Shown: positions 1 through 64,000 of the stretch, piece after piece | Layout of the letters: every line of letters starts with the position of its first letter | Position numbering within the stretch: the stretch's first letter is position 1 | Assembly: GCA_016124795.1 (NCBI GenBank) | Contig: WGNB01000003.1 | Span: 1-64,000 of the forward strand | Reading direction: 5' to 3' | Source: Rhodopseudomonas sp. | Lineage (GTDB): Bacteria > Pseudomonadota > Alphaproteobacteria > Rhizobiales > Xanthobacteraceae | Length of the DNA: 64,000 nt | Program-made: the position numbers and the translations under genes | Notes under the pieces: generated by a model | Database searches by the model: none | What the model saw: only the letters and a program-made list of their open reading frames with translations | What the model was told of the DNA's origin: nothing

Positions 1-136
1 AGTCACCACGAAACCGCCGGTTCCCCGGCATTCCGCGCGCGGTGTTTGTAGGCTTGCTCCGCATCGCCCCCGGTGGTCCCAACATTTCAGGCCCCCTTCG
101 TTACCGAAGGCGAACCTAACCACCGCTGCGGGGCCT
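1..136 (-). other. Structured segment without a gene; possible non-coding RNA or dispersed repeat
   Basis: Read on the minus strand this segment folds well on inspection. CGGTGGT pairs with ACCACCG and is extended by GCCCC/GGGGC; inside it a CCTTCG-GTAA-CGAAGG hairpin stands on an AGG..GCC / GGC..CCT stem. A second GC-rich hairpin follows near positions 10-40. The promoter at 398-426 points into it. I looked for tmRNA (no tag-peptide codons), SRP RNA (no conserved tetraloop region) and RNase P RNA (no conserved core) and found none. From memory, similar sequence is scattered in Bradyrhizobium genomes, so a repeat is as likely as an RNA gene. Confidence 0.25.
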
Positions 137-310
137 TCATGAACGCGGCGGGGAACTCCCTCGCTTTGGCATTTCCCGAACCCTGGTATCGAGTTCGTTC
201 AACGGCAAGACTTCAGCCCCTTTGCGCACGTTCATGTCCGCCCCAGTGACCGCCTGATGGGCGGCCGGGACGATGCGGCTTGGACCGCCGATGAGGTTGT
301 TGCGTCGCAT
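137..310 (-). CDS. Possible small ORF, 57 aa, unknown
   Basis: An open frame of 57 codons starts at an ATG preceded by CGGAG directly before the start codon and GAGG about 9 nt upstream, and lies 80-90 nt downstream of a good minus-strand promoter at 398-426. The predicted peptide is basic, without a signal peptide, membrane segment or motif that I recognise. Its codons are GC-rich at third positions in the first half only. It could equally be the leader part of a non-coding transcript or part of a dispersed repeat, because the sequence after its stop is strongly structured. I keep it only as a possibility. Confidence 0.22.
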   Translation of the reverse strand: MRRNNLIGGPSRIVPAAHQAVTGADMNVRKGAEVLPLNELDTRVREMPKRGSSPPRS

Positions 311-397
311 CTCCGACACCCTCACCGGCCACCGCTCCCCGCCCCGCGTCTGACGACGCTGATCAAACGCCCCTCGGTAACGGGACGGGATGAATTG

Positions 398-426
398 CTT
401 ATAATCCTAACTAGGAATGTTGTCAA
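398..426 (-). promoter_or_regulatory. Sigma70-type promoter with an embedded palindromic operator
   Basis: On the minus strand a perfect -35 TTGACA (421-426) is followed by a 17-nt spacer and a TATAAG -10 (398-403). The spacer contains the palindrome TCCTA-AC-TAGGA (405-416), so a bound repressor would sit between the two promoter boxes. It is the best housekeeping-type promoter in this part of the window and directs transcription towards position 1, away from the metallo-hydrolase gene. The regulator is unknown; a MarR-type dimer would suit the size of the site. Confidence 0.5.
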
Positions 427-461
427 GAGGTCTTTGCGTGGCCGCGTGTAGCCTTGCCAGC

Positions 462-562
462 CGTCATTCCGGACGCCGCGATAGCGGCGATCCGGAATCC
501 AGAAACGCATGAAGTCTTATCTGGATTCCGGGTTCTGGCCTTCGGCCAGCCCCGGAATGACG
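462..562. repeat. Dispersed palindromic repeat (double nested hairpin)
   Basis: An outer 11-bp arm CGTCATTCCGG (462-472) pairs perfectly with CCGGAATGACG (552-562), and an inner 11-bp arm CCGGAATCCAG (492-502) pairs with CTGGATTCCGG (521-531). Elements of this pattern (CGTCATTCCGG..CTGGATTCCGG..CCGGAATGACG) are abundant between genes in Bradyrhizobium and relatives, so this is very likely one copy of a genome-wide REP-like family. No coding content. Confidence 0.75.
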
Positions 563-582
563 AGGTTCGGACAAAGCGCGCA

Positions 583-626
583 ACACGCTCCATTCGTCCC
601 CGCGTCCACGGGCACGAACGGAGTGT
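583..626. repeat. Imperfect hairpin downstream of the metallo-hydrolase gene
   Basis: Arms around 583-597 and 614-626 (CTCCATTCGT / ACGAACGGAG, one mismatch) flank a GC-rich loop. It lies about 100 nt past the stop of the minus-strand gene at 729-1469 and could slow or end its transcription, but there is no U-tract. It may also be a fragment of the neighbouring repeat family. The rest of 563-728 shows nothing I can assign. Confidence 0.35.
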
Positions 627-728
627 ACGGCCACGGCCTTGCCACGCCATCCGACGTCTCCCCATGGGAGAGATGTAGAAAAGCAATCCTCGTCGTCACC
701 GAGCTTGCGCCGGTCATGACACGCGGTA

Positions 729-1469
729 TCAGAACTCCAGCACCAATTTATCGTCCGCCACCAGCACGCCGGCCGCCCGCGCCTCCTCGACGCGCGCCAG
801 CATCGACGGGTTCATGTGCGTGATCATGGTTCGTTTGGCGGCGAGCGCGCCGAGCTTCGGTTGCAGAACTTCCCAGCTCAGATGGCCTTTGAGCTGACCG
901 GCGAAGGCATAGCACTCGCAGACGAACAGGTCGGCATCGCGCGCGATCGGCAGCAAGGCATCGGTCCATTCGGTGTCGCCGGAATAGGCGAACACTTTCT
1001 CGCCGTCCGACAGCCGCAACGCGGTCGACGGCGCACCCGACGCATGAATGACTTCCGCCGTCACCAGATCGTGGCCCAGCACCGACGTCGGCACACCCAC
1101 CGCGATCTCGTCGACACGCCAGTCGAATTTCCACGGCGTGCCGGTCGATTTCGGAAAGCAGGCTTCCATCAGCGTATGCAGCCGGTCGCGCGTGCCGGGC
1201 GGACCGGCGATCAAGAGTGGCTTCTCGCGCCGCGAGAACCGCGCATCGAGAATGAGAAACGGCAAACCGCCGCAATGATCGCCGTGCAGATGCGACAGCA
1301 CGACGCCGTCGATATCGTTGGGATCGACCGGCAGCGCTTTCAGCGCCGGCAAGGCCGACGCGCCGCAATCGACCAGCAAGGTCGCCTTCGCGGTTTGCAG
1401 ATGGAAGCAGGTGTTCATGCGTCCGCCGGAGCCGAAGGCGTCGCCGGAGCCGGCAATGGTGAGTTTCAT
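729..1469 (-). CDS. MBL-fold metallo-hydrolase, RNase Z-like
   Basis: A 246-residue single-domain metallo-beta-lactamase-fold protein. The metal signature H60-x-H62-x-D64-H65 is intact, and H142, D165 (SGDTEW) and H218 (ITHMN) fit the remaining zinc ligands. The start G-S-G-D-A-F-G-S-G-G-R is the RNase Z/ElaC-type opening loop, but the long exosite arm of true tRNase Z is absent, so a small-molecule ester or lactone hydrolase is more likely than tRNA processing. It has no signal peptide and should be cytoplasmic. It is transcribed alone, with a repeat between it and the GST gene. The substrate is unknown. A second member of this superfamily is at 8517-9410. Confidence 0.85.
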   Translation of the reverse strand: MKLTIAGSGDAFGSGGRMNTCFHLQTAKATLLVDCGASALPALKALPVDPNDIDGVVLSHLHGDHCGGLPFLILDARFSRREKPLLIAGPPGTRDRLHTLMEACFPKSTGTPWKFDWRVDEIAVGVPTSVLGHDLVTAEVIHASGAPSTALRLSDGEKVFAYSGDTEWTDALLPIARDADLFVCECYAFAGQLKGHLSWEVLQPKLGALAAKRTMITHMNPSMLARVEEARAAGVLVADDKLVLEF

Positions 1470-1510
1470 TTACATCGACCCGAACTATGAAGTGACGGAT
1501 TCGCTCTGCT

Positions 1511-1600
1511 GTCATGCCCGCGAAGGCGGGCATCCAATAATCCCGGCCTCACGATACGGACTGACCGGGCGTACTGGGTCCCCGCCTGCGCGGGGACGAC
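1511..1600. repeat. Dispersed palindromic repeat (two small hairpins)
   Basis: Two perfect hairpins, TGCCCGC-GAAG-GCGGGCA near 1514-1531 and GTCCCCGC-CTGC-GCGGGGAC at 1578-1597, are joined by about 45 nt. The pattern GTCATGCCCGCGAAGGCGGGCAT..GTCCCCGC is a common intergenic repeat in alphaproteobacteria. It lies between the metallo-hydrolase and GST genes and contains no open frame of note. Confidence 0.65.
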
Positions 1601-1635
1601 ACATGTGTAGGCCGCGCCACCCGGCCTCGATTTTC

Positions 1636-2277
1636 TTACGCCTTCGCGCTCGGCCGCGCCGACACCGCGGCGTGCCAGCGCTTGACGTTGACGTGGTCGT
1701 CGGGCACCGCTAGCCGCGCCGGACGCATGAAGTCAATCGTGCACTGCGCGGTGATGTCGGCGACCGAATAAAAATCGCCGACGATGAATTCGTGATCGGC
1801 CAGTTGCCGGTCGAGGATCTTCAGGAACTCCATCGCGCGCGGCTTGTTGACCTCGGCCCAGGCCGGCACCTGCGGCACTTCCAGTTCCTTCATCGCCGGA
1901 TGCAGATGGCGGAACACCGCCGCGACCGTGGCGAACAGATTGTTCTCGCAACGCCGGCTCCACATCTCGACCAGCGCCACATTCTTGGCGCCGGCGCCGA
2001 ACAGCGCCGGCTCCGGCTGCAACACATCGAAATAACGGCAGATCGCCAGTGACTCGGTGATGATCGTGCCGTCGTCGAGCACCAGCGCCGGCATCCGCTG
2101 CAACGGGTTGATCGCGGTGTATTCCGGCGTCTTGTGCTCGAACTTCATCATGTCGACTTGCACGGTCGGAACGTTAATGCCTTTTTCAGCGAGAAAGATG
2201 CGCGTTCGGCGTGGATTCGGCGCGGTTTTGGTGTCGTAGAGCTTCATTTTGGCAAGCGCGGCCTGATCCAGCGTCAC
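1636..2277 (-). CDS. Glutathione S-transferase family protein
   Basis: A GST-fold protein of 213 residues if started at the GTG at 2277, which has a strong GGGAGGA ribosome site 5 nt upstream; an ATG further upstream at 2304 lacks one, and the family-like start MKLYD at 2247 has only a weak one. The N-terminal thioredoxin-like half holds the cis-Pro and Glu-Ser signature (QRMPALVLDDG, then ITESLAI) for glutathione binding. The C-terminal half is helical with the conserved GDFYSVADI N-capping box. No catalytic Cys is evident; the N-terminal T-A-P-N-P-R motif resembles the Ser/Thr-active bacterial classes. It acts in the cytoplasm on an unknown electrophile and is transcribed as a single gene. 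Confidence 0.85.
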   Translation of the reverse strand: MTLDQAALAKMKLYDTKTAPNPRRTRIFLAEKGINVPTVQVDMMKFEHKTPEYTAINPLQRMPALVLDDGTIITESLAICRYFDVLQPEPALFGAGAKNVALVEMWSRRCENNLFATVAAVFRHLHPAMKELEVPQVPAWAEVNKPRAMEFLKILDRQLADHEFIVGDFYSVADITAQCTIDFMRPARLAVPDDHVNVKRWHAAVSARPSAKA

Positions 2278-2453
2278 TTTTGTCCTCCCGGCGACGGTTC
2301 TCACATTGGCCCGAGCCCAACACAGCCACCGGGGCCTGTCAAAGGGCCGGTTAATATCCGTTAACCGCGCGTCATCGACGGATTTTAAGCGTGGCCTTAA
2401 GGTTTTTACGCGATGTTGCCGGCTTGTGCCGTAGCGTAACAGCGTAGATTTCC

Positions 2454-4037
<1,584 letters not shown>

Positions 4038-4160
4038 GCCATTTCGGCCAAATCGGCGCGGTGAAAGCCGCAATTGCGGGAAATCCGCGATTGCGTTCTG
4101 CGGCCCGGCACCTATGTTCGCAGCCATCCGCGAACGCCCCGCGCGCCTTTTGAGTCCGAG

Positions 4161-4406
4161 ATGATCGCCTCCGCCGCCCCCCCCCAGCCCGTCGTGACGG
4201 GCCCGACGATCGAAACGCCCTGCGTCAAGATTTGCACGCTCGACGCATCGGCCGGGCTGTGCCTGGGCTGCGGCCGCAATCTCGACGAAATCGCGCGCTG
4301 GAGCCGCATGACCCCGGCCGAACGCCGCGGCGTGATCGATCAACTGGAAGCGCGGCTGGCCGCGCTCCGCGGCCCGTCGGGCGCGACGGCCAACCTGCCG
4401 GGATGA
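4161..4406 (+). CDS. DUF1289 small cysteine-rich protein
   Basis: An 81-residue protein started at the ATG at 4161, the only one that gives the usual length for the family. It contains the DUF1289 signature CVKICTLD..GLCLGCGRNLDEIARW, with four Cys residues in a C-x4-C-x8-C-x2-C pattern likely to bind a metal, followed by M-T-P-A-E-R-R. The function of the family is not established. Here it lies between the kinase and an aspartic protease; the protease gene starts 5 nt after its stop, so the two are probably co-transcribed and possibly translationally coupled. Confidence 0.85.
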   Translation: MIASAAPPQPVVTGPTIETPCVKICTLDASAGLCLGCGRNLDEIARWSRMTPAERRGVIDQLEARLAALRGPSGATANLPG

Positions 4407-4410
4407 TGTC

Positions 4411-5112
4411 TTGAGCCGCCGTCTGACCTGGATCTTCAGTATCGGCATCGTGGTCTCGCTGGCCGCGATGATCGCCAGCAACGATCAGGACGCGATCGCC
4501 AATGTGCTGCGTCATGACACCAGTTCGGTGGTGATCAAGATCGCGCTCGCCTTCTTCGTCGTCGGCCTGCTGCTCGTCATTTTCCGCGACAAGCTGTCGA
4601 AGATCTTCGAGGTCGTGCTGTTCTGGCTGGTGGTCGCCTTGCTGCTGGTGATCGCCTACAGCTACCGGCTCGAATTGCGCGACGTCGGCGAGCGGGCGCT
4701 GGCCGAACTGGTGCCGGGCTATGTCATCAGCCACGGCCAGAACGCCGAGATCGTGCGCGGCTCAAACGGCGACTTCGCGCTCACCGCCCATATCAACGGC
4801 GCGGCGGTGCCGATGGTGCTCGATACCGGCGCCAGTTCGGTGGTGTTGACGCAGGAAGCCGCCAAGGCCGCCGGCCTGCCGATCGAAGTGCTCAATTATT
4901 CGGTCACGGTCGAAACCGCCAATGGCCGCACCCGCGCCGCGCCGGTCACGCTCGACCGGCTGACCGTCGGCGCCCTGACCGAACGCGGCGTGCCGGCGCT
5001 GGTCGCCCAGCACGGCCAGTTGAAGAGCAACCTGCTCGGCATGAGCTTCCTCAACCGGCTGGAAAGCTGGGAAGTACGCGGCAATCGGCTGCGTCTGCGC
5101 GGCGCTCCCTAG
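4411..5112 (+). CDS. TIGR02281-family membrane-anchored aspartic protease
   Basis: A 233-residue protein started at TTG 4411; the ATGs just before it are out of frame, and TTG gives an N-terminus that runs directly into a membrane helix. Two to three hydrophobic segments occupy roughly the first 85 residues. They are followed by a retropepsin-like domain with the catalytic motif VLDTGASSVVL and the matching flap and LLGMSFL segments. As in other clan AA single-domain proteases, activity requires a dimer. The catalytic domain probably faces the periplasm. The substrate is unknown; alphaproteobacterial genomes usually keep it beside the DUF1289 gene. Confidence 0.85.
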   Translation: MSRRLTWIFSIGIVVSLAAMIASNDQDAIANVLRHDTSSVVIKIALAFFVVGLLLVIFRDKLSKIFEVVLFWLVVALLLVIAYSYRLELRDVGERALAELVPGYVISHGQNAEIVRGSNGDFALTAHINGAAVPMVLDTGASSVVLTQEAAKAAGLPIEVLNYSVTVETANGRTRAAPVTLDRLTVGALTERGVPALVAQHGQLKSNLLGMSFLNRLESWEVRGNRLRLRGAP

Positions 5113-5269
5113 CGCGGCGCCACGTCGTCATGCGACCGCCAGCAGGCGCGCCGCCATTGCATCATTCGCGTTGTTAATCTCGATTATCAATCCTGTATGC
5201 GCGCCACAAAATTAACCGAATCCGCCGACGCTTCGATCTTTATCGATTGGGACTGCGCGGAATTTCGGA

Positions 5270-7408
5270 ATGCGACGCGACTTTGCCTCGAATACGGTTT
5301 TGCCCGGCCTGAAATCGGGTATGCGCTCTTTGAAGTTCGTCCTGCTGCTGGCGGTCGGCTGCGTCGCCATCACCCAGATCGCCGGACTGACTTATGACGG
5401 CATCGACGCGCTGAAGACCTTCGAACAAGCCCGCAACCTGCAAACCGCCGACATCGCGGGAAACCGCCTGCTGACCGGCATCGACCAGCTGTTGCGCGAA
5501 CGGCCGTCGATCAAGGCGGCGTTCTACGCACCGACGCCGATTTCGGCCGAGCGCCTGAACCGCATCGAGACCCTGCGCAAGAGCGCCGCCGATCAGTTCG
5601 CCGGCAGCATCGCGGCGCTGCTGGCTTTCGACTTTCCCAACCGCGACCGGCTGCGGCGCGAACTCACCGAAGCGAGCCAGCGGCTCGACGCGACGCGCGC
5701 CACGCTCGATCCGCTGCTGACCGCGCCGGCCTCCACCCGCGACACCAACGTGCTGACCGACTACGAGACCGCCATCAACGACCTGATCGGACGCGCCGAA
5801 GCGTTGTGGACGGCCACCGCCCTGGTCGAGGATCTCGGCGACACCACGCTCGGCCGTTACAGCCGGATCAAGAGCCTGAGCTGGAAGCTGCGGCAGATCG
5901 CCGGCGTCGAGCGCGGCGTCATCGCCGTCGCCGTCGCCTCCGGTACGACCATTTCGCCGGACAGCCTGCGTCGCATCGACACCAGCCGGAGCGAAATCGC
6001 TTTCGCCTGGCGGCTCTTTACCGACTTCACCCAGGCCGAGCCGACCTCCTCGCCGATCCGCGCGGCGATCGCCGTCGCCGAACAAGGCTATCTCCACGAT
6101 TATCGCGCCAAGGTCGATACGATGCTCGCCCGCAGCGCGGCCGGCGCGCCTTATGCGACAACAATGGCGATGTGGGTCGCGGATACCGAACCGGCCATCG
6201 CCTCCTTCCTCAACATCCTGCACACCACCACCAAAGCCAGCGAGGCACGCGCCTATCGGCTCGAAATGGACGCCTATTGGGACTTGGTCCTGCGCAGCCT
6301 CGGCATCCTGATTGCCCTCGCCGCCACCGGCGCCTGCTTCTATGTGGTTATCACGCGCGTCTCCAGCCCGCTGGCCGGTCTGTGCCAGGCGGTCCGCCAG
6401 CTCGCGGCCGGCAGGCTCGACATCAAGATCCCCGAGACCCACCGCAGCGACGAGATCGGCGACGTCGCGCGCGCCGTCGACTCCTTCAAGTCGAACCTGA
6501 TCGAAACGCGGGAGATCGCCGCCGGCCAGATCGCCGAGAGCCTGGCCAAGGAACGGCGCGCCGCGGCGTTCGAAGACCTCGCCAAGGCCTTCGAGGCCAA
6601 GATCACCGGTGTCGCGGAAACCTTCGAGTCCTCGGCCACCGAACTGGAAGCCACCTCGCGCGCGCTGACGGTCGCGGCCGAACATACCAACCGGGAATCC
6701 CACAAGGTCGCGACCGCGGCCTGGCAGACCTCCGAGACCGTGCAGATGGTCGCCGCCGCGACCGGCGAACTGGCGCTGACCGCGCAGGACATCGGCACGC
6801 GCGTCGCCACCTCCTCGCGCATCGCCCACACCGCCGTCGATTACTCGCGCAACGCCGACGTCACCATCAAGTCCCTGATGAGCGCCGCCGACGAGATCGG
6901 CCAAGTGGTCAAGCTGATCAGCAATGTCGCGCAGCAGACCAACCTGCTGGCGCTCAACGCCACGATCGAGGCGGCGCGGGCCGGCGACGCCGGGCGCGGC
7001 TTCTCGGTGGTCGCGTCCGAAGTCAAGTTACTGGCCGGCCAGACCGCGAAAGCCACCGAGCACATCAATTCGCAGATCTCGCAGATCCAGAGCGCGACGC
7101 ACGAGACCGTGCTCGCGATCCGCAACATGGACGCCGCCATTCGCGAGGTCGACCAGATCGCCACCGAAGTGGCGCAGGCCGTCGGCACGCAACAGACCGC
7201 GACGTTCGACATCGCCAACAAGATCGGCGAGACCGCGACCGACACCGACGACGTGACCCAGAGCATCGCCGAGGTTCAACAGGCGGCGATGCAGACCCGC
7301 GAGGTCGCCGTCGAACTGCTGGCCTCGGCCGGCGGCGTCGCCCGCAGTTCGTCGCTGCTGCGCGCCGAGGTCGAACGCTTCCTGTCGGGCATGCGTCAGG
7401 TCAGCTAA
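5270..7408 (+). CDS. Methyl-accepting chemotaxis protein
   Basis: A 712-residue chemoreceptor. TM1 lies near residues 20-40 and a long, mainly helical periplasmic ligand domain follows, with no Cache signature I can place. TM2 is at about 338-361, then HAMP (P-E-T-H-R-S-D-E-I-G) and the signalling domain. The hairpin tip is intact and matches the family almost exactly at about 552-572 (NVAQQTNLLALNATIEAAR). There is no NWETF-type CheR tether. An in-frame ATG at 5321 gives a shorter N-terminus and cannot be excluded. The gene is monocistronic; the convergent TctC gene ends 8 nt beyond its stop. No che genes are nearby, so it must use a distant array. The ligand is unknown. Confidence 0.9.
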   Translation: MRRDFASNTVLPGLKSGMRSLKFVLLLAVGCVAITQIAGLTYDGIDALKTFEQARNLQTADIAGNRLLTGIDQLLRERPSIKAAFYAPTPISAERLNRIETLRKSAADQFAGSIAALLAFDFPNRDRLRRELTEASQRLDATRATLDPLLTAPASTRDTNVLTDYETAINDLIGRAEALWTATALVEDLGDTTLGRYSRIKSLSWKLRQIAGVERGVIAVAVASGTTISPDSLRRIDTSRSEIAFAWRLFTDFTQAEPTSSPIRAAIAVAEQGYLHDYRAKVDTMLARSAAGAPYATTMAMWVADTEPAIASFLNILHTTTKASEARAYRLEMDAYWDLVLRSLGILIALAATGACFYVVITRVSSPLAGLCQAVRQLAAGRLDIKIPETHRSDEIGDVARAVDSFKSNLIETREIAAGQIAESLAKERRAAAFEDLAKAFEAKITGVAETFESSATELEATSRALTVAAEHTNRESHKVATAAWQTSETVQMVAAATGELALTAQDIGTRVATSSRIAHTAVDYSRNADVTIKSLMSAADEIGQVVKLISNVAQQTNLLALNATIEAARAGDAGRGFSVVASEVKLLAGQTAKATEHINSQISQIQSATHETVLAIRNMDAAIREVDQIATEVAQAVGTQQTATFDIANKIGETATDTDDVTQSIAEVQQAAMQTREVAVELLASAGGVARSSSLLRAEVERFLSGMRQVS

Positions 7409-7416
7409 CGGCGCGG

Positions 7417-8412
7417 CTATTTGATCGACTGATAAAGCCCGATCTTCCTGATCGTGTCTTCCCAGATACTGGCTTCGGCGGCGGCGCTGGCGGTGAAGGC
7501 CGCCGGCGTTTCGTCACCGGCCAGGAAGCCGATCTTCTCCAGCCGTTCCTTGACGGCCTTGTCGGCCGCGGCCAGCTTGAAAGCGGCATAGACCTTATCG
7601 ATGACCGCCGCCGGCGTGCCCTTCGGCGCAGCCAGCCCCCACCAGTTCGAGGCGGTATAGCCGGCCAGTCCGCTTTCACCGGTCGTCGGCACGTCCGGCA
7701 GAGCCGGCAAACGGCGCTCGCTGCCGACCGCCAGCATTCGGACCTTGCCCTGCTCGACGAAGGCGCGACCGACGCCGTAGCCGGCGAGATAAAGCTGCAC
7801 GTCATTGGTCAGCAATGCCTGCATCGCCGCCGGCGCGCCGCGATAAGGCACATGCACCAGATCGATGCCGGCGATCTGCTTGAGACGCTCGACCGACAGA
7901 TGCGGCGTGGTGCCGACGCCGGGCGAGGCGTAATTGAGTTTGCCCGGCTTGCCTTTAGCGTAGGCGATGAACTCCTGCATCGTGCGCGCCGGCACTGTCG
8001 CATTGGTGTAGAACACCGAGGGAATGATCGACGGCCGCGTCACCAGCGCAAAAGCCTTCAGCGGGTCCATGTCCAGGCTCTTGAACAGGAACTGGTTGAT
8101 GACGAAGTTGTTGGTCGCGCCAAGCAGCAGGGTGTAACCGTCGGGCTTGGCCTGGGCGACCGCATGGGCGCCGATATTGCCGCCGCCGCCGGGCCGGGTT
8201 TCGATGATGACCGACTGACCGAGCTGCTTTTCCAGGATCGGCTGCATCATCCGCAACACGACATCGCCCGAACCGCCCGCGCCATAAGGATAGATGATGG
8301 TGATCGGCCGCTCGGGGAAACCCGCCGCCTGGGCGCGCGACCAGATGCCGGACGATGTCAAAGCCGCCGCGGCGCCCGCGGTCACGAAGGTTCGACGATT
8401 AAGGCCGGACAT
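7417..8412 (-). CDS. TctC/Bug-family periplasmic solute-binding protein (solo)
   Basis: A 331-residue binding protein with a twin-arginine-type signal (N-R-R-T-F-V, then an Ala-rich stretch ending near residue 29). The mature part starts with the Bug hallmark FPERPITIIYPYGAGGSGD and continues with the RPGGGGNIGA and YASPGVGTTPHLS loops that bind the carboxylate of the ligand. These proteins serve tripartite tricarboxylate transporters, but no tctA or tctB is present, so it is one of the orphan binders typical of Bradyrhizobiaceae and Burkholderiales. The next gene upstream on the same strand is the metallo-hydrolase at 8517, 104 nt away, so the two may form an operon that hydrolyses and binds one carboxylate. 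Confidence 0.9.
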   Translation of the reverse strand: MSGLNRRTFVTAGAAAALTSSGIWSRAQAAGFPERPITIIYPYGAGGSGDVVLRMMQPILEKQLGQSVIIETRPGGGGNIGAHAVAQAKPDGYTLLLGATNNFVINQFLFKSLDMDPLKAFALVTRPSIIPSVFYTNATVPARTMQEFIAYAKGKPGKLNYASPGVGTTPHLSVERLKQIAGIDLVHVPYRGAPAAMQALLTNDVQLYLAGYGVGRAFVEQGKVRMLAVGSERRLPALPDVPTTGESGLAGYTASNWWGLAAPKGTPAAVIDKVYAAFKLAAADKAVKERLEKIGFLAGDETPAAFTASAAAEASIWEDTIRKIGLYQSIK

Positions 8413-8490
8413 TGCTCTCTCCTGTTAGGGCTGAAGGGTCATAAGGTGGCGTCGGGGTCGCATCATGTCGTTTCTGGTCGTGTCGTTATC

Positions 8491-8509
8491 GCCGCGCCGG
8501 CGGCGCGGC
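8491..8509. other. GC-rich hairpin after the metallo-hydrolase stop
   Basis: GCCGCGC and GCGCGGC form a short, very GC-rich hairpin just downstream of the stop at 8517. The minus-strand continuation has no U-tract, so it is not a convincing intrinsic terminator; it may protect the 3' end of the message or simply separate the two genes. Confidence 0.3.
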
Positions 8510-8516
8510 GCTCGCT

Positions 8517-9410
8517 TTAAAGATGGATGGTCATCAGATCGCGGGCGATCTGCAGCGTGCCGCCATAGCCGCGCCGGATGTCGGCGGCCATGGCGTCGAG
8601 CTGGTGCGCGCCCATCAGATCAACCGGCAGATGGTGGGCGGCGGCGCGCTTGAGCACCGGGCTCAATGAATCGAAGTGACCGATATGGGTCGCGACCAGA
8701 TGCTTGACGCCGCTGTCATGGGCAAGCCGGCCCAGCTCGGTCGGGCTGGTATGGGCGAAGGTCCCGACGCCGGACTTGCGACGATGTTCGATGAAGGCTT
8801 CCGGAAAGGTGCATTCATGGATCAGCAGATCGGCGCCCTTGGCGAGTTCGGCGATGCCGTCGCAGGGCTTGGTATCGCCCGAGAACACCACCGTCTTGCC
8901 GTCGGCCTCGATCCGCAGGCCGAAGCACGGCGAGATTTCCGGCGGAATATGATCGACCGGCGCGGCGGTGATGCGCAGGTCATCATCGGCGAAGATCAGC
9001 CCGGCGTCGTATTCCAGCACGGTCGGCCGCAGCGCCTCGATATTAGCCTGCCGTAACGGATAGGCCGCGCGCGCCTTGATGTCGGCGTCGAAGGCGCCGC
9101 CTTCGAACAGCGGCTCGACGAAGGATTTGGTGCCCCGCGGACCGAAGACGTCGGGCGCGCCCTGCCGGCCGAGCATCCAGCTCGAAATGATAAAGTACGG
9201 GAAATCGGCGATGTGGTCGTAGTGCAGATGGGTGAAGACCACCGTGCCGACATCGGCCGGGTTGACGTCCATGCGCACCAGTTGCCGGGTCGCGCCGTGA
9301 CCGCAATCGAGCAGGACGTGACGGCCATTGGCAAGCGTCAGCAGGATCGAAGTGTGGCCACGGTCGGGATCGGGCAGCGCGGCGCCGGTCCCCAGCATGA
9401 TAATTCGCAT
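8517..9410 (-). CDS. MBL-fold metallo-hydrolase, RNase Z/arylsulfatase-like
   Basis: A 297-residue metallo-beta-lactamase-fold enzyme with the zinc motif T-H-L-H-Y-D-H (about residues 60-65), SGDTKP for the bridging Asp, and late His residues in VATHIGHFD. The opening loop G-T-G-A-A-L-P-D-P-D-R resembles AtsA-type arylsulfatases and RNase Z-like small-molecule hydrolases. It has no signal peptide. Its start lies 120 nt from the divergent LysR gene, with a palindrome between them, so it is the likely target of that LysR, together with the downstream TctC gene. The substrate is unknown. Confidence 0.85.
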   Translation of the reverse strand: MRIIMLGTGAALPDPDRGHTSILLTLANGRHVLLDCGHGATRQLVRMDVNPADVGTVVFTHLHYDHIADFPYFIISSWMLGRQGAPDVFGPRGTKSFVEPLFEGGAFDADIKARAAYPLRQANIEALRPTVLEYDAGLIFADDDLRITAAPVDHIPPEISPCFGLRIEADGKTVVFSGDTKPCDGIAELAKGADLLIHECTFPEAFIEHRRKSGVGTFAHTSPTELGRLAHDSGVKHLVATHIGHFDSLSPVLKRAAAHHLPVDLMGAHQLDAMAADIRRGYGGTLQIARDLMTIHL

Positions 9411-9447
9411 TCAAGCCTCCAGCGATGACGCTCAAGGCTAGGCAGAT

Positions 9448-9464
9448 TTATCGATAACCGATAA
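9448..9464. promoter_or_regulatory. Candidate LysR operator between divergent genes
   Basis: TTATCG-ATAAC-CGATAA is a perfect inverted repeat with 6-bp arms and 5-bp spacing, which also fits the T-N11-A rule for LysR sites. It lies in the 120-bp AT-rich gap between the minus-strand metallo-hydrolase (start 9410) and the plus-strand LysR gene (start 9531), where a self-regulating LysR protein should bind. Confidence 0.55.
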
Positions 9465-9530
9465 TCGCAATATTCTATAGGATGATAACCTGTTGGAATA
9501 TTAGCCGTTCGGCCCCGGAGAGCCCCGCCG

Positions 9531-10541
9531 ATGACCCAGCACTTGCGCCTGCGCCACCTCGAAGTGTTTCTGGCGGTCGCCCAGGCCGGCAGCATGCAAC
9601 GCGCCGCCCACATCGCCCACCTGACCCAGCCCGCCATCAGCAAGCTGATCCACGAACTCGAGGCAATGTTCGGCGTCGCGCTGATGGACCGCAGCAAACG
9701 CGGCATCGCGCTCACCGAATGCGGTCTGGCCTTGCAGGACCGCGCCCGCGTCATGCTCAACGATCTGAGCACCACCGCCGACGAACTGGCCGCGATTGCC
9801 CGCGGCCTGTCCGGCAAGGTCCGGGTCGGCGCGCTGCCGGTGGTCGAGACCGTGATCCTGCCGGCGACCTTGCTGGCGCTGCGCAAGACGGCCCCCGGCC
9901 TGTCGATCCAGATCGAGGAAGGCACCCGCGCCGTCCTGATCAATGCGCTGCGCCGCGGCGAGGTCGATTGCGTACTCGGCCGGCTCGACGACGAGGACGA
10001 GCGGCATTTCCATGTCGAGACGCTGCAACCGATGCCGGTGATGCTGGTGGCCAATCCCCGCCATCCGCTGACGCGCCAGAGCCGCGTCACCTGGCAGGAC
10101 CTCACCCGCTACCCGTGGATTCTGGCGCAGGCCAATGCGCCGATCCGCGTGGTCATCGAGAGCCAGTTCATCCGCGCCGGCATCCGGCCGCCGGCACCCG
10201 TGATCGAGTCGACCTCGAGCCGGCTCAATTGCGGGATCGTCGCCGCCACCGACATGATCACGGTGATGACCGAGGACGCCGCCATCGGCTACGTCAGGGC
10301 CGGCATGGTCGCCATTCTCCCGGTCGACGTCATCGATCTGCTGCCGATGGTCGGCTTCATCACCCGGACGCCGCATCTGTCGCCGGCAGTGCGGACCTTT
10401 TTGACGGCGCTGCGCCAGGAATGCGCCAAGCCTTCACCAACAACGCTCGCCAACCCCGTTCCGAAGGCGAGTGCGAAGGCCGGTTCCAAATCCGGCGGCA
10501 AGCCGGGCACCGGAGCCTCCACTAGACCAAGGTCGCGATGA
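9531..10541 (+). CDS. LysR-family transcriptional regulator
   Basis: A 336-residue LysR protein. The winged helix-turn-helix is at about residues 5-63 (LRHLEVFLAVAQAG..MQRAAHIAHLTQPAISKLIHELE), followed by the linker helix and a two-lobed effector domain. The last ~30 residues are a basic Ser/Lys/Gly tail beyond the family's normal end. It is divergent from the metallo-hydrolase/TctC pair and probably senses the molecule they handle. The first half resembles the GbpR/PcaQ type of LysR protein, but I cannot name the effector. It converges on the TSUP gene, whose stop overlaps its 3' end by 20 nt. Confidence 0.88.
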   Translation: MTQHLRLRHLEVFLAVAQAGSMQRAAHIAHLTQPAISKLIHELEAMFGVALMDRSKRGIALTECGLALQDRARVMLNDLSTTADELAAIARGLSGKVRVGALPVVETVILPATLLALRKTAPGLSIQIEEGTRAVLINALRRGEVDCVLGRLDDEDERHFHVETLQPMPVMLVANPRHPLTRQSRVTWQDLTRYPWILAQANAPIRVVIESQFIRAGIRPPAPVIESTSSRLNCGIVAATDMITVMTEDAAIGYVRAGMVAILPVDVIDLLPMVGFITRTPHLSPAVRTFLTALRQECAKPSPTTLANPVPKASAKAGSKSGGKPGTGASTRPRSR

Positions 10542-11349
10542 AGCGCACCGACACCATCAGCAGAAAACAGCCGAAGGCGATTTCAAGGGTGCGGCGCGGC
10601 AGCCAGTGCGCCAGCCGCGCGCCATATGGCGCGGTGAAGCTCGACACCGGCGCCATCAGCACAAAGCCGATCACCGAGATATAACCGAGCGACAGCGGCG
10701 GCAGTTCGTTCATGTGCGGCCAGCCGGCCACCACATAACCGAGGGCGCCGACGATGGTGATCGGCACGCCGATGCCGGCCGAGGTCGCGACCGCGCGCTG
10801 CATCGGCTGGCCGTACATCGTCAGGATCGCGTTGGCGACCGCGCCGCCGCTGGTGCCGACCAGCGACGACACCAGACCGACCAGAAAGCCGTAGAACGAC
10901 AGCAGCGCCCGGCCCGGCAAGGTTTCGCTCAGGTTCCAGCGGTCGCCGGCAAACAACATCTTCATACTGATGAAGCCGGTGAACAGCACGAAGGCGATCT
11001 TGAACACCGCGCTCGGCGCGAAGGAGGCAATCGTCGAACCCACGATAACGCCGAGCACCGCCGGCACCACCCAGGCCCGGATCACCTGCGGCAGCGCCGC
11101 GCCTTTCTTCTTGTGGGTGATGTAGGACCGCAGCGTCGTCGGCACGATGATCGCAAGCGACGTGCCGATGCAGAGCTGCACGCGCAGCGCATCGGTGACA
11201 TGCAGCACGCCGAACACTTCATACAGCACCGGCACGATGATGCCGCCGCCGCCGATGCCGAACAGGCCCGCGAGAATGCCGGTGACGACGCCGCCGGCCA
11301 GAATCAAGGCCACCAGCCAGGCCAGTTCGTCGATCGGATAACCCAGCAT
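10522..11349 (-). CDS. TSUP (TauE/SafE) family membrane exporter
   Basis: A 275-residue membrane protein. I start it at ATG 11349, because the sequence from there is the usual family start leading into the first helix, and the longer upstream frame crosses into the dusA region. About eight hydrophobic segments are visible, with the two internal repeats marked by GLFGIGGGGIIVPVL and SSLVGTSGGAVANAIL, the diagnostic Gly-rich half-motifs. The family moves sulfite, sulfoacetate or other small organosulfur anions across the inner membrane. The substrate here cannot be read. The 3' end overlaps the convergent LysR gene by 20 nt. Confidence 0.88.
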   Translation of the reverse strand: MLGYPIDELAWLVALILAGGVVTGILAGLFGIGGGGIIVPVLYEVFGVLHVTDALRVQLCIGTSLAIIVPTTLRSYITHKKKGAALPQVIRAWVVPAVLGVIVGSTIASFAPSAVFKIAFVLFTGFISMKMLFAGDRWNLSETLPGRALLSFYGFLVGLVSSLVGTSGGAVANAILTMYGQPMQRAVATSAGIGVPITIVGALGYVVAGWPHMNELPPLSLGYISVIGFVLMAPVSSFTAPYGARLAHWLPRRTLEIAFGCFLLMVSVRFIATLV

Positions 11350-11483
11350 GCATCGCCCCGTGTCGAAAAAGTCAGGGGCGATGTGCGCCGAAACGGCGCG
11401 ACTGTCCAGAACGCCGGCCAGCGCATCAGCCATGACGCACGCGCCGGGGCCGGCGCAAGGGCCGTCACAGCCGGATGGCGCGC

Positions 11484-12488
11484 TTAGGCCGCGACCGCCG
11501 CCGGATCGGCGTCGCCCTCGCCGACCATGGCCAGCGCGTCGACGAACACCTGCGCCGTCGCGCCCGGCTTGACCGCCTCGGTCGACAGGTGACGGCGAAA
11601 GGCGCGCGCGCCCGGCACCGCGCGAAACAACCCGAGCACATGGCGGGTGATCGACGACAGCCGCGCGCCCTTGGCCAGTTCGTTTTCGATGTAAGGCAGC
11701 AACGCCAGACCCGCCGCCTTGGCCGAGACTTGCGGCGCGGCCTCGCCGTAAAACAGCGGATCGACACCGAGCAGAAGCCACGGCTCCTGATAGGCGGCCC
11801 GCCCCATCATGATGCCATCGAGCGCGCCGAGATGACGCTGCGCGTCGTCAAGCGTGGCGATGCCGCCATTGAGCACGATCGGCAGATCGGGATGCGCGGC
11901 TTTCAGCCGGTGCACGATACCGTAATCGAGCGGCGGCACTTCGCGGTTCTCTTTCGGCGACAGGCCTTTCAGCCAGGCCTTGCGGGCGTGCACGATCAAG
12001 GCATCGACGCCGGCCGCTTTGACGGTATCGGCGAAAGCGAACAGGACTTCTTCCGGGTTCTGCTCGTCGACGCCGATCCGGCATTTGACCGTAACCGGAA
12101 TCCTGACCGCCGCTTTCATGGCCGCCACGCATTGCCCGACCAGTTCCGGTTCCAGCATCAGGCAGGCGCCAAAACGGCCGTTCTGCACCCGGTCGGACGG
12201 ACAGCCGACATTCAGGTTGATCTCGTCATAGCCGAGCCCCTCGCCGATCCGCGCGCATTCGGCCAGGTCGGCGGGCTCGCTGCCGCCCAGTTGCAGCGCC
12301 ACCGGATGTTCGGCGGCGTCGAAGCCGAGCAGCCGGCCGCGATCGCCGTGCAGAATCGCGCCGGTCGTTACCATCTCGGTATACAGCAGCGTCCGGCGCG
12401 TCAGGCCGCGATGGAAAAACCGGCAATGCCGGTCGGTCCAATCCATCATCGGGGCGATACTGAAGCGTCTTTGCAGCATATTGGACAT
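11484..12488 (-). CDS. dusA: tRNA-dihydrouridine synthase A
   Basis: A 334-residue flavoenzyme that reduces U20/U20a in the D-loop of tRNAs using NADPH. The TIM-barrel N-terminal part is very close to DusA: RRFSIAPMMDWTDRH at the start, TEMVTTGAILHG, and the catalytic C96 in NLNVGCPSDRV. K-C-R-I-G-V-D, HARKAWLKGLSPKENR and NGGI follow for FMN and substrate. The start at 12488 gives the normal DusA N-terminus; another ATG lies 3 codons downstream, and neither has a strong ribosome site. It is a housekeeping gene between accessory operons and shares no obvious operon. Confidence 0.95.
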   Translation of the reverse strand: MSNMLQRRFSIAPMMDWTDRHCRFFHRGLTRRTLLYTEMVTTGAILHGDRGRLLGFDAAEHPVALQLGGSEPADLAECARIGEGLGYDEINLNVGCPSDRVQNGRFGACLMLEPELVGQCVAAMKAAVRIPVTVKCRIGVDEQNPEEVLFAFADTVKAAGVDALIVHARKAWLKGLSPKENREVPPLDYGIVHRLKAAHPDLPIVLNGGIATLDDAQRHLGALDGIMMGRAAYQEPWLLLGVDPLFYGEAAPQVSAKAAGLALLPYIENELAKGARLSSITRHVLGLFRAVPGARAFRRHLSTEAVKPGATAQVFVDALAMVGEGDADPAAVAA

Positions 12489-12705
12489 CGTTAACGCCGG
12501 ACGCGGCGCTCCTGACACGGCGCCAGCCGGCTGATTGGCCCTCATTACGGCTTATTGCCGCTCGTTTCCACCCCGATCAAGCGCGAGGTCCGGACCTTCA
12601 CGAAGTCTCGGACTGACACGGCCTTACCGCTTCGGCCGCGGCCGGCCCCCTGACCCGTCGTCACACGACAGAGCCAGCCGGGCCTTTACCGGCAGCCTGA
12701 CCTCC

Positions 12706-13305
12706 TCACGACGCCGAGACGTCGCGCAGCGCCTCGGCCACGGTCGCGATCCGGGCGACAGGCCGCAGTCCTTCGATTGCCGCGTCATGGATTTGCGGCG
12801 AAAACGCCGCGCAACCGTCGGCCAGCACCGTGCATTCAAACTCACGCACATGCGCATCGCGCACGGTCGAGGCAACGCCACCATTGGTGACAATGCCGCC
12901 GACGGCCAGCCGTTCGATGCCGCATTTACGCAGCGCCCATTCCAGTCGTGTGTTGTAGAACGCCGAATAAGCGATCTTCTCCACGGTGACATCGGCCGGC
13001 ATGAGTTCATCGACCAGTTGCTGGCCCCACGCGCCCGGCATGAAATCGCCTTTGCGCAGGAACGGCCGCAGCGCCTTCAGATGCGGTGAGATGATCGGCT
13101 CCCCGCCCCGCCCCGGCACCAAGGTGAACAAGGTCGCCGCCACCAGCCCGCCTTTGGCGCGGAAGGCATCCGCCAGCGGCTTCAACCGCGCCGGCAAGGC
13201 GGCAATGTCGGCGTTGGCCTGACCGCCGCGGGCATAGGCCCCGTCGGGATGGATGAAGTCATTTTGCAGGTCGACGAGCAGCAGCGCGGTTGACGCAAGG
13301 GTCAT
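12706..13305 (-). CDS. Isochorismatase-fold hydrolase lacking the catalytic Cys
   Basis: A 199-residue isochorismatase-like protein. The catalytic Asp (D12 in VDLQNDF) and Lys (K110 in VEKIAYSAF) are present. At the place of the nucleophilic Cys of nicotinamidase, N-carbamoylsarcosine amidase and maleamate amidohydrolase it has Gly (G143 in VTNGGVAST). That change is known in true isochorismatases (vinyl ether cleavage without a covalent thioester) and in other Cys-less members. It is the last gene of the long operon and its ATG overlaps the HyuA stop by 4 nt, so it should act on the same substrate. The reaction could be hydration or hydrolysis of an enol ether or imine rather than amide cleavage. 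Confidence 0.85.
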   Translation of the reverse strand: MTLASTALLLVDLQNDFIHPDGAYARGGQANADIAALPARLKPLADAFRAKGGLVAATLFTLVPGRGGEPIISPHLKALRPFLRKGDFMPGAWGQQLVDELMPADVTVEKIAYSAFYNTRLEWALRKCGIERLAVGGIVTNGGVASTVRDAHVREFECTVLADGCAAFSPQIHDAAIEGLRPVARIATVAEALRDVSAS

Positions 13306-15356
13306 GACATCCGCTCCACGATGACGTTGCCGAGCGCATCGACGCGGCCTTGCAGATCCGAATCGATGAAGATGGTCGCGTCCGGCTGCTCAAGCACGGC
13401 CGGGCCTTCAATCACCGCACCGGCCGGCAAGTCGAGCCGCGACAGCACCCGCGTCTCGCGCCAGGCGCCGCCGCACCACACCGGCCGCGAACCCTTGGCG
13501 GCTTTTTCCAGCGACGCATCGGGACCCGGCGCGAAGGCCGACAGATCGAAGGCGGGGCGACGGCCGATCGCGGCGGTGCGCAGCGACACGATGCGGATCG
13601 GAATGCCCGGCAGCAGCCGGCCGAAAGCCGCCGCATAGGCCCGATCGAAGGCCGCACGCAACGACGCCACATCGAGCGCGACGCCCTCTGCCGACAAAGT
13701 CACCGGCAGCGGCACCGCCACCGTATGGGTCTGCCCGAGGTAATGCATGTCGAGTTCGAAATTGACGTCGATGCGCTCGACCGCGATGCCAGCGGCGTCG
13801 ACAACCGCATAGGCTTCGCGGCCGGCGGCCGTCATGCGCGCGGCCAGCGCTTCGGTATCGAGGCCATCGACCATCAGGTTGACGGTCTGCACCTGATCGT
13901 GGCGCAGATCGGCGATGACGCAGCCGAGCGCCGAAGTGACGCCCGGGAAACGCGGCACCACCGCGCACTTCAGACCGATCTCCTTGATCAACGCGCCGAC
14001 ATGCAACGCGCCGCCGCCGCCGAACGGCATCGCCGCGAACTTCGCCGGGTCGTGACCGCGCTCGACCGACACCAGCCGGATCGCACCGGCCATGCGCGCG
14101 TCGGCGACCCGCACGATCGCCTCGGCCGCCTGCATCACATCGAGCTGTAACGGCGCGCCGACATGGGTCAGGATCGCCCGCCTGGCAGCCTCGACATCGA
14201 GCTGCGCCAGCTTGCCGCCGATCGGCCGCGCCGCGTTGATCCGGCCGAGCACGACATGGGCATCGGTCAGCGTCGGGCGATCGTTGCCCTGCCCGTAACA
14301 CGCCGGCCCCGGCACCGAACCGGCGCTTTCCGGTCCCACTTGTAGCAACCCACCGCGATCGACCGAGGCAATCGAGCCGCCGCCGGCGCCAATGGTGGTG
14401 ATTTCGATCATCGGCGTGCGGATCACCATGCCAAAGTCGATCACGGTCTGCGCCGCCAGCGAGGCTTTGCCGCCGGCCACCACCGACACGTCGAACGACG
14501 TGCCGCCGAGATCGCCGGTGATGATGTTGTCCTGGCCGCAGGCGCGCGCGATCGCCGCGGCGGCGATGACGCCGGCGGCCGGCCCCGACAGCGCGGTGCG
14601 CACCGGCAACCGCCGTGCCGTCGCCGTCGACATCACCCCGCCGTTCGACTGCACGATATGAAATGTGCCGTGGAAGTTGTTGTCGGCCAGCGCGCCTTCC
14701 AGCTTGGCCAGATAGTTGCCGACCACCGGCTGCAGATAAGCGTTCAGCGCCGTGGTCGAGGCGCGCTCGAATTCACGGATTTCAGGCAAAACCTCATGCG
14801 AGGCCGAGACATGTTCGTTCGGCCACACCGCGCGCGCTGCCGCCAGCGCCAGCTTTTCATTATCGGCATTGGCGTAAGCATTGATGAAGATGATCGCCAG
14901 CGCCTCCGCGCCTTTGGCCTTCAGCGTCTCCGCCGCTGCGCGAACCGCCGCGACATCGACAGCGGTATGAATACGGCCATCGGCCAGCGTCCGTTCGTCG
15001 ACCTCCAGCCGCATGTCGCGATCGGCAATCGGCGTGAAATCGCCCCACAGCCCCCAGGTCTGACGCCGGTCACGCCGTCGCATTTCCAGCACGTCGCGAA
15101 AGCCGCGCGTGGTGATGACGCCGATGCGCGAGCCGCGCCGTTCCAGCAGAGAATTGGTGCCGACGGTGGTGCCGTGAACGATCGCGCCAAAGCTGTCGAC
15201 CGCGCCCAGCACGCCGAGCCCCTGCATGAACCCTGCCGACTCATTGCCGCGCTGCGACGGCACCTTGGCGGTGCGGAAACTGCGCGCGGCCGCATCGAAT
15301 AGAAAGAGGTCCGTGAACGTGCCGCCAACGTCGACACCGACAATCGATTGACTCAT
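13302..15356 (-). CDS. Hydantoinase/oxoprolinase A-type subunit (HyuA family)
   Basis: A 684-residue ATPase-type subunit. It opens with the family signature GVDVGGTFTDLFLFD (residues 7-21), the ASKHA-fold phosphate loop. A central region follows with GTTVGTNSLLERRG, and the second ATP-binding part has DLGGTSFDV and FGGGGALHVG. HyuA/HyuB-type pairs carry out ATP-dependent opening of 5-membered cyclic amides (5-oxoproline, N-methylhydantoin), or carboxylation in the acetone/acetophenone carboxylase branch. No third, small acetone-carboxylase subunit is present, which favours the hydrolase branch. Its start overlaps the HyuB stop by 4 nt (ATGA), so the two are translationally coupled. Confidence 0.93.
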   Translation of the reverse strand: MSQSIVGVDVGGTFTDLFLFDAAARSFRTAKVPSQRGNESAGFMQGLGVLGAVDSFGAIVHGTTVGTNSLLERRGSRIGVITTRGFRDVLEMRRRDRRQTWGLWGDFTPIADRDMRLEVDERTLADGRIHTAVDVAAVRAAAETLKAKGAEALAIIFINAYANADNEKLALAAARAVWPNEHVSASHEVLPEIREFERASTTALNAYLQPVVGNYLAKLEGALADNNFHGTFHIVQSNGGVMSTATARRLPVRTALSGPAAGVIAAAAIARACGQDNIITGDLGGTSFDVSVVAGGKASLAAQTVIDFGMVIRTPMIEITTIGAGGGSIASVDRGGLLQVGPESAGSVPGPACYGQGNDRPTLTDAHVVLGRINAARPIGGKLAQLDVEAARRAILTHVGAPLQLDVMQAAEAIVRVADARMAGAIRLVSVERGHDPAKFAAMPFGGGGALHVGALIKEIGLKCAVVPRFPGVTSALGCVIADLRHDQVQTVNLMVDGLDTEALAARMTAAGREAYAVVDAAGIAVERIDVNFELDMHYLGQTHTVAVPLPVTLSAEGVALDVASLRAAFDRAYAAAFGRLLPGIPIRIVSLRTAAIGRRPAFDLSAFAPGPDASLEKAAKGSRPVWCGGAWRETRVLSRLDLPAGAVIEGPAVLEQPDATIFIDSDLQGRVDALGNVIVERMS

Positions 15357-17092
15357 CGCTTAACTCCGCCGCGCAGCGTTGTCGTGGCAGGCGCATCGAC
15401 GCTGCCGTCGTCGCGCAGCGCCACGCCGTAATCTCGCCGCGCGGCCTCGCGCGAGACGTAACCGAACTGAAAATCGCGGGCGACGCGCGCCGGATCGCGC
15501 GTCATCGGATCGCCGAAGCCGCCACCGCCCGGCGTTTCCAGGCGGACCCGCTGGCCGCGTCTGATCCGCACGTCGGTGATCTTCGACACCAACGGCGGCG
15601 TACAATCGCCGGCGTCGCCCTGATAGACAAAGCGGTTCAAGGCCGCGCTTTCGCCGCCGTTGACGCCGAAGGGCGGAAACTTGCCGCGCTCGCCGAGCAG
15701 AAAGACATCGGTGTCGCTTTCATTGAGCGCTTCGACCTCATAGATCGCGCCAAGCCCGCCGCGATTGAATCCGGGACCGGCGGAATCGGGCCGCAACGCC
15801 CATTGCGTGAACATCACCGGATAAAGCGACTCCAGAATCTCCGCCGGCGGAATCGTCGCGGTCGAGATCGGGTTGTTGCCGTGGTTGAGGCCATCGCCCT
15901 CCGGGTTGCCGCCGAGGCCGCCGCCGAAGAAACAGAACATCACCCAGCGCTTGCGATCTTGACGCCAACCGGCGAGCGACAGCGCATTAATCGTGGCATA
16001 GGGGCTGCCATTGGCGCGTTCCGGCGCGGCTTTGGCGAAAGCGCCAAACACCGTGTCGATAACGCGCAGGATGGTTTCGGTATAGCCGCCGACCGGCTTT
16101 GGCGCCGAGACGCCGAGCAAGGTCGTATCGGGAATGACGAATTCGATCGGCGCCAGACAACCGGCATTGGCCGGCACGTCGGTGAACAGATGCTTGAGCG
16201 CGACATAGCAGCAGGCCACCGCCGTCGAGCGCGCGATATTGAGCGGCCCCTGACACGGCGGCGCCGAGCGCGAGAAGTCCAGGGTCATCGCGTCGCCCTT
16301 GATCGTCATGTCGAGGGCAATGCGCAGCGGCGTGTCGGTGACGCCGTCATTATCGAGGAAATCGTCATACGAATAGGCGCCGTCTGGCAGCGCGGCGATA
16401 TTGGCGCGCATCAGCGCCTCGGCGCGCGCCGACAACGCATTCATCGCCGCCGAAACCGTGTCGTCGCCATATTCGTCGAGCAAAGCGTGGACACGCTGCT
16501 CGCCGAGGCCCAGCGCATTAAGCTGGCCGTTGAGGTCGCCCCAGTTCGATTGCGGCAGCCGCGAGTTGGCCGCCAGAATGTCGGCGACGTCCTGCTGAAA
16601 AGCGCCGCCGCTGATCAGCTTCACCGGCGGGATGCGAAAGCCTTCCTGAAAGCTTTCGGTCGCCTTGGCGTTGAAATTGCCCGGCACATTGCCGCCGACA
16701 TCGAGCCAGTGACCAACCGAGGCCAGCCAGGCGAACACCTTGCCGTCGCGCATCACCGGCCGCACCAGCCGGAAATCGTTGAGATGGGTGCCGCCATCGT
16801 AGGGGTCGTTGAACAGATAGGTGTCGCCCTCTTTGAGATCGCCGCGCTCGGCAACCTTGTCGATCACCGCCTTGACCGCGAAGGCCATCGCGCCGACGAA
16901 AATCGGCAGGCCGGAGGTGCCCTGCACCAGCGTCGCGCCGGTCTCGGCGTGATAGAGCCCGTGGCAGGCGTCATGCGCCTCGGCGATGATCGGGTTGAAG
17001 GCGGAGCGGAACAAGGTCGCGTCCATCTCATCGGCGATCTGCACCAGGCGGCCGTTGAGCACGGCCAAAGTGACCGGATCGAGCGCGCGCAT
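15353..17092 (-). CDS. Hydantoinase/oxoprolinase B-type subunit (HyuB family)
   Basis: A 579-residue partner of the HyuA-type protein. Landmarks are MDATLFRSAFNPIIAEAHD near the N-terminus, DPYDGGTHLNDFRLVRPV, GNVPGNFNAKATESFQEG, SAPPCQGPLNI and the late Gly-rich ETPGGGGFGDP motif. Length and motifs fit the B subunit that binds the cyclic substrate in a metal-dependent way. It is co-transcribed between the lyase gene (1-nt overlap at 17092) and hyuA (4-nt overlap). With HyuA it should form a cytoplasmic heteromer acting on a substrate imported by the adjacent Liv-type transporter. Confidence 0.93.
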   Translation of the reverse strand: MRALDPVTLAVLNGRLVQIADEMDATLFRSAFNPIIAEAHDACHGLYHAETGATLVQGTSGLPIFVGAMAFAVKAVIDKVAERGDLKEGDTYLFNDPYDGGTHLNDFRLVRPVMRDGKVFAWLASVGHWLDVGGNVPGNFNAKATESFQEGFRIPPVKLISGGAFQQDVADILAANSRLPQSNWGDLNGQLNALGLGEQRVHALLDEYGDDTVSAAMNALSARAEALMRANIAALPDGAYSYDDFLDNDGVTDTPLRIALDMTIKGDAMTLDFSRSAPPCQGPLNIARSTAVACCYVALKHLFTDVPANAGCLAPIEFVIPDTTLLGVSAPKPVGGYTETILRVIDTVFGAFAKAAPERANGSPYATINALSLAGWRQDRKRWVMFCFFGGGLGGNPEGDGLNHGNNPISTATIPPAEILESLYPVMFTQWALRPDSAGPGFNRGGLGAIYEVEALNESDTDVFLLGERGKFPPFGVNGGESAALNRFVYQGDAGDCTPPLVSKITDVRIRRGQRVRLETPGGGGFGDPMTRDPARVARDFQFGYVSREAARRDYGVALRDDGSVDAPATTTLRGGVKR

Positions 17093-17994
17093 CAGCGTTC
17101 ACCCGGCTTGACGGCGGGTTGCGGTTCGAAGCCGGCATAGCGCTTGCCGCGCGCCAGCATGTCCGGCGTCCCGATCAGGCGATTGAGCGCGTCGAAATCG
17201 AACATGCGCGACCGGAACGGATCGGTCGTGCCGTTCTCCTTGAGCGTCCCGTAGAAATCCTGCGCCGCCTTGGCCAAGGCCCGCACGATGCCGCCGGGGA
17301 AAATGACGAAAGAAAAGCCCAGAGCCTCCAGCTCGGGCGCCGTCATCATCGGCGTCTTGCCGCCCTCGACCATGTTGGCCATCAGCGGCAAAGATTTGCC
17401 AAGCGCCGCGGTGACGCGACCCAGTTCGTCGCGTTGCCGCGGCGCTTCGACGAACAGCATGTCGGCGCCGGCTTCTCGGTACAGCGCGGTGCGCGCAATG
17501 GCGGCTTCGAAGCCTTCGACCGCGACGGCGTCGGTGCGGGCGATGATCAGCGTCTCGGCCGAACGGCGGGCATCGATCGCCGCCTTGATCTTGCCCGCCA
17601 TCTCCGGCGCCGGGATCAGCGCCTTGTCATCGAGGTGACCGCAGCGCTTGGGGAAATCCTGGTCCTCGAGCTGAATGGCATTGGCGCCGGCGCGCTCAAG
17701 CAGATGCACCGTGCGCTCGACGTTGAGCGCGTTGCCGTAGCCGGTATCGGCATCGACCACCAGATAGCTGCCCACCCGTTCGCGAATGAGCGCGACGGTA
17801 TCGACCACTTCGCTCAGACTGACGAGCCCGATGTCGGGCCGGCCGAGCCGCGCATAGGCGATCGCCGCGCCGGACACGTAAAGCGCCTCGAAACCGGCTT
17901 GCTCGGCGATCAGCGCGGTCAACGGATCGTACACGCCCGGCGCGATCAGGATCGGCGGACGCGCAAGCCGCGTGCGGAGTGTCTGTTCAGTCAT
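17092..17994 (-). CDS. Isocitrate lyase/PEP mutase superfamily lyase
   Basis: A 300-residue TIM-barrel enzyme. VDADTGYGN (80-88) supplies the Mg-binding Asp residues, QLEDQDFPKRCGHL (108-121) supplies E110/D111 and the gating loop with Cys118, and R-T-D-A follows. The K-R-C-G-H loop with its Cys marks C-C bond lyases (2-methylisocitrate lyase, 2,3-dimethylmalate lyase, isocitrate lyase) and is not found in PEP mutase or phosphonopyruvate hydrolase. The expected reaction is cleavage of a 2-hydroxy-3-alkyl-dicarboxylate to a 2-oxo acid plus a shorter acid. It sits between the transporter genes and hyuBA and, with the leuCD-type hydratase opposite, could complete a maleate-type pathway. Confidence 0.9.
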   Translation of the reverse strand: MTEQTLRTRLARPPILIAPGVYDPLTALIAEQAGFEALYVSGAAIAYARLGRPDIGLVSLSEVVDTVALIRERVGSYLVVDADTGYGNALNVERTVHLLERAGANAIQLEDQDFPKRCGHLDDKALIPAPEMAGKIKAAIDARRSAETLIIARTDAVAVEGFEAAIARTALYREAGADMLFVEAPRQRDELGRVTAALGKSLPLMANMVEGGKTPMMTAPELEALGFSFVIFPGGIVRALAKAAQDFYGTLKENGTTDPFRSRMFDFDALNRLIGTPDMLARGKRYAGFEPQPAVKPGER

Positions 17995-18014
17995 TCATCG
18001 TATTCCCAAGTGAT

Positions 18015-18731
18015 TCACATGCCCAGGTAAGCACGCTTCAACGCCGGGTCGGCGGCGATGTCGGCGGCAGCGCCGGACATCACAAACTTTCCGTCGGCAA
18101 GGATATAAGCCCGATTGGCGATTTCGAGGCTCTGCACCACGTTCTGCTCGACGAGCAGAACGGCCATGCCCTCGCCGTTGATCCGCGCGATCAGCGCGAA
18201 CAATTCCTCGACCAGCAAAGGCGACAGGCCCAACGACGGCTCGTCGAGAATGATGAGCTTCGGCTCCGCCATCAGGCCGCGGCCGATGGCCAGCATCTGT
18301 TGTTCGCCGCCCGACAAAGTGCCGGCGCGTTGCGACCGGCGTTCGAACAGGCGCGGAAAGGTCGAAAAAATCCGGTCCCGGTTGGCCGCGCGCCGGGCGG
18401 TGGCGCGGCGGTAACTGCCGAGATCGAGGTTTTCGCTGACCGTCATGTTCGGAAAGATGCGGCGGCCCTCGGGCACGTGGATCAATCCGCGCGCGACGAT
18501 CGCGGACGGCTTTTCGTTCTCGACGGCATCGCCATCGAATTGGATCGTTCCGGCCCGCGCCCGCACGATCCCGGACATCGCGCGGTTGAGCGTCGACTTG
18601 CCAACGCCATTCGAACCCAGCACGGCGACTATTTCGCCGGGGCTAACGGTCAAATCGATGCCTTGCAAGACTTCAGTCTCGCCATAGCCGGCGCGCAGGC
18701 CGCGGATGTCGAGAAGCGCGCTAGTGCTCAT
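18015..18731 (-). CDS. Branched-chain-type ABC transporter ATPase, LivF-like
   Basis: A 238-residue ATP-binding subunit started at ATG 18729-18731, which overlaps the end of the LivG-type gene by 11 nt. Walker A is G-S-N-G-V-G-K-S-T (39-47), the signature is LSGGEQQ, and Walker B is LIILDEPSLGLSP. VPEGRRIFPNMTV and the C-terminal A-Y-L-G are typical of LivF. With the LivG-type subunit it drives import through the LivHM-type permease in the same operon. The substrate is likely the cyclic amide or acid degraded by the downstream enzymes rather than an amino acid. Confidence 0.93.
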   Translation of the reverse strand: MSTSALLDIRGLRAGYGETEVLQGIDLTVSPGEIVAVLGSNGVGKSTLNRAMSGIVRARAGTIQFDGDAVENEKPSAIVARGLIHVPEGRRIFPNMTVSENLDLGSYRRATARRAANRDRIFSTFPRLFERRSQRAGTLSGGEQQMLAIGRGLMAEPKLIILDEPSLGLSPLLVEELFALIARINGEGMAVLLVEQNVVQSLEIANRAYILADGKFVMSGAAADIAADPALKRAYLGM

Positions 18732-19473
18732 GCGCGGCTCCGAGCTTTTTCGCCGCGCCGTGGCCGAGATAGGCTTCGACGACAAGCGGATCGGCGGTCA
18801 CCTCGCCCGGAGTTCCGGCGGCGATCATGCGGCCTTCCGCCAGGACGAAGACCTGACGCGCCAGGCTCATCACCGCCTGCATGACATGCTCGATCATCAC
18901 GATGGTGACGCCGCGATCGCACAGAGCCCGGATCACCGGCACGATGTCGCGAATTTCGGAGGGGTTCAAACCCGCCAGCACCTCGTCGAGCAATAATAGC
19001 CTGGGCTCGGTCGCCAGCGCGCGGGCAAGTTCGAGGCGCTTGCGTCCGGCAACCGTCAATGAATCGGCCGGGCGGTCGAGCATCGCGCCCAGGCCAACTT
19101 CGCGCCCGACCTGTTCAGCGACATTCAGCGCCGCGTCGCGGGCGCGGTGATGCAGATGCGCGCCGACCAGAATGTTTTCGCGCACCGACAGGCCGACGAA
19201 TGGCTGGACGATCTGGAACGTCCGGGCAATGCCGCGCCGCGCCAGCCGATGCGGCGGCTCGCCGGTGACATCCTCGCCGGCAAAACGAATGCGGCCTTCA
19301 TCCGGCTTGAGAAAACCGGAGATGATCGAGAACAACGTTGTTTTGCCGGCGCCATTCGGACCGATCAACGCCGTGATGCAGGACGGCTGCGCCGACAACG
19401 ACGCCGCGTTGACCGCCAGCAATCCGCCGAAACGATGCGACACCCGCTCGACGCTCAGCAGAGGGTCAGCCAT
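18721..19473 (-). CDS. Branched-chain-type ABC transporter ATPase, LivG-like
   Basis: A 250-residue ATP-binding subunit with Walker A GPNGAGKTT (38-46), the LivG-specific GIARTFQIVQPF segment and Walker B LLLLDEVLAGLNPSE. The signature region is S-L-T-V-A-G-R-K-R-L-E instead of a canonical LSGGQ, a departure often seen in this subunit. It overlaps the LivM-type gene by 8 nt and the LivF-type gene by 11 nt. It is cytoplasmic, docked on the permease. Confidence 0.93.
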   Translation of the reverse strand: MADPLLSVERVSHRFGGLLAVNAASLSAQPSCITALIGPNGAGKTTLFSIISGFLKPDEGRIRFAGEDVTGEPPHRLARRGIARTFQIVQPFVGLSVRENILVGAHLHHRARDAALNVAEQVGREVGLGAMLDRPADSLTVAGRKRLELARALATEPRLLLLDEVLAGLNPSEIRDIVPVIRALCDRGVTIVMIEHVMQAVMSLARQVFVLAEGRMIAAGTPGEVTADPLVVEAYLGHGAAKKLGAAHEH

Positions 19474-20506
19474 GTTCGGCCTCCTCCGCCGGAATCGACG
19501 CGGGCCGCCAGCGCCGGCCGCACCATCGCCGCGCGGCGGTCAGGCCGCCGACAAGACCGCGCGGCGCCATTCCGATGACCAGCACGAGGACGATGCCGTA
19601 AACGACGAGATCGAGACCGGGCGCGTCGCCGGCCAGCAGTTTGGCGCCCTCGCCGAGCGACTTCACCACCAGCGCGCCGAACAACGGGCCGAAGACGGTA
19701 CCGACACCGCCAATGATCGGCGTCAGCAACGCCTCGATCGAAATCCAGGTGCCATAGGCAATGCCGGAATCGATGAACAGGAAGTACTGCACATAAAAGC
19801 AGCCGGCAGCGGCGGTGATCGCGGCCGAGAGCACCATCGCGCCGAGTTTGACCATGATGACGTCGACGCCCAGCGCGCGGGCGGCGTCCTCGTTCTCGCG
19901 CACGGCGACCAGCCAGACGCCGAAGCGCGACCGTTCGACCAGATGCGTAATCACCAGGGACACGGCGACCATCGCCAGAATGACCCAGTAAAACACCGCA
20001 CGGCTTTCGAACTGAAACGCCCGCGCATGCAGATCGAGCTTGACCAGCGTACCGACCCCGGCGCCGGTAATCGGCGTCACGCTGGCGACGATGCGCAGCA
20101 CTTCGGCGAAAGCCAGCGTCACCAGCGCGAAATACGAACCGCGCAGACCGGAGCGGAACGACAAACCGCCGATGACCGCGCCGACCACGGCGCCGCCGGC
20201 AATGCCGGCGGCGAAACCGGCCCAGGCATTGACGCCATAGCGCACTTGCAAAATGGCGGTAACGTATGCGCCGGTGCCGAAGAAGGCGGCGTGGCCGAAC
20301 GAATACTGACCGCCATAGCCGCCGAGAATGTTCCAGCCCTGCCCGGCCAGGGCCGCCAGCAACGTCGCCACCAGGAAATTCAGCGTGACGTTGGAATGAA
20401 CGACCAGCGGCACGGCGGCCAGCACCGCCACCACGATCACGATCGACGCGAACCTTCCGATTCCGTGCCCGGTCGCGCCACGCTTTGTCATGCCGGATCT
20501 TGTCAT
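19466..20506 (-). CDS. Branched-chain-type ABC transporter permease, LivM-like
   Basis: A 346-residue inner-membrane permease started at the ATG at 20504-20506, which overlaps the LivH stop in an ATGA; a second ATG lies 5 codons downstream. The open frame continues much further upstream, but only as a shadow of livH. Hallmarks are GQGWNILGGYGGQYSFGHAAFFGTGAY split over the first helices, then R-E-N-E-D-A-A-R-A-L-G-V and GGVGTVFGPLFGA. About eight to nine hydrophobic segments are visible. Confidence 0.92.
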   Translation of the reverse strand: MTRSGMTKRGATGHGIGRFASIVIVVAVLAAVPLVVHSNVTLNFLVATLLAALAGQGWNILGGYGGQYSFGHAAFFGTGAYVTAILQVRYGVNAWAGFAAGIAGGAVVGAVIGGLSFRSGLRGSYFALVTLAFAEVLRIVASVTPITGAGVGTLVKLDLHARAFQFESRAVFYWVILAMVAVSLVITHLVERSRFGVWLVAVRENEDAARALGVDVIMVKLGAMVLSAAITAAAGCFYVQYFLFIDSGIAYGTWISIEALLTPIIGGVGTVFGPLFGALVVKSLGEGAKLLAGDAPGLDLVVYGIVLVLVIGMAPRGLVGGLTAARRWCGRRWRPASIPAEEAEHG

Positions 20507-21375
20507 GCCTTGGCTCCGAACAGGCCGTTCGGGCGCACCAGCAGCACCAGGATAAAGATCAAGAAGATGCCGATCTGGCCCAGCGAATCGCCGAGGAACA
20601 GGCCTGACAGACTTTCCACGACGCCGGTGACAAGACCGCCGATCAGCGCGCCCGGCACCGAGCCCATGCCGCCGAGCACCACGATGGTGAATGCGATCAG
20701 CACGAAGGCGTTGCCGACACTGGGATTGACGTAATAAGTCGGGATCAGCAGGCAGGCGGCGATGGCGACGCAGGCGGTGCCAAGGCCAAACGTCACCGCG
20801 TAAATATGCGCGACATCGATGCCCGCGAGTTCCGCCCCGAGTCTCTCCTTGGCGACGGCGCGAATGGCCTTGCCGGTATCGGTCCAGGCCATGATCAGCC
20901 ACAGCAGCAGCGCGACGACGAACACCGCGCCGAAGCCGACCAGCCTCGGCACGGCCAGGAATGTGAAGCCGAGATCGATGCTCTGAAAGGCATAGGGTAC
21001 GTCGATCGTGCGGGTATCGGCGTGAAAGGCATAAAGCAGCGCGTTTTCAATGACGATGGCGATGCCGAGCGTCACCAGCAGCATGTTGCGGTCGTCGCCA
21101 TGCGACGCCGGGCCGATGACGAAGCGCTGAAACGCGTAGCCACATGCGAAAAAAGCCGGTGCCAGCAAGAAGGCCGCCAGATAAGGATCGAGACCGAACT
21201 GGTGAAAGGCGAAAAAGGCCGCGAACAAGGCCGCACTCAACAGCGCGCCATGCGCGAAATTGATGATGTGCAGAACGCCATAGACCAGCGTCAGCCCAAG
21301 GGCCACCAGCGCATAGACCGCGCCGGTCAACAGACCGTTGAAAATAGCGGCAATCAGAATGGCGGGTGTAAACAC
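20503..21375 (-). CDS. Branched-chain-type ABC transporter permease, LivH-like
   Basis: A 290-residue permease with about eight hydrophobic segments. The N-terminal G-A-V-Y-A-L-V-A-L-G-L-T-L-V-Y-G-V-L is the LivH signature, followed by I-N-F-A-H-G. R-A-V-A-K-E-R-L-G-A-E-L-A-G-I-D forms the coupling helix contacting the ATPases, and GGMGSVPGALIGG lies near the end. A 75-nt gap with a perfect 14-bp hairpin separates it from the binding-protein gene. Confidence 0.92.
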   Translation of the reverse strand: MFTPAILIAAIFNGLLTGAVYALVALGLTLVYGVLHIINFAHGALLSAALFAAFFAFHQFGLDPYLAAFLLAPAFFACGYAFQRFVIGPASHGDDRNMLLVTLGIAIVIENALLYAFHADTRTIDVPYAFQSIDLGFTFLAVPRLVGFGAVFVVALLLWLIMAWTDTGKAIRAVAKERLGAELAGIDVAHIYAVTFGLGTACVAIAACLLIPTYYVNPSVGNAFVLIAFTIVVLGGMGSVPGALIGGLVTGVVESLSGLFLGDSLGQIGIFLIFILVLLVRPNGLFGAKA

Positions 21376-21407
21376 GAACTCATGACTTCATGAAGCATAA
21401 CGCCTCG

Positions 21408-21440
21408 GCCCCGGGCGGCGCGTCCGGCGCCGCCCGGGGC
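21408..21440 (-). terminator. Perfect 14-bp stem-loop between binding-protein and permease genes
   Basis: GCCCCGGGCGGCGC (21408-21421) and its exact complement (21427-21440) enclose a 5-nt loop. No U-tract follows on the minus strand. In this position, after the binding-protein gene and before the permease, such hairpins are known to cause partial termination or to protect the upstream message, so that more binding protein than permease is made. Confidence 0.6.
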
Positions 21441-21450
21441 ACGGTGGCAA

Positions 21451-22686
21451 TTACGCCGGCATCGGGAACACCGGCTTGGCGTTGGCGAAAGCAGCCGGCA
21501 GAATGACCTTGATATCGTTATCGAGCACCTGCGTATTGGCCGGCGCCGCGCCCTCGTTCTGACCGTTGACGAACTTGGTCGGACCGTAAGGCATGATGTG
21601 CCCGGCGAAGGTCGAACTCGCCAAGGCCGCGATGATTTTGGCGCGATCGGCCGAAGCGCCGCGCTCAAGCGCATCGGCGACGAGTTGAACGCAACTGTAA
21701 TTGAGATAAACCTCGTAGGTGAAGAACTGACCCTTGGCCTCGACCTTCTTCTTGAGTGCCAGTGCTTTGGGATTGCGCGGATCGAACCAGTGATTGCAAT
21801 CCATGATGTACTTGGCCGCCTCGGGGAATTCCTTGAGGAACTTGTACGACGAGGCCGCGCCGCCGAGCACCGAATAGATGCCCTTCGGCCGCACATGCTG
21901 CTGCTGCATGGTGCGGGCGAGCAGCACATACTCATTGTAATAGTTCGCCGGGATGACGATGTCCGGGTTTTGCGCCTTGATCTTGAGCACGACATTGTTG
22001 AAGTCGCGCGTCGGCGTCGGGTGGGCGATGGTCTCGAGGATCGAGAAACCATGCTGCGGCAACTGCGCATTCAGCAGCTTGGCGACGCCGGAGCCGAACA
22101 GTGAATCTTCATGGACGATCATCACCGTCTTGGCCGGCTTGCCGGCCTGATCGTTGATGGCGGCAAGGTTGGCGATCGCGGTCTTGGCGATGACGCCGAA
22201 GCCGGGCCCGAAGCGGAAGGTGTTCTTCAGGCCACGGGTCACGATGCTGTCGGCGACGCCGACGTCGACGAGATACGGCAGGTCATAGCGAGACGCCGCC
22301 TGGCTGACCGCGAGACAAATCGAGCTGGCGTAACCGCCGACGATGGCGGACACACCTGCCGAATTCATCTTCTCGACTTCGGCCGTGCCGCCATCGGGCG
22401 AAGACCGGGCATCGCCGAGAACCGGATCGAGCTTGGCCCCGCCCAGCGCCTTGATGCCGCCGGCGGCGTTGATTTCCTCGATCGCCAGGGTCGCGCCGAG
22501 CCGGCCCTGCTGGCCGGAATAGGACAATGCACCGGTCACCGGGTGGAGCACGCCCAGCTTCACCGCCGCGCCCTGCGCGCGCAGGATCGACGGCATGGCA
22601 ACGGTGCCGGTGGCCGCGGCGGCAGCCCCCAATGCCGTTGTCGCGAGAAACTTACGCCGGCTGACCGGCATTTTGGAATCCGTCAT
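21451..22686 (-). CDS. ABC transporter substrate-binding protein, LivK/amide-binding type
   Basis: A 411-residue periplasmic binding protein of the Peripla_BP_6 type. It has a Tat-like signal (V-S-R-R-K-F-L, then an Ala-rich core, cleavage near residues 37-39). The mature start VKLGVLHPVTGALSYSGQQG matches the family. Lobe I continues with A-I-E-E-I-N-A-A-G-G-I. The C-terminal half has F-T-Y-E-V-Y-L-N-Y and late polar loops. It is the second gene of the operon, 18 nt after the GntR stop, so the regulator and transporter share a promoter. The ligand is probably the substrate of HyuAB. Confidence 0.92.
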   Translation of the reverse strand: MTDSKMPVSRRKFLATTALGAAAAATGTVAMPSILRAQGAAVKLGVLHPVTGALSYSGQQGRLGATLAIEEINAAGGIKALGGAKLDPVLGDARSSPDGGTAEVEKMNSAGVSAIVGGYASSICLAVSQAASRYDLPYLVDVGVADSIVTRGLKNTFRFGPGFGVIAKTAIANLAAINDQAGKPAKTVMIVHEDSLFGSGVAKLLNAQLPQHGFSILETIAHPTPTRDFNNVVLKIKAQNPDIVIPANYYNEYVLLARTMQQQHVRPKGIYSVLGGAASSYKFLKEFPEAAKYIMDCNHWFDPRNPKALALKKKVEAKGQFFTYEVYLNYSCVQLVADALERGASADRAKIIAALASSTFAGHIMPYGPTKFVNGQNEGAAPANTQVLDNDIKVILPAAFANAKPVFPMPA

Positions 22687-22704
22687 CTCCGCTCTCCCTC
22701 TCGT

Positions 22705-23580
22705 TTAACGTTGTGGCGCATGGCGCACGGGCTTCAGATCGCGAGTTAGATTTTTCGGCGCGGAGGTCTTGCCCGCGCCGGTAGTTTTCGGGCGCAAGAC
22801 CGGCGACCATTGCTTGGTGTCGGCGGCGCCCGACCGCACCAGATCGATTTCCAGCGCATAGCGATCGGGCCGGTACAGTGCATGAAGATGTTCGACGCCA
22901 CGACCGGCCTGGTCGTAGACGACGCGCACCAGTTCAATCAGCGGCGAGCCGGTGCGCACATCGAGCGCCGCCGCCACGTCCGGCGTCGCCAAGCCGGCGC
23001 CGATGCGCTGATGCGCGCGCTCGACCTTGACGCCGGCGCGTTCCAGCAGTTCGAGCAGGGGCCGCGAACCCAACTCCTGTTCGCTGAAAGTAATCGAGAT
23101 ACTTTCGGGCACATAAGTGGTCAGATAGGAAAACGGCACGCCATCGACCGAGCGCACGCGCACCGACCGCTGCAACATCTGATCGGCGGCCACGCCCAGC
23201 GCCTGCGCCACCGCGCCTTCCGCCGGCACGTAGTCGAACGCCATCAGCTTGACCGCCGTGCGACGGCCCATGTCGGCGACGTTGGCCAAAACACCGGCGA
23301 TGTCGGCACTGATCGGCGCCGGAGCCGGCCGATAAATGACGCGCGTGCCGGCGCTCGGCCGCCGTTCGATCAGGCGCTCGCGCGCCAGTTCACCAAGCGC
23401 GCGGCGCACCGTGACGCGCGATACGCCATGCGCATCCGCCAGTTCGTTCTCGGTCGGCAGCCGCGCGCCAAAAGCCACCGCGCCGCTCAGGATGCGGTCA
23501 CGCAGGACCAGATAGACCTGCTTTGCTTTCGCCTCGCCCAGCCAATCGCGCAAGCGCTCTGCCCTCGTCCTCAGGTCCAC
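22705..23580 (-). CDS. GntR-family regulator with UTRA domain (HutC subfamily), cluster 1
   Basis: A 291-residue repressor-type protein with GTG start at 23578-23580 and AAAGG upstream. The winged helix is at about 18-82 (A-R-L-P-T-E-N-E-L-A-D-A-H-G-V-S-R-V-T-V-R-R-A-L). The UTRA ligand domain runs from about 95 to 255, with V-P-F-S-Y-L-T-T-Y and the closing Y-R-P-D-R-Y. It is the first gene of the ten-gene minus-strand operon. A perfect GTAT-N8-ATAC palindrome lies 20 nt before its start codon, arguing for autoregulation. It is clearly paralogous to the GntR at 30929-31708 (same length of linker, V-P-F-S-Y-L-T/S-T-Y/W and Y-R-x-D-R-Y shared). Confidence 0.92.
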   Translation of the reverse strand: MDLRTRAERLRDWLGEAKAKQVYLVLRDRILSGAVAFGARLPTENELADAHGVSRVTVRRALGELARERLIERRPSAGTRVIYRPAPAPISADIAGVLANVADMGRRTAVKLMAFDYVPAEGAVAQALGVAADQMLQRSVRVRSVDGVPFSYLTTYVPESISITFSEQELGSRPLLELLERAGVKVERAHQRIGAGLATPDVAAALDVRTGSPLIELVRVVYDQAGRGVEHLHALYRPDRYALEIDLVRSGAADTKQWSPVLRPKTTGAGKTSAPKNLTRDLKPVRHAPQR

Positions 23581-23596
23581 GACGATGGACCTTTAC

Positions 23597-23617
23597 TTGG
23601 TATCTTTTAGCATACAA
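23597..23617. promoter_or_regulatory. GntR operator candidate 1
   Basis: The core GTAT-CTTTTAGC-ATAC (23600-23615) has perfect 4-bp half-sites, extended by TTG and AA on the outside. It lies between the GntR gene start (23580, minus) and leuC (23713, plus). Sites of the same design occur at 26643-26662 and 29743-29762. Confidence 0.6.
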
Positions 23618-23712
23618 TATCGCGACGCCTCGGCAAGCCCCGTTTGTCACCGGTACTGCCGAGATAAGATGCAGCCCTGAGCAAGCCCGTTAGCAAACCC
23701 CCTTGGCAAGCT

Positions 23713-25125
23713 ATGTCCGAACCGCAGACCCTGTTCGATAAACTTTGGTCGTCACACGAAATCGCGCACCGCGAGGACGGCGCCGCGCTGCTGTGGATCG
23801 ACCGACATTATATCCACGAGGGTTCGTTTCACGCCTTCAGCCAGATGAAGTCGCGCGGCCGCAACGTTGCCGAGCCGGGCCTCACGTTCGGCGTCGCCGA
23901 TCATTATGTGCCGACACGGCACCGCGACCGCGACATCGCCAATGCCGAGATCGCCGCGATGGTCCGCAACCTGACCGGCAACGCGGCCGAGGCCGGCGTT
24001 ACATTGTTCGGCCTCAATGACCCGCGCCAGGGCATTGTACATGTCGTCTTCCCGGAGCAAGGGCTGACATTGCCCGGCCTGTCGATTGTCTGCGGCGACA
24101 GCCACACCTCGACGCATGGCGCTTTTGGCGCTTATGCATTTGGTATCGGCGCGTCCGAAGTGGCGCATGTCCTGATGACGCAGACCTTGTGGCAGAAGAA
24201 GCCGAAACGGATGCGCGTGACGGTCGACGGCGCCGCGCTTCCCGGCGTCGCCGCCAAGGATATCGCGCTGGCGATCATCGCCCGCCTCCATTCCGATGGC
24301 GCCCAGGGCCACGCCATCGAATATGCCGGCAGCGCGATCGCGGCGCTCTCGATGGAAGGCCGCATGACGTTATGCAATCTGTCGATCGAGGCCGGCGGAC
24401 GATGCGGCATGGTCGCGCCCGACGCGACCACTTTCGCTTATCTCAAAGACCGGCCTTACGCGCCCAAGGGCGCGGCCTTCGACCGGGCGACCGAAGCCTG
24501 GTCGCGGCTCGTCTCGGACACCGACGCCGCTTTCGACAGCGAGGTGACGCTCGACGCCGCGGCGATCGCGCCCATCGTCACATGGGGAACGACGCCCGAC
24601 GACGCTTTGCCAATCGACGCTGCCGCGCCCGATCCGGCGCGCGAAACCGACGCGGCCCGCGCCAGCTACGTCCGCGAGGCGCTCGACTATATGGGCATCG
24701 CGCCCGGCAAAAAACTGAACGAGATCGCGATCGATCGCGTCTTCATCGGGTCCTGCACCAATTCGCGCATCGAAGACCTGCGCGCCGCCGCCGTCGTCCT
24801 CGATGGCCGCGTCAGCAAGGTGCCCGGTCTGGTTTCGCCAGGTTCGTCGAGCGTGAAACGACAGGCCGAACAGGAAGGGCTCGACCGCATCTTCCGCGCC
24901 GCCGGGCTCGAATGGGCCGAGTCCGGCTGTTCGATGTGTGTCGGCATCAATGGCGACGTTGTGCCGCCGGGCGAACGCTGCGCGTCGACCACCAATCGCA
25001 ACTTCCGTGGCCGGCAAGGCCCCGGCGCGCGCACCCATTTGATGTCGCCGGCGATGGTCGCGGCGGCGGCCGTGAACGGCCACCTCGCCGACGTCCGGCC
25101 GTTGCTCGCCGGTCGCAAACTCTAG
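23713..25125 (+). CDS. leuC: 3-isopropylmalate dehydratase large subunit-like (aconitase family)
   Basis: A 470-residue aconitase-superfamily large subunit. GDSHTSTHGAFGAYAFGIG, the substrate/cluster loop, is intact, and the [4Fe-4S] ligands are C348 (FIGSCTNSR), C406 and C409 (SGCSMCVG). Length and motifs are LeuC-like, but the N-terminal wording differs from that expected of a housekeeping alphaproteobacterial LeuC. The gene is divergent from a GntR-controlled catabolic operon instead of lying with other leucine genes. It may therefore hydrate maleate, citraconate or dimethylmaleate rather than isopropylmaleate. No good ribosome site is seen before the ATG. Confidence 0.88.
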   Translation: MSEPQTLFDKLWSSHEIAHREDGAALLWIDRHYIHEGSFHAFSQMKSRGRNVAEPGLTFGVADHYVPTRHRDRDIANAEIAAMVRNLTGNAAEAGVTLFGLNDPRQGIVHVVFPEQGLTLPGLSIVCGDSHTSTHGAFGAYAFGIGASEVAHVLMTQTLWQKKPKRMRVTVDGAALPGVAAKDIALAIIARLHSDGAQGHAIEYAGSAIAALSMEGRMTLCNLSIEAGGRCGMVAPDATTFAYLKDRPYAPKGAAFDRATEAWSRLVSDTDAAFDSEVTLDAAAIAPIVTWGTTPDDALPIDAAAPDPARETDAARASYVREALDYMGIAPGKKLNEIAIDRVFIGSCTNSRIEDLRAAAVVLDGRVSKVPGLVSPGSSSVKRQAEQEGLDRIFRAAGLEWAESGCSMCVGINGDVVPPGERCASTTNRNFRGRQGPGARTHLMSPAMVAAAAVNGHLADVRPLLAGRKL

Positions 25126-25136
25126 GAAAAGCCCGG

Positions 25137-25754
25137 ATGGAAAAATTCGTCCACCTCACCGCCAAGGCCTGCCCGCTGACCCAGCCCAATATCAACACCG
25201 ATCAGATCCTGCCGGCCCGCTATTTGAAATGGCCACGCTCGCGCGGCATCGGCCAGGTGCTGTTTCAGGATCTGCGCTTCGACAGCGAGGGCCGTGAGAT
25301 TGCCGATTTTCCGCTGAACCGGCCGGAATGGCGCGACGCGCGGATTGTCGTCGCCGGCCGCAATTTCGGCGGCGGTTCGTCGCGCGAAGCGGCGGTCTAC
25401 GCGCTTTACGACTACGGCATCGCATGCGTGATCGCCCCCTCCTTCGGCGACATCTTCGCGCAAAACGCGGTCAAGAATGGATTGCTGACCGCGATCCTGC
25501 CGGAGGCGGAGATCGCCGAACTCTCGGATGCCATCGCCAGCGCGCCGACCGAAGCGGTGACGGTCGATCTCGAGCAGCAGACGATTACACGCGGCAACCG
25601 CAGTTACAGTTTCACGGTCGATCCGGTCAGCCGCAATCAGTTGCTCAATGGATGGGACGACGTCGATCTGACGGAAAGCCGCCGCGACGAGATCACGGCC
25701 TTCAAGGCGGATGACAAACGCAAGCGTCCCTGGGCGACGCCGTCCGCGCCGTAA
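25137..25754 (+). CDS. leuD: 3-isopropylmalate dehydratase small subunit-like
   Basis: A 205-residue swivelling-domain subunit that pairs with the large subunit encoded 11 nt upstream. Family marks are NINTDQILPARYLK near the start, GRNFGGGSSREAAVYAL in the middle (the substrate-binding G-x-G-S-S-R loop) and IAPSFGDIFAQNAVKNGLL. The C-terminal part ends in N-G-W-D-D-V and a short basic tail. It is cytoplasmic. The pair resembles both LeuCD and the two-subunit maleate/dimethylmaleate hydratases, and sequence inspection alone cannot separate them. Confidence 0.9.
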   Translation: MEKFVHLTAKACPLTQPNINTDQILPARYLKWPRSRGIGQVLFQDLRFDSEGREIADFPLNRPEWRDARIVVAGRNFGGGSSREAAVYALYDYGIACVIAPSFGDIFAQNAVKNGLLTAILPEAEIAELSDAIASAPTEAVTVDLEQQTITRGNRSYSFTVDPVSRNQLLNGWDDVDLTESRRDEITAFKADDKRKRPWATPSAP

Positions 25755-25759
25755 GCCGC

Positions 25760-25783
25760 CGACCGCGTTTCAAACCGCGGTCG
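25760..25783. terminator. Bidirectional hairpin between convergent genes
   Basis: CGACCGCG and CGCGGTCG form a perfect 8-bp stem with an 8-nt AT-rich loop (TTTCAAAC). It lies just past the leuD stop and overlaps the stop codon of the convergent isomerase gene. No U-tract is present on either side, so termination is plausible but not proven. Confidence 0.45.
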
Positions 25784-26537
25784 CCTGCACATAATGTTCG
25801 CGCCAGCCCTCGCCCGCGAGATAACGGCGAGCCGCTTCGGCCTGCTTCAGGGCCGGATCGAACACCGCGAGCGAACGCCAGGCCAGCGCCGACATGCAGG
25901 ACAACACCGGCAACGCGGACGCGGAAGCATGCGCCAATATCGGGCCGAGCGTCGGCATGCCGGTGCCCAGCATCACCACCGCGTCGACCGGCTTGCCGGC
26001 GATGTCGGAAAGCGCCGATCCGGCGGCCTCGGCGGCCAGGCTGTAGATCGGATGAAAATCGCTCGCCGCGTTGAAAGCGCTCGACACGGCGGCGACGACA
26101 AGGCCATGGCCTTGCCAATAGGTCTTGCTCGCTTCCGTCAGGTCGGGCGGATAAGGCGAGACAAGTCCGATGCGCCGCGCGCCCAGCACCGTCAGCGCGT
26201 CGGCCACCGCGCGTCCGGCCGTCACGAAGGGATGGCCGCGCGCCGCTTCAATCGCCTCGACCGCGGCGCGCTCCCGCGCAATGCCTTGCAGGTAGGACGC
26301 GCCGGTGCAGGCAAAGGCATAAACGCCGACCGGCGCATTGGCGAATTGCGTCGCGGTGTCGCCCATGTCGTTGAAATAATCGCCGAGACGACTTTCGATC
26401 GTCGGCTTGTCGCTGACCAGGCGCGCATTCAGAAACGCATAACCGGGCGGCATCAGGATTGAGAATTCGGGTTCGACCGTGGTGTTGGCCTGCGGCGTGA
26501 GCAACCCGATCAGACCCTTGCGCGCGTATTCGACCAT
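25770..26537 (-). CDS. Asp/Glu racemase-fold protein, maleate isomerase/arylmalonate decarboxylase-like
   Basis: A 255-residue protein started at ATG 26537 (AGAGG ribosome site upstream). GLLTPQANTTVEPEF at the start and YAFACTGASYL are typical of the maleate cis-trans isomerase family. The two catalytic Cys positions, C77 and C214 (PVLSCMSALAW), are both present. Maleate isomerase uses two, whereas arylmalonate decarboxylase keeps only the second, so an isomerase or racemase is favoured. It is divergent from the ABC transporter at 26790 with a GntR-type palindrome in between, and converges on leuD. The substrate is probably a maleate-like dicarboxylate made by the neighbouring enzymes. Confidence 0.85.
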   Translation of the reverse strand: MVEYARKGLIGLLTPQANTTVEPEFSILMPPGYAFLNARLVSDKPTIESRLGDYFNDMGDTATQFANAPVGVYAFACTGASYLQGIARERAAVEAIEAARGHPFVTAGRAVADALTVLGARRIGLVSPYPPDLTEASKTYWQGHGLVVAAVSSAFNAASDFHPIYSLAAEAAGSALSDIAGKPVDAVVMLGTGMPTLGPILAHASASALPVLSCMSALAWRSLAVFDPALKQAEAARRYLAGEGWREHYVQATAV

Positions 26538-26642
26538 CGCAACCTCTTTGCCATCGCCGTGAAGCCCACAACCGGCGCGATGCCGAAACGATCGACAAAG
26601 GCCGCTGAACAAAGTGCTTCGTGCGAACTTGACGGAGTAAGT

Positions 26643-26662
26643 TTGTCCTATAGGCTATACAA
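26643..26662. promoter_or_regulatory. GntR operator candidate 2
   Basis: The 20-mer TTGTCCTATAGGCTATACAA has outer TTGT/ACAA arms and a central TATAG-G-CTATA palindrome. Its core GTCC-N8-ATAC has the same half-site spacing as the sites at 23600 and 29745. It lies between the divergent isomerase (start 26537) and the transporter ATPase (start 26790); a possible -35 TTGACG (26629-26634) precedes it, so a bound repressor would cover the promoter. Confidence 0.6.
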
Positions 26663-26789
26663 GAAGCGGTTATACATCGCAGTCAAGGCGGGTCCAATGC
26701 CGGGGGACGCGCCAACGGACCGAAAGGCTTGTCATGCTTTCGACGAGGCGTATCCACGCGCCATTCCTTGTTCCGGCCAGACGCGCGCC

Positions 26790-27611
26790 ATGGCGGTGAC
26801 GACCCCCGCGCGCGACGCAATCGACTCCCGCGGCGACGCCATCCGTCTGGAGCGCGTCGACAAATGGTACGGCACACGCGACCAGCCGGTTCACGCCCTC
26901 GACACCACCGACCTGACTGTCTCAAAAGGCGACTTCGTCGTGCTGCTTGGGCCCTCCGGCTGCGGCAAGACAACGCTGTTGCGTATGATCGGCGGGCTGA
27001 TCGCGCCCAGCCACGGTCTTCTGAAGGTCATGGACCGGGACCTGTGGAAGGGCGACGCCCGCCAGTCTGAAGCGGTCAAGAGCCTTGGCATCGTGTTTCA
27101 GGAAGCCAATCTGTTTCCCTGGCTGACCATCGAGCAGAACATCGCCCTGCCGCTCGAGCTCAGACAGGTACCGAAGGCCGAGCGCGCCGCCCGCGTGCGC
27201 GAATTGACCAGCCTGGTCGGCATCGCCGGCTTCGAACAACGCTGGCCACGCGAACTCTCCGGCGGCATGCGCCAGCGCGCGGCGATCGCCCGCGCCTTGT
27301 CCTACGGTCCCGACATCCTGCTGATGGACGAACCGTTCGGCGCGCTCGACGCGATGACCCGCGACGCCATGAACATCGAGCTTCAGAACCTGTGGATGAA
27401 GACCGGCAAGACCATCGTGCTGGTGACACACTCCATCGCCGAAGCGGTGTTCCTGGCCGACCGGATTATTCTCTTGTCGCCACGCCCCGGCCGCATCGAC
27501 ACCGTGCTTAACGTGCCATTCGCGCGCCCACGGGTGATCGACACCCAATCCAGCGCCGAATTCCAGGCGATCGTGCGCGATCTGCGCCATCGTCTCGATC
27601 AAATATCGTGA
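26790..27611 (+). CDS. ABC transporter ATPase, nitrate/sulfonate/taurine type
   Basis: A 273-residue ATPase. I choose ATG 26790 because the usual family start lies about 16 residues before I-R-L-E-R-V; ATG 26697 would add 31 residues. Walker A is GPSGCGKTTLL, the Q-loop region FQEANLFPWL, the signature LSGGMRQR and Walker B ILLMDEPFGALDAMTRD. This wording is of the SsuB/TauB/NrtD group. The permease gene follows after 13 nt. The matching binding protein is probably that at 29880, separated by a gene on the other strand. Confidence 0.9.
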   Translation: MAVTTPARDAIDSRGDAIRLERVDKWYGTRDQPVHALDTTDLTVSKGDFVVLLGPSGCGKTTLLRMIGGLIAPSHGLLKVMDRDLWKGDARQSEAVKSLGIVFQEANLFPWLTIEQNIALPLELRQVPKAERAARVRELTSLVGIAGFEQRWPRELSGGMRQRAAIARALSYGPDILLMDEPFGALDAMTRDAMNIELQNLWMKTGKTIVLVTHSIAEAVFLADRIILLSPRPGRIDTVLNVPFARPRVIDTQSSAEFQAIVRDLRHRLDQIS

Positions 27612-27624
27612 GTGGACTGGCGCC

Positions 27625-28458
27625 ATGACCGAACCCGCCCTGCAAGACAAACCCTCCAGCGCGCCCAAGCCCACGCGCGACTATAAAGTCTATCTGCCCT
27701 GGATCACGACGCCGGCGCTCTGTCTCGTCCTGGTCGGCGTCTGGTGGACTTATGTCGACCTGTCGAAAATCTCCGCCTTCATCCTGCCATCGCCGGCCGC
27801 GGTCTGGAGCGCCTGGGTCGACCTCTTATGGTCGCAACGCGCCTGGACCGATGCCTTCATGACCGCCTACGCGACCCTCGTCGGTTTCTTCTGGGCCGTT
27901 ATTGTCGGCGTCGGCTTGGGCGTCGCGATCGCCCGCGTCCGCTGGCTGGAACAGACGCTCAATCCGTTCATCGTGGCCAGCCAGGTGCTGCCGAAGGTCG
28001 CGCTGGTGCCGCTGTTCGTGGTCTGGTTCGGTTTCGGCATCACGTCGAAAGTGTTGATCGCGGCGATCCTCGCCTTTTTCCCGATCCTGACCAACACCGC
28101 GCTCGGCGTAAAATCGATCGATCACGGCCATCGCGATGTGATGATCAGCCTCAACGCCACGCGCTCGCAGGTGTTCCGCCGCCTCGAACTGCCGTCCGCG
28201 CTGCCCTACATCATCACCGGCATGGAAGTCGGCATCGTGCTCGCGCTGATCGGCGCCATCGTCGGCGAATATCTCGGCGGTGACCTCGGACTCGGCCACC
28301 TGCTGATCGGCCGGATGAACGCATTCGAGACCGACGGCCTGTTCGCCGTGATGATCCACATGACCATCCTCGGCTTTATTTTCTACTTCGCCATCTCGGC
28401 GCTGCGCCGCATCCTCATTCCCTGGCACGCGTCGTCACGGCCGGGCGGCGCGCCTTGA
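27625..28458 (+). CDS. ABC transporter permease, SsuC/TauC type
   Basis: A 277-residue inner-membrane permease with six or so hydrophobic segments beginning near residue 27. The coupling (EAA) motif is visible as D-V-M-I-S-L-N-A-T-R-S-Q-V-F-R-R-L-E-L-P-S-A-L-P, and G-A-I-V-G-E-Y-L follows as in the taurine/sulfonate/pyrimidine importers. It is co-transcribed with the ATPase. It ends 23 nt before the stop of the convergent monooxygenase gene. Confidence 0.9.
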   Translation: MTEPALQDKPSSAPKPTRDYKVYLPWITTPALCLVLVGVWWTYVDLSKISAFILPSPAAVWSAWVDLLWSQRAWTDAFMTAYATLVGFFWAVIVGVGLGVAIARVRWLEQTLNPFIVASQVLPKVALVPLFVVWFGFGITSKVLIAAILAFFPILTNTALGVKSIDHGHRDVMISLNATRSQVFRRLELPSALPYIITGMEVGIVLALIGAIVGEYLGGDLGLGHLLIGRMNAFETDGLFAVMIHMTILGFIFYFAISALRRILIPWHASSRPGGAP

Positions 28459-28481
28459 TTGGCGCGACGGCCGCGACGCCG

Positions 28482-29687
28482 CTAATGAACGGCGGCGGCC
28501 TGCCGCAAGCCGGCGATCATCGAAGTGCGCAACAGATGCGCTTCGAGCCGCGTCCGGTCGGCGGCAATCGCCTGTAGTCCGCTCAGGGTCTCGCGCCGCT
28601 TGGCCGGGTCCTTCTCGCGCATGCGAGCACGGTTGGCGTCGGCCTGCGCCAGAATTTGCTCAAGCGCGACCGGCCGCCGGCGGCGCTCGTAAAGATCGAG
28701 ACGCGACTGCAAATCGGCGCCGTTGCGAACGTCGCGCAACGCGGCGGCGAGTTCAAACGCATCGTGCAGCCCGCCATTCAGCCCCATGCCGCCCGACGGA
28801 CTGTTAACGTGTGCGGCGTCGCCCGCCAGCACGACACGGCCCTGGAAATAATGCGGCACGATGCGCTTGTGCACACGATAGGGCCTTTTCTCGAGCACTT
28901 CATAGGCCTCGGGCCGCGGCACAATGGTCTGCAAGTCGGCCTCGATCGCCGCTTCGGTGAGCTGATCCTCGATCGGCATATCCTCGCGCGGATAGATCGA
29001 CACACGCCAGCGGCCCGGCACCCGCAGTAACGAGAAATTGCCATTGGCCTTCCAGCAATAGGCGATATTGGTCAGACCCTCGATATGCCGTTCGAACGGA
29101 AATGTCGTGGTGACGAGAAGCGTCGTTTCCGGATAAGTCTGCCCATCGAAAGCCAGGCCGAGCGCGCGGCGCACCGCCGAACGAGCGCCGTCCGCGCCGA
29201 TCACCAGCCGCGCGCGCAATTCGGACGAACCCTGTGCGCCGGAGGTTCGAAGCGTAACACCCTCGTCATCCTGGGCAAGCTCCTGAACCTCGGTCCCGAA
29301 CATCACCTTCGCATTGGGCTCACTCGCCAAAGCGGCATAAGCGGCCTGCGACAGCTTCCACTGCTCGCACTGAACCCGATAGGGATGGCGCGTCGCGCCG
29401 GCCAGCACACCAAGATCGAACACCACCCGGTCGCCATCGGGATGCAGCCGCACCTGCCATTGCGGACAAATCAGGCCCTTGTCGATCAGCACCCCGGCAA
29501 GGCCGAGGCTGTCGAGCATGTCGAGCGTCGGCGGATGAAAGGTCGAGGCCCGCAGATCGGTTTCGATTTCCGCGCCGCGTTCGAGCACCACGACGGAAAC
29601 TCCGTCGCGCGCCAGCAACAGGGCGGTGACCAGCCCGACCGGTCCACCGCCAACCACCGCGACCTCGGCATCGAAAGTCCGCGCCAT
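28482..29687 (-). CDS. FAD-dependent aromatic hydroxylase-type monooxygenase
   Basis: A 401-residue class A flavoprotein monooxygenase. It has the N-terminal G-G-G-P-V-G dinucleotide fold (13-18) with E36-type ribose binding (VVLERG), the IGADGARSAVRRALG segment, and the FAD/ribityl motif VVLAGDAAHVNSPSGGMGLNGG. The fold hydroxylates phenols or heteroaromatic rings using NAD(P)H. The gene is short for the MhpA group because it lacks the C-terminal thioredoxin-like domain. It is divergent from the binding-protein gene at 29880 with a GntR-type palindrome between, so it likely attacks the imported compound. Confidence 0.88.
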   Translation of the reverse strand: MARTFDAEVAVVGGGPVGLVTALLLARDGVSVVVLERGAEIETDLRASTFHPPTLDMLDSLGLAGVLIDKGLICPQWQVRLHPDGDRVVFDLGVLAGATRHPYRVQCEQWKLSQAAYAALASEPNAKVMFGTEVQELAQDDEGVTLRTSGAQGSSELRARLVIGADGARSAVRRALGLAFDGQTYPETTLLVTTTFPFERHIEGLTNIAYCWKANGNFSLLRVPGRWRVSIYPREDMPIEDQLTEAAIEADLQTIVPRPEAYEVLEKRPYRVHKRIVPHYFQGRVVLAGDAAHVNSPSGGMGLNGGLHDAFELAAALRDVRNGADLQSRLDLYERRRRPVALEQILAQADANRARMREKDPAKRRETLSGLQAIAADRTRLEAHLLRTSMIAGLRQAAAVH

Positions 29688-29711
29688 CGCGCTATCTCCT
29701 CAAGGCTTGGC

Positions 29712-29762
29712 TTGACATCTGTCTGCTCGATCGTATCGTAGTTTGTATCTAAGTTAAGACAA
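29712..29762. promoter_or_regulatory. Promoter plus GntR operator candidate 3
   Basis: A plus-strand -35 TTGACA (29712-29717) and a TATCGT -10 (29734-29739, 16-nt spacer) are followed at once by the 20-mer TTGTATCTAAGTTAAGACAA (29743-29762). Its reverse complement begins TTGTC and ends ATACAA, as does the site at 26643, with 14 of 20 positions identical. A repressor here would block initiation of the binding-protein/GntR operon, and could also control the divergent monooxygenase. Confidence 0.6.
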
Positions 29763-29879
29763 GCCAGGTCTGCTCATCACGCGCAAGTCCTCTTCGAAAG
29801 GCGCATGACCGACCGGACCGGCCGATCTTCCTCGGATACGAGTCCTCTGCCGGCATCTTTAACGCGAGAGAGAAACGAC

Positions 29880-30893
29880 ATGACGACACGTCGCGATGTG
29901 ATGAAAGGCGTTGCCGGTCTGGCCCTCGGCGCCACGCTCGGAATGCCGGCGATCCGGACAGCGTCCGCCGCCGAACCGTTGACGGTTATGACGCCGTTCG
30001 GCTTCGTGCCCGATTTCCTGGAAATGATGAACATGGTCTCGGGCGGCTTCCTCGCCAAGGAAGGATTCGCGCCGACGCTGCGCGGCGGCCACGGCACCGC
30101 CACCGCCATTCAGCAGATGATGACCGGCAATGTCGCCTTCGCGCGCATGACCGCCATCGACGTGTTCACCGCCACCGCCAAGAACGCCTCGCTGCTGTCA
30201 GTGGCCACGCTCTATCAGGGCTCGAATTTCCACGTCATCTCGTCGAAGGACAAGCCGGTCAATTCGATCCAGGAGATGAAGGGCAAGACCGTCGGCGTCG
30301 TGTCAGTCGGCGGCTCGACCGAACAGCTGCTCGACATGATGCTGCGCTCGGCCGGCATGTCGAAGGCCGACGTGAAAATCCAGGTCGTCGGCAACAATCC
30401 GGGCGTGATGCAATTCATCAAGCAGGGCCGGGTCGACTGCGTGATCAATTCGATCGCGGTCGTGGTGGCGCTGCAAACCGCCAAGGAGCCGATCGCGAAC
30501 TGGCCGACCGACCGCTACGCGCCGATGCCGAGCCAGATCTACGTCACCACGCGCGAATTCGCCGCCAAGAATCCGGATGCCACGGTGCGCTTTCTGAAGG
30601 CGCTGAAGGGCTCCACCGGCGACATGATGACCGGCGACATCGCCGCGATCCTCAAGCGCGCCAGCAAGGATTTCGACATTCCCGGCCAAAAGAAGACCGA
30701 GGAACAGGTCGCGCTCGTCAACTTCGCGATGAAGGGCCCCTGGATGTCGGAAGGCAAGGAAAACTTCCTGCGCAATGTGCCGGCGCTCTGGCACAAGGCG
30801 GGCGAGGAAATCGCCAAAGCCGGCATCGCGACGGTGCCCAACGTCGACGCGCTCTATACCAACACGTATATTGATCAGGCACTCAAAGCCTGA
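29880..30893 (+). CDS. ABC transporter substrate-binding protein, SsuA/TauA/NMT1 type
   Basis: A 337-residue periplasmic protein with a Tat-like signal (T-T-R-R-D-V-M-K-G, Ala-rich core ending at about A30). I start it at ATG 29880, because the longer frame from 29805 would bury the signal. The mature part has the NMT1/THI5-like fold with the polar loops G-N-V-A-F-A-R-M and V-V-S-V-G-G-S-T-E. It should feed the ATPase/permease pair at 26790-28458. The GntR gene follows after 35 nt. The ligand is unknown. Confidence 0.88.
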   Translation: MTTRRDVMKGVAGLALGATLGMPAIRTASAAEPLTVMTPFGFVPDFLEMMNMVSGGFLAKEGFAPTLRGGHGTATAIQQMMTGNVAFARMTAIDVFTATAKNASLLSVATLYQGSNFHVISSKDKPVNSIQEMKGKTVGVVSVGGSTEQLLDMMLRSAGMSKADVKIQVVGNNPGVMQFIKQGRVDCVINSIAVVVALQTAKEPIANWPTDRYAPMPSQIYVTTREFAAKNPDATVRFLKALKGSTGDMMTGDIAAILKRASKDFDIPGQKKTEEQVALVNFAMKGPWMSEGKENFLRNVPALWHKAGEEIAKAGIATVPNVDALYTNTYIDQALKA

Positions 30894-30928
30894 CGCCGGC
30901 GTCGGCGCGTCGTCCGGCCACCCGCGAG

Positions 30929-31708
30929 ATGTCCATGGATGCGATCGTCGAGCCCCTCAAGAGCCACAAGGTCTACTTCGTCCTGAAGGAGAAGATCACG
31001 TCGGGCGCCCTGCCCGTCGGTATGCGGCTGGCGAGCGAGCCGGAACTCGCCGCCACCTACCGGGTCTCGCGCGTCACCGTGCGCAAAGCCCTGGGCAATC
31101 TCGAACGCGAGGGCCTCATTCGCCGGCAACCTGGTGCCGGCACCTTCGTCACCAAAGGCCATGCGTCGAAAGTCATCAGCGCCGATCTCTCGGACTTGCT
31201 CGGCCACCTCGTCGCCATGGGCAAAGCGACCAAAGTGCGCCTCTTGTCGTTCGGTTATGTCGTGCCGCCGCCGCGCATCAGCCGGGCACTCGGCCTGTCA
31301 CGCGCCGAAAAGGCGCAGCGATCGGTGCGCATCCGGCTGCATGACGGCGAACCGTTTTCGTATCTGTCGACCTGGGTGCCGGAGCCAGTCGGCATGCTCT
31401 ATTCGGAAACCGATCTGGCATCGACGCCGCTGCTGACCTTGCTGGAACGCTCGGGCATTGAAGTGAAGCGCGCGACGCAGACGATCCGCGCGACTTTCGC
31501 CGGGCCCGAAGTCGCCGATGCGCTCGGCGTCGAAGCCGGCGCTTCGCTATTGGCGGTCGACCGCCTGTTGACCGATCACGAAGGGCACGCCGTCGAATAT
31601 CTCGAGGCCCTGTACCGGTCCGATCGTTATGAGTTCGTCCTCGATCTGGTGGGGGACAAATCGACGAAAGGCCCGCGCTGGACACTGGCCAATCAGTCGG
31701 GCCGCTAA
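30929..31708 (+). CDS. GntR-family regulator with UTRA domain (HutC subfamily), cluster 2
   Basis: A 259-residue regulator. The winged helix is at about residues 10-78 (SEPELAATYRVSRVTVRKAL), then a UTRA effector domain with GEPFSYLSTWVPE and a closing YRSDRYEFVLDL. It is a clear paralog of the GntR at 22705-23580. It lies directly after the binding-protein gene and probably represses that operon and the divergent monooxygenase through the palindrome at 29743, and perhaps the sites at 26643 and 23597 as well. A second in-frame ATG lies two codons downstream. Confidence 0.9.
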   Translation: MSMDAIVEPLKSHKVYFVLKEKITSGALPVGMRLASEPELAATYRVSRVTVRKALGNLEREGLIRRQPGAGTFVTKGHASKVISADLSDLLGHLVAMGKATKVRLLSFGYVVPPPRISRALGLSRAEKAQRSVRIRLHDGEPFSYLSTWVPEPVGMLYSETDLASTPLLTLLERSGIEVKRATQTIRATFAGPEVADALGVEAGASLLAVDRLLTDHEGHAVEYLEALYRSDRYEFVLDLVGDKSTKGPRWTLANQSGR

Positions 31709-31759
31709 ACCGGTGGCTCGACGAGGACGGCCTGCGCTTCGTTAATCCAAGCGCAGCGA

Positions 31760-32692
31760 TCAAGCCCTCTTCCGGCGGACTTCGTCGAGACAATCGGCGA
31801 TGTTCCGCGTCAGCACCTCCGCGACGATCCGGCCGATCCGCGTGAGCGGCTTGCGGCCGTCGATGGCCACGCAGACCGTTTGCGGTTCGGCGCCTTTGTC
31901 GCGCACCGGCACGAACGTGAAGGTTCCGTCCAGCAATTCGGGAGCAGCGTCGAGTTCCGACGTGAAGGCGATGTAATGCCCGCTGCGCGCCAAGGCTTTA
32001 ACAAGCTGCAACGAGTTCGTTTCGACGACTTTTTGCCCTTCGGTGAAAAGCCAGCCGTGGCGCGTTTCGAGATAACGGCGGATCATCAGCGCACGACTCT
32101 GCAAGGCGATCGGGTAACCGACGGCCTCCTGCAAGCTGATCGACTTCCTGGCCGCGACCGGATGACCCGCCGCCGTCACGCAGCCGAACGGCAATTCGGC
32201 ATTCCACAGCACGTGGAGATCGCGCCGCGGTGACAGGTTGAACACCGCCGCGATGTCGGCCGTACCACCGGCAAGCGCCGCCGCGGCGGCATCGGTGCTG
32301 CCGATTTCGATCTCGAGCGAAATGCGCGGGTGCTCACGCGCCATCTGCAGCACAAAGGTCGGCAGAAAGCCGTTCACATGGCTGTCCATCGCCACCAGCC
32401 GGACATGGCCCTGATGGATGCCCTGGAGTTGCTGGAGATCGGCGGCCGCGCGGCGCTCGTCCGCGTGCCAACGGCGCGCCATGGTCACGACGGCGTCGCC
32501 GGCCGGGGTCAGCCGCATTCCCTTGGCCACCCGCTCGAACAGGGGTACGCCCAAAATCCCTTCCAGTTGAAGGATTTGTCGATTGATGGCCGAAGCGGCG
32601 ACGTTCAGTTCCTTGGCCGCGCGCTGGATCGAGCCTGAGCGGGCGACCTGATCGGCGTAGCGCAAGGCCGCCGGCACCAGGGATGAAACCAT
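31760..32692 (-). CDS. LysR-family transcriptional regulator
   Basis: A 310-residue LysR protein started at ATG 32690-32692; longer upstream frames overlap the divergent transporter gene. The helix-turn-helix (YADQVARSGSIQRAAKELN, then V-A-A-S-A-I-N-R-Q-I-L) is at about 12-62. The effector domain has the usual GHVRLVAMDS and I-A-L-Q-S segments. The gene is divergent from the Pot-type transporter operon (first codon 32789) and is its likely regulator, probably responding to a purine or ureide. The 96-bp gap is AT-rich but I found no clear inverted repeat. Confidence 0.88.
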   Translation of the reverse strand: MVSSLVPAALRYADQVARSGSIQRAAKELNVAASAINRQILQLEGILGVPLFERVAKGMRLTPAGDAVVTMARRWHADERRAAADLQQLQGIHQGHVRLVAMDSHVNGFLPTFVLQMAREHPRISLEIEIGSTDAAAAALAGGTADIAAVFNLSPRRDLHVLWNAELPFGCVTAAGHPVAARKSISLQEAVGYPIALQSRALMIRRYLETRHGWLFTEGQKVVETNSLQLVKALARSGHYIAFTSELDAAPELLDGTFTFVPVRDKGAEPQTVCVAIDGRKPLTRIGRIVAEVLTRNIADCLDEVRRKRA

Positions 32693-32788
32693 GACTGACC
32701 ATTCTAATTTTGCGAATGGATGATTGCCCATTCTGCGCTGGACGGCAATGGCCGGTTCGGCCGATGATGATCGGGCCGGAGACCTTCT

Positions 32789-33910
32789 TTGGGGCGTGGA
32801 GCCGCAAGACCCTTGACCGACGCCAGCGGACACGCGCTTGCGCTTGAGCACATCACCCATCGCTTCGGCGACATGGTGGCGGCCAGCAACATCAACCTCG
32901 ACATCAAGCCGGGCGAACTTGTGTCGCTGCTCGGCCCGAGCGGCTGCGGCAAGACCACGCTCCTGAAGATCATCGCCGGCTTCCTGCGCCCGACCGAAGG
33001 CGACGTCCTGGTCGACGGCGCGGCTATCACACATATACCGCCGAACCGCCGCCGGATCGGCATCGTGTTCCAGAACTACGCCCTGTTTCCGCATATGACG
33101 GTCGCCGACAATGTCGGCTACGGGCTCGCCGCCGCCGGCCGCCCCAAAGGCGAGATCGCCGCGACGGTGAAGGAAATGCTCGACGTCGTGCAGATGTCCG
33201 CCTTCGGCGACAGGCTGCCACGGCAACTGTCGGGCGGACAGCAGCAGCGCGTCGCGCTCGCGCGCTGCCTTGCCATCCGCCCGCGCATTCTTCTGCTCGA
33301 CGAGCCATTCAGCGCGCTCGACAAGAACCTGCGGCTCGACATGCAGATCGAGATCAAGCGGCTTCAACGCCAGTCCGGCATCACCACCGTCCTCGTTACG
33401 CACGACCAGGAAGAAGCGCTCAGCATTTCCGACCGCATCGCCGTGCTGTCGCGCGGCATACTGGAGCAACTGGCCGCGCCATCGGAAATCTACGACAGGC
33501 CGCGCACCTTGTTCGTCAACACTTTTGTCGGCACCGCCAACCTGATCGAAGGCATCGTCGCGGCGAAAACAAAAAGCGACACCGGCGTTCGCATCGGCGA
33601 CGCGGTGATCGACACAAACCTGCCGACCTATCTCGCGGTCGGCGACCCCATCCTGCTGTCGGTACGACCGGAATCCGTACGCCTCAGCAAAGCAGCCGGC
33701 GGGCTTCCGGTCCGCATTCGTGCCGTGATGCCGATCGGGCCGTCGCAGATCTACGACGTCCTGCTGGCCGACGGCACTCCGGTCAAAGTGGTGCAAGACC
33801 GCGCCGCCAGCGCGCCCGACCTGACCGCCGACAGCGATGCATTTCTCGTCATCGACGGCCGCCGCATCAGCGGTCTCTTCACCAACCCCGATCCAACCCC
33901 AGGAGCCTGA
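32789..33910 (+). CDS. ABC transporter ATPase, spermidine/putrescine (PotA) type
   Basis: A 373-residue ATPase started at TTG 32789, preceded by GGAGA at a suitable distance. Walker A is GPSGCGKTTLLK, the Q-loop FQNYALFPHMTV, the signature LSGGQQQR and Walker B ILLLDEPFSALDKNLR. A C-terminal TOBE-like regulatory domain follows from about residue 260 (V-R-P-E-S-V-R-L). The order ATPase - binding protein - permease - permease is that of iron, polyamine or opine-type importers. The genes are tightly packed (gaps 2, 2 and 11 nt) and end with the UraD-UraH fusion, which suggests uptake of a ureide or purine derivative. Confidence 0.92.
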   Translation: MGRGAARPLTDASGHALALEHITHRFGDMVAASNINLDIKPGELVSLLGPSGCGKTTLLKIIAGFLRPTEGDVLVDGAAITHIPPNRRRIGIVFQNYALFPHMTVADNVGYGLAAAGRPKGEIAATVKEMLDVVQMSAFGDRLPRQLSGGQQQRVALARCLAIRPRILLLDEPFSALDKNLRLDMQIEIKRLQRQSGITTVLVTHDQEEALSISDRIAVLSRGILEQLAAPSEIYDRPRTLFVNTFVGTANLIEGIVAAKTKSDTGVRIGDAVIDTNLPTYLAVGDPILLSVRPESVRLSKAAGGLPVRIRAVMPIGPSQIYDVLLADGTPVKVVQDRAASAPDLTADSDAFLVIDGRRISGLFTNPDPTPGA

Positions 33911-33912
33911 CC

Positions 33913-34959
33913 ATGCCATTCCCGATCTCCCGCCGTCACCTGCTCGCCGGCAGCGCCGCACTGGCCGGCATGTCCGCCTTGCCGCGCGGCGTTTTCGCCG
34001 CCGATGAACTGGTCGCCGCCACCTTCGGCGGTACCTGGGCCAATGTTCAGAAGGAAATTCTGGCGCCCTATTTCAGCAAGAAGTCCGGCGCGACGGTGGT
34101 GCAGTCGCCGATGCTGGCGACCGCCCAGATCGCCAAGCTGACCGCGGCCAAAGGCGGCCCTGCGCCCTTTGACGTCGCCATGCTCGACGAAGGACCGGCG
34201 CTGGAGGCGATCGACGCCGGCCTGATCGCCAAATATGACGCTGCCAAATCGCCGAACTTCGCCGGGCTCTATCCGCAGTTCCAGGGCGAGTACGGACCGG
34301 CCATTACCATGCAGGCGATCGGCATCGCCTATAACCCGAAGACGGTGAAAACTCCGCCGACGTCGTGGGCCGACCTCTGGAAACCGGAGTACAAGGGCCG
34401 CGTCGGTATCACCTCGCTCGCCTCGACACTCGGCCTCGCCTTCCTGCTCGACATCAACCGCCTCGAAGGCGGCACCGAAGCCGACATGACGCCGGCCTTC
34501 AAGAAGCTCAAGACCCTATTGCCCAATCTGGCCGCCGTGTCGGCCAATTTCGGCGCACATGGCGCGCTGTTCCGCCAGAATGAAATCGACATCGGCGTGC
34601 AGAATTTCAATTTCGCCGAAGAGCTGAAGGCGAAAGGCGTGCCGATCGAATTCGTGCGCGTGTCGACCGGCACCCCGGCCTGGAAGACCACCATGCATGT
34701 GGTCAAGGGCGCGCTGAAACCCGACCTTGCTTACGCCTACGTCGACAGCCAGCTGGCGCCGGACGTGCAGGCCGCCATGCAGAAGACACCGTGGAACGTG
34801 GTCCCGACCAGCACCAAGGTGCCCTACGAAGGCATCGTGGCGAGCAAGATCGCCAAGACCCCGGACGACCTCAAGAAGATGGTGTTCTTCGACTGGAAGA
34901 AGGTCAACCAAGGGCGCGCCGCCTGGACGCAGCAGTTCAACCGCGAAATCCGCGTCTGA
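33913..34959 (+). CDS. Extracellular solute-binding protein, PotD/family 1 type
   Basis: A 348-residue periplasmic protein. A twin-arginine signal (I-S-R-R-H-L-L-A-G, cleavage near A29-A31) precedes the mature start ELVAATFGGTWANVQKE. The fold follows PotD/spermidine-putrescine binders (PTSWADLWKPEYKGRVGI, then the E-I-D-I-G-V-Q-N loop). The two domains lack the Glu/Asp cage of true polyamine binders as far as I can judge, so a different ligand is possible. It is the second gene of the operon. Confidence 0.9.
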   Translation: MPFPISRRHLLAGSAALAGMSALPRGVFAADELVAATFGGTWANVQKEILAPYFSKKSGATVVQSPMLATAQIAKLTAAKGGPAPFDVAMLDEGPALEAIDAGLIAKYDAAKSPNFAGLYPQFQGEYGPAITMQAIGIAYNPKTVKTPPTSWADLWKPEYKGRVGITSLASTLGLAFLLDINRLEGGTEADMTPAFKKLKTLLPNLAAVSANFGAHGALFRQNEIDIGVQNFNFAEELKAKGVPIEFVRVSTGTPAWKTTMHVVKGALKPDLAYAYVDSQLAPDVQAAMQKTPWNVVPTSTKVPYEGIVASKIAKTPDDLKKMVFFDWKKVNQGRAAWTQQFNREIRV

Positions 34960-34961
34960 CC

Positions 34962-35819
34962 ATGGCCGCGGCGGCGACAGAAAAAAGCAGGGAGTGGCAG
35001 CTCGCGCTGCCGCTTACCGCGTTCTTCGCGCTGTTCTTCGTCGCGCCGCTGCTTCTGGTCATCGGCATCAGCTTCCAGGCCACCCGTCGCATGACCGGCG
35101 GCCTGGGGCTGAACCAATACGCCGCGTTTCTCGGCGACAGCCTCAATGTCGAGGTGCTGACCGACACGCTCCTGCTCGGCGTCAAAGCCACTTTGCTCTG
35201 CCTGATCTTCGGTTACCCGCTCGCCTGGCTATTCACCCGCGTGTCGGCGAAGCTGCAATCGCTGCTGATCTTCCTCGTCATCCTGCCGATCGTGACCAGC
35301 GTGGTGGTGCGCACCTTCGCCTGGATCGTGATCCTCGGCCGCCACGGCATGGTCAACGACACCATCGTCGCGCTCGGGCTGTCGGCTCAGCCGCTGCATC
35401 TCTTGTTCAGCGAAGCCGGCGTTGTGATCGTACTGACGCAGGTGCAGATGCCCTTGATGGTGCTGCCGCTCATCACCGTGCTGCAACGGATCGACCCCAA
35501 TCTCGCCAGCGCCTCGTCGGCGCTGGGCGCCGGCGCCTGGCGCACCTTCTTCAAGATCACCCTGCCGCTCAGCATGCCAGGCATCATCGCCGGCACGATC
35601 CTGACCTACACGGCCTGCGTGACCGCCTTCGTCACGCAATCGCTGATCGGCGGATCGCGGCTGCTTTACATGCCGATGATGATCTTCCAGCAGGCGATGG
35701 ACTTGCAGAACTGGCCGTTCGCGGCCGCGGTGTCGGTCATTTTCATGATTTCGGTGCTTCTGATCGTCGCCCTGCTGGTGGCCTTGTCGCGCGGCCGCGC
35801 GGCGCGGCTGTACGGCTAA
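34962..35819 (+). CDS. ABC transporter permease, PotB type
   Basis: A 285-residue inner-membrane permease started at ATG 34962, 2 nt after the binding-protein stop. About six hydrophobic segments are visible, with the coupling motif A-S-S-A-L-G-A-G-A-W-R-T-F-F-K-I-T-L-P-L-S-M-P-G. The large open frame before the ATG is a shadow of the binding-protein gene. It pairs with the PotC-type protein encoded next. Confidence 0.92.
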   Translation: MAAAATEKSREWQLALPLTAFFALFFVAPLLLVIGISFQATRRMTGGLGLNQYAAFLGDSLNVEVLTDTLLLGVKATLLCLIFGYPLAWLFTRVSAKLQSLLIFLVILPIVTSVVVRTFAWIVILGRHGMVNDTIVALGLSAQPLHLLFSEAGVVIVLTQVQMPLMVLPLITVLQRIDPNLASASSALGAGAWRTFFKITLPLSMPGIIAGTILTYTACVTAFVTQSLIGGSRLLYMPMMIFQQAMDLQNWPFAAAVSVIFMISVLLIVALLVALSRGRAARLYG

Positions 35820-35830
35820 AGGGGGCAGCC

Positions 35831-36640
35831 ATGCGGCGCTATTTCGATTGGGAAGGTTGGTCGTTCACGGCGGTGTTTGCGCTGCTGTCGCTGATCACCA
35901 TTCTCGTTCTGATCGGACCGACCATCGTCATCATGATGCTGTCGTTTACCGGCGAGGAAACGCTGCATTTCCCGCCGACACATTATTCGCTGCGCTGGTA
36001 CCGGGCGCTGCTCGACGCCAACGAATTGCAGGATGCCTTCATCATCAGCATCAAGGTTGCTGCCATTACGGTCGTGGCGTCGGTCGTCCTCGGCGTATCG
36101 GCCGCCATGACCATCGCGCGCAGCAAAAGCCCCTGGATGCGCGGCCTGGAAACCTTGTTCATGTCGCCGCTCATCCTGCCGGCGCTGGCCTTCGGCTTTG
36201 CCGCGCTGATGATGTTTTCGCTGCTCGGCTTCCGCCCTTCAACCTTCACCTTGTCGATCGGCCATATCGTCGTCTGCGTTCCCTTCGTGCTGCGTACGAC
36301 CCTGGCCAGCCTCGCCCAGCTCGATCCCGCCCTACTCGACTGCTCCGTCAGCCTCGGCGCGTCCGACCTCTACACTTTCCGCCGGATCACCTTGCCCCTG
36401 ATCGGTCGCGGCGTCGCCTCGGGCGGTTTCATCGCCTTCATGTCGTCGTTCGACAACGTGCCGGTGTCGCTGTTTCTTCAGGATGCGCGCACGCAGGTGC
36501 TGCCGATTTACCTGTGGGACATCATCCAGAACCAGCTCGACAGCCGGGCGGCGTCGGCCTGCGGCGTCATCATCATCGCGACCATCGTGCTAATGGTGCT
36601 GATGGAACGCTTCGCCGGCTTCTCGCGCTTCATGAAATAA
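35831..36640 (+). CDS. ABC transporter permease, PotC type
   Basis: A 269-residue permease with a good GGGGG ribosome site. About six hydrophobic segments are visible; the coupling motif is C-S-V-S-L-G-A-S-D-L-Y-T-F-R-R-I-T-L-P-L. It forms the heterodimeric channel with the PotB-type protein. The downstream UraD-UraH gene begins 20 nt after its stop, so enzyme and importer are one transcription unit. Confidence 0.92.
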   Translation: MRRYFDWEGWSFTAVFALLSLITILVLIGPTIVIMMLSFTGEETLHFPPTHYSLRWYRALLDANELQDAFIISIKVAAITVVASVVLGVSAAMTIARSKSPWMRGLETLFMSPLILPALAFGFAALMMFSLLGFRPSTFTLSIGHIVVCVPFVLRTTLASLAQLDPALLDCSVSLGASDLYTFRRITLPLIGRGVASGGFIAFMSSFDNVPVSLFLQDARTQVLPIYLWDIIQNQLDSRAASACGVIIIATIVLMVLMERFAGFSRFMK

Positions 36641-36660
36641 CCGACCCAAGGGAGGCGTCC

Positions 36661-37536
36661 TTGTCCGCCGCACTTCTCACGCTCGATCAACTCAATGCCA
36701 TGGATGCCGCGGCGTTCAAGGCGGCGCTCGGGCCGGTGTTCGAGAACGCGCCATGGGTCGCCGAGGGCGCCGCCAAACTCCGGCCATTCACGAGCCTGAC
36801 CGCCTTGCACCGCGCCATGATCGCGCAGATCGCCGCGCGACCAGAAGCCGACCTGATCGCGTTCCTGCGCGGTCACCCGCGCCTGTCGCCCGAAACGCTG
36901 CGCAGGGGCACGACGGCGGAATCCCGAGCCGAGCAGACGGCCGCCGGCCTGAATGCCCTGGACGATACGACAGTCGCAAAGCTCGACGCGCTGAACGCCG
37001 AATATGAGAAGAAGTTCGGCTTTCCATTCATTCTCGCGGTCCGGCGCGCCTCGCTGCCGACCTTGCTCGCGACCTTCGAACGAAGGCTGACCGCCTCGGC
37101 CGACGCCGAACGCGCGGAAGCGCTGATGGAGATTACCGCCATCAGCTGGATGCGGCTGCTCGACCGCGTCCGACCGGCGCCGACCGGTAGCGTATCGACG
37201 CATGTCCTCGATACGGTACGGGCGACGCCGGCGGCCGGGCTCGGCGTCGAACTCTGGGGCCACGACGCCGACGGCAAGGCGATCTGCCTCGAAACCTTCA
37301 TGACCGACGCCAATGGCGCCAGCGGTCGCGATCTGTTGGAGGGCCGCCTCAAGCCCGGCCAATACGAATGGCGCTACGACACACCGACCTACTTCGCCAG
37401 CAAGGGCTACCCGACCACCGCGCGCAGCTTTCTCGGCAAGGTCAGCGTGGCCTTCTCGGTCTGGAACCCGGAAGAACATTTTCACGTACCGCTTCTCCTG
37501 ACGCCGGGCTCATACACGACCTACCGGGGGAGCTGA
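36661..37536 (+). CDS. Fused OHCU decarboxylase - 5-hydroxyisourate hydrolase (UraD-UraH)
   Basis: A 291-residue bifunctional enzyme started at TTG 36661, which has AGGGAGG upstream; ATG 36700 is a weaker alternative. Residues 8-170 are the OHCU decarboxylase, with H72 (GHPRL), the S88-R-A-E91-Q92 motif and F-P-F-I-L-A-V-R. Residues 177-291 are the transthyretin-like HIU hydrolase, with H181 (STHVLD), R223, H273/H275 and the diagnostic C-terminal YRGS. Together they convert 5-hydroxyisourate to S-allantoin, the two steps after urate oxidation. The domain order matches plant allantoin synthase. No urate oxidase or allantoinase is nearby. It is the last gene of the transporter operon. Confidence 0.93.
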   Translation: MSAALLTLDQLNAMDAAAFKAALGPVFENAPWVAEGAAKLRPFTSLTALHRAMIAQIAARPEADLIAFLRGHPRLSPETLRRGTTAESRAEQTAAGLNALDDTTVAKLDALNAEYEKKFGFPFILAVRRASLPTLLATFERRLTASADAERAEALMEITAISWMRLLDRVRPAPTGSVSTHVLDTVRATPAAGLGVELWGHDADGKAICLETFMTDANGASGRDLLEGRLKPGQYEWRYDTPTYFASKGYPTTARSFLGKVSVAFSVWNPEEHFHVPLLLTPGSYTTYRGS

Positions 37537-37757
37537 GACCACCTTCAGGCGACAAGGACAAGCGGCAAGGACAAGCGCCGTTCAATTCCAAGCCTTGCTT
37601 TCCATTTCGTCGTTGTCGTCCACTTCAAATCACGTCCGGCCATTTCTCCGCTTTGTCACGCCGCACACTCTCCTCGGAATACTTTGAGCCGGACAAGGGA
37701 CCGGGCCCTGGGGCACCGATTATTATCGACATCGCCCCGCGGCCATCGCCGGAACAG
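37537..37757. other. Intergenic region with a short direct repeat
   Basis: No gene is visible. Positions 37551-37578 hold an imperfect tandem copy of a 13-nt unit (ACAAGGACAAGCG / GCAAGGACAAGCG). The remainder is mixed sequence leading to the sigma-E promoter of the DUF2177 gene; I see no terminator with a U-tract for the operon ending at 37536. Confidence 0.5.
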
Positions 37758-37787
37758 TGATCCAGGACGCCAAGGCGCGCGTATAAT
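37758..37787 (+). promoter_or_regulatory. Sigma-E (ECF11) promoter before DUF2177
   Basis: TGATCC (37758-37763), exactly 18 nt, then TATAAT (37782-37787). It matches the two promoters in the rpoE/oxidoreductase intergenic region in -35 sequence, following A and spacing. The TSS would fall near 37794, leaving a short leader to the TTG start at 37819. It ties the DUF2177 gene to the RpoE-ChrR regulon although another strand's genes lie between. Confidence 0.72.
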
Positions 37788-37818
37788 CCAAAGAACATCT
37801 TTGCGTCAGGAGATTGCT

Positions 37819-38244
37819 TTGGCCCTCTATATGCTCGCCTATGGCTTGGTGCTGGTCACGTTCGTCATCCTCGACTCGATTTGGCTCACCAGCACCATAA
37901 ACTCCCTTTACCGCCCCGCGCTCGGCGAGATGCTCGGAGAAAACCTGAGGATTGTCCCCGCCATCGTCTTTTACCTGCTGTACCCGCTGGGTGTCGAAAT
38001 CTTCGCCGTCGTTCCGGCCCTCAAGTCCGGCTCGATCCTGTCGGCAATCACCTATGGTGCGTTGTTCGGATTGTTTGCTTACGCGACCTACGACCTGACC
38101 AATTTCGCAACCTTGCGCCAATGGACGGCCCAGATCACCATGATCGATGTTGCCTGGGGAGCGTTCGCTACCGGCGTCACCGCGGCCATCGCCTGTTTCG
38201 CCGCCAAACTGGCGGCGACCCGCTTCGGCCTGACCCTGCCCTGA
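37819..38244 (+). CDS. DUF2177 membrane protein
   Basis: A 141-residue protein started at TTG 37819 with AGGAGA upstream. Four hydrophobic helices fill it. DUF2177 motifs are visible as F-V-I-L-D-S-I-W-L, then A-L-F-G-L-F-A-Y-A-T-Y-D-L-T-N-F and I-D-V-A-W-G. The function is unknown, but members are often found beside ChrR/RpoE, DUF1365 and cyclopropane-synthase-like genes, as here, suggesting a role in modifying or organising membrane lipids under oxidative stress. It converges on the methyltransferase gene, whose stop is 7 nt away. Confidence 0.88.
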   Translation: MALYMLAYGLVLVTFVILDSIWLTSTINSLYRPALGEMLGENLRIVPAIVFYLLYPLGVEIFAVVPALKSGSILSAITYGALFGLFAYATYDLTNFATLRQWTAQITMIDVAWGAFATGVTAAIACFAAKLAATRFGLTLP

Positions 38245-38250
38245 CCGGCG

Positions 38251-39279
38251 TCAGATTTGCGGCTGCATGTGGTAATGGCTCACGCCCCAGACGCCGCCGT
38301 CCCGATAGCCGAATAGACCTTCGGTCGCCAGGAAGAACAAGCGCCAGCGCCGAAACCAAAGTTCGGCGTCTTCACCATATACGCCGCTCATGATGCGACT
38401 GACGGCCTCGGCCTGGCGGTCGAAATTCGCCAGCCAGCATCGGGCCGTCTGCGCATAATGGCGCCCGCTCCAGCGCCATTCCCGCTCCACGGCGAAGCAA
38501 TCGGAAAATTCCCGGACAAAATCGTGGCTCGGCATGATGCCGCCGGTGAAAAAGTGTCGCGCGATCCAGTCGGCGTCGTCGCGGTGATCGAACCGGTAAG
38601 GCGCGTGGCTGTGGGTGAATACATGCAGAAAGAACCGTCCTTCGCTCTTGAGCCATGAACGCACGCGACCGAACAAACGACGCCAGTTCACCATATGCTC
38701 GAACATCTCGACCGAAACCACGCGATCGAACATGGCCGACGGCGCAAATGTATTCATATCCGCCGTCACGACAGTCAAATTCGTGAGCCCATCGCGCCGC
38801 ATCTGTTGCTCGATAAAGATGCGCTGCGTGTTCGAATTGGATACAGCCACGATACGCGAAGCCGGATAACGCCGCGCCATCCACAGCGACAGCGAACCCC
38901 AGCCGCAACCGAGTTCGAGAATCATCCGTCCGTCGGCGAGGCCGGCATGGGCGGCGGTCTCGGCCAGCGCCCGCTCTTCGGCCGTCGCCAGGTCGTCGCC
39001 CGCGCCGTCAAACAGGCAGCATGAATATTTGCGCTGCGGGCCGAGCACCAGGTCAAAAAATTCGGCCGGCAACTCGTAGTGCTGCGCGTTGGCGTCTGCC
39101 GTATGCTCGGCGATCGGCAGCATCGCGGTCGCCTGCGCGAAGTCCCTGCTCGTCGAGCGAGGTAGCGCGCTCAATTTACGATGCGTGCGGCCGACCAGCG
39201 CGCCGATGCCCCACCGAACCACCGGGTCCGGGATCGCCGAGCGCTCGATCAAGCGAGTGGCCAATGCAATGGCGGCCAT
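38251..39279 (-). CDS. Cyclopropane-fatty-acid-synthase-like SAM methyltransferase, copy 1
   Basis: A 342-residue SAM-dependent enzyme started at ATG 39279 (AAGGAG upstream). The substrate-approach motif H-Y-E-L-P-A-E-F-F-D and YSCCLF are followed by the SAM motif I-L-E-L-G-C-G-W-G and V-S-V-E-M-F-E-H-M. Family members methylate double bonds of phospholipid acyl chains, giving cyclopropane or methyl-branched chains. This copy has the truncated N-terminus of the RpoE-regulated branch. It is the last gene of the rpoE operon, 2 nt after the DUF1295 stop. In Rhodobacter such regulon members have been linked to furan fatty acid synthesis; which step this one does I cannot tell. Confidence 0.88.
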   Translation of the reverse strand: MAAIALATRLIERSAIPDPVVRWGIGALVGRTHRKLSALPRSTSRDFAQATAMLPIAEHTADANAQHYELPAEFFDLVLGPQRKYSCCLFDGAGDDLATAEERALAETAAHAGLADGRMILELGCGWGSLSLWMARRYPASRIVAVSNSNTQRIFIEQQMRRDGLTNLTVVTADMNTFAPSAMFDRVVSVEMFEHMVNWRRLFGRVRSWLKSEGRFFLHVFTHSHAPYRFDHRDDADWIARHFFTGGIMPSHDFVREFSDCFAVEREWRWSGRHYAQTARCWLANFDRQAEAVSRIMSGVYGEDAELWFRRWRLFFLATEGLFGYRDGGVWGVSHYHMQPQI

Positions 39280-39281
39280 GG

Positions 39282-40097
39282 TCAACTCCTTGCCGGTGGC
39301 ATGGGGAAGAAGACGCTGGTGCGCGCCTGATAGGCGCGAAAAACGTCGCCGCGCGTCGCCAGCATGTGCTTCTCCAGCGGCGGAATGCCGGAGACATGCA
39401 CCAGAAGCCAATACATGCAGATGGGCGCCACCAAAGCGAGATAACCCCAAGCGAAGCCGCCGCCGACATCGATGGCGAGCAACGGATAGGCAAGCCACCC
39501 AAGCCACTCGAAGAAATAATTGGGGTGGCGCGACCACCGCCAAAGGCCGGCATCGCATACTTGACCGCGATGTCCGGGATCGGAGCGGAATTGCCGCAAC
39601 TGCCGGTCGGCCAGCGCCTCGCCGCCGATCGCAATCAATAGAATGAGCGCGGCAATCGCATCTTGCCAGCGCGGTCCGGACGCCGGATTTTGCGCGGCCA
39701 GAAACACGGCAAGCGCGAGCGGAATGGTCACCCCAGCCTGCTTCTGCAACAGCCAGAACATCTCGCGCCGCGCTTTCGCCCCCCACTGCCGGATCATCTC
39801 CGCATAACGCGGATCGTCGCTGATGCCGGCGCTACGGTGCGCGATATGCCAGCCGAGCCGCAGAGACCACAGCGCGATCAGAACCACCGTCAGACTCTGC
39901 CGGGCCGTGGGCCAGTCGGCTTGGGTCAATGGCACCAGCGCCGCGCCGGCGCCAACCGCACCCAGGCCGAAAGTCCAGATCGTATCGACCCACCCGGAAT
40001 TGCCGGTACGCTGCTGCACGATCCAGGCGCCGGACATGATCAGACACAAGGCAACCGCGATAAGTGCCAGTGCCGTCACAAATTGCAGCCAGCTCAT
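39282..40097 (-). CDS. DUF1295 (steroid 5-alpha-reductase-like) membrane protein
   Basis: A 271-residue integral membrane protein with six to seven hydrophobic segments and the C-terminal signature RHPNYFFEWLGW..AYP, which matches the isoprenylcysteine methyltransferase/steroid reductase superfamily NADPH/SAM-binding end. G-N-S-G-W-V-D-T-I-W-T lies near the N-terminus. The family probably reduces or modifies lipid double bonds in the membrane. It overlaps the upstream alpha/beta hydrolase gene by 4 nt and belongs to the rpoE-chrR operon. Confidence 0.9.
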   Translation of the reverse strand: MSWLQFVTALALIAVALCLIMSGAWIVQQRTGNSGWVDTIWTFGLGAVGAGAALVPLTQADWPTARQSLTVVLIALWSLRLGWHIAHRSAGISDDPRYAEMIRQWGAKARREMFWLLQKQAGVTIPLALAVFLAAQNPASGPRWQDAIAALILLIAIGGEALADRQLRQFRSDPGHRGQVCDAGLWRWSRHPNYFFEWLGWLAYPLLAIDVGGGFAWGYLALVAPICMYWLLVHVSGIPPLEKHMLATRGDVFRAYQARTSVFFPMPPARS

Positions 40098-40984
40098 GAC
40101 ACCGCTCCATCGGTCACATCAGCGGCGAATGAGGTCACATCCTCCAGCACGGGCGCAAGGAAGCGCAAGCCTGGGGCGAATGCGCCAATCAGGCTGAGAT
40201 GACCGACACGCGGGTAATGCAATTCACGGACTCGGCCGCCCTGCTCACGGATGCGCGCCGCCATGCGGGTCGTATTGGCAGAACTGACAACGCGATCCCG
40301 ACGCGGCGCGATCAACAATGCCGGCGCTTCGCCACCGCCGACATAGCGGACAGGCTGCGTATCGATGCGATCCGGGCCGCCGAATATCTCCTGCAATATT
40401 GGATCGACAATCGGCAGGAAATCATAAGGCCCGGCCAAGCCGATGAAGCCGGCCACGTCGTGACTGGCACTGAGGCCGACGCCGTCCAGCCATCGCCGGT
40501 CAAAGGCCAGCATCGCCGCAATATAAGCACCCGCCGAATGCCCCATCAAAATCGGCGGCCGATCGCGACTTCCCCATTCCGCCGCCCGGTCCCGCACGAA
40601 GCGAACGGCAAGCGCGGCGTCCTGAAGAAAATCGGGATATCGCGCCTCGGGATAGACCGCATAGTCCGGCACCACGGTCATGATCCCGCGCGCGGCGAGC
40701 GACCCGCCGAGAAAGCGGTAATAATCGCGCGTACCGCTTTGCCAGCTCCCGCCGTAAAAGAACACGATTGTCGGTCCGCCGGCCGTTTCCGGTTGATAGA
40801 TATCGAGCCGCTGCCGCCGGCCCGTGCCGTAAGAAATATTGTCGTGACGCCGCCAGCGACCGGCGGGCCGCACGACATTGATGATGTCAACCGGGGAAAT
40901 GCCGCGCGTCATCCGCTGCCACAGCGAAGGCTCGTTGTGCATCGTCGATGGCGCGGATGTATCGAATTGGCAGGACGACACCAT
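40094..40984 (-). CDS. Alpha/beta hydrolase, carboxylesterase (HSL/BD-FAE) type
   Basis: A 296-residue hydrolase. The oxyanion motif is F-F-Y-G-G-S-W (Tyr in the place of the usual His of H-G-G). The nucleophile elbow is MGHSAGAY, and the acid and His fall in A-P-R-R-D-R-V-V and R-V-G-H-L-S. There is no clear signal peptide; the first ~25 residues are polar. It is the third gene of the rpoE-chrR operon, 12 nt after chrR, and overlaps DUF1295 by 4 nt. A role in deacylating damaged lipids under singlet-oxygen stress is a reasonable guess only. Confidence 0.87.
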   Translation of the reverse strand: MVSSCQFDTSAPSTMHNEPSLWQRMTRGISPVDIINVVRPAGRWRRHDNISYGTGRRQRLDIYQPETAGGPTIVFFYGGSWQSGTRDYYRFLGGSLAARGIMTVVPDYAVYPEARYPDFLQDAALAVRFVRDRAAEWGSRDRPPILMGHSAGAYIAAMLAFDRRWLDGVGLSASHDVAGFIGLAGPYDFLPIVDPILQEIFGGPDRIDTQPVRYVGGGEAPALLIAPRRDRVVSSANTTRMAARIREQGGRVRELHYPRVGHLSLIGAFAPGLRFLAPVLEDVTSFAADVTDGAVS

Positions 40985-40996
40985 GTTCGGACACGC

Positions 40997-41641
40997 TCAT
41001 AGCCGCACGAACGGATTGAGCAGCGCCCCCATGAAACCGCTGAGCTTCAACCGTCCCTCCAGCGCGACGAGGCAAATGCAGGCCTCATCGTCGCTGACGA
41101 TCGGACGATGTTCGACGCTCTCATCGGCTTCCTCGAAATCGCCGGCGCCGAAACGGCCGCCTTCATGGGCATAGGCCCCGTCCAGGATCAAGGTCAGCTC
41201 GGTGCCGCTATGGCTATGCTGAGGCAGCCGCGTGCCCGGCGCACCCTTCAACAGAAAGACCCGGACATCATTGGCCCCCGGCACGACGATCGAACGCATC
41301 TCAACGCCCGGCCCGATCCACCGCCACCGTCCCAACTCGTAACGCCGCAGACAGGCCGGCAGACCCGGTTCGAAGTCCTCCCGGAAGGAGGCCCGCCGGC
41401 TTTCATCCGCGCCGAGACCGTCAATCCGGGCCAATGTCCGCGCCAATGCATCGGCCGACATCGTAGTGGGCGGCAAGTCCTCAAGCATCGTGCCGGCCAC
41501 CTGTTCGAAACCGCGGACCGCCTTGCGACAAGCGTCGCAGCGGTCGAGATGGCTCGCCACGACCAGTCGCCTTCCAAGGTCGAGCGTGCCTGCCGCGTAG
41601 GTGGCGAGCGTCTCATTCGACGGATGATGATGGATCGTCAT
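40997..41641 (-). CDS. chrR: ChrR-type zinc anti-sigma factor
   Basis: A 214-residue two-domain anti-sigma factor. The N-terminal zinc site is exact: H6, H31, C35 and C38, the same numbering as I recall for Rhodobacter sphaeroides ChrR. The C-terminal cupin domain has H142, H144, E148 and H178, the set needed there for response to singlet oxygen and organic hydroperoxide. It sequesters RpoE until the signal triggers its proteolysis. Its ATG overlaps the rpoE stop (ATGA), so the pair is translationally coupled. Confidence 0.95.
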   Translation of the reverse strand: MTIHHHPSNETLATYAAGTLDLGRRLVVASHLDRCDACRKAVRGFEQVAGTMLEDLPPTTMSADALARTLARIDGLGADESRRASFREDFEPGLPACLRRYELGRWRWIGPGVEMRSIVVPGANDVRVFLLKGAPGTRLPQHSHSGTELTLILDGAYAHEGGRFGAGDFEEADESVEHRPIVSDDEACICLVALEGRLKLSGFMGALLNPFVRL

Positions 41642-42207
41642 GACAGATCACTCACGAGTTCTCGCAGCCGGTTCATCGCGATCCTTATTCGTGATTTGAC
41701 GGTGCCGAGCGGAATCTTCAGTGCCTTCGCGATCTCGGCGTGAGGTTTGTCGTCGAAGAACGACAGCTCGATGACCTTGACCTGTTCGGGAGGCAACTGC
41801 CGCAAAGCCGCGCGCACGCGCACACCGCGTTCGGCGTCCGACAGCGTGACGTCCGGCGCGGCGGTCTCATCGACGCTGTCCGGGATCGGGTCGCCGGTGG
41901 AGACATCACGCCACTCCTTGCGGAAGCGGTCGACGCGGAGATTGCGCGCGATGGTAAAGATCCACGTCGTCGCCGTCGCACGGGCGGCGTCGAAACTGTC
42001 CGCCTTGCGCCAGACCGCCAGCAGCGTCTCTTGCGCCAGTTCATCGGCCTGAGCGGCATCGGCGCCCGCGCGCATCAGATAAGTCTTAACCCGCGGGGCG
42101 AAGTGGTCGAACAAAGCCGTGAAAGCCGTGCGGTCGCGGTCAGCCCCCACCGCCTCGATCAGCCGCGAAAAATTGGTGGTCCCCACCTGCTCGCCATTTG
42201 TCGTCAT
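41638..42207 (-). CDS. rpoE: ECF sigma factor RpoE (ECF11 group)
   Basis: A 189-residue extracytoplasmic-function sigma factor started at ATG 42207. Region 2 is at about 25-90 (F-D-H-F-A-P-R-V-K-T-Y-L, then A-Q-E-T-L-L-A-V-W-R-K-A) and region 4 at about 125-180 (LPPEQVKVIELSFFDDKPHAEIA with the HTH K-I-P-L-G-T-V-K-S-R-I-R). Pairing with ChrR defines it as the singlet-oxygen-type sigma E. A promoter of its own class lies upstream (42303-42332), so it is autoactivated. Predicted targets in this window are its own operon, the divergent four-gene operon and the DUF2177 gene. Confidence 0.95.
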   Translation of the reverse strand: MTTNGEQVGTTNFSRLIEAVGADRDRTAFTALFDHFAPRVKTYLMRAGADAAQADELAQETLLAVWRKADSFDAARATATTWIFTIARNLRVDRFRKEWRDVSTGDPIPDSVDETAAPDVTLSDAERGVRVRAALRQLPPEQVKVIELSFFDDKPHAEIAKALKIPLGTVKSRIRIAMNRLRELVSDLS

Positions 42208-42302
42208 GCGGTCAGTCCGCCACCGGGACGACGCCAGGACAAGGTCCAGGGCGGCCGGCGGCCGGGCGCTGCGGGAGGCAAGTTGAAGAGCGGTCATGCC
42301 TC

Positions 42303-42332
42303 GGTGTACGGCGCACCGGCCCGATTGGATCA
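42303..42332 (-). promoter_or_regulatory. Sigma-E (ECF11) promoter of the rpoE-chrR operon
   Basis: On the minus strand, TGATCC (42327-42332), 18 nt, then TACACC (42303-42308). The spacer ends in GCGCCG just before TA, as does the divergent promoter 11 nt away. The TSS would be about 90 nt before the rpoE start codon. Confidence 0.7.
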
Positions 42333-42343
42333 CCCCCGAACCG

Positions 42344-42373
42344 TGATCCATCCGGCGCCGCGCGCCGTATTGA
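42344..42373 (+). promoter_or_regulatory. Sigma-E (ECF11) promoter of the oxidoreductase operon
   Basis: TGATCC (42344-42349), 18 nt, then TATTGA (42368-42373). It is back to back with the rpoE promoter (-35 boxes 11 nt apart) and drives the plus-strand operon starting at 42429. The shared pattern TGATCCA..GCGCCGTA in both directions is too close to be chance. Confidence 0.72.
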
Positions 42374-42428
42374 CCGATGCGGGGTCAAAACCGGCCGGGA
42401 TCGCCGCACGAGAGGGAACAACAAAGCC

Positions 42429-43772
42429 ATGTCAGGCGGACCTAGTCTGAAAATCGCAGTGATTGGAACCGGAATTTCCGGCATGTCGGCCGCGTGGCTG
42501 CTCAATCACCGGCATGAGGTAACCGTTTACGAGCGCGCGCCCCGCATCGGCGGCCACTCCAACACGGTCGAAGTGTGCACGTCAACCGGTCCCATTCCAA
42601 TCGATACCGGCTTTATTGTCTATAACCCCCTGAACTATCCCAATCTGACGGCCCTCTTCGCGCATCTCGGCGTCGCCACCAAGGCCGCCGACATGTCGTT
42701 CGGGGTCTCCATCGCGGACGGAAAGCTGGAATATGCCGGCGGCAATCTCGCCGGCCTGTTCGCGCAGAAGCGCAACCTGTTGCGGCCGCGTTTCTGGTCC
42801 ATGCTGCGCGACTTGCTGCGTTTCTACCGCCAGGCGCCGGGCTCGTCCGAGGCGCTGGCCGATCCGCACATCACCCTCGCCGATTACCTGCGCCGCGGCG
42901 GTTACGGCGCCGCTTTCATCCGCGACCACCTGCTGCCGATGGCCGCCGCCATCTGGTCGGCGCCGCCCGACGCCATGCTCGACTATCCGGCCGCCGCCTT
43001 CATCCAGTTCCACGCCAACCACGGCCTGCTGCAACTGACGAATCGGCCACAATGGCGCACGGTGAAAGACGGCAGCCGCGCGTATGTCGAAAGGCTCACG
43101 AAATCATTCGCCGGCCGCATCCGTCTCGATTGCGGCGCCCTTTCGGTCCATCGAAACGCGGGCCGCCCGAGCGTGCGCGATGCCAACGGCAACGAGGAGC
43201 GTTTCGACCATGTCGTACTGGCGATCCATGCCGATCAGGCGCTGGCGCTGCTCGACGATGCCGACGACAACGAACGCGCAATCCTCGGTGCATTCCGATA
43301 CAGCCGCAATCTCGCCGTCCTGCATACCGACGCGCGTTTCATGCCGAAGCGGCGCGCCGCCTGGTCGAGCTGGAATTTCATCGACGACAAGGCCGGCGCA
43401 AACAATTGTACCGTGACCTATTGGATGAACCGTTTGCAGTCCATCGACAACACGACGAACTTCTTCGTCACGCTCAATCCGCAGCGGCCGCCACGCGCCG
43501 GGACAATATTGCACAGCGAACTTTACGAGCACCCGACATACGACCCGCAAGCGATGCTCGCGCAGTCGCAGCTGTGGTCGCTGCAAGGACGCCGCGACAC
43601 CTGGTTCTGCGGCGCCTATTTCGGTGCGGGATTTCATGAGGACGGGCTACAGGCAGGCTTGGCCGTGGCCGAAGCACTCGGCGGGGTGCGCAGACCATGG
43701 ACGGTTGCCAACGAATCCGGGCGCATCCCGCTGCCGCAACCTGGCGCTCTCGCCTTAGCCGAGACGACATGA
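42429..43772 (+). CDS. FAD-dependent oxidoreductase (amine-oxidase fold) of the RpoE-ChrR regulon
   Basis: A 447-residue flavoprotein. GTGISGMSAAWLL (13-25) is the FAD dinucleotide motif, then R-I-G-G-H-S-N-T-V and D-T-G-F-I-V-Y-N-P-L-N-Y-P, a hallmark of this family. The C-terminal FAD site is F-C-G-A-Y-F-G-A-G-F-H-E-D-G. Homologs sit next to rpoE-chrR in Rhodobacter sphaeroides, where family members were connected with furan fatty acid formation (desaturation of methylated acyl chains). I infer a lipid-desaturating role. It is the first gene of a tightly coupled three-gene operon. Confidence 0.9.
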   Translation: MSGGPSLKIAVIGTGISGMSAAWLLNHRHEVTVYERAPRIGGHSNTVEVCTSTGPIPIDTGFIVYNPLNYPNLTALFAHLGVATKAADMSFGVSIADGKLEYAGGNLAGLFAQKRNLLRPRFWSMLRDLLRFYRQAPGSSEALADPHITLADYLRRGGYGAAFIRDHLLPMAAAIWSAPPDAMLDYPAAAFIQFHANHGLLQLTNRPQWRTVKDGSRAYVERLTKSFAGRIRLDCGALSVHRNAGRPSVRDANGNEERFDHVVLAIHADQALALLDDADDNERAILGAFRYSRNLAVLHTDARFMPKRRAAWSSWNFIDDKAGANNCTVTYWMNRLQSIDNTTNFFVTLNPQRPPRAGTILHSELYEHPTYDPQAMLAQSQLWSLQGRRDTWFCGAYFGAGFHEDGLQAGLAVAEALGGVRRPWTVANESGRIPLPQPGALALAETT

Positions 43773-44575
43773 TGACGATCAGCGTACCCCTGCAATCGGC
43801 CCTCTATGTCGGATCGGTGATGCATCGGCGTCTGACGCCGCACCGCCACCGTTTGCGCTATCGCGCATTTTGGCTGCTGGTCGACCTCGACGAGCCGGAC
43901 GTCATCGCCCGACGGCTAAGCTTGTTCTCGCATAATCGTTTCAACCTTTTCAGCTTCCACGACGCCGACCATGGCGGCGGCAGCACAGAACCGCCCCGCA
44001 ACTATGTCGGGCGCGTGCTCGCCGAGAATGGAGTCGACGGCCCAATCGGCCGCATCGCTCTGCTCTGCATGCCGCGCATCCTTGGCTATGTATTCAATCC
44101 GCTGAGTATCTACTTCTGCCATCGCCCGGATGGCGCCCTCGCCGCCCTGATCTACGAGGTACGCAATACTTTCGGCCAGATGCACAGCTACCTGATGCCG
44201 GTCACCGAGCAAGGACCGTCGGTGCGGCACCGCTGCGCCAAGTCGTTTTATGTCTCGCCCTTCCTCGACATGGACCTGACCTATGATTTCCGGGTGACGC
44301 CGCCGGCGGAGCGCCTGTCAGCCGTTATCGCCGTCCAGGATCGACGCCAACCGGTGCTCGTCGCCTCGTTCGCCGGCAAGCGGCGTCCCTTGAATGATCG
44401 TGCCTTGGCGCTTGTCTTTCTCACCCATCCGCTGCTGACCTTCAAGGTGATCGGCGCGATCCATTGGGAAGCACTCAAGATCTGGTGGAAGGGCATGCGG
44501 CTCTATCCGCGTCCCCCAGCGCCCCGTAACGCAGTTACCGCAACAGCGGCAAATCAATTTCAGGAACACCGATAA
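43769..44575 (+). CDS. DUF1365 protein
   Basis: A 268-residue protein whose ATGATG start overlaps the stop of the oxidoreductase gene by 4 nt. DUF1365 motifs are V-M-H-R-R-L-T-P-x-x-H-R-L-R-Y near the start, R-N-Y-V, G-Y-V-F-N-P-L-S-I-Y-F-C and E-V-R-N-T-F-G. The biochemical role is not established, but the gene nearly always lies between the oxidoreductase and cyclopropane-synthase-like genes, so it should assist lipid modification. One hydrophobic stretch near the C-terminus may attach it to the membrane. Confidence 0.9.
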   Translation: MMTISVPLQSALYVGSVMHRRLTPHRHRLRYRAFWLLVDLDEPDVIARRLSLFSHNRFNLFSFHDADHGGGSTEPPRNYVGRVLAENGVDGPIGRIALLCMPRILGYVFNPLSIYFCHRPDGALAALIYEVRNTFGQMHSYLMPVTEQGPSVRHRCAKSFYVSPFLDMDLTYDFRVTPPAERLSAVIAVQDRRQPVLVASFAGKRRPLNDRALALVFLTHPLLTFKVIGAIHWEALKIWWKGMRLYPRPPAPRNAVTATAANQFQEHR

Positions 44576-45786
44576 TGGCCTTGGACACGATCATTGCCCC
44601 CTCTCGTCTGCCGGCACGCCGAATGACAACGCGACTGTTGCGGGCACTCATGCCGAGTCCGGCCGTCGGCAGACTTCGACTGACGACACCACGCGGCGAC
44701 ACGGTCGACTTTATCGGGACCCGACCCGGCCCCGAAGCCGCACTCTCGATTGTGCGCTGGCGCGCCGTCTGGAGGCTCGTCACCGGCGGCGACACCGGAC
44801 TCGCGCGCGCCTATATCGACGGCGATTGGACAACGCCGGATCTGCCGCGACTGCTCGGATGGGGACTGCATAACGAAAAGGAATTATCCGCGTCGAATGC
44901 CGGACACCCCGGCGCGCGGCTCTTCCGTCGCCTTGCCCACCGGCTGCGCGCCAACACCCGCACCGGCAGCCGCCGCAACATCGCGGCCCACTACGATCTC
45001 GGCAACGATTTCTACGCGACGTGGCTTGACGAAAGCATGAGCTACTCCTCCGCGATCTACACGGCGCCGCAACAGACGCTGGAAAGCGCCCAAGAGGCCA
45101 AACTCGACCGGATCATGGCAATGCTCGACCTGGCCGGCGGTGAAAATGTCCTTGAAATCGGCATCGGCTGGGGCGGCGTCCTTGAGCGGTTAACCCATGA
45201 TTACCGGTGCAAAGTCACGGGACTAACGCTCTCGAAGGAACAACTTGCCTATTCACGCGCGCGCCTCGACCGGGCCGGCCTGTCCCGACAGGCCGACCTG
45301 AGACTGCAAGACTATCGCGATGTCGGAGGCAGTTACGATCGCATCGTTTCCATTGAAATGCTGGAGGCCGTGGGCGAACGCTACTGGCCGGTCTATTTCG
45401 ACAAGCTGCGAGCCTGCCTGAAATCGGGCGGCACCTGCGTTCTTCAGGTCATCACCATCGCGGACGATCGATTTTCCGGTTATCGCGACAATCCCGATTT
45501 CATCCAGTCCTATATCTTCCCGGGCGGCATGCTGCCGACCAAGACAATCGTGCGCGACGCCGCCGCGGCGGCGGGACTTTCACTCGATATGGAAGAGTCT
45601 TTCGGCCCCTCCTACGCGCTTACGCTGCGCGAGTGGCGAAGACGGTTCCTGACGCAGAGCGACGATATCGCCACGCTCGGCCTCGACGAACGGTTCCGCC
45701 GCATGTGGGAATATTACCTCGCCTATTGCGAAGCCGGTTTCACCGGCGGCTCGGTCGATGTCAGTCTGTTCAGGTTGTGCGGTTAG
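44575..45786 (+). CDS. Cyclopropane-fatty-acid-synthase-like SAM methyltransferase, copy 2
   Basis: A 403-residue enzyme, full length for the CFA family. An N-terminal lipid-binding domain occupies about the first 130 residues, then H-Y-D-L-G-N-D-F-Y, the motif V-L-E-I-G-I-G-W-G-G for SAM, S-I-E-M-L-E-A-V-G, and F-I-Q-S-Y-I-F-P-G-G-M-L-P, all typical of CFA synthase. Its ATG overlaps the DUF1365 stop by 1 nt. It probably methylates unsaturated phospholipid acyl chains. It differs strongly from the shorter copy at 38251, so the two may do successive or alternative methylations. Confidence 0.92.
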   Translation: MALDTIIAPSRLPARRMTTRLLRALMPSPAVGRLRLTTPRGDTVDFIGTRPGPEAALSIVRWRAVWRLVTGGDTGLARAYIDGDWTTPDLPRLLGWGLHNEKELSASNAGHPGARLFRRLAHRLRANTRTGSRRNIAAHYDLGNDFYATWLDESMSYSSAIYTAPQQTLESAQEAKLDRIMAMLDLAGGENVLEIGIGWGGVLERLTHDYRCKVTGLTLSKEQLAYSRARLDRAGLSRQADLRLQDYRDVGGSYDRIVSIEMLEAVGERYWPVYFDKLRACLKSGGTCVLQVITIADDRFSGYRDNPDFIQSYIFPGGMLPTKTIVRDAAAAAGLSLDMEESFGPSYALTLREWRRRFLTQSDDIATLGLDERFRRMWEYYLAYCEAGFTGGSVDVSLFRLCG

Positions 45787-45861
45787 GACAGGCACCCTTC
45801 TGACGTCATCCGTCGTCCGGTGCCGGCAGACCCGACACCGACGCAATAGCCGCCCTTCGCA

Positions 45862-47460
45862 TCAGATATAATCGCGAGGCTCGGACTCGTCCCAGAAGCC
45901 GATCAGAATCCCGGCACTCGCCTCCTTGCCAAACCGTTGCAGGAGCGCCGCATCCGATATCGTCGTGCGTTGCCGTTGCCGCATCGCCCAACCGAACAGG
46001 CGTTGCTTCATCATCGCGCAGATCTCGGCAAAGGCCGGGTTGCGCCCGAGATCGATGAACTCGTGCGGATCATTGACCCGGTCGAACAGCATCGGCGGAA
46101 ACCCCGGCGCGTGGACGTAACTCCATCGCTCATCGGCCAGCATCGTCAGATAGCAGTCGCGTAGCGGAACGTCGTAATCGACGCGAGCCAGACGAAGGCT
46201 GTAGTCATATTCGCTGACGATGAAGCTGCGCCAGTCGGTTTGCGGCTCACCGTGCAGAATGGGCAGCAGCGAAACCCCGTCCAGCCGATGATGCTGAACC
46301 TCGGCACCGAGACAATCGACGAATGTCGGCACCAGGTCGATCATTTCAACGAGACGATCGCTAACCTGGCCGCGCGTGGCATCCGCGGCGCCGGACGGAT
46401 CGACCACGATCAGGGGCACGCGCACCGAGACGTCGTGGAACAGTTCCTTCTCACCGAGCCAGTGATCGCCGAGGTAGTCGCCATGATCCGAGGTGAAGAC
46501 GATCAAGGTATCGTCAAGACGCCCGCTGGCTTTGAGGAACTCGAGCAGCCGCCCGACTTCATCGTCGATCTGCTTCACGAGTCCCATATAGGCGGGAATG
46601 ACGGTATTGCGCACCTTGTCGTCGGCGAAGGCCCGCGACACCCGCTCGTTCATGAAGGATTTGTAGATCGGATGCGGGTCGATCCGCTCGTCCGTCGCGC
46701 GGATCGGCGGAACGACATCGGCGGCGCCATAGAGGCTGTGATAAGGCGCGGGCGCGATATAGGGCCAATGCGGCTTGATATAGGAGACGTGCAGGCACCA
46801 CGGCGCCGCGCCGGTTTCGGTAATGAAATCGATGGCGCGGTCGGTGGTAAAAACGGTCTCCGAATCCTCTTCCTTTACCCGCGCCGGCTTATCGGCGTGG
46901 CGCATGAAAAACGCCGATACGACATGACCCTCGTCGTCCTCGGCGCCGGCCGCCCAGCTGTCCCAAGGGTTGGTCCCCGTATAACCCTTGGCCTGCAGAT
47001 AGGCATTGTAGTTGGGCGATTGCGGCGTGCCCCGCGGATGAACGCCGTCGAAGCGCTCGTAAGGCTCGAAACCGCATTGCGAGACGTGAACGCCGATCAT
47101 CGACTCCGGATTGATCCCCAGCCGCGCCATGCCCTCGACGTCCGGGGTCATATGGGTCTTGCCGACGACGGCAACGCGCAAACCGAGCGGACGCAGATAA
47201 TCGCCGATAGTGTATTCGCCCACCTTCAACGGCACGCCGTTCCAGGTCGAACCATGAGCGGCGACGTAGCGGCCGGTATAAGTGCTCATGCGCGACGGCC
47301 CGCAGATCGGCGACTGGACATAAGCCCGCGTGAAGCGCACGCCGCGCGACGCCAGCGCATCGATATTCGGCGTCTTGAGCGTGGGATGACCGTAACAGGA
47401 CAGGTAATCGGTGCGTAGCTGATCGCACATGATAAATAGAATATTGCGAGGTTCGGCCAC
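45862..47460 (-). CDS. Sulfatase family, arylsulfatase/phosphonate monoester hydrolase-like
   Basis: A 532-residue alkaline-phosphatase-superfamily enzyme. The metal residues D13 (MCDQLR) and FTSDHGDYLGDH and the formylglycine site C53-G-P-S-R are intact, so it needs the formylglycine-generating system encoded elsewhere. The wording C-D-Q-L-R-x-D-x-L-x-C-Y-G-H and the length resemble the phosphonate monoester hydrolases of rhizobia as much as true arylsulfatases. There is no signal peptide, so it acts in the cytoplasm, as PMH does. It is divergent from the iclR gene with a palindrome between them. Confidence 0.88.
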   Translation of the reverse strand: MAEPRNILFIMCDQLRTDYLSCYGHPTLKTPNIDALASRGVRFTRAYVQSPICGPSRMSTYTGRYVAAHGSTWNGVPLKVGEYTIGDYLRPLGLRVAVVGKTHMTPDVEGMARLGINPESMIGVHVSQCGFEPYERFDGVHPRGTPQSPNYNAYLQAKGYTGTNPWDSWAAGAEDDEGHVVSAFFMRHADKPARVKEEDSETVFTTDRAIDFITETGAAPWCLHVSYIKPHWPYIAPAPYHSLYGAADVVPPIRATDERIDPHPIYKSFMNERVSRAFADDKVRNTVIPAYMGLVKQIDDEVGRLLEFLKASGRLDDTLIVFTSDHGDYLGDHWLGEKELFHDVSVRVPLIVVDPSGAADATRGQVSDRLVEMIDLVPTFVDCLGAEVQHHRLDGVSLLPILHGEPQTDWRSFIVSEYDYSLRLARVDYDVPLRDCYLTMLADERWSYVHAPGFPPMLFDRVNDPHEFIDLGRNPAFAEICAMMKQRLFGWAMRQRQRTTISDAALLQRFGKEASAGILIGFWDESEPRDYI

Positions 47461-47590
47461 GCATCTCTCCCTGTTTTCAGCCCGCCCTGCCGACCGAATC
47501 GCAATGGTCGCCGGTCGGCGCGGCTGTGTCGCCGCGTCGGCTTCATTTCAGTCCGGCCCAATTGACCGGTCAATGCCATGCTGTAGCTTG

Positions 47591-47605
47591 TTCCACTGAG
47601 TGAAA
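47591..47605. promoter_or_regulatory. IclR operator candidate 1
   Basis: TTCCACT-G-AGTGAAA is a near-perfect palindrome in the gap between the sulfatase (start 47460, minus) and iclR (start 47623, plus), just before the iclR ribosome site. The same 15-mer, with one change at the centre when read on the other strand, recurs at 49548-49562. IclR proteins typically bind 14-15-bp palindromes with a G/T-rich left arm. Confidence 0.65.
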
Positions 47606-47622
47606 TGCGACCGAGGCACCTG

Positions 47623-48420
47623 ATGAAGCTCAATCGCGGCCTGCAACGCGGCATCGCGGTCATCCGCGCGCTCATGAACGGTCAGGCGCAGTCGCTGAAC
47701 GACCTTAACGCCGCGACTAAGTTGCCGAAACCAACCTTGCTGCGCCTGCTGCGCACGCTGGAAATCGAGGGCATCGTCTGGCGCTCGCTGAGCGACGGGT
47801 CTTATCGCTATCGCCAAACCGCGCTGCTCGGCCACCGGAGACACGAGAAGATCGCGGAACTGGCCTCGCCCTATCTGGCCGATCTCCAGAAAAAGGTGCT
47901 GTGGCCGTCCGACCTCGTGGTCCGGCGTGGCTATTTCATGGAACTCATTGAGACAAGCCGGGGCCTCTCCCGGCTGTCGCTGGCGCAGGATCGCCTCGGC
48001 AAGCACATCGACATGATCGGGTCGGCGGTCGGCCGGGCCTATCTGGCATTCTGCCCAGGCCGGGACTGCGATCGCATCGTCAACCATATCGCCGCTCATC
48101 CCGAATTGCGCGGCACGCTGGGGCCCGTCGATCGGCCTGAACTCAAGCGCGCGCTCGAGGACGCCAGGCGGCGAGGCTATGCGACCCGCAGTCCGTCGCT
48201 CACCAATGCGCGACGCCGCAACGATGACGACGACCGGCTCGATGCCATCGCCGTGCCGATCATGGCTGGCAACCGCGTTGCCGGTTGTCTGAACGTGGTC
48301 TGGCTGCGTCACCTCCGGATCAAGGACAAGCTGATCCGGACGCATTTGAAGGACCTGCAAGCCGCGGCCGATGTGATCGGCGCGTCGGTTCACGCCGCCG
48401 CCGGACGCAGCCGCGGCTGA
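47623..48420 (+). CDS. IclR-family transcriptional regulator
   Basis: A 265-residue regulator started at ATG 47623 (GAGG upstream; an ATG at 47605 lacks one and overlaps the operator). The N-terminal winged helix is A-T-K-L-P-K-P-T-L-L-R-L-L-R-T-L-E (about 28-50), and the GAF-like effector domain covers about 85-255. Positioned between the sulfatase and a TctC gene, it should respond to the ester or acid they process. It converges on the TctC gene with 8 nt between stops. Confidence 0.88.
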   Translation: MKLNRGLQRGIAVIRALMNGQAQSLNDLNAATKLPKPTLLRLLRTLEIEGIVWRSLSDGSYRYRQTALLGHRRHEKIAELASPYLADLQKKVLWPSDLVVRRGYFMELIETSRGLSRLSLAQDRLGKHIDMIGSAVGRAYLAFCPGRDCDRIVNHIAAHPELRGTLGPVDRPELKRALEDARRRGYATRSPSLTNARRRNDDDDRLDAIAVPIMAGNRVAGCLNVVWLRHLRIKDKLIRTHLKDLQAAADVIGASVHAAAGRSRG

Positions 48421-48428
48421 TCGCGCCG

Positions 48429-49406
48429 CTATTTGATATGGATCTTCGCCTCGGCGATCACGCGCTTCCATTTCGCCGCGTCCCCGACCATGACCTTGCT
48501 GGCTTCCGCCGGCGTCCCGCCGGCCGGCTCCGCAAGCAGATTGCCGAGCGCCGAGCGGACCGCCGGCATCTGCAAGGACTTGTTCAGCGCCGCGTTAAGC
48601 CGCTTGATCACCGCCGGCGGCGTACCGGGCTGGGCGATCAGCGCGAGCCAGGCCGGAGTAGAGACCTGCGGATGCCCTGTCTCGACAAAAGTCGGCGTAT
48701 CGGCAAGCGCCGGCAAACGTTTGCGGCTGGTCACCGCAAGACCGCGCAAGCTGCCGTTCTTGATCTGCGGAACCGCCGCCGCGGCGCCCATGATCATGAA
48801 GTCGACGCGGTTTGAAATCACATCGGCAATCGCCGACTGGAAATTCCCATAGGGAACATGGATCGCCTTGGTGCCGGTGTCCTTGAGCAGCAATTCGCCG
48901 AGCAAATGCGCCGGCGAGCCATAGCCGCCCGAGCCGAAATTCATCTTGCCGGGGTTTGCCTTGAGTTGGGAAATCAGATCGGCGAGCGAATGCGCCCGCG
49001 ACTTGTTGCTGACCACCAGGACATTGTAGTCCCAATCGACCTGACCGATCGCAGCGACGTCTTTCGCCAGATTGACATGCGTATCGGGAAACAGGGATAG
49101 CACCGCGGCCGTCGCCGACGCGAAAGCGCCGATCGTGTAACCATCGGGCGCCTGCTTGAGGAACGACCGCAACGCGATTGTGCCCGACGCGCCCGGCCGG
49201 TTCTCAACGATCACCGGCTGGCCGAGCAATTCCTGAAAGTGGCTGGTCGCAACGCGGGTCAGGATATCCGGCGGAGAGCCGGGGCCATAACCGACTACGA
49301 TGTGAATTGGACGATCCGGATAATCCGCGGCGCGGCCAGCCGACGGCAACGCAACAAGAACACCGCAGACCAAGCCCGCCAACCAACGCGGCCAAATGCC
49401 CATCAT
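48429..49406 (-). CDS. TctC/Bug-family periplasmic solute-binding protein (solo)
   Basis: A 325-residue binding protein. The double ATG at 49401-49406 has GGGGAGGA upstream and opens a conventional Sec signal (P-R-W-L-A-G-L-V-C-G-V-L-V-A-L, cleavage after A-G-R-A near residue 25). The mature start DYPDRPIHIVVGYGPGSPPD and ENRPGASGTIA loop are Bug hallmarks; the usual G-G-x-x-D is here G-S-P-P-D, as in a minority of members. No tctAB is present. An IclR-type palindrome 142 nt before the start links it to the adjacent IclR and sulfatase genes. Confidence 0.88.
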   Translation of the reverse strand: MMGIWPRWLAGLVCGVLVALPSAGRAADYPDRPIHIVVGYGPGSPPDILTRVATSHFQELLGQPVIVENRPGASGTIALRSFLKQAPDGYTIGAFASATAAVLSLFPDTHVNLAKDVAAIGQVDWDYNVLVVSNKSRAHSLADLISQLKANPGKMNFGSGGYGSPAHLLGELLLKDTGTKAIHVPYGNFQSAIADVISNRVDFMIMGAAAAVPQIKNGSLRGLAVTSRKRLPALADTPTFVETGHPQVSTPAWLALIAQPGTPPAVIKRLNAALNKSLQMPAVRSALGNLLAEPAGGTPAEASKVMVGDAAKWKRVIAEAKIHIK

Positions 49407-49709
49407 CGCATCCTCCCCTTGTCCTCGGCCGTCGCGTTCCCGGGGCACGCATTTTTGCGCGTTTGAACTTGTTCCCGGCACGGTCCGACAGGCCGGTGGC
49501 ATGTTCCTCTTCAATGGCCGAGAACGTCAAACCCAAACTGCCCGACGTTTCACTGAGTGGAACGCGATGGCCGCGAACGCCCGCGCGCACGGTCGATGAC
49601 AGGATGCGCCGCCGCGCGTCGGACGAGACCTGAAACGGCACGATCTTCCGGGGGCGCCCCCCGAACCGTCGATGCCGGGCTTGGCGATTTGAATTTATCG
49701 GTCTTTCGG
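49407..49709. other. Intergenic region with IclR site, no gene
   Basis: The segment holds the palindrome at 49548-49562 and otherwise GC-rich sequence without a supported ORF. GGGGGCGCCCCCC near 49650 is a small GC palindrome that may mark the end of the TRAP operon (stop 49710) on the minus strand. Confidence 0.5.
49548..49562. promoter_or_regulatory. IclR operator candidate 2
   Basis: On the minus strand the site reads TTCCACT-C-AGTGAAA, differing from the site at 47591-47605 only at the central base. It lies upstream of the solo TctC gene, consistent with joint control of sulfatase, regulator and binding protein. Confidence 0.65.
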
Positions 49710-51014
49710 CTACTGGAAGAGAAGTCCGGGCAGCCACAGCGCGATCTGCGGGAAGGCAATCAGCAGCACGAGCAACAGGAACGGCGCGGCCAGAAACGGC
49801 ACGATGCCCTGATAGATCCGCAGTACTGGCACATCGGGCACCTGACCCTGGATGATGAAGATATTCATCCCGACCGGCGGATGAATGAGCCCGAGTTCGA
49901 TCAGCACCACCAGCATCACCCCGAACCAGATCGGGTCATAACCGCTGGCCACCACCAAGGGCAGGAAGACCGGCACGGTGATGAGGATCATGCCGAGACC
50001 GTCCATGAAACAGCCGAGCAGGATGTAAAAGACGATCAGAATACAGATCAGGCCGAGCGGCGGCAGGTGCAGCGACTGCGTCCAGGCCACCAGCAGACCC
50101 GGCAATTGCGCCTGAACGACGAAATACGAGAAAATGACCGCGCAGATCACGATCACGAACAACATGCAGGTGGTCTTGATCGCGGCGCGAAAGCTTTCCA
50201 GCGCTCCGCTAAAGCTCAGGCCGCCGCCCAACGCGCCCAGAGCCAGCGCGCCGAAAGCGCCGACCGCGGCCGCTTCCGTCGGCGTGAACCAGCCGAGGTA
50301 GAGCCCGCCGATGGTCACCGCGAACAGCAACACCACATCCCAGACCGCCGCGATCTCGCGCAAGCGCGCCCCCCCTTGCTGCGCTTCCTGTCGTGGCGCC
50401 CAATCCGGCCGCACCTTAGTCACGGCAAAGGCGACCAGCATATAGAGTGCGGTCAGCAGCAGGCCGGGAATCATGCCGGCGGCGAAGAGGCGCGGCACCG
50501 ACTCCTGGGTGGTCAGGGCATAGACGACGAAGGGGATCGACGGCGGAATCAGGATACCGAGCGAGCCGCCGGCTGCGACCGCGCCGGTCGACAGGCGATC
50601 GTCGTAACCGGCTTTCCGCATCTGCGGCACGGCGATGCGGGTCATGGTCGCTGCCGTCGCCAGCGACGAGCCGCAGATGGCGCCAAACCCGGCGCAGGCG
50701 CCGAGCGTGGCATAGGCCTGCGCGCCACGCACCCCGAAGAACAGCGAACGGGACGCATCGTAAAGCTTGGCCGACATGCCGGCGCGCAACGCCAGGTCGC
50801 CCATGACGATAAACAGCGGCACCACGGTCAAGGTATAGCCGGTCGCGACATCGTAAGGCGCCTGACCGAGCACGCTGAGCGCCCGCCCCCAGCCGTCAAT
50901 CGCGGCATAGCCGAAAAAGCCGACCAGCCCCATCGCGACGCCCACCGGCACACGCAGGAAAATCAGCACGATCAGGGCCGCCATTCCGGTCAGGCCAACG
51001 GCTCCGGCGCCCAT
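49710..51014 (-). CDS. TRAP transporter large permease (DctM type)
   Basis: A 434-residue membrane protein with about a dozen hydrophobic segments. Family marks are F-L-R-V-P-V-G-V-A-M near the start, GACAGFGAICGSSLATAATM, GGSLGILIPPSIPFVVY, and L-I-H-P-P-V-G-M-N near the end. It forms the sodium-coupled channel of a TRAP importer for an organic acid. ATG 51012-51014 overlaps the DctQ stop (ATGA). It is the last gene of the dctPQM-type operon. Confidence 0.93.
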   Translation of the reverse strand: MGAGAVGLTGMAALIVLIFLRVPVGVAMGLVGFFGYAAIDGWGRALSVLGQAPYDVATGYTLTVVPLFIVMGDLALRAGMSAKLYDASRSLFFGVRGAQAYATLGACAGFGAICGSSLATAATMTRIAVPQMRKAGYDDRLSTGAVAAGGSLGILIPPSIPFVVYALTTQESVPRLFAAGMIPGLLLTALYMLVAFAVTKVRPDWAPRQEAQQGGARLREIAAVWDVVLLFAVTIGGLYLGWFTPTEAAAVGAFGALALGALGGGLSFSGALESFRAAIKTTCMLFVIVICAVIFSYFVVQAQLPGLLVAWTQSLHLPPLGLICILIVFYILLGCFMDGLGMILITVPVFLPLVVASGYDPIWFGVMLVVLIELGLIHPPVGMNIFIIQGQVPDVPVLRIYQGIVPFLAAPFLLLVLLIAFPQIALWLPGLLFQ

Positions 51015-51499
51015 CAGACCGCGTCTCCGGAAGTCTTGCCGCGCGCCTGCCACCAGCCCACCGTCGCCGTCGCGACGATCGTGACCGCCACGCCCGCCAG
51101 GATTGGCACCCAATAGGCGATCAGGGGAATGCCGATTTCCTGGGTATCCTGCGGATAGACCACCGTGTCCCAGGCCGGCGCCAGCATCGCCCAGCCGAGG
51201 ATCAGCAAAAACGCCAGCGACGCCAAGGTACCGAACAAGGCGATAGCGGTCCGCGCCCTGCCAGCGACCAGGTGATCGGCGACATCGACGCAGATATTGG
51301 ATTGCGACAGGAAGACGTCGGCAAGGCCGAAGAACACGGCCACGACCATCAGAAATTCAACCAGCTCGAAGACGCCGTTGATCGGCCGATGAAACAGGTT
51401 CTTCATCAGGATATCGGCAATGGTAAGCAGCATCATCGCGACCAGCGCGATGGCAGCGCCATCCGATAACCGTCTCGTTACATGCGCCAGCCACGCCAT
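51014..51499 (-). CDS. TRAP transporter small permease (DctQ type)
   Basis: A 161-residue protein with four hydrophobic segments, matching DctQ. I-L-M-K-N-L-F-H-R-P-I-N-G-V-F-E-L-V-E is the conserved amphipathic region, and Y-P-Q-D-T-Q-E-I-G-I-P-L lies before the last helices. It scaffolds the large subunit. A strong hairpin separates it from the binding-protein gene upstream. Confidence 0.9.
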   Translation of the reverse strand: MAWLAHVTRRLSDGAAIALVAMMLLTIADILMKNLFHRPINGVFELVEFLMVVAVFFGLADVFLSQSNICVDVADHLVAGRARTAIALFGTLASLAFLLILGWAMLAPAWDTVVYPQDTQEIGIPLIAYWVPILAGVAVTIVATATVGWWQARGKTSGDAV

Positions 51500-51520
51500 C
51501 TCATCGACCTTCCGGAAGAC

Positions 51521-51553
51521 GACGGGCCGGCTCCCTCATCGAACCGGCCCGTC
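51521..51553 (-). terminator. Perfect 10-bp stem-loop between DctP and DctQ genes
   Basis: GACGGGCCGG (51521-51530) pairs with CCGGCCCGTC (51544-51553) around a 13-nt loop. It lies 22 nt after the dctP stop, before dctQ, the classical position for a partial terminator or message protector giving an excess of binding protein. No U-tract is visible on the minus strand. Confidence 0.55.
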
Positions 51554-51574
51554 ATTGTGAGCGCTTCAGGTGGA

Positions 51575-52594
51575 CTATTTCTCGGCGGCGTATTTCGCCA
51601 CCGCCGCCTTGATCCTGGCGACCACCATGTTGGCATCGATGCCCTTGGCGGCTGCATTCTTGATCGCCTGATCGAGGATCGATTGGCCGGCAGCCTTCAA
51701 CACATCCTGATCGGCCAGTTGATCGATCTTGATGCCGCGCTTGACGACCAGCGCGCGCTTCTCGATTTCGTCATCGGCGGACAGACGACCAAAGATCCGG
51801 GCGCCGCCGACGCCGCTGGTCTCGTCAATCAGCTTTTTCAGGTCGGCCGGCAGCTTGTCGTATGCCTTGCGATTCATCACGGTCGCGAAGGTCACGCTGC
51901 CCATGTCGCCTTCGGCGACGTATTTACCGACATCGTCGAGCTTCCAACTAAAGATGCCGCTATAGGCGGTGCTCAGCCCGTCAACCATGCCCTTGCCGAG
52001 CGCGTCGTTCATGTCGCCCGGCTGCACCAGCGTCGGCACCGCCCCGAGCGCCTTCAGCACATCCGACTGCACCGAGCCCGCGGCTCGGATACGCTTGCCC
52101 TTCAGATCGTTCGCGCTTTTGATTTCACTGCGCGAGATAATTTCGGTTTCGATCGGTACGATATTGATCAGCTTGACACCGGGATATTCGCTGGCGAACA
52201 ACGTCGGACCGACGTCGCTAAGCGCCAGCGAACTGGCGTAATTGCCGTTTAGGATACCGGGGACGTTCGAGAGTTCGGTCAGCGGGAAACGGCCTGGCGT
52301 GAGGCCGGTGAAAATCACCGCGATATCGGCGACGCCAGTGCGCGCCAGATCGAATTGCCGTGGCGCCGGCCCCATCTGTCCGGCCGGAAAAATCTTGATG
52401 ACCAGACGCCCGCCGGAATTCTCCTTGAGCGTATCGGCCCATTTGACCATCGCGCGATGGAACACATTGCCCGGAGGGACAAAAAGCGAGGCTTTCAACT
52501 CGGTGACTTGCGCGAAAGCCGGGCGCGGCATGACAAAGCCTAGCGCGGCCACGGCCGCGCAGGCGGCGAAGGCCGCCTTTTTCCAGAACCCCAT
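51575..52594 (-). CDS. TRAP transporter substrate-binding protein (DctP type)
   Basis: A 339-residue periplasmic protein. A Sec signal (K-K-A-A-F-A-A-C-A-A-V-A-A-L, cleavage near A28) precedes the mature chain. The DctP fold is seen in FPAGQMGPAPRQFDLARTGVAD and in G-K-R-I-R-A-A-G, whose Arg usually forms the salt bridge with the ligand carboxylate. It is the first gene of the TRAP operon, divergent from the LysR gene at 52807. The ligand is likely an aromatic or aliphatic acid degraded by the plus-strand enzymes at 53971-57726, an inference from position only. Confidence 0.92.
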   Translation of the reverse strand: MGFWKKAAFAACAAVAALGFVMPRPAFAQVTELKASLFVPPGNVFHRAMVKWADTLKENSGGRLVIKIFPAGQMGPAPRQFDLARTGVADIAVIFTGLTPGRFPLTELSNVPGILNGNYASSLALSDVGPTLFASEYPGVKLINIVPIETEIISRSEIKSANDLKGKRIRAAGSVQSDVLKALGAVPTLVQPGDMNDALGKGMVDGLSTAYSGIFSWKLDDVGKYVAEGDMGSVTFATVMNRKAYDKLPADLKKLIDETSGVGGARIFGRLSADDEIEKRALVVKRGIKIDQLADQDVLKAAGQSILDQAIKNAAAKGIDANMVVARIKAAVAKYAAEK

Positions 52595-52755
52595 GACCTT
52601 AACCTCCCTTGTGCGGCTGTAGCCCGCCGCTTCTTATTCGTTCAGATCGGTCCGACGGATGGCGCACGCGCTCGATCGGGACGGCCGGCCTCGTTCAGTG
52701 GGCCGGATTTACGATTTGATCCGACGTTGCTACCAAGGCATGGCGATTACCACTA

Positions 52756-52792
52756 GATATCCAAATGGTCCCGATGATAGCGTTTTGGTATC
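52756..52792. promoter_or_regulatory. Candidate LysR binding region
   Basis: GATATCCAAA (52756-52765) and TTTTGGTATC (52783-52792) form an inverted repeat with 17-nt spacing immediately before the LysR ribosome site, in the divergent gap between the TRAP operon and the LysR gene. The outer GATA/TATC and CCAAA/TTTGG blocks match almost exactly. Confidence 0.45.
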
Positions 52793-52806
52793 GCGAGGTC
52801 GGCCAC

Positions 52807-53811
52807 ATGAAACTCAATCAATTGCGCAATATCGTCGCCATCGCCGAACGCGGCAGCCTGCGCGCCGCCGCACGCGACCTCGGTCTGGCGCAGCCGGCCT
52901 TGTCGCGCAGCGTGCAGGAACTTGAACACGAACTCGGTGTTCATCTGTTCGAACGACGCGCCCGCGGCATGATCCTGACACCGATGGGGCTGGCCTTCGT
53001 CCGCCGCGCCTCCAACGTGATGACCGAAGTTCGACGCGCCCGTGAGGAAATCGAACAGCTCGATGGCGGCACCGGCGGCACGGTCGTCGCGGCTATGTCG
53101 ATCGTTCCGCATTTGGCCATCGCGCCGCAGGTGCTGCGACCGTTCCGCAAACGCTACCAGAATGTCGAACTGCAATTGATCGAGGGGCTTTATCCGACCG
53201 TCGAATCCCGGCTCAAGGACGGCAGCATCGACTTCTATATCGGACCGCCGCCAGAACGGAAGCTGGCGCCGGAACTGGTCTCCGAACTGCTGTTCGAGAA
53301 CGACCGACGAATCTTCTGCCGCAAGGGACATCCACTGGCCGGCGCCAAATCGTTGCGGGAACTCGCTGACTCCGACTGGATGACGACCTCTGTCACCTAC
53401 AACGCCGCGCGTGAACTCAACGAACTGTTCAGCCGGCAGAACTTGCCACTGCCGCGCCTGGCGTTGCGCAGCCAATCGGCGCTGACGCTGATGATCTTCC
53501 TGGCCAACAGCGACGTCCTGGCAATGGTGCCGAAACAATGGGCGGAGTTTCCATTCACGGTCGATGCCTTCGAGACGATCGATATCGGCGAATTGCCGCC
53601 GGCCCCACCGATCGTTCTGATCAAGCGCGGTGGCCTGCCGCTGACGCCGGCCGCCGAATTCCTGGTCGATCTGGCCCGACGGCACCTGCCGCGTCCGCCA
53701 AAAACCGCGACATCTAAAGCGACAATATCCAGAACCACAGCATCAAAGCCGCGCAAACGCCCGGCCTATGGGCGCAAGCCGGCAAACGGCCGGACCGCCA
53801 AGAGCCACTGA
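52807..53811 (+). CDS. LysR-family transcriptional regulator
   Basis: A 334-residue LysR protein started at ATG 52807 (GAGGT upstream), which gives the standard start M-K-L-N-Q-L-R-N-I. The HTH is at about 4-62 (ERGSLRAAARDLGLAQPALS). The effector domain runs to about residue 295 and a basic Ala/Thr/Lys-rich tail of ~35 residues follows. The L-A-Q-P-A-L-S-R-S-V-Q-E-L-E type resembles regulators of aromatic degradation and TRAP systems. It is divergent from the TRAP operon and 159 nt ahead of the VOC gene on its own strand. Confidence 0.88.
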   Translation: MKLNQLRNIVAIAERGSLRAAARDLGLAQPALSRSVQELEHELGVHLFERRARGMILTPMGLAFVRRASNVMTEVRRAREEIEQLDGGTGGTVVAAMSIVPHLAIAPQVLRPFRKRYQNVELQLIEGLYPTVESRLKDGSIDFYIGPPPERKLAPELVSELLFENDRRIFCRKGHPLAGAKSLRELADSDWMTTSVTYNAARELNELFSRQNLPLPRLALRSQSALTLMIFLANSDVLAMVPKQWAEFPFTVDAFETIDIGELPPAPPIVLIKRGGLPLTPAAEFLVDLARRHLPRPPKTATSKATISRTTASKPRKRPAYGRKPANGRTAKSH

Positions 53812-53970
53812 TCCCGCCACGGCCCGAATGCATCGCCATCACGAACGGCGGTTCGTCCGATAACTTTTCGCTATCGCTCGGCGCTTTCTGCCATCTTCTC
53901 GGGAAACCTCGAATGCGCAATGGAAAGGACGACCATAACAAAAATCGCGCATTCGCCTCGGGAGGCACCC

Positions 53971-54549
53971 ATGAGCACTATCAAGCCCGCGCTACATCAC
54001 GTCACCATCAAGACCACCCGCATCGACGAGATGATCGCGTGGTACGGCCTCGTGATCGGCGCGCAGGTCCAGTTCCGCGACTCCGGCGCGGCCTGGACCA
54101 CCAACGATGCCGCCAATCACCGCGTCGCCTTTCTGACCGTCCCCAAATTGTCGGACGATCCGGACAAAACCGCCCATAACGGCGTGCACCACTTCGCCTT
54201 CGAATACGACAGCTTCGACGACCTGATGTCGTCCTATGATCGGATGCGGCAGTCCCATGTCGAGCCGGCCTTCTGCCTCGACCACGGCCTGACCATCTCG
54301 CTTTATTACAAGGACCCGGAAGGCAACTACATCGAACTGCAAAGCGACAATTTCTCGGATTGGCAAAAATCCGGTGAGTTCATGCGGACCTCGCCGGATT
54401 TCGCCGCCAACCCGATCGGGACCTTCTTCGATCCGGCGCGGGTTTACGAAGCCTTCAAGACTGGTATTGCATTCGCCAACCTGCAAAAGGAAATCCGCGC
54501 CGGCGCCTATCTGCCCGCGACGATCCCGAATATCGGCCTGCCGATCTGA
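53971..54549 (+). CDS. VOC (glyoxalase/extradiol dioxygenase-fold) protein
   Basis: A 192-residue metalloprotein started at ATG 53971 with GGGAGG upstream. Metal ligands fit H10 (LHHVTIKT), the second His of G-V-H-H-F-A-F-E-Y, and the Glu of NYIELQSDNF. It has the length of a single VOC module plus a C-terminal tail, so it may work as a dimer. The wording near Y-K-D-P-E-G-N-Y-I-E-L-Q resembles type I extradiol dioxygenases and glyoxalases alike. Next to a phenol-type FAD hydroxylase, a ring-cleaving role is attractive but not shown. Confidence 0.85.
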   Translation: MSTIKPALHHVTIKTTRIDEMIAWYGLVIGAQVQFRDSGAAWTTNDAANHRVAFLTVPKLSDDPDKTAHNGVHHFAFEYDSFDDLMSSYDRMRQSHVEPAFCLDHGLTISLYYKDPEGNYIELQSDNFSDWQKSGEFMRTSPDFAANPIGTFFDPARVYEAFKTGIAFANLQKEIRAGAYLPATIPNIGLPI

Positions 54550-54600
54550 ACGAACGTTCTACGACGACCGCGCACCCGTTCATTTCCGACAGGCCGTTTC

Positions 54601-56274
54601 ATGACTGCCGACGATACAGCATTCGACGTCATCATCGTGGGGGCCGGTCCGGTCGGCCTGTCCGCCGCGATCGAACTCGGCCGCCGCGACATCCGCTGTC
54701 TGGTCATCGAGCGCAACGATCGCGTCGGCTATAGTCCGCGCGCGAAGACGACGAATGTCCGCACCCGCGAACATCTGCGGCGCTGGGGCATCGCCGATGC
54801 CTTGCGCAAGGCCTCGCCGATTTCGCCGGATCGCCCGGCAACCGTTCTGTTCGCAACACGGATGAACGGCCATCTGCTGGCCCGTTTCGACAATGCGATG
54901 AACGGCAGCCGAGTTCGCAACAACCTCTATTCCGAGGAAGCGCAATGGGTGCCGCAATACATACTTGAGGACGTGTTGCGCCAATGCGCTCAAGCACTGC
55001 CTTGCGTAACAATCCAGTTCAACGCCGAATTTACCTCGGTCGACGACGACGGCGACAAGGTGACCGTCGCGATCCGCGACCTCACCGGCGGCGCGGAACG
55101 CACAGTCACCGCGCACTATCTGATCGGTACCGACGGCGCGCGCAGCACGGTTCGCGACGCCATCGGGGCGACGATGACCGGCCAGGGCGCCTACTCGCAG
55201 AATTACAGCGTCATCTTCCGCGCGCCCGACCTGGAACGCCGCCAGGTTCACGAACAGGCGCTGATGTACTGGATGGTCAATCATGACGTACCGTCCCTGC
55301 TCGGCCCGATGGACGAAAGCGGCCTCTGGTTCTTCATGGCGACCAAGCTCGCCGGCGATGTCGACCCTGCGACCATCGATCCCGCCGAATTGATCCGGCG
55401 CGGCACCGGCCTGACCGATCTCGCTATCGAGATTGTCGGCACCGACCCCTGGGTCGCCCACCGTCTGGTCGCCGACCGCTATGCGAAAGGCCGCGTCTTT
55501 CTCGCCGGCGATGCCTGCCATTTACATCCGCCGTTCGGCGGCTTCGGCATGAACATGGGAATCGGCGACGCCGTCGATCTCGGCTGGAAGATGGCGGCGC
55601 GTCTGACCGGCTGGGGTGGCGTCAATCTGCTGGAGTCCTACGAACAGGAACGCCGCAAGGTGCATATCCGCACCATCGCCGAGGCGGTGGCGAATTTCGA
55701 ATCGACCTCCAATCAACTGGTTCAGCCGGCGCTCGAAGATCCCGGCCCGATCGGCGAAGCCACCAGGCGTGAAGTCGCCGAAATCATCCTCGCGACCAAG
55801 GTCCGCGAATTCAGGACATTGGGCATTGTGCTTGGCATGCGCTACGAGGGATCGCCGATCGTGGTCGCCGATGGCAGCGCGCCGCCGAAAGACCATTTCA
55901 TGCTCTATCTGCCGTCGGCGCATCCAGGATGCCTGGCGCCTCATCTGTGGCTGCACGACGGCTCGTCGCTTTACGATCATTTCGGCGATGGCTTCACCTT
56001 GCTGATGACCGAGGGCAAGGCGAGTGACGCCGATGCCTTCCAAGCCGCGGCTAAGGCACAAGCCTTGCCGCTGACCTTCCTGACGCTTCCCGACACCCGG
56101 TTGCGCGGCCGTTATGGCGCGCGCTTTGCCCTGATCCGCCCGGACCAGCATGTCGCCTGGCGCGGCGACCTGTTGCCCGACGATGCCGCAACTCTGATCG
56201 CGACCGTGATCGGCGCAAGGACTTTGCCGGCCCCGGCCCCCGCCGAGAAATCACGCGCCGCCGAGACGGCATGA
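54601..56274 (+). CDS. FAD-dependent aromatic hydroxylase, MhpA-like
   Basis: A 557-residue class A flavoprotein monooxygenase. It has GAGPVGLSAAIELGRRDI (14-31) and I-G-T-D-G-A-R-S-T-V-R-D-A-I-G. The second FAD motif FLAGDACHLHPPFGGFGMNMG has a Cys in place of the usual Ala (D-A-C-H for D-A-A-H). The C-terminal 150 residues form the thioredoxin-like domain typical of phenol and 3-hydroxyphenylpropionate hydroxylases. The expected reaction is NAD(P)H-dependent ortho-hydroxylation of a phenolic acid. It lies 51 nt after the VOC gene and 59 nt before the GST gene, probably one operon. Confidence 0.9.
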   Translation: MTADDTAFDVIIVGAGPVGLSAAIELGRRDIRCLVIERNDRVGYSPRAKTTNVRTREHLRRWGIADALRKASPISPDRPATVLFATRMNGHLLARFDNAMNGSRVRNNLYSEEAQWVPQYILEDVLRQCAQALPCVTIQFNAEFTSVDDDGDKVTVAIRDLTGGAERTVTAHYLIGTDGARSTVRDAIGATMTGQGAYSQNYSVIFRAPDLERRQVHEQALMYWMVNHDVPSLLGPMDESGLWFFMATKLAGDVDPATIDPAELIRRGTGLTDLAIEIVGTDPWVAHRLVADRYAKGRVFLAGDACHLHPPFGGFGMNMGIGDAVDLGWKMAARLTGWGGVNLLESYEQERRKVHIRTIAEAVANFESTSNQLVQPALEDPGPIGEATRREVAEIILATKVREFRTLGIVLGMRYEGSPIVVADGSAPPKDHFMLYLPSAHPGCLAPHLWLHDGSSLYDHFGDGFTLLMTEGKASDADAFQAAAKAQALPLTFLTLPDTRLRGRYGARFALIRPDQHVAWRGDLLPDDAATLIATVIGARTLPAPAPAEKSRAAETA

Positions 56275-56333
56275 GTGTGCCGAGACCGGCCAACCCAGGG
56301 CGCTGCCACGCCAGCACGGACAAGGAGCAACCG

Positions 56334-57167
56334 ATGATCAAATTCTACCAGTTCGGCAATTCGGTGTGCTGTCAGAAAGCCCGCATCACCATGAGCGAGA
56401 AAGGCCTCCAGTGGGAGCCGATCGAGGTCAATCTATTTCGCAACGAGCAATATGCGCCGGACTATCTCAAGATCAATCCCAAGGGCGTGGTCCCGGCGAT
56501 GATCCATGACGGCCGGGCCATCATCGAATCGACGCTGATCTGCGAATATCTCGACGACGTCTATCCCAACCCGCTTCTGATCCCGAAAGACCCCTATCTG
56601 CGCAGCCAGATGCGGCTCTGGAGCAAACTGGTCGACGAAGGGCTGCACGAAGGCATCAGCGAAATCAGCTTCTCCGCGATGTTCCGCGAACGCTTGCGAA
56701 ACTCGACACCGGAAGAACGTGAGGTCCGGTTCCGCAATATCGGCGATCCGCGCCGCCGCGACCGGTTCAAATCAACCTACGAGCTCGGCACCCAATCGCC
56801 CTTCGTGCTCTATGCCGTCGCCAATTACTACAAAGCCTTCAAGGCAATGGAAAAAGCGCTGGACGGGCACGGGCCCTGGCTGCTCGGCGACAGCCTGTCG
56901 CTCGCCGATATCAACATGATGCCCTATGTCGCGCGATTACATTATCTCGGCCTGCTCGATGTCTGGACCGCCGACCGACCGGCGGTGCAAACATGGTGGC
57001 GACGCACCCAGGCGCTGCCAAGCTTCATCGCCGGCCTCGTCACGCCAATGAAGCCGCAGGAGGTCGAGGAAATGGCCAAACATGGCCCCGGAATCCGCGG
57101 CGAATTGCAGGAATTGGTCGCCCAGGTCGCGGCGGCGCAAGCACAGTTTCAGCCAGTGGCGGCGTAA
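56334..57167 (+). CDS. Glutathione S-transferase family protein with CC motif
   Basis: A 277-residue GST started at ATG 56334 (AAGGAG upstream). The N-terminal thioredoxin fold has C12-C13 (GNSVCCQKARI), a possible Cys-type active site as in dehalogenating or glutathionyl-lyase classes, followed by K-G-V-V-P-A-M and I-I-E-S-T-L-I for glutathione. The C-terminal helical domain is longer than usual and has GDSLSLADINMMPYV. In an aromatic-degradation operon it could isomerise a maleyl- ring-cleavage product or remove a substituent. It is cytoplasmic. Confidence 0.87.
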   Translation: MIKFYQFGNSVCCQKARITMSEKGLQWEPIEVNLFRNEQYAPDYLKINPKGVVPAMIHDGRAIIESTLICEYLDDVYPNPLLIPKDPYLRSQMRLWSKLVDEGLHEGISEISFSAMFRERLRNSTPEEREVRFRNIGDPRRRDRFKSTYELGTQSPFVLYAVANYYKAFKAMEKALDGHGPWLLGDSLSLADINMMPYVARLHYLGLLDVWTADRPAVQTWWRRTQALPSFIAGLVTPMKPQEVEEMAKHGPGIRGELQELVAQVAAAQAQFQPVAA

Positions 57168-57294
57168 GCGGCACCGTTAGCGCCACCGTTAACGCCATTG
57201 AGCGCTGTTAAGCACCCAGCGCAGTTGAACGACCGTAACGCGGTCCAGTGATTGATCGCCGAGCCGAAACACCGATCCCAAGGAGCGCGTCGCT

Positions 57295-57726
57295 ATGGCA
57301 ACACCGAACCATCCCGGGCCGGATTGGCACGCGGCTTGCGCGCAAGTCGCGATCGATTTCGCGGTCGCCATCGACCATGGCGATGTCGATGCGGTTCTGG
57401 CGCTATTCACCGAGGATGGCTGTCTGATCAGGCCCGACGAGGTGTCGAGCGGGCAAGCCGAGTTGCGCCGTTGGCTGGTCGACGAAAGGCCGGCGCAGGT
57501 CATTCGCCACGTCTGTTCGAATTTCTCGGCCCGTCAAATCGCGGCGGATCGCGTGGAGGGCAAAACCTATTTCACCGCCTATCGCGCGATGGGCGCCCCC
57601 ACCCGACCGGTGTCCGATAACGTCGCGATTCTGGTCGGTGAATGGGACGACGTATTTCAGAACACCGCCGCGGGTTGGCGCATTAAGAGCCGTACGGTGA
57701 CACTGGTGTTTCAAATCGCCGGGTGA
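57295..57726 (+). CDS. SnoaL-like/NTF2-fold small protein
   Basis: A 143-residue protein with the cone-shaped NTF2/SnoaL fold as judged by pattern: an N-terminal helix (A-A-C-A-Q-V-A-I-D-F-A-V-A-I-D-H-G-D-V-D), L-F-T-E-D-G-C-L and a C-terminal W-R-I-K-S-R-T-V. Members include ketosteroid-isomerase-like enzymes and small subunits of ring-hydroxylating dioxygenases; the catalytic residues cannot be assigned here. It follows the GST gene by 127 nt and is the last gene of the group. Confidence 0.8.
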   Translation: MATPNHPGPDWHAACAQVAIDFAVAIDHGDVDAVLALFTEDGCLIRPDEVSSGQAELRRWLVDERPAQVIRHVCSNFSARQIAADRVEGKTYFTAYRAMGAPTRPVSDNVAILVGEWDDVFQNTAAGWRIKSRTVTLVFQIAG

Positions 57727-58141
57727 ACACGGTGGCCAGGCGCCAAAAGGCCGACCGGACCATGGCCTTGTTGTGCATCGCGTGACCACATCGACGTGAC
57801 TGGACAGGCCAACCGCAAAGCGATGCCGACAACTGCTGTCGCATCCCCTTTGACCCTATGGTCTCCGCGCCTGAACGGTGCATCTCGCCCGCTGCCCTAA
57901 CATACGCCCCGCCCCCCCCCGTAGCTTTCCGCGCGGCACAATCACGGGCACTCGCGACTTCGCGACACCCGACCCACACGGCCAATCTGCCCCTCGGGGA
58001 TATGAGGAACGTCAATTTGAGGCCAAATGCCCGAAGATTTGTCGGGAAATGCTCAAAATTAGCGCTTGTCTGAATGTATGATTTACCCAACAATCAGGCA
58101 ATCAAGACGCCGACGCCAAAGGTCTTAAGGCAAAAGGTTCA
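57727..58141. other. 415-bp intergenic region, no gene
   Basis: No supported ORF on either strand. A run of nine C residues lies at 57912-57920. The last 120 bp (58018-58141) are clearly more AT-rich and should hold the promoter and operator of the GntR gene that follows, but I could not fix a -35/-10 pair. The GT..-N8-ATAC motif of the other GntR clusters is absent. Confidence 0.55.
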
Positions 58142-58966
58142 ATGACCGGTCCGCTACTAACCTTGACAACCTTGAATGCGGATTGGGCCAACCCGCCGCT
58201 CGACCGCGCGTCGCCGCTGCCGCTCTACGCCCAGATCAAACAGCGGCTGATCGCTTTGATCCTGCGATGGGATCAGCCCGAGCAGCGGTTTTATTCCGAC
58301 GAACAATTATGCGCGTTTTTCTGCGTCAGCCGCGACACTGTGCGCCAGGCATTGTCGGAACTGGTACGTGAAGGACTGCTCACGCGAAGCCGCGGCCTCG
58401 GGACCTTTGTGTCGGTCCGTAAGCTGGAAGAGCACTTCGAACCCGGCATGGATTTCATGCGGCAATGGGAGGCGAACGGCACGCCGATCCAGTCGACACT
58501 GCTCGCCTTCGAACGCCGCGCCGCCGACGAACAAATCGCCAAGACGCTTGGATTGGAGACCGGCGCTCTCGTGCTCTTCATCAAACGGACGCGGTCCGCC
58601 GCCCGCGTGCCGGTCGCCATAGACTATCGTTATCTGCCGGCCGAACTGGTAGCCGACTGGGATGAAGAGGCCGCGGCCGGGTCGCCGCTGCATCTGCTGT
58701 GGCAAAGCGTCAAATTGCAAAGCGGCAACTTCGCCATCGAAGCCGGCGTCGCCGGCCCCGAAGAAGTTGAATACCTGCATTTGAGCCCTGGCGCGCCGGT
58801 TCTGATCCGCACCTTGCAATATAGCGACGCGCATGGCCGGCAGGTCATGGCCGGTCACACCGTCCATCGCGCCGATCTCGTTCGCTACTCCCTGACCGTG
58901 CCGCTGTCGCGCCCCACCGCTACGGGCGCCGGCGCCAATCACAGCGGCGGGGTCCATGACGACTGA
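58142..58966 (+). CDS. GntR-family regulator with UTRA domain, cluster 3
   Basis: A 274-residue regulator. The winged helix is at about 25-95 (PLPLYAQIKQRLIALIL.., then Y-S-D-E-Q-L-C-A-F-F-C-V-S-R-D-T-V-R-Q-A-L). The UTRA domain spans about 115-255, with P-V-A-I-D-Y-R-Y-L-P and M-A-G-H-T-V-H-R-A-D-L-V-R-Y. It differs from the other two GntR proteins in linker and effector pocket. It is the first gene of the operon that continues with a LivK-type protein after 72 nt and most likely controls that operon. Confidence 0.88.
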   Translation: MTGPLLTLTTLNADWANPPLDRASPLPLYAQIKQRLIALILRWDQPEQRFYSDEQLCAFFCVSRDTVRQALSELVREGLLTRSRGLGTFVSVRKLEEHFEPGMDFMRQWEANGTPIQSTLLAFERRAADEQIAKTLGLETGALVLFIKRTRSAARVPVAIDYRYLPAELVADWDEEAAAGSPLHLLWQSVKLQSGNFAIEAGVAGPEEVEYLHLSPGAPVLIRTLQYSDAHGRQVMAGHTVHRADLVRYSLTVPLSRPTATGAGANHSGGVHDD

Positions 58967-59038
58967 CATGCCGGAACGACCACAAGCCTAAACGCAACAG
59001 GTCGCCAGCTTGGCGCCCAATATAACTGGAGGGGTACA

Positions 59039-60208
59039 GTGAAGTTCGACAGACGCAGTTTCCTACAACTCATCCCGGGTGCGGCTCTCACGGCGACCGG
59101 CGTGCAAACAAGCTGGGCGGCCGGAGAACCGTTGCGCGTCGGCTCGATCCTGTCGGTCACCGGCCCGGCCGCCTTTCTCGGCGAAGACATGAAGGCCGGT
59201 CTGCAACTGGCCGTCGATGAAATCAACGCTTCCGGCGGCATCAATGGCCGCAAGATCGCCTGGACCTTCTACGATGCCGAAAGCCAGACCCAGAAAGCGC
59301 TGTCGGCGACCCGCCGCCTGATCAGCCAGGACAAGGTCGAACTGATCGTCAGCGGCGGCAACATGAGCGGCATCGCGCTGGCGATGGCGCCGATGGCTGA
59401 AGCGGCCAAGATCCCGTTCATCTCGAGCGAAGGCGCGCTCGCCATCGTCACCCCGGTCGCCGACCGCAAGTGGGTGTTCAAGAGCACCGTCGACGACGAA
59501 GACGTGCTCGAGCGCATCGCCGACTATTGCGAAAAGAAGAAAATCAAGAAAGTCGCCCTGCTCGCCGACAGCAGCGGCTTTGGCCAAGGCGCGACCACCC
59601 AGATGAAGAAGGTCGGGCCGCGCCGCAAGCTCGACGTCATGTACGAGACCTTCGGCCCGGCCGACACCGACATGATGCCGCAACTAACCCGTATCCGCGA
59701 CAGCGGCGCCGAAGCCATCATTTGCTGGACCGTTACCCCGGCCGGCGTCATCTTCATCAAACAGGCTCAACAGCTCGGCCTCGACAAGCGCACGCTGATT
59801 CACAGTTACGGCTTCGTTTCGGCGCACTACATGACCCTGGCCGGCAACGCCGCCAGTTCGATCCTGCTCGCCAGCCTGAAACTGCCGGTTGGCGACCAAT
59901 TGCCCGATCGCGATCCGCTCAAGGCCGGCATTCTCAAGCTGTTCAAGGACTATCAGGCCCGGTTCAATCGCCCGGCCAGCCTCTATGCCGCCGAATCCTA
60001 TGACGCGGCGATGCTCGCGAAAGAGGCGCTCACCAAAGTCGGCGGCGATGTCAGCAAACTCCCGCAGGGACTTGAGCAGGTGAAGAACTTCGCCGGTAAG
60101 AGCGGCGTGTTCAACTTCTCACCGGAGCGCCATTCCGGTCTCTCCAAGAAGGACATCGTCCTGGTCAATTGGAAAGACAAGCGCTTCAACCTCGTCGATT
60201 ACGACTGA
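59039..60208 (+). CDS. ABC transporter substrate-binding protein, LivK type
   Basis: A 389-residue Peripla_BP_6 protein started at GTG 59039 (GGAGGGG upstream). The signal is short and Tat-like (K-F-D-R-R-S-F-L-Q-L, cleavage near A28). The mature start LRVGSILSVTGPAAFLGEDM and the L-A-V-D-E-I-N-A-S-G-G-I-N-G-R-K segment are typical. ALLADSSGFGQGATTQMKK lines the second lobe. It should feed the LivHM-type permease encoded three genes downstream. The two diiron genes are inserted between binding protein and permease, which is unusual and suggests they act on the imported ligand. Confidence 0.92.
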   Translation: MKFDRRSFLQLIPGAALTATGVQTSWAAGEPLRVGSILSVTGPAAFLGEDMKAGLQLAVDEINASGGINGRKIAWTFYDAESQTQKALSATRRLISQDKVELIVSGGNMSGIALAMAPMAEAAKIPFISSEGALAIVTPVADRKWVFKSTVDDEDVLERIADYCEKKKIKKVALLADSSGFGQGATTQMKKVGPRRKLDVMYETFGPADTDMMPQLTRIRDSGAEAIICWTVTPAGVIFIKQAQQLGLDKRTLIHSYGFVSAHYMTLAGNAASSILLASLKLPVGDQLPDRDPLKAGILKLFKDYQARFNRPASLYAAESYDAAMLAKEALTKVGGDVSKLPQGLEQVKNFAGKSGVFNFSPERHSGLSKKDIVLVNWKDKRFNLVDYD

Positions 60209-60237
60209 TCGGCACTCATCGCCCGGAGGATAAAGCC

Positions 60238-61191
60238 ATGGCTCTCTCTCGTGATATGTCGCCCGAACAGGCTTTCGAGGTGCTGCAAACGCTCCTCGAC
60301 GAACCTGAAAACCGCTTCCCGCTCACCTTCAATTCCGATCTGCCGCGGATTCGCGAGCTGTTTCATGCCGCGACCCGCAACCAGTGGGATCCGAAGACCG
60401 ACGTTGACTGGGATCAGCTCAAACCGGAGGCTTACACGGAAGAGCAGCGCTACGCCGCCAGGCTTTATTGGAGCCGGCGGGCCTGGAGCGAATATGGGGC
60501 GATCTCCGAAAGCCCCTCGCTCCAGCTCCGCTTCGGCATCGAACAGCGGCCCTCGGACATGCAGCTCTTCTTCACGATTCGATCCCAGGAAGAAGCGCGG
60601 CATGCCGAGGTCTGCCAGACCATGGCCGAAAAGCTCGGCGGCTACATTGAAAAGCCGGTCCAGCAACTGTTCGAAGGCTCGGTCGCGACGCACGGTGTGC
60701 GCCGCGCCACCCTCAATGCCGACATTCCGCTCGAGGGTATCATCGCGGCGCTGGTCTGCACCGCCGAGGAAATCGCCTTCGACGTCTTCAAGCATCTCGA
60801 CGAGGTGACCACCGATCCGGTCGCCAAACAGATCGTGCGCTTCATCATGCGCGATGAGTCGCGCCACTGCGCCTTCGGCTGGTATTTCCTCGAAGCGATC
60901 TGCGATACGCTGACGCCGGAGCAGAAGAAGATGATCGAAGACTCGGTCATCACCATGGTCGAGAAGGTGGAACTCAACGGCTATCACAGCGCATGGCTGG
61001 CGCCGGAAAATCCGGCCTCGTTGTCCGAAGTCGAGGCCGACCGCGTCACCTACGAAGCCGGACTGGGCTCGACCGTCGAGGAGGCCGAGAAGCCAGTCTT
61101 CATCGCCACCCTGCAACGCATCCGCGACCAGATGAAGCCGCTCGGCATCAACCTTCCGCCCTTCAGCCATCCGAAACTCGGAACCATCTGA
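60238..61191 (+). CDS. Ferritin-like diiron protein (probable oxygenase), paralog 1
   Basis: A 317-residue all-helical protein started at ATG 60238 (CGGAGGA upstream). Two E-x-x-H motifs are visible, E119-A-R-H122 and E207-S-R-H210, with E91 and E177/E178 as the probable remaining carboxylates. That is a full ligand set for a carboxylate-bridged diiron site of the ferritin-like/AurF/R2-like superfamily. W-S-R-R-A-W, D-E-S-R-H-C-A-F-G-W and G-Y-H-S-A-W-L-A-P-E are shared with the following paralog. No signal peptide. The likely chemistry is O2-dependent oxidation, for example N-oxygenation or hydroxylation of the imported compound. The family and substrate are not recognised. Confidence 0.8.
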   Translation: MALSRDMSPEQAFEVLQTLLDEPENRFPLTFNSDLPRIRELFHAATRNQWDPKTDVDWDQLKPEAYTEEQRYAARLYWSRRAWSEYGAISESPSLQLRFGIEQRPSDMQLFFTIRSQEEARHAEVCQTMAEKLGGYIEKPVQQLFEGSVATHGVRRATLNADIPLEGIIAALVCTAEEIAFDVFKHLDEVTTDPVAKQIVRFIMRDESRHCAFGWYFLEAICDTLTPEQKKMIEDSVITMVEKVELNGYHSAWLAPENPASLSEVEADRVTYEAGLGSTVEEAEKPVFIATLQRIRDQMKPLGINLPPFSHPKLGTI

Positions 61192-61192
61192 T

Positions 61193-62128
61193 ATGCAAAC
61201 CGCGGTCCAGCACCCCACCCCGACCCTGCCGCCGTTGAAGCTTCTGGTCGAGAGGCGGTTTCCGCTTGAAATGAAAATCACCCTGCCGGAGATCCGCGCG
61301 CTCTATGACGACGGCAAGGCGGGACGCTGGAATCCGCACAAGGACATCGACTGGGCGGCGCTGAAGCCGGAAGCCTACGATGCCGCGCAACTCGCCGCCG
61401 CGCGCCGGACCTGGAGCCGGCGCGCCTGGATCGCGGCCACCGGCCTGACCGAGACGCCGGCCTTGCTGATGCGCTTCTGCATGGAGATCGATCGTGAGAT
61501 CGATTCCAAATTCTATCTCACGGTCCGCAACACCGAAGAAGCCTGGCATGTCGAATGCTGCGCCAAGCTCGCGGACCTCTTCGGCGGCCGGATCGCGGCG
61601 CCAGTCGACCGCGGCTATGAGGCCGCCTTCAACCGCCATCTGCACCGGCGGGTGATGGATGCAACCCAGAACCTCGACAGCTATGTCGCCTGCTTCGCTG
61701 CCTTCGAAGACGGCCTGGAGCTGGAACTACTCCGCACCTGGCGCGCCCTCACCACTAATGTCACCGTCAACGCCGTGCTCGACCATCTGATCGCCGACAA
61801 GGAGCGTCACGCTGCCTTCGGCTGGCTCTATCTCGCCGCCCGGGCGCCGCAGTGGACGGCCCGCGAACGCAGCCTGATCGCCGAAGAACTGGCGTCTTAT
61901 ATCCGCGACACCGAACTCAAGGGCTATCATTGCCCCTGGCTGGCGCCGGAACACGCCGCCGCCGAAGCCGAGGCCGACACTATCACCGCCACCGCCGGGC
62001 TCGGCGCCGCCAGCCGTACCGCGGAAGAAGACACGCTGGTCGCCTATGTCGCCAATGCGCGTCAGAAGCTTGCCGAGTTCGGCGTCGTGCTGCCGATGTT
62101 CGACTCCAACCGGATGCGGAGCTTCTGA
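61193..62128 (+). CDS. Ferritin-like protein, paralog 2 with altered second E-x-x-H
   Basis: A 311-residue paralog of the preceding protein, its ATG 1 nt after that stop. The first motif is kept (E116-A-W-H119) and so is E87. In the second, D202-K203-E204-R205-H206 aligns with D-E-S-R-H of paralog 1, putting Lys at the Glu ligand position; the nucleotides (GAC AAG GAG CGT CAC) leave no doubt. The fourth-helix acidic region also differs (F-E-D-G-L-E-L-E-L). The protein may therefore bind metal differently or serve as a non-catalytic partner, as the beta subunits of bacterial multicomponent monooxygenases do. Shared W-S-R-R-A-W and A-F-G-W confirm common descent. Confidence 0.78.
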   Translation: MQTAVQHPTPTLPPLKLLVERRFPLEMKITLPEIRALYDDGKAGRWNPHKDIDWAALKPEAYDAAQLAAARRTWSRRAWIAATGLTETPALLMRFCMEIDREIDSKFYLTVRNTEEAWHVECCAKLADLFGGRIAAPVDRGYEAAFNRHLHRRVMDATQNLDSYVACFAAFEDGLELELLRTWRALTTNVTVNAVLDHLIADKERHAAFGWLYLAARAPQWTARERSLIAEELASYIRDTELKGYHCPWLAPEHAAAEAEADTITATAGLGAASRTAEEDTLVAYVANARQKLAEFGVVLPMFDSNRMRSF

Positions 62129-62133
62129 ACCTC

Positions 62134-63015
62134 ATGCACGCCGGTTCCGCCATCCTGCAATTGCTCGTCGCCGGTATCGGCACCGGCAGCATCTACGCCC
62201 TGATCGCGCTCGGCTTCAACGTCGTGTTCAAAAGCACCGGCGCGATGAACTTCGCGCAAGGCGAATGGGTGGTGATGGGCGGCATGATCTCCGCCTTACT
62301 GTTCGCCTCGACCCACAATATCGGACTGGCCTGCATCGCGGCGGTCGTCATCGTCAGCGTCATCGGCATTCTATCGGAACGCCTCGTGGTCTGGCCGCTG
62401 CGCCGGCCCAATGCCCTCCTGATCACGCTCGTCAGCATCGGCCTGGCGATATGCTCGCGCAGTCTGGTGATGATGATCCTCGGCAAGAAGCCGGTCGGCT
62501 ACCCCGGCTTCTCCGAAGCCTCGACCTTGTTCGTCGGCGGCATCGCCATTCAGACCCAGACTCTCTGGATCGTCGGCCTGACCCTGGTCTTCCTGCTCGC
62601 CATGCATCTCTTCTTCGAGCATACCATTATGGGCAAGGCGCTGCGCGCGGCGGCCGCCGACCGCGACGCCGCCGCGATCGTGGGCGTCCGGGTCGAGACC
62701 ACCGTCATGCTGTCCTTCGCCATCGCCGCCTTCGGCGGCGCGCTCGCCGGCGCATTAATCACGCCCTTGACGCTATCGTCCTACGATCAAGGCGCGCTGT
62801 TCGGCTTCAAGGGCTTCAGCGCGGCGATGCTCGGCGGCATCGGCAGCCTGCCCGGCGCCATCGTTGGCGGTCTGGCGCTCGGCCTGCTCGAAGCTTTCGG
62901 CAGTTTCTATATTTCGTCGGATTTCAAGGACGCTATCGCGTTTGCTGTACTGCTCGCCATCCTGTTCGCGCGGCCCGCGGGGCTGCTCGGACGGGCCGAC
63001 GTGGTCAAGGTCTGA
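62134..63015 (+). CDS. Branched-chain-type ABC transporter permease, LivH-like
   Basis: A 293-residue permease started at ATG 62134, 5 nt after the diiron gene; the longer open frame upstream is a shadow. G-T-G-S-I-Y-A-L-I-A-L-G-F-N-V-V-F-K-S is the LivH start, then M-N-F-A-Q-G-E-W-V. The coupling loop R-A-A-A-A-D-R-D-A-A-A-I-V-G and GGIGSLPGAIVGG follow. About eight hydrophobic segments. Confidence 0.92.
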   Translation: MHAGSAILQLLVAGIGTGSIYALIALGFNVVFKSTGAMNFAQGEWVVMGGMISALLFASTHNIGLACIAAVVIVSVIGILSERLVVWPLRRPNALLITLVSIGLAICSRSLVMMILGKKPVGYPGFSEASTLFVGGIAIQTQTLWIVGLTLVFLLAMHLFFEHTIMGKALRAAAADRDAAAIVGVRVETTVMLSFAIAAFGGALAGALITPLTLSSYDQGALFGFKGFSAAMLGGIGSLPGAIVGGLALGLLEAFGSFYISSDFKDAIAFAVLLAILFARPAGLLGRADVVKV

Positions 63016-63019
63016 CGGC

Positions 63020-64000
63020 ATGACCATGGCCCCCGCCAAAGCCGCTCCGCCACCGGTATCGACCAGCCCGTCGCAGATTGTCGGCGCGCCATCCGCTACA
63101 TCGCCCGCCAGCCATCCCGTCCGACGCCGTGGCGTGTCCGACCGCATGCGGCTGCTGCTGCTGTGGCTGCTGATGCTGCTCGTGCCCTATGTTGCACCGA
63201 ATTCCTACGTCATTTCGCTCGGCAACCTGTTCCTGATCAATGTCATCCTGATCGCCAGCCTCAACCTGCTGATGGGCTATGGCGGGCAGATTTCGCTCGG
63301 CCACGCCGGCTTCTTCGGCTTCGGCGCTTATGTCAGCGGCATCCTCGACGTCAAACTGGGCATCATGCCGTGGATCGGGCTGCCGACCGCGGCGGTGCTG
63401 ACCGGCCTGTCGGCACTGATCATCGGCATCCCGGCGCTGCGGCTGCGGGGCCATTACCTGTCGATGGCGACGCTCGGCTGGAACGCGATCCTGCTGGTGA
63501 TGTTCAATCGCCTGATCGACCTTACCGGAGGTCCGAACGGCCTGCTCGGCGTGCATCCGTTTTCCATCGGCAGCTTGGCGCTCGACACCGATATACGCCA
63601 ATTCCCGCTGGTGTGGCTGGTGTCGCTGCTGGTGATGATCGCCATTCTGCATCTGCTGCAATCCCGAGTCGGACGCGCGCTGCGCGCCGTCGCCACCAAC
63701 GAAATCGGCGCCGATGCCGTCGGCATCGACAGCTTTCGCACCAAATTGCTGTTCTTCGTGCTGACCGCCGGCATGGCCGGCATTGCCGGCAGCCTCTACG
63801 TCCACGTCAACCAATACGCCTCGCCGGAAACGTTCGGCGTCAACGGCTCGATCCTGCTGGTGGTCATGGTCGCGCTCGGCGGCAGCGGCACTTATTGGGG
63901 CCCGGTGATCGGCGCGCTGATCTATACCGCAGTGCCGCAACTATTGCTCGACTATGAAGACGCCGAACTGATGCTGTTCGGCCTCGGCATGCTGATCGTG
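63020..64000 (+). CDS. Branched-chain-type ABC transporter permease, LivM-like (cut by window end)
   Basis: An open frame runs from ATG 63020 to the last base without a stop (327 codons seen). The first ~40 residues are a Pro/Ser/Ala-rich cytoplasmic tail, longer than usual. After this come L-N-L-L-M-G-Y-G-G-Q-I-S-L-G-H-A-G-F-F-G-F-G-A-Y, A-L-R-L-R-G-H-Y-L-S-M-A-T-L-G, R-A-V-A-T-N-E-I-G-A-D-A-V-G-I-D, and GGSGTYWGPVIGA, all LivM marks. The ATPase genes (LivG/LivF type) are expected just beyond the window. Confidence 0.9.
   Translation, partial: MTMAPAKAAPPPVSTSPSQIVGAPSATSPASHPVRRRGVSDRMRLLLLWLLMLLVPYVAPNSYVISLGNLFLINVILIASLNLLMGYGGQISLGHAGFFGFGAYVSGILDVKLGIMPWIGLPTAAVLTGLSALIIGIPALRLRGHYLSMATLGWNAILLVMFNRLIDLTGGPNGLLGVHPFSIGSLALDTDIRQFPLVWLVSLLVMIAILHLLQSRVGRALRAVATNEIGADAVGIDSFRTKLLFFVLTAGMAGIAGSLYVHVNQYASPETFGVNGSILLVVMVALGGSGTYWGPVIGALIYTAVPQLLLDYEDAELMLFGLGMLIV

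Follow-up and report, generated by a model that had tools for sequence, protein, structure and literature searches.

Adjacent ferritin-like paralogs with a fixed glutamate-to-lysine exchange: a probable two-subunit oxygenase usually encoded beside a Liv-type importer

Two neighbouring genes of a Rhodopseudomonas sp. contig (GenBank WGNB01000003.1, positions 1 to 64,000, hereafter the window) encode ferritin-like paralogs, P1 and P2, which probably form a single heteromeric oxygenase together, P1 as a diiron catalyst and P2 as its metal-poor partner. A lysine that is fixed at a ligand place of one co-inherited sister, together with a full set of ligands in the other, points to a two-subunit enzyme that has a working and a supporting half. 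The gene anatomy, the exchange itself, the joint inheritance of the pair, the purifying selection on P2 and the order of the surrounding genes are observed directly, and are set out below.

The pair stands within a run of genes on the forward strand, which would be transcribed together. The run opens with a GntR-family regulator carrying a UTRA ligand-sensing domain (58142..58966; Pfam UTRA 1.7e-26, GntR 6e-12), followed by the periplasmic binding protein of a Liv-type ABC importer (59039..60208; Peripla_BP_6, 6.6e-57), P1 (60238..61191), P2 (61193..62128), a predicted LivH-type permease (62134..63015) and the start, at about 63020, of a predicted LivM-type permease that continues past the end of the window (63020..64000). 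The name LivH is one that we take from the family traits of the reading frame and from its position, which is conserved in 16 of 20 loci. This order is that given by the first-pass annotation; beyond the window, in the same genome, the cluster continues after LivM with predicted LivG and LivF genes and then with those of an alpha/beta hydrolase and a Rid-family protein. Among the 20 loci studied on genome contigs, a GntR/UTRA match lies upstream of the pair in 17 and a Peripla_BP_6 match upstream of P1 in 16. At the Xanthobacter locus L031 a 2Fe-2S reductase-like gene (6153-7112) precedes GntR and is a first candidate for the reductase that would feed P1. The earlier description of the pair as lying inside an ABC importer operon is accurate for this locus but does not hold as an essential trait: an importer near P1-P2 is usual (16/20) and not obligatory, the other four loci having no LivHMGF match near the pair. 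The steadier core consists of P1, P2 and the alpha/beta hydrolase (19/20), and matches to importer, regulator, Rid protein and even hydrolase are absent at some loci. The names listed for the nearest solved structures of the binding protein indicate no ligand class.

P1 begins at the ATG at 60238 and not at the TTG further upstream in the open frame. Both motifs previously assigned to it, E119-x-x-H122 and E207-x-x-H210, are present, and its helix-1 and helix-3 ligands, which had not been named, are most likely E85 and E177; E91 and E178 were discarded in their favour on comparison with ten single-copy relatives and R2lox. Judged by its sequence, P1 lacks none of the six diiron ligands of a ferritin-like/R2-type oxygenase. 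Our tally comprises 24 P1 and 22 P2 proteins encoded at 22 alpha- and betaproteobacterial loci, the window included as L027, and all six places, in the pattern E, ExxH, E, ExxH on a four-helix core, are kept in 24/24 P1. The structural model of P1 (pLDDT 87.2, pTM 0.84) has R2lox and class I RNR R2 as its nearest folds. The best Pfam family is AurF (PF11583), whose gathering score of 29.6 is narrowly exceeded at 30.9 bits by a local match to residues 115-239; none of the seven Pfam matches of P1 at E 0.1 is a phenol or methane hydroxylase family. Against the NCBIfam R2lox models P1 scores 23.9 bits at best (cut-off 194), and against the PaaA model TIGR02156 17 bits (cut-off 280). No match to P1 was found in phages. 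A 'ferritin-like' protein raised in an Advenella proteome was dropped as a candidate relative because its authors, in excerpts of their report, assign it most likely to bacterioferritin (PMC5373536).

P2 carries E116-x-x-H119 and, as the first-pass annotation claimed, K203 where a second glutamate ligand is expected (K203-x-x-H206). At this helix-4 column the residue is Glu (E207) in 24/24 P1 and Lys (K203) in 22/22 P2, a fixation that excludes chance, and the column is one of only three that are invariant within each paralog group yet differ between the groups. Two further pairs outside the tally (L004 and L076) likewise have E in P1 and K in P2, and all ten single-copy relatives examined resemble P1 in having Glu here and a second Glu exactly 30 residues earlier. 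In the model of P2 (pLDDT 91.3, pTM 0.89; nearest folds R2lox/R2), Lys203 is predicted to share both helix and register with Glu207 of P1.

The remaining ligand places of P2 are kept unevenly. E116 is invariant (n=22); helix 3 contributes Asp in 20/22 (D173 in the window's P2); 20/22 retain the helix-1 Glu, which is replaced by Ala81 in the window and by Gly in L052; and the His119 place is variable (H 15, Q 6, L 1). All five places other than that of Lys203 are kept in 13/22 P2, whose only ligand changes are to Lys and to Asp, each in place of Glu, and such proteins may bind metal. P2 could then be an enzyme of its own, working beside P1 in the pathway through a metal centre that is mononuclear or changed in some other way, formed at site 1 by the helix-1 Glu, E116 and H119; the conservation of these places and the purifying selection on P2 would suit such an enzyme. 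We nevertheless regard it as unlikely, since His119 is Gln or Leu in seven of the 22 proteins and the helix-1 Glu is lost in two, so that the would-be mononuclear site is not constant, and since strict pairing and matched divergence suit a subunit better. For the same reason, namely that the remaining ligands are sporadically lost, in the window's own P2 (Ala81) among others, the 'different metal chemistry' that had been offered for P2 as an alternative becomes less likely.

A very improbable variant is that P2 resembles the class Ie RNR R2 proteins, in which case it would do without metal, a Lys occupying the metal site and a modified Tyr carrying a radical. The lysine of the class Ie proteins presumably lies on helix 4, as does K203, and we take the radical-tyrosine place of R2 proteins to be four residues beyond the helix-2 His; there, only five of the 22 P2 have Tyr and the window's P2 has Cys. 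The neighbouring frames that were read include no recognisable nrdI or nrdE. The resemblance lies in the class Ie site, where three metal-binding glutamates are replaced, one of them by Lys, and which is active without metal, according to excerpts of PMC11846895 and PMC7615503.

P2 has evolved faster than P1, being the more diverged of the two in 230/231 locus pairs, as a decaying duplicate might be. Yet its open frame spans 290-315 aa at each of the 22 loci, 38 columns are invariant across the 22 proteins, and dN/dS of 0.035-0.22 in eight pairs indicates purifying selection; decay is in practice refuted by this test, and we give it next to no weight.

P1 and P2 are true paralogs (34% identity over 292 residues, E 1e-55) and are adjacent in 22/22 loci. 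The first-pass annotation had held that a two-subunit enzyme would be contradicted by homologs of P2 that occur alone with all ligands supplied from other positions, or by a predicted structure with K203 away from the metal site; in samples of 198, 398, 385 and 43 genomes P2 was never found without P1, and each P2 was adjoined by one. The identity matrices of the two agree closely (r = 0.94 over 231 locus pairs). When three long single rows are removed, the tree places each paralog on one side of a branch (95/98 and 98/82); in the full tree two very long single-copy rows fall among P1, which we judge to be a long-branch artefact. At L044 and L045 there are two P1 genes per P2, so a 1:1 stoichiometry may not be universal. 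This changeable copy number, and the fact that both proteins are retained and constrained, would also fit two separate homo-oligomeric enzymes that act on two steps or substrates and are linked only through the operon. Such an arrangement seems more doubtful still than a P2 enzyme with its own metal site, as a lone P2 was not found even though its other neighbours lack matches at some loci. The proposal of a catalytic and a structural subunit thus withstands both of the conditions set against it, given the constant company of P1 and the predicted register of Lys203, and the earlier interpretation as a whole is partly supported.

We propose that an old duplication was followed by loss of a working diiron site in P2, where the ammonium group of the lysine that replaced the helix-4 Glu would probably occupy the metal position and form salt bridges to E116 and D173; P2 would have been retained for what it adds to P1, by completing its fold, its stability or its substrate pocket. 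P1 would hold two irons (or Mn/Fe) on E85, E119, H122, E177, E207 and H210 and activate O2. A small organic compound, imported by the dedicated Liv-type transporter under GntR/UTRA control, would be oxygenated by the P1-P2 complex. Hydrolysis of the oxygenated product is suggested by the alpha/beta hydrolase gene and, at some loci, by amidase or creatininase genes near the pair, whose products would perform it. Between the GntR regulator and the Rid gene of this genome no reductase was recognised, and the electrons would therefore come from elsewhere in the cell. More tentatively, P1-P2 could found a class of heteromeric diiron oxygenases of its own, with its own Glu-to-Lys dead-site subunit, importer and hydrolase, and open an N-containing or aromatic compound by oxygenation and subsequent hydrolysis of an amide or ester; it would then be the metal-based equivalent of ring openers that depend on flavin, such as RutA. 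The literature searched held nothing useful on the substrate of P1-P2 or on a described system of this kind.

Two other pathway readings were considered. A CoA-ester pathway of the Paa or Box kind is possible but was not adopted. Hints of it come from the distant Variovorax relatives L054 and L055, from genes for an AMP ligase, an SDR, an acyl-CoA dehydrogenase and a kinase near the pair of Achromobacter L046, which L049 resembles by eye, and from an AMP ligase in L050; reading of the flanks at other loci revealed no such genes. A pathway of the Rut type, in which the Rid protein would deaminate an enamine, is weakened because the place of Arg105, set via alignment to 2dyy, is Ser or Ala in all 14 Rid proteins found, whereas the RidA active site follows a catalytic Arg105 rule, according to an excerpt of PMC8113886.

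If the two-subunit reading is true, dead-site partner subunits have evolved once more within the ferritin-like oxygenases, in a case whose steps can be traced: the two copies retain 34% identity, the exchange belongs to a set of three fixed differences, and intact relatives survive as single copies. The question of why diiron enzymes retain a metal-free sister subunit would thereby become testable. Through the dedicated importer, regulator and hydrolase the substrate can be approached directly, in an oxygenase family for which curated Pfam offers P1 a weak AurF match at best and P2 no name.

Among known systems, AurF (PF11583) matches P1 and not P2, which has no Pfam or NCBIfam match at E 0.1; the additional His ligand of AurF, which we take to stand four residues ahead of the helix-4 Glu, is replaced in the 24 P1 by Ile (19) or Val (5). 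R2lox is the nearest solved fold for both models, and its ExxH motifs align with E119xxH122 and E207xxH210 of P1 and its helix-1 Glu with E85, but identity is 12-18% in most of the R2lox matches listed, and we know of no R2lox with a dead-site partner. The single-copy relatives L054 and L055, on Variovorax plasmids, are about 27% identical to P1 and likewise lie beside a Liv-type importer; they have no adjacent paralog in the annotated neighbourhood and adjoin 2Fe-2S/FAD reductase and CoA-ester genes. Soluble monooxygenases and Paa employ a reductase or coupling protein, whereas neither was recognised among the genes of the window's operon.

Class Ie RNR R2 shares with P2 a Glu-to-Lys change at a metal-free R2-type site, but uses a DOPA radical together with NrdI and R1 (excerpts of PMC11846895 and PMC7615503), whereas P2 has no consistent Tyr and no such partner was recognised. 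In yeast Rnr2/Rnr4 a diiron subunit is stabilised in a heterodimer by a paralog that has lost iron ligands (excerpts of PMC2704937); the yeast pair differs in that Rnr4 lacks three ligands, a tyrosyl radical serves ribonucleotide reduction and there is no tie to transport or catabolism. In phenylacetyl-CoA epoxidase, as described in excerpts of PMC4498308, a ferritin-like catalytic subunit, PaaA, with which the iron is found, forms a stable complex with a structural subunit of the same fold, PaaC. PaaA and PaaC are 17% identical, as against 34% for P1 and P2, and the Paa complex requires a bridging PaaB and the reductase PaaE; the genes assigned in the window's genome between the GntR regulator and the Rid protein include neither. 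A separate PaaA scores above cut-off in five of six P1-P2 genomes tested. The earlier statement that no such system had been described holds for the P1-P2 family in the open-access full texts searched, but not for the architecture: P1-P2 is best read as a separate family, and its proposed union of a catalytic and a dead-site subunit has precedents in PaaA/PaaC and Rnr2/Rnr4.

The gene for P1, the proposed catalytic diiron subunit, lies at 60238-61191 of the window (317 aa) and is separated by a single base from the gene for P2, the proposed metal-poor partner (61193-62128, 311 aa); the two proteins share 34% identity across 292 residues. A Peripla_BP_6 binding protein precedes the pair and a LivH permease follows it, with a GntR/UTRA regulator farther upstream. 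This is the gene order described in the first-pass annotation, whose ExxH-type motifs for both paralogs match the window sequence exactly. Beyond the window end the operon continues with LivM, LivG, LivF, an alpha/beta hydrolase (HGGYW motif) and a Rid-family protein.

A scan with the P1 alignment, using one genome per species, produced 20 loci, hosted by Pseudolabrys, Bradyrhizobium, Xanthobacter, Azospirillum, Achromobacter and several MAGs; an additional locus (L013) was found on a 1.09-Mb Paraburkholderia plasmid. P1 adjoins P2 in all 20; the same holds for L013 and the window. Neighbouring genes were sought near the pair by tblastn with window proteins as queries (E <=1e-8), and matches were obtained for the hydrolase at 19/20 loci, GntR at 17/20, LivHMGF and the binding protein at 16/20 each, and the Rid gene at 11/20, part of the absences falling on short contigs (L045, 7 kb; L051, 6 kb). 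The ABC importer setting noted initially holds for the window and 16 of the 20 loci; at the other four, tblastn gave no LivHMGF match. An amidase was found at one locus (L013, downstream of the Rid gene and with no hydrolase match) and a creatininase-family gene at one (L053, 6700-7584, between P2 and LivH). Between P2 and LivH of locus L043 (10832-12412) is a frame that starts like the L053 gene and then diverges. At L044 and at L045 a single P2 is accompanied by two P1 genes; both P1 genes are ligand-complete and precede the P2 (3409-5307 and 2776-4670 respectively), the order of the two P1 types is reversed between these loci according to the tree, and an ABC importer match is absent.

The pair was detected in 5 of 198 family genomes (matches in 7), 1 of 398 phylum genomes (matches in 13, of which the 12 without a pair were weak, with a best E of 3.9e-9), 2 of 385 class genomes with the P2 profile (matches in 6) and 3 of 43 genus genomes (matches in 4), where the draws partly overlap and the window's own genome is counted in every one. 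When P2 was examined for occurrence alone, it was always together with P1 in all four samples, and the pair-less matches were distant relatives. Ten single-copy relatives were analysed (L007, L008, L014, L016, L017, L018, L021, L024, L054 and L055).

The putative metal site is invariant in P1, with E85 (helix 1), E119 and H122 (helix 2), E177 (helix 3), and E207 and H210 (helix 4) present in 24/24 sequences. E177 is taken as the helix-3 ligand because in the ten single-copy relatives, as in P1, the residue exactly 30 positions ahead of the helix-4 Glu is itself Glu. In the HMMER alignment to 7qbk, E85 is matched with the ligand Glu on helix 1 of R2lox. Among 22 P2 sequences, the helix-1 place is E in 20, A in one (the window) and G in one; the helix-2 places are E in 22, then H in 15, Q in six and L in one; the helix-3 place is D in 20, A in one and L in one, the residue read in L052 and L013 varying with the alignment; and the helix-4 places are K in 22, then H in 21 and N in one. 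The helix-4 place is Glu in all 15 single-copy relatives read (the ten plus L058-L061 and L077), and Lys in none. Only three columns are invariant within P1 and within P2 but differ between them: S92/T88, F112/L109 and E207/K203. Four residues past H122, Cys126 of P1 (window 60613-60615) is also invariant (24/24), its P2 equivalent being F in nine, C in seven, Y in five and A in one; Tyr122 of R2 and Cys151 of methane monooxygenase occupy this place. Judged by these residues, P1 is probably equipped with all that an O2-activating dimetal site needs, and P2 is probably not; the fixed lysine, smaller helix-3 acid and drifting His of P2 would fit a site that dispenses with metal and still needs buried charge balance.

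Single-chain models were predicted with pLDDT 87.2 and pTM 0.84 for P1, and 91.3 and 0.89 for P2. Their helices correspond (P1/P2 H106-132/H103-129, H165-190/H161-186 and H194-224/H190-220), which places Lys203 of the predicted P2 model in register with Glu207 of P1, in line with the subunit idea of the first-pass annotation. Foldseek ranks R2lox and class I R2 closest to both models, with best E values of 3.1e-6 for P1 and 1.7e-4 for P2.

The full tree has a branch that sets P2 apart from all other rows (96/88), but none that does so for P1, since two single-copy rows (branch length 6.5) fall inside it; without three long single rows, P1 (95/98), P2 (98/82) and the singles (98/93) each form one side. 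Across 22 loci the identity matrices of the two paralogs show a correlation of 0.94, with P2 more diverged than P1 in 230/231 locus pairs. Across eight pairs, three of which have Achromobacter loci in common, dN/dS spans 0.011-0.167 in P1 and 0.035-0.221 in P2, the top P2 value being window versus L034; P2 exceeds P1 in seven, the eighth being L044-L045, where the P1 copies are non-orthologous by tree.

Kynurenine formamidase (4e11, E 1.6e-18) is a relative of the operon hydrolase, and the putative esterase 2pbl (E 2e-31) is a closer one. All 14 Rid proteins, including that of the window locus (L027, 10441-10827), lack the Arg needed for deamination (Arg105 of RidA, in the excerpt of PMC8113886), so the Rid gene is no proof of an enamine step; one of the 14, at L033, adjoins a single-copy relative. 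Upstream of the operon, window 53920-57726 holds an aromatic-catabolism-like set: a VOC/extradiol-like protein, an FAD monooxygenase (PRK06126 subfamily, 607 bits versus 445), a GST related to maleylacetoacetate isomerase and a SnoaL-like protein. Together with the importer, these genes would be in keeping with a nutrient that is aromatic or contains N. The Achromobacter locus and one further betaproteobacterial locus have CoA-ester genes nearby instead. Achromobacter L046 (3736-6699; 15569-18604) has a divergent AMP ligase and an unassigned, likewise divergent 429-aa protein upstream, and an SDR, an acyl-CoA dehydrogenase and an APH-type kinase on the downstream side; an unassigned protein upstream in L013 (10411-11751) resembles the 429-aa protein in size and orientation. 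The GntR gene of Xanthobacter L031 has upstream of it a 2Fe-2S reductase-like gene and a member of the nitronate-monooxygenase family; in the window's genome, relatives of the reductase-like gene are located elsewhere. The single-copy relatives on Variovorax plasmids (L054 and L055, both 8046-9062), annotated 'hypothetical protein', neighbour a 2Fe-2S/FAD reductase, CoA-ester genes and a Liv-type importer. A further single-copy relative, at L066 (8544-12945), has as its neighbours a LigXa-type Rieske oxygenase, a 2Fe-2S reductase and a GntR/UTRA gene.

Identity of P1 with PaaA was rejected, since P1 reaches only 17 bits where the cut-off is 280, and a separate PaaA exceeds the cut-off in 5/6 genomes tested. 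Full-text searches of an open-access library listed no paper describing the P1-P2 pair. The first-pass annotation's view that no such system had been described survives there for the P1-P2 family, which with its operon appears new, but not for the kind, as the pairing of live and dead ferritin-like subunits is already known. P2 would relate to P1 as PaaC does to PaaA and Rnr4 to Rnr2 (excerpts of PMC4498308 and PMC2704937); in having lysine at a former ligand place, P2 resembles metal-free class Ie R2 (excerpts of PMC11846895 and PMC7615503).
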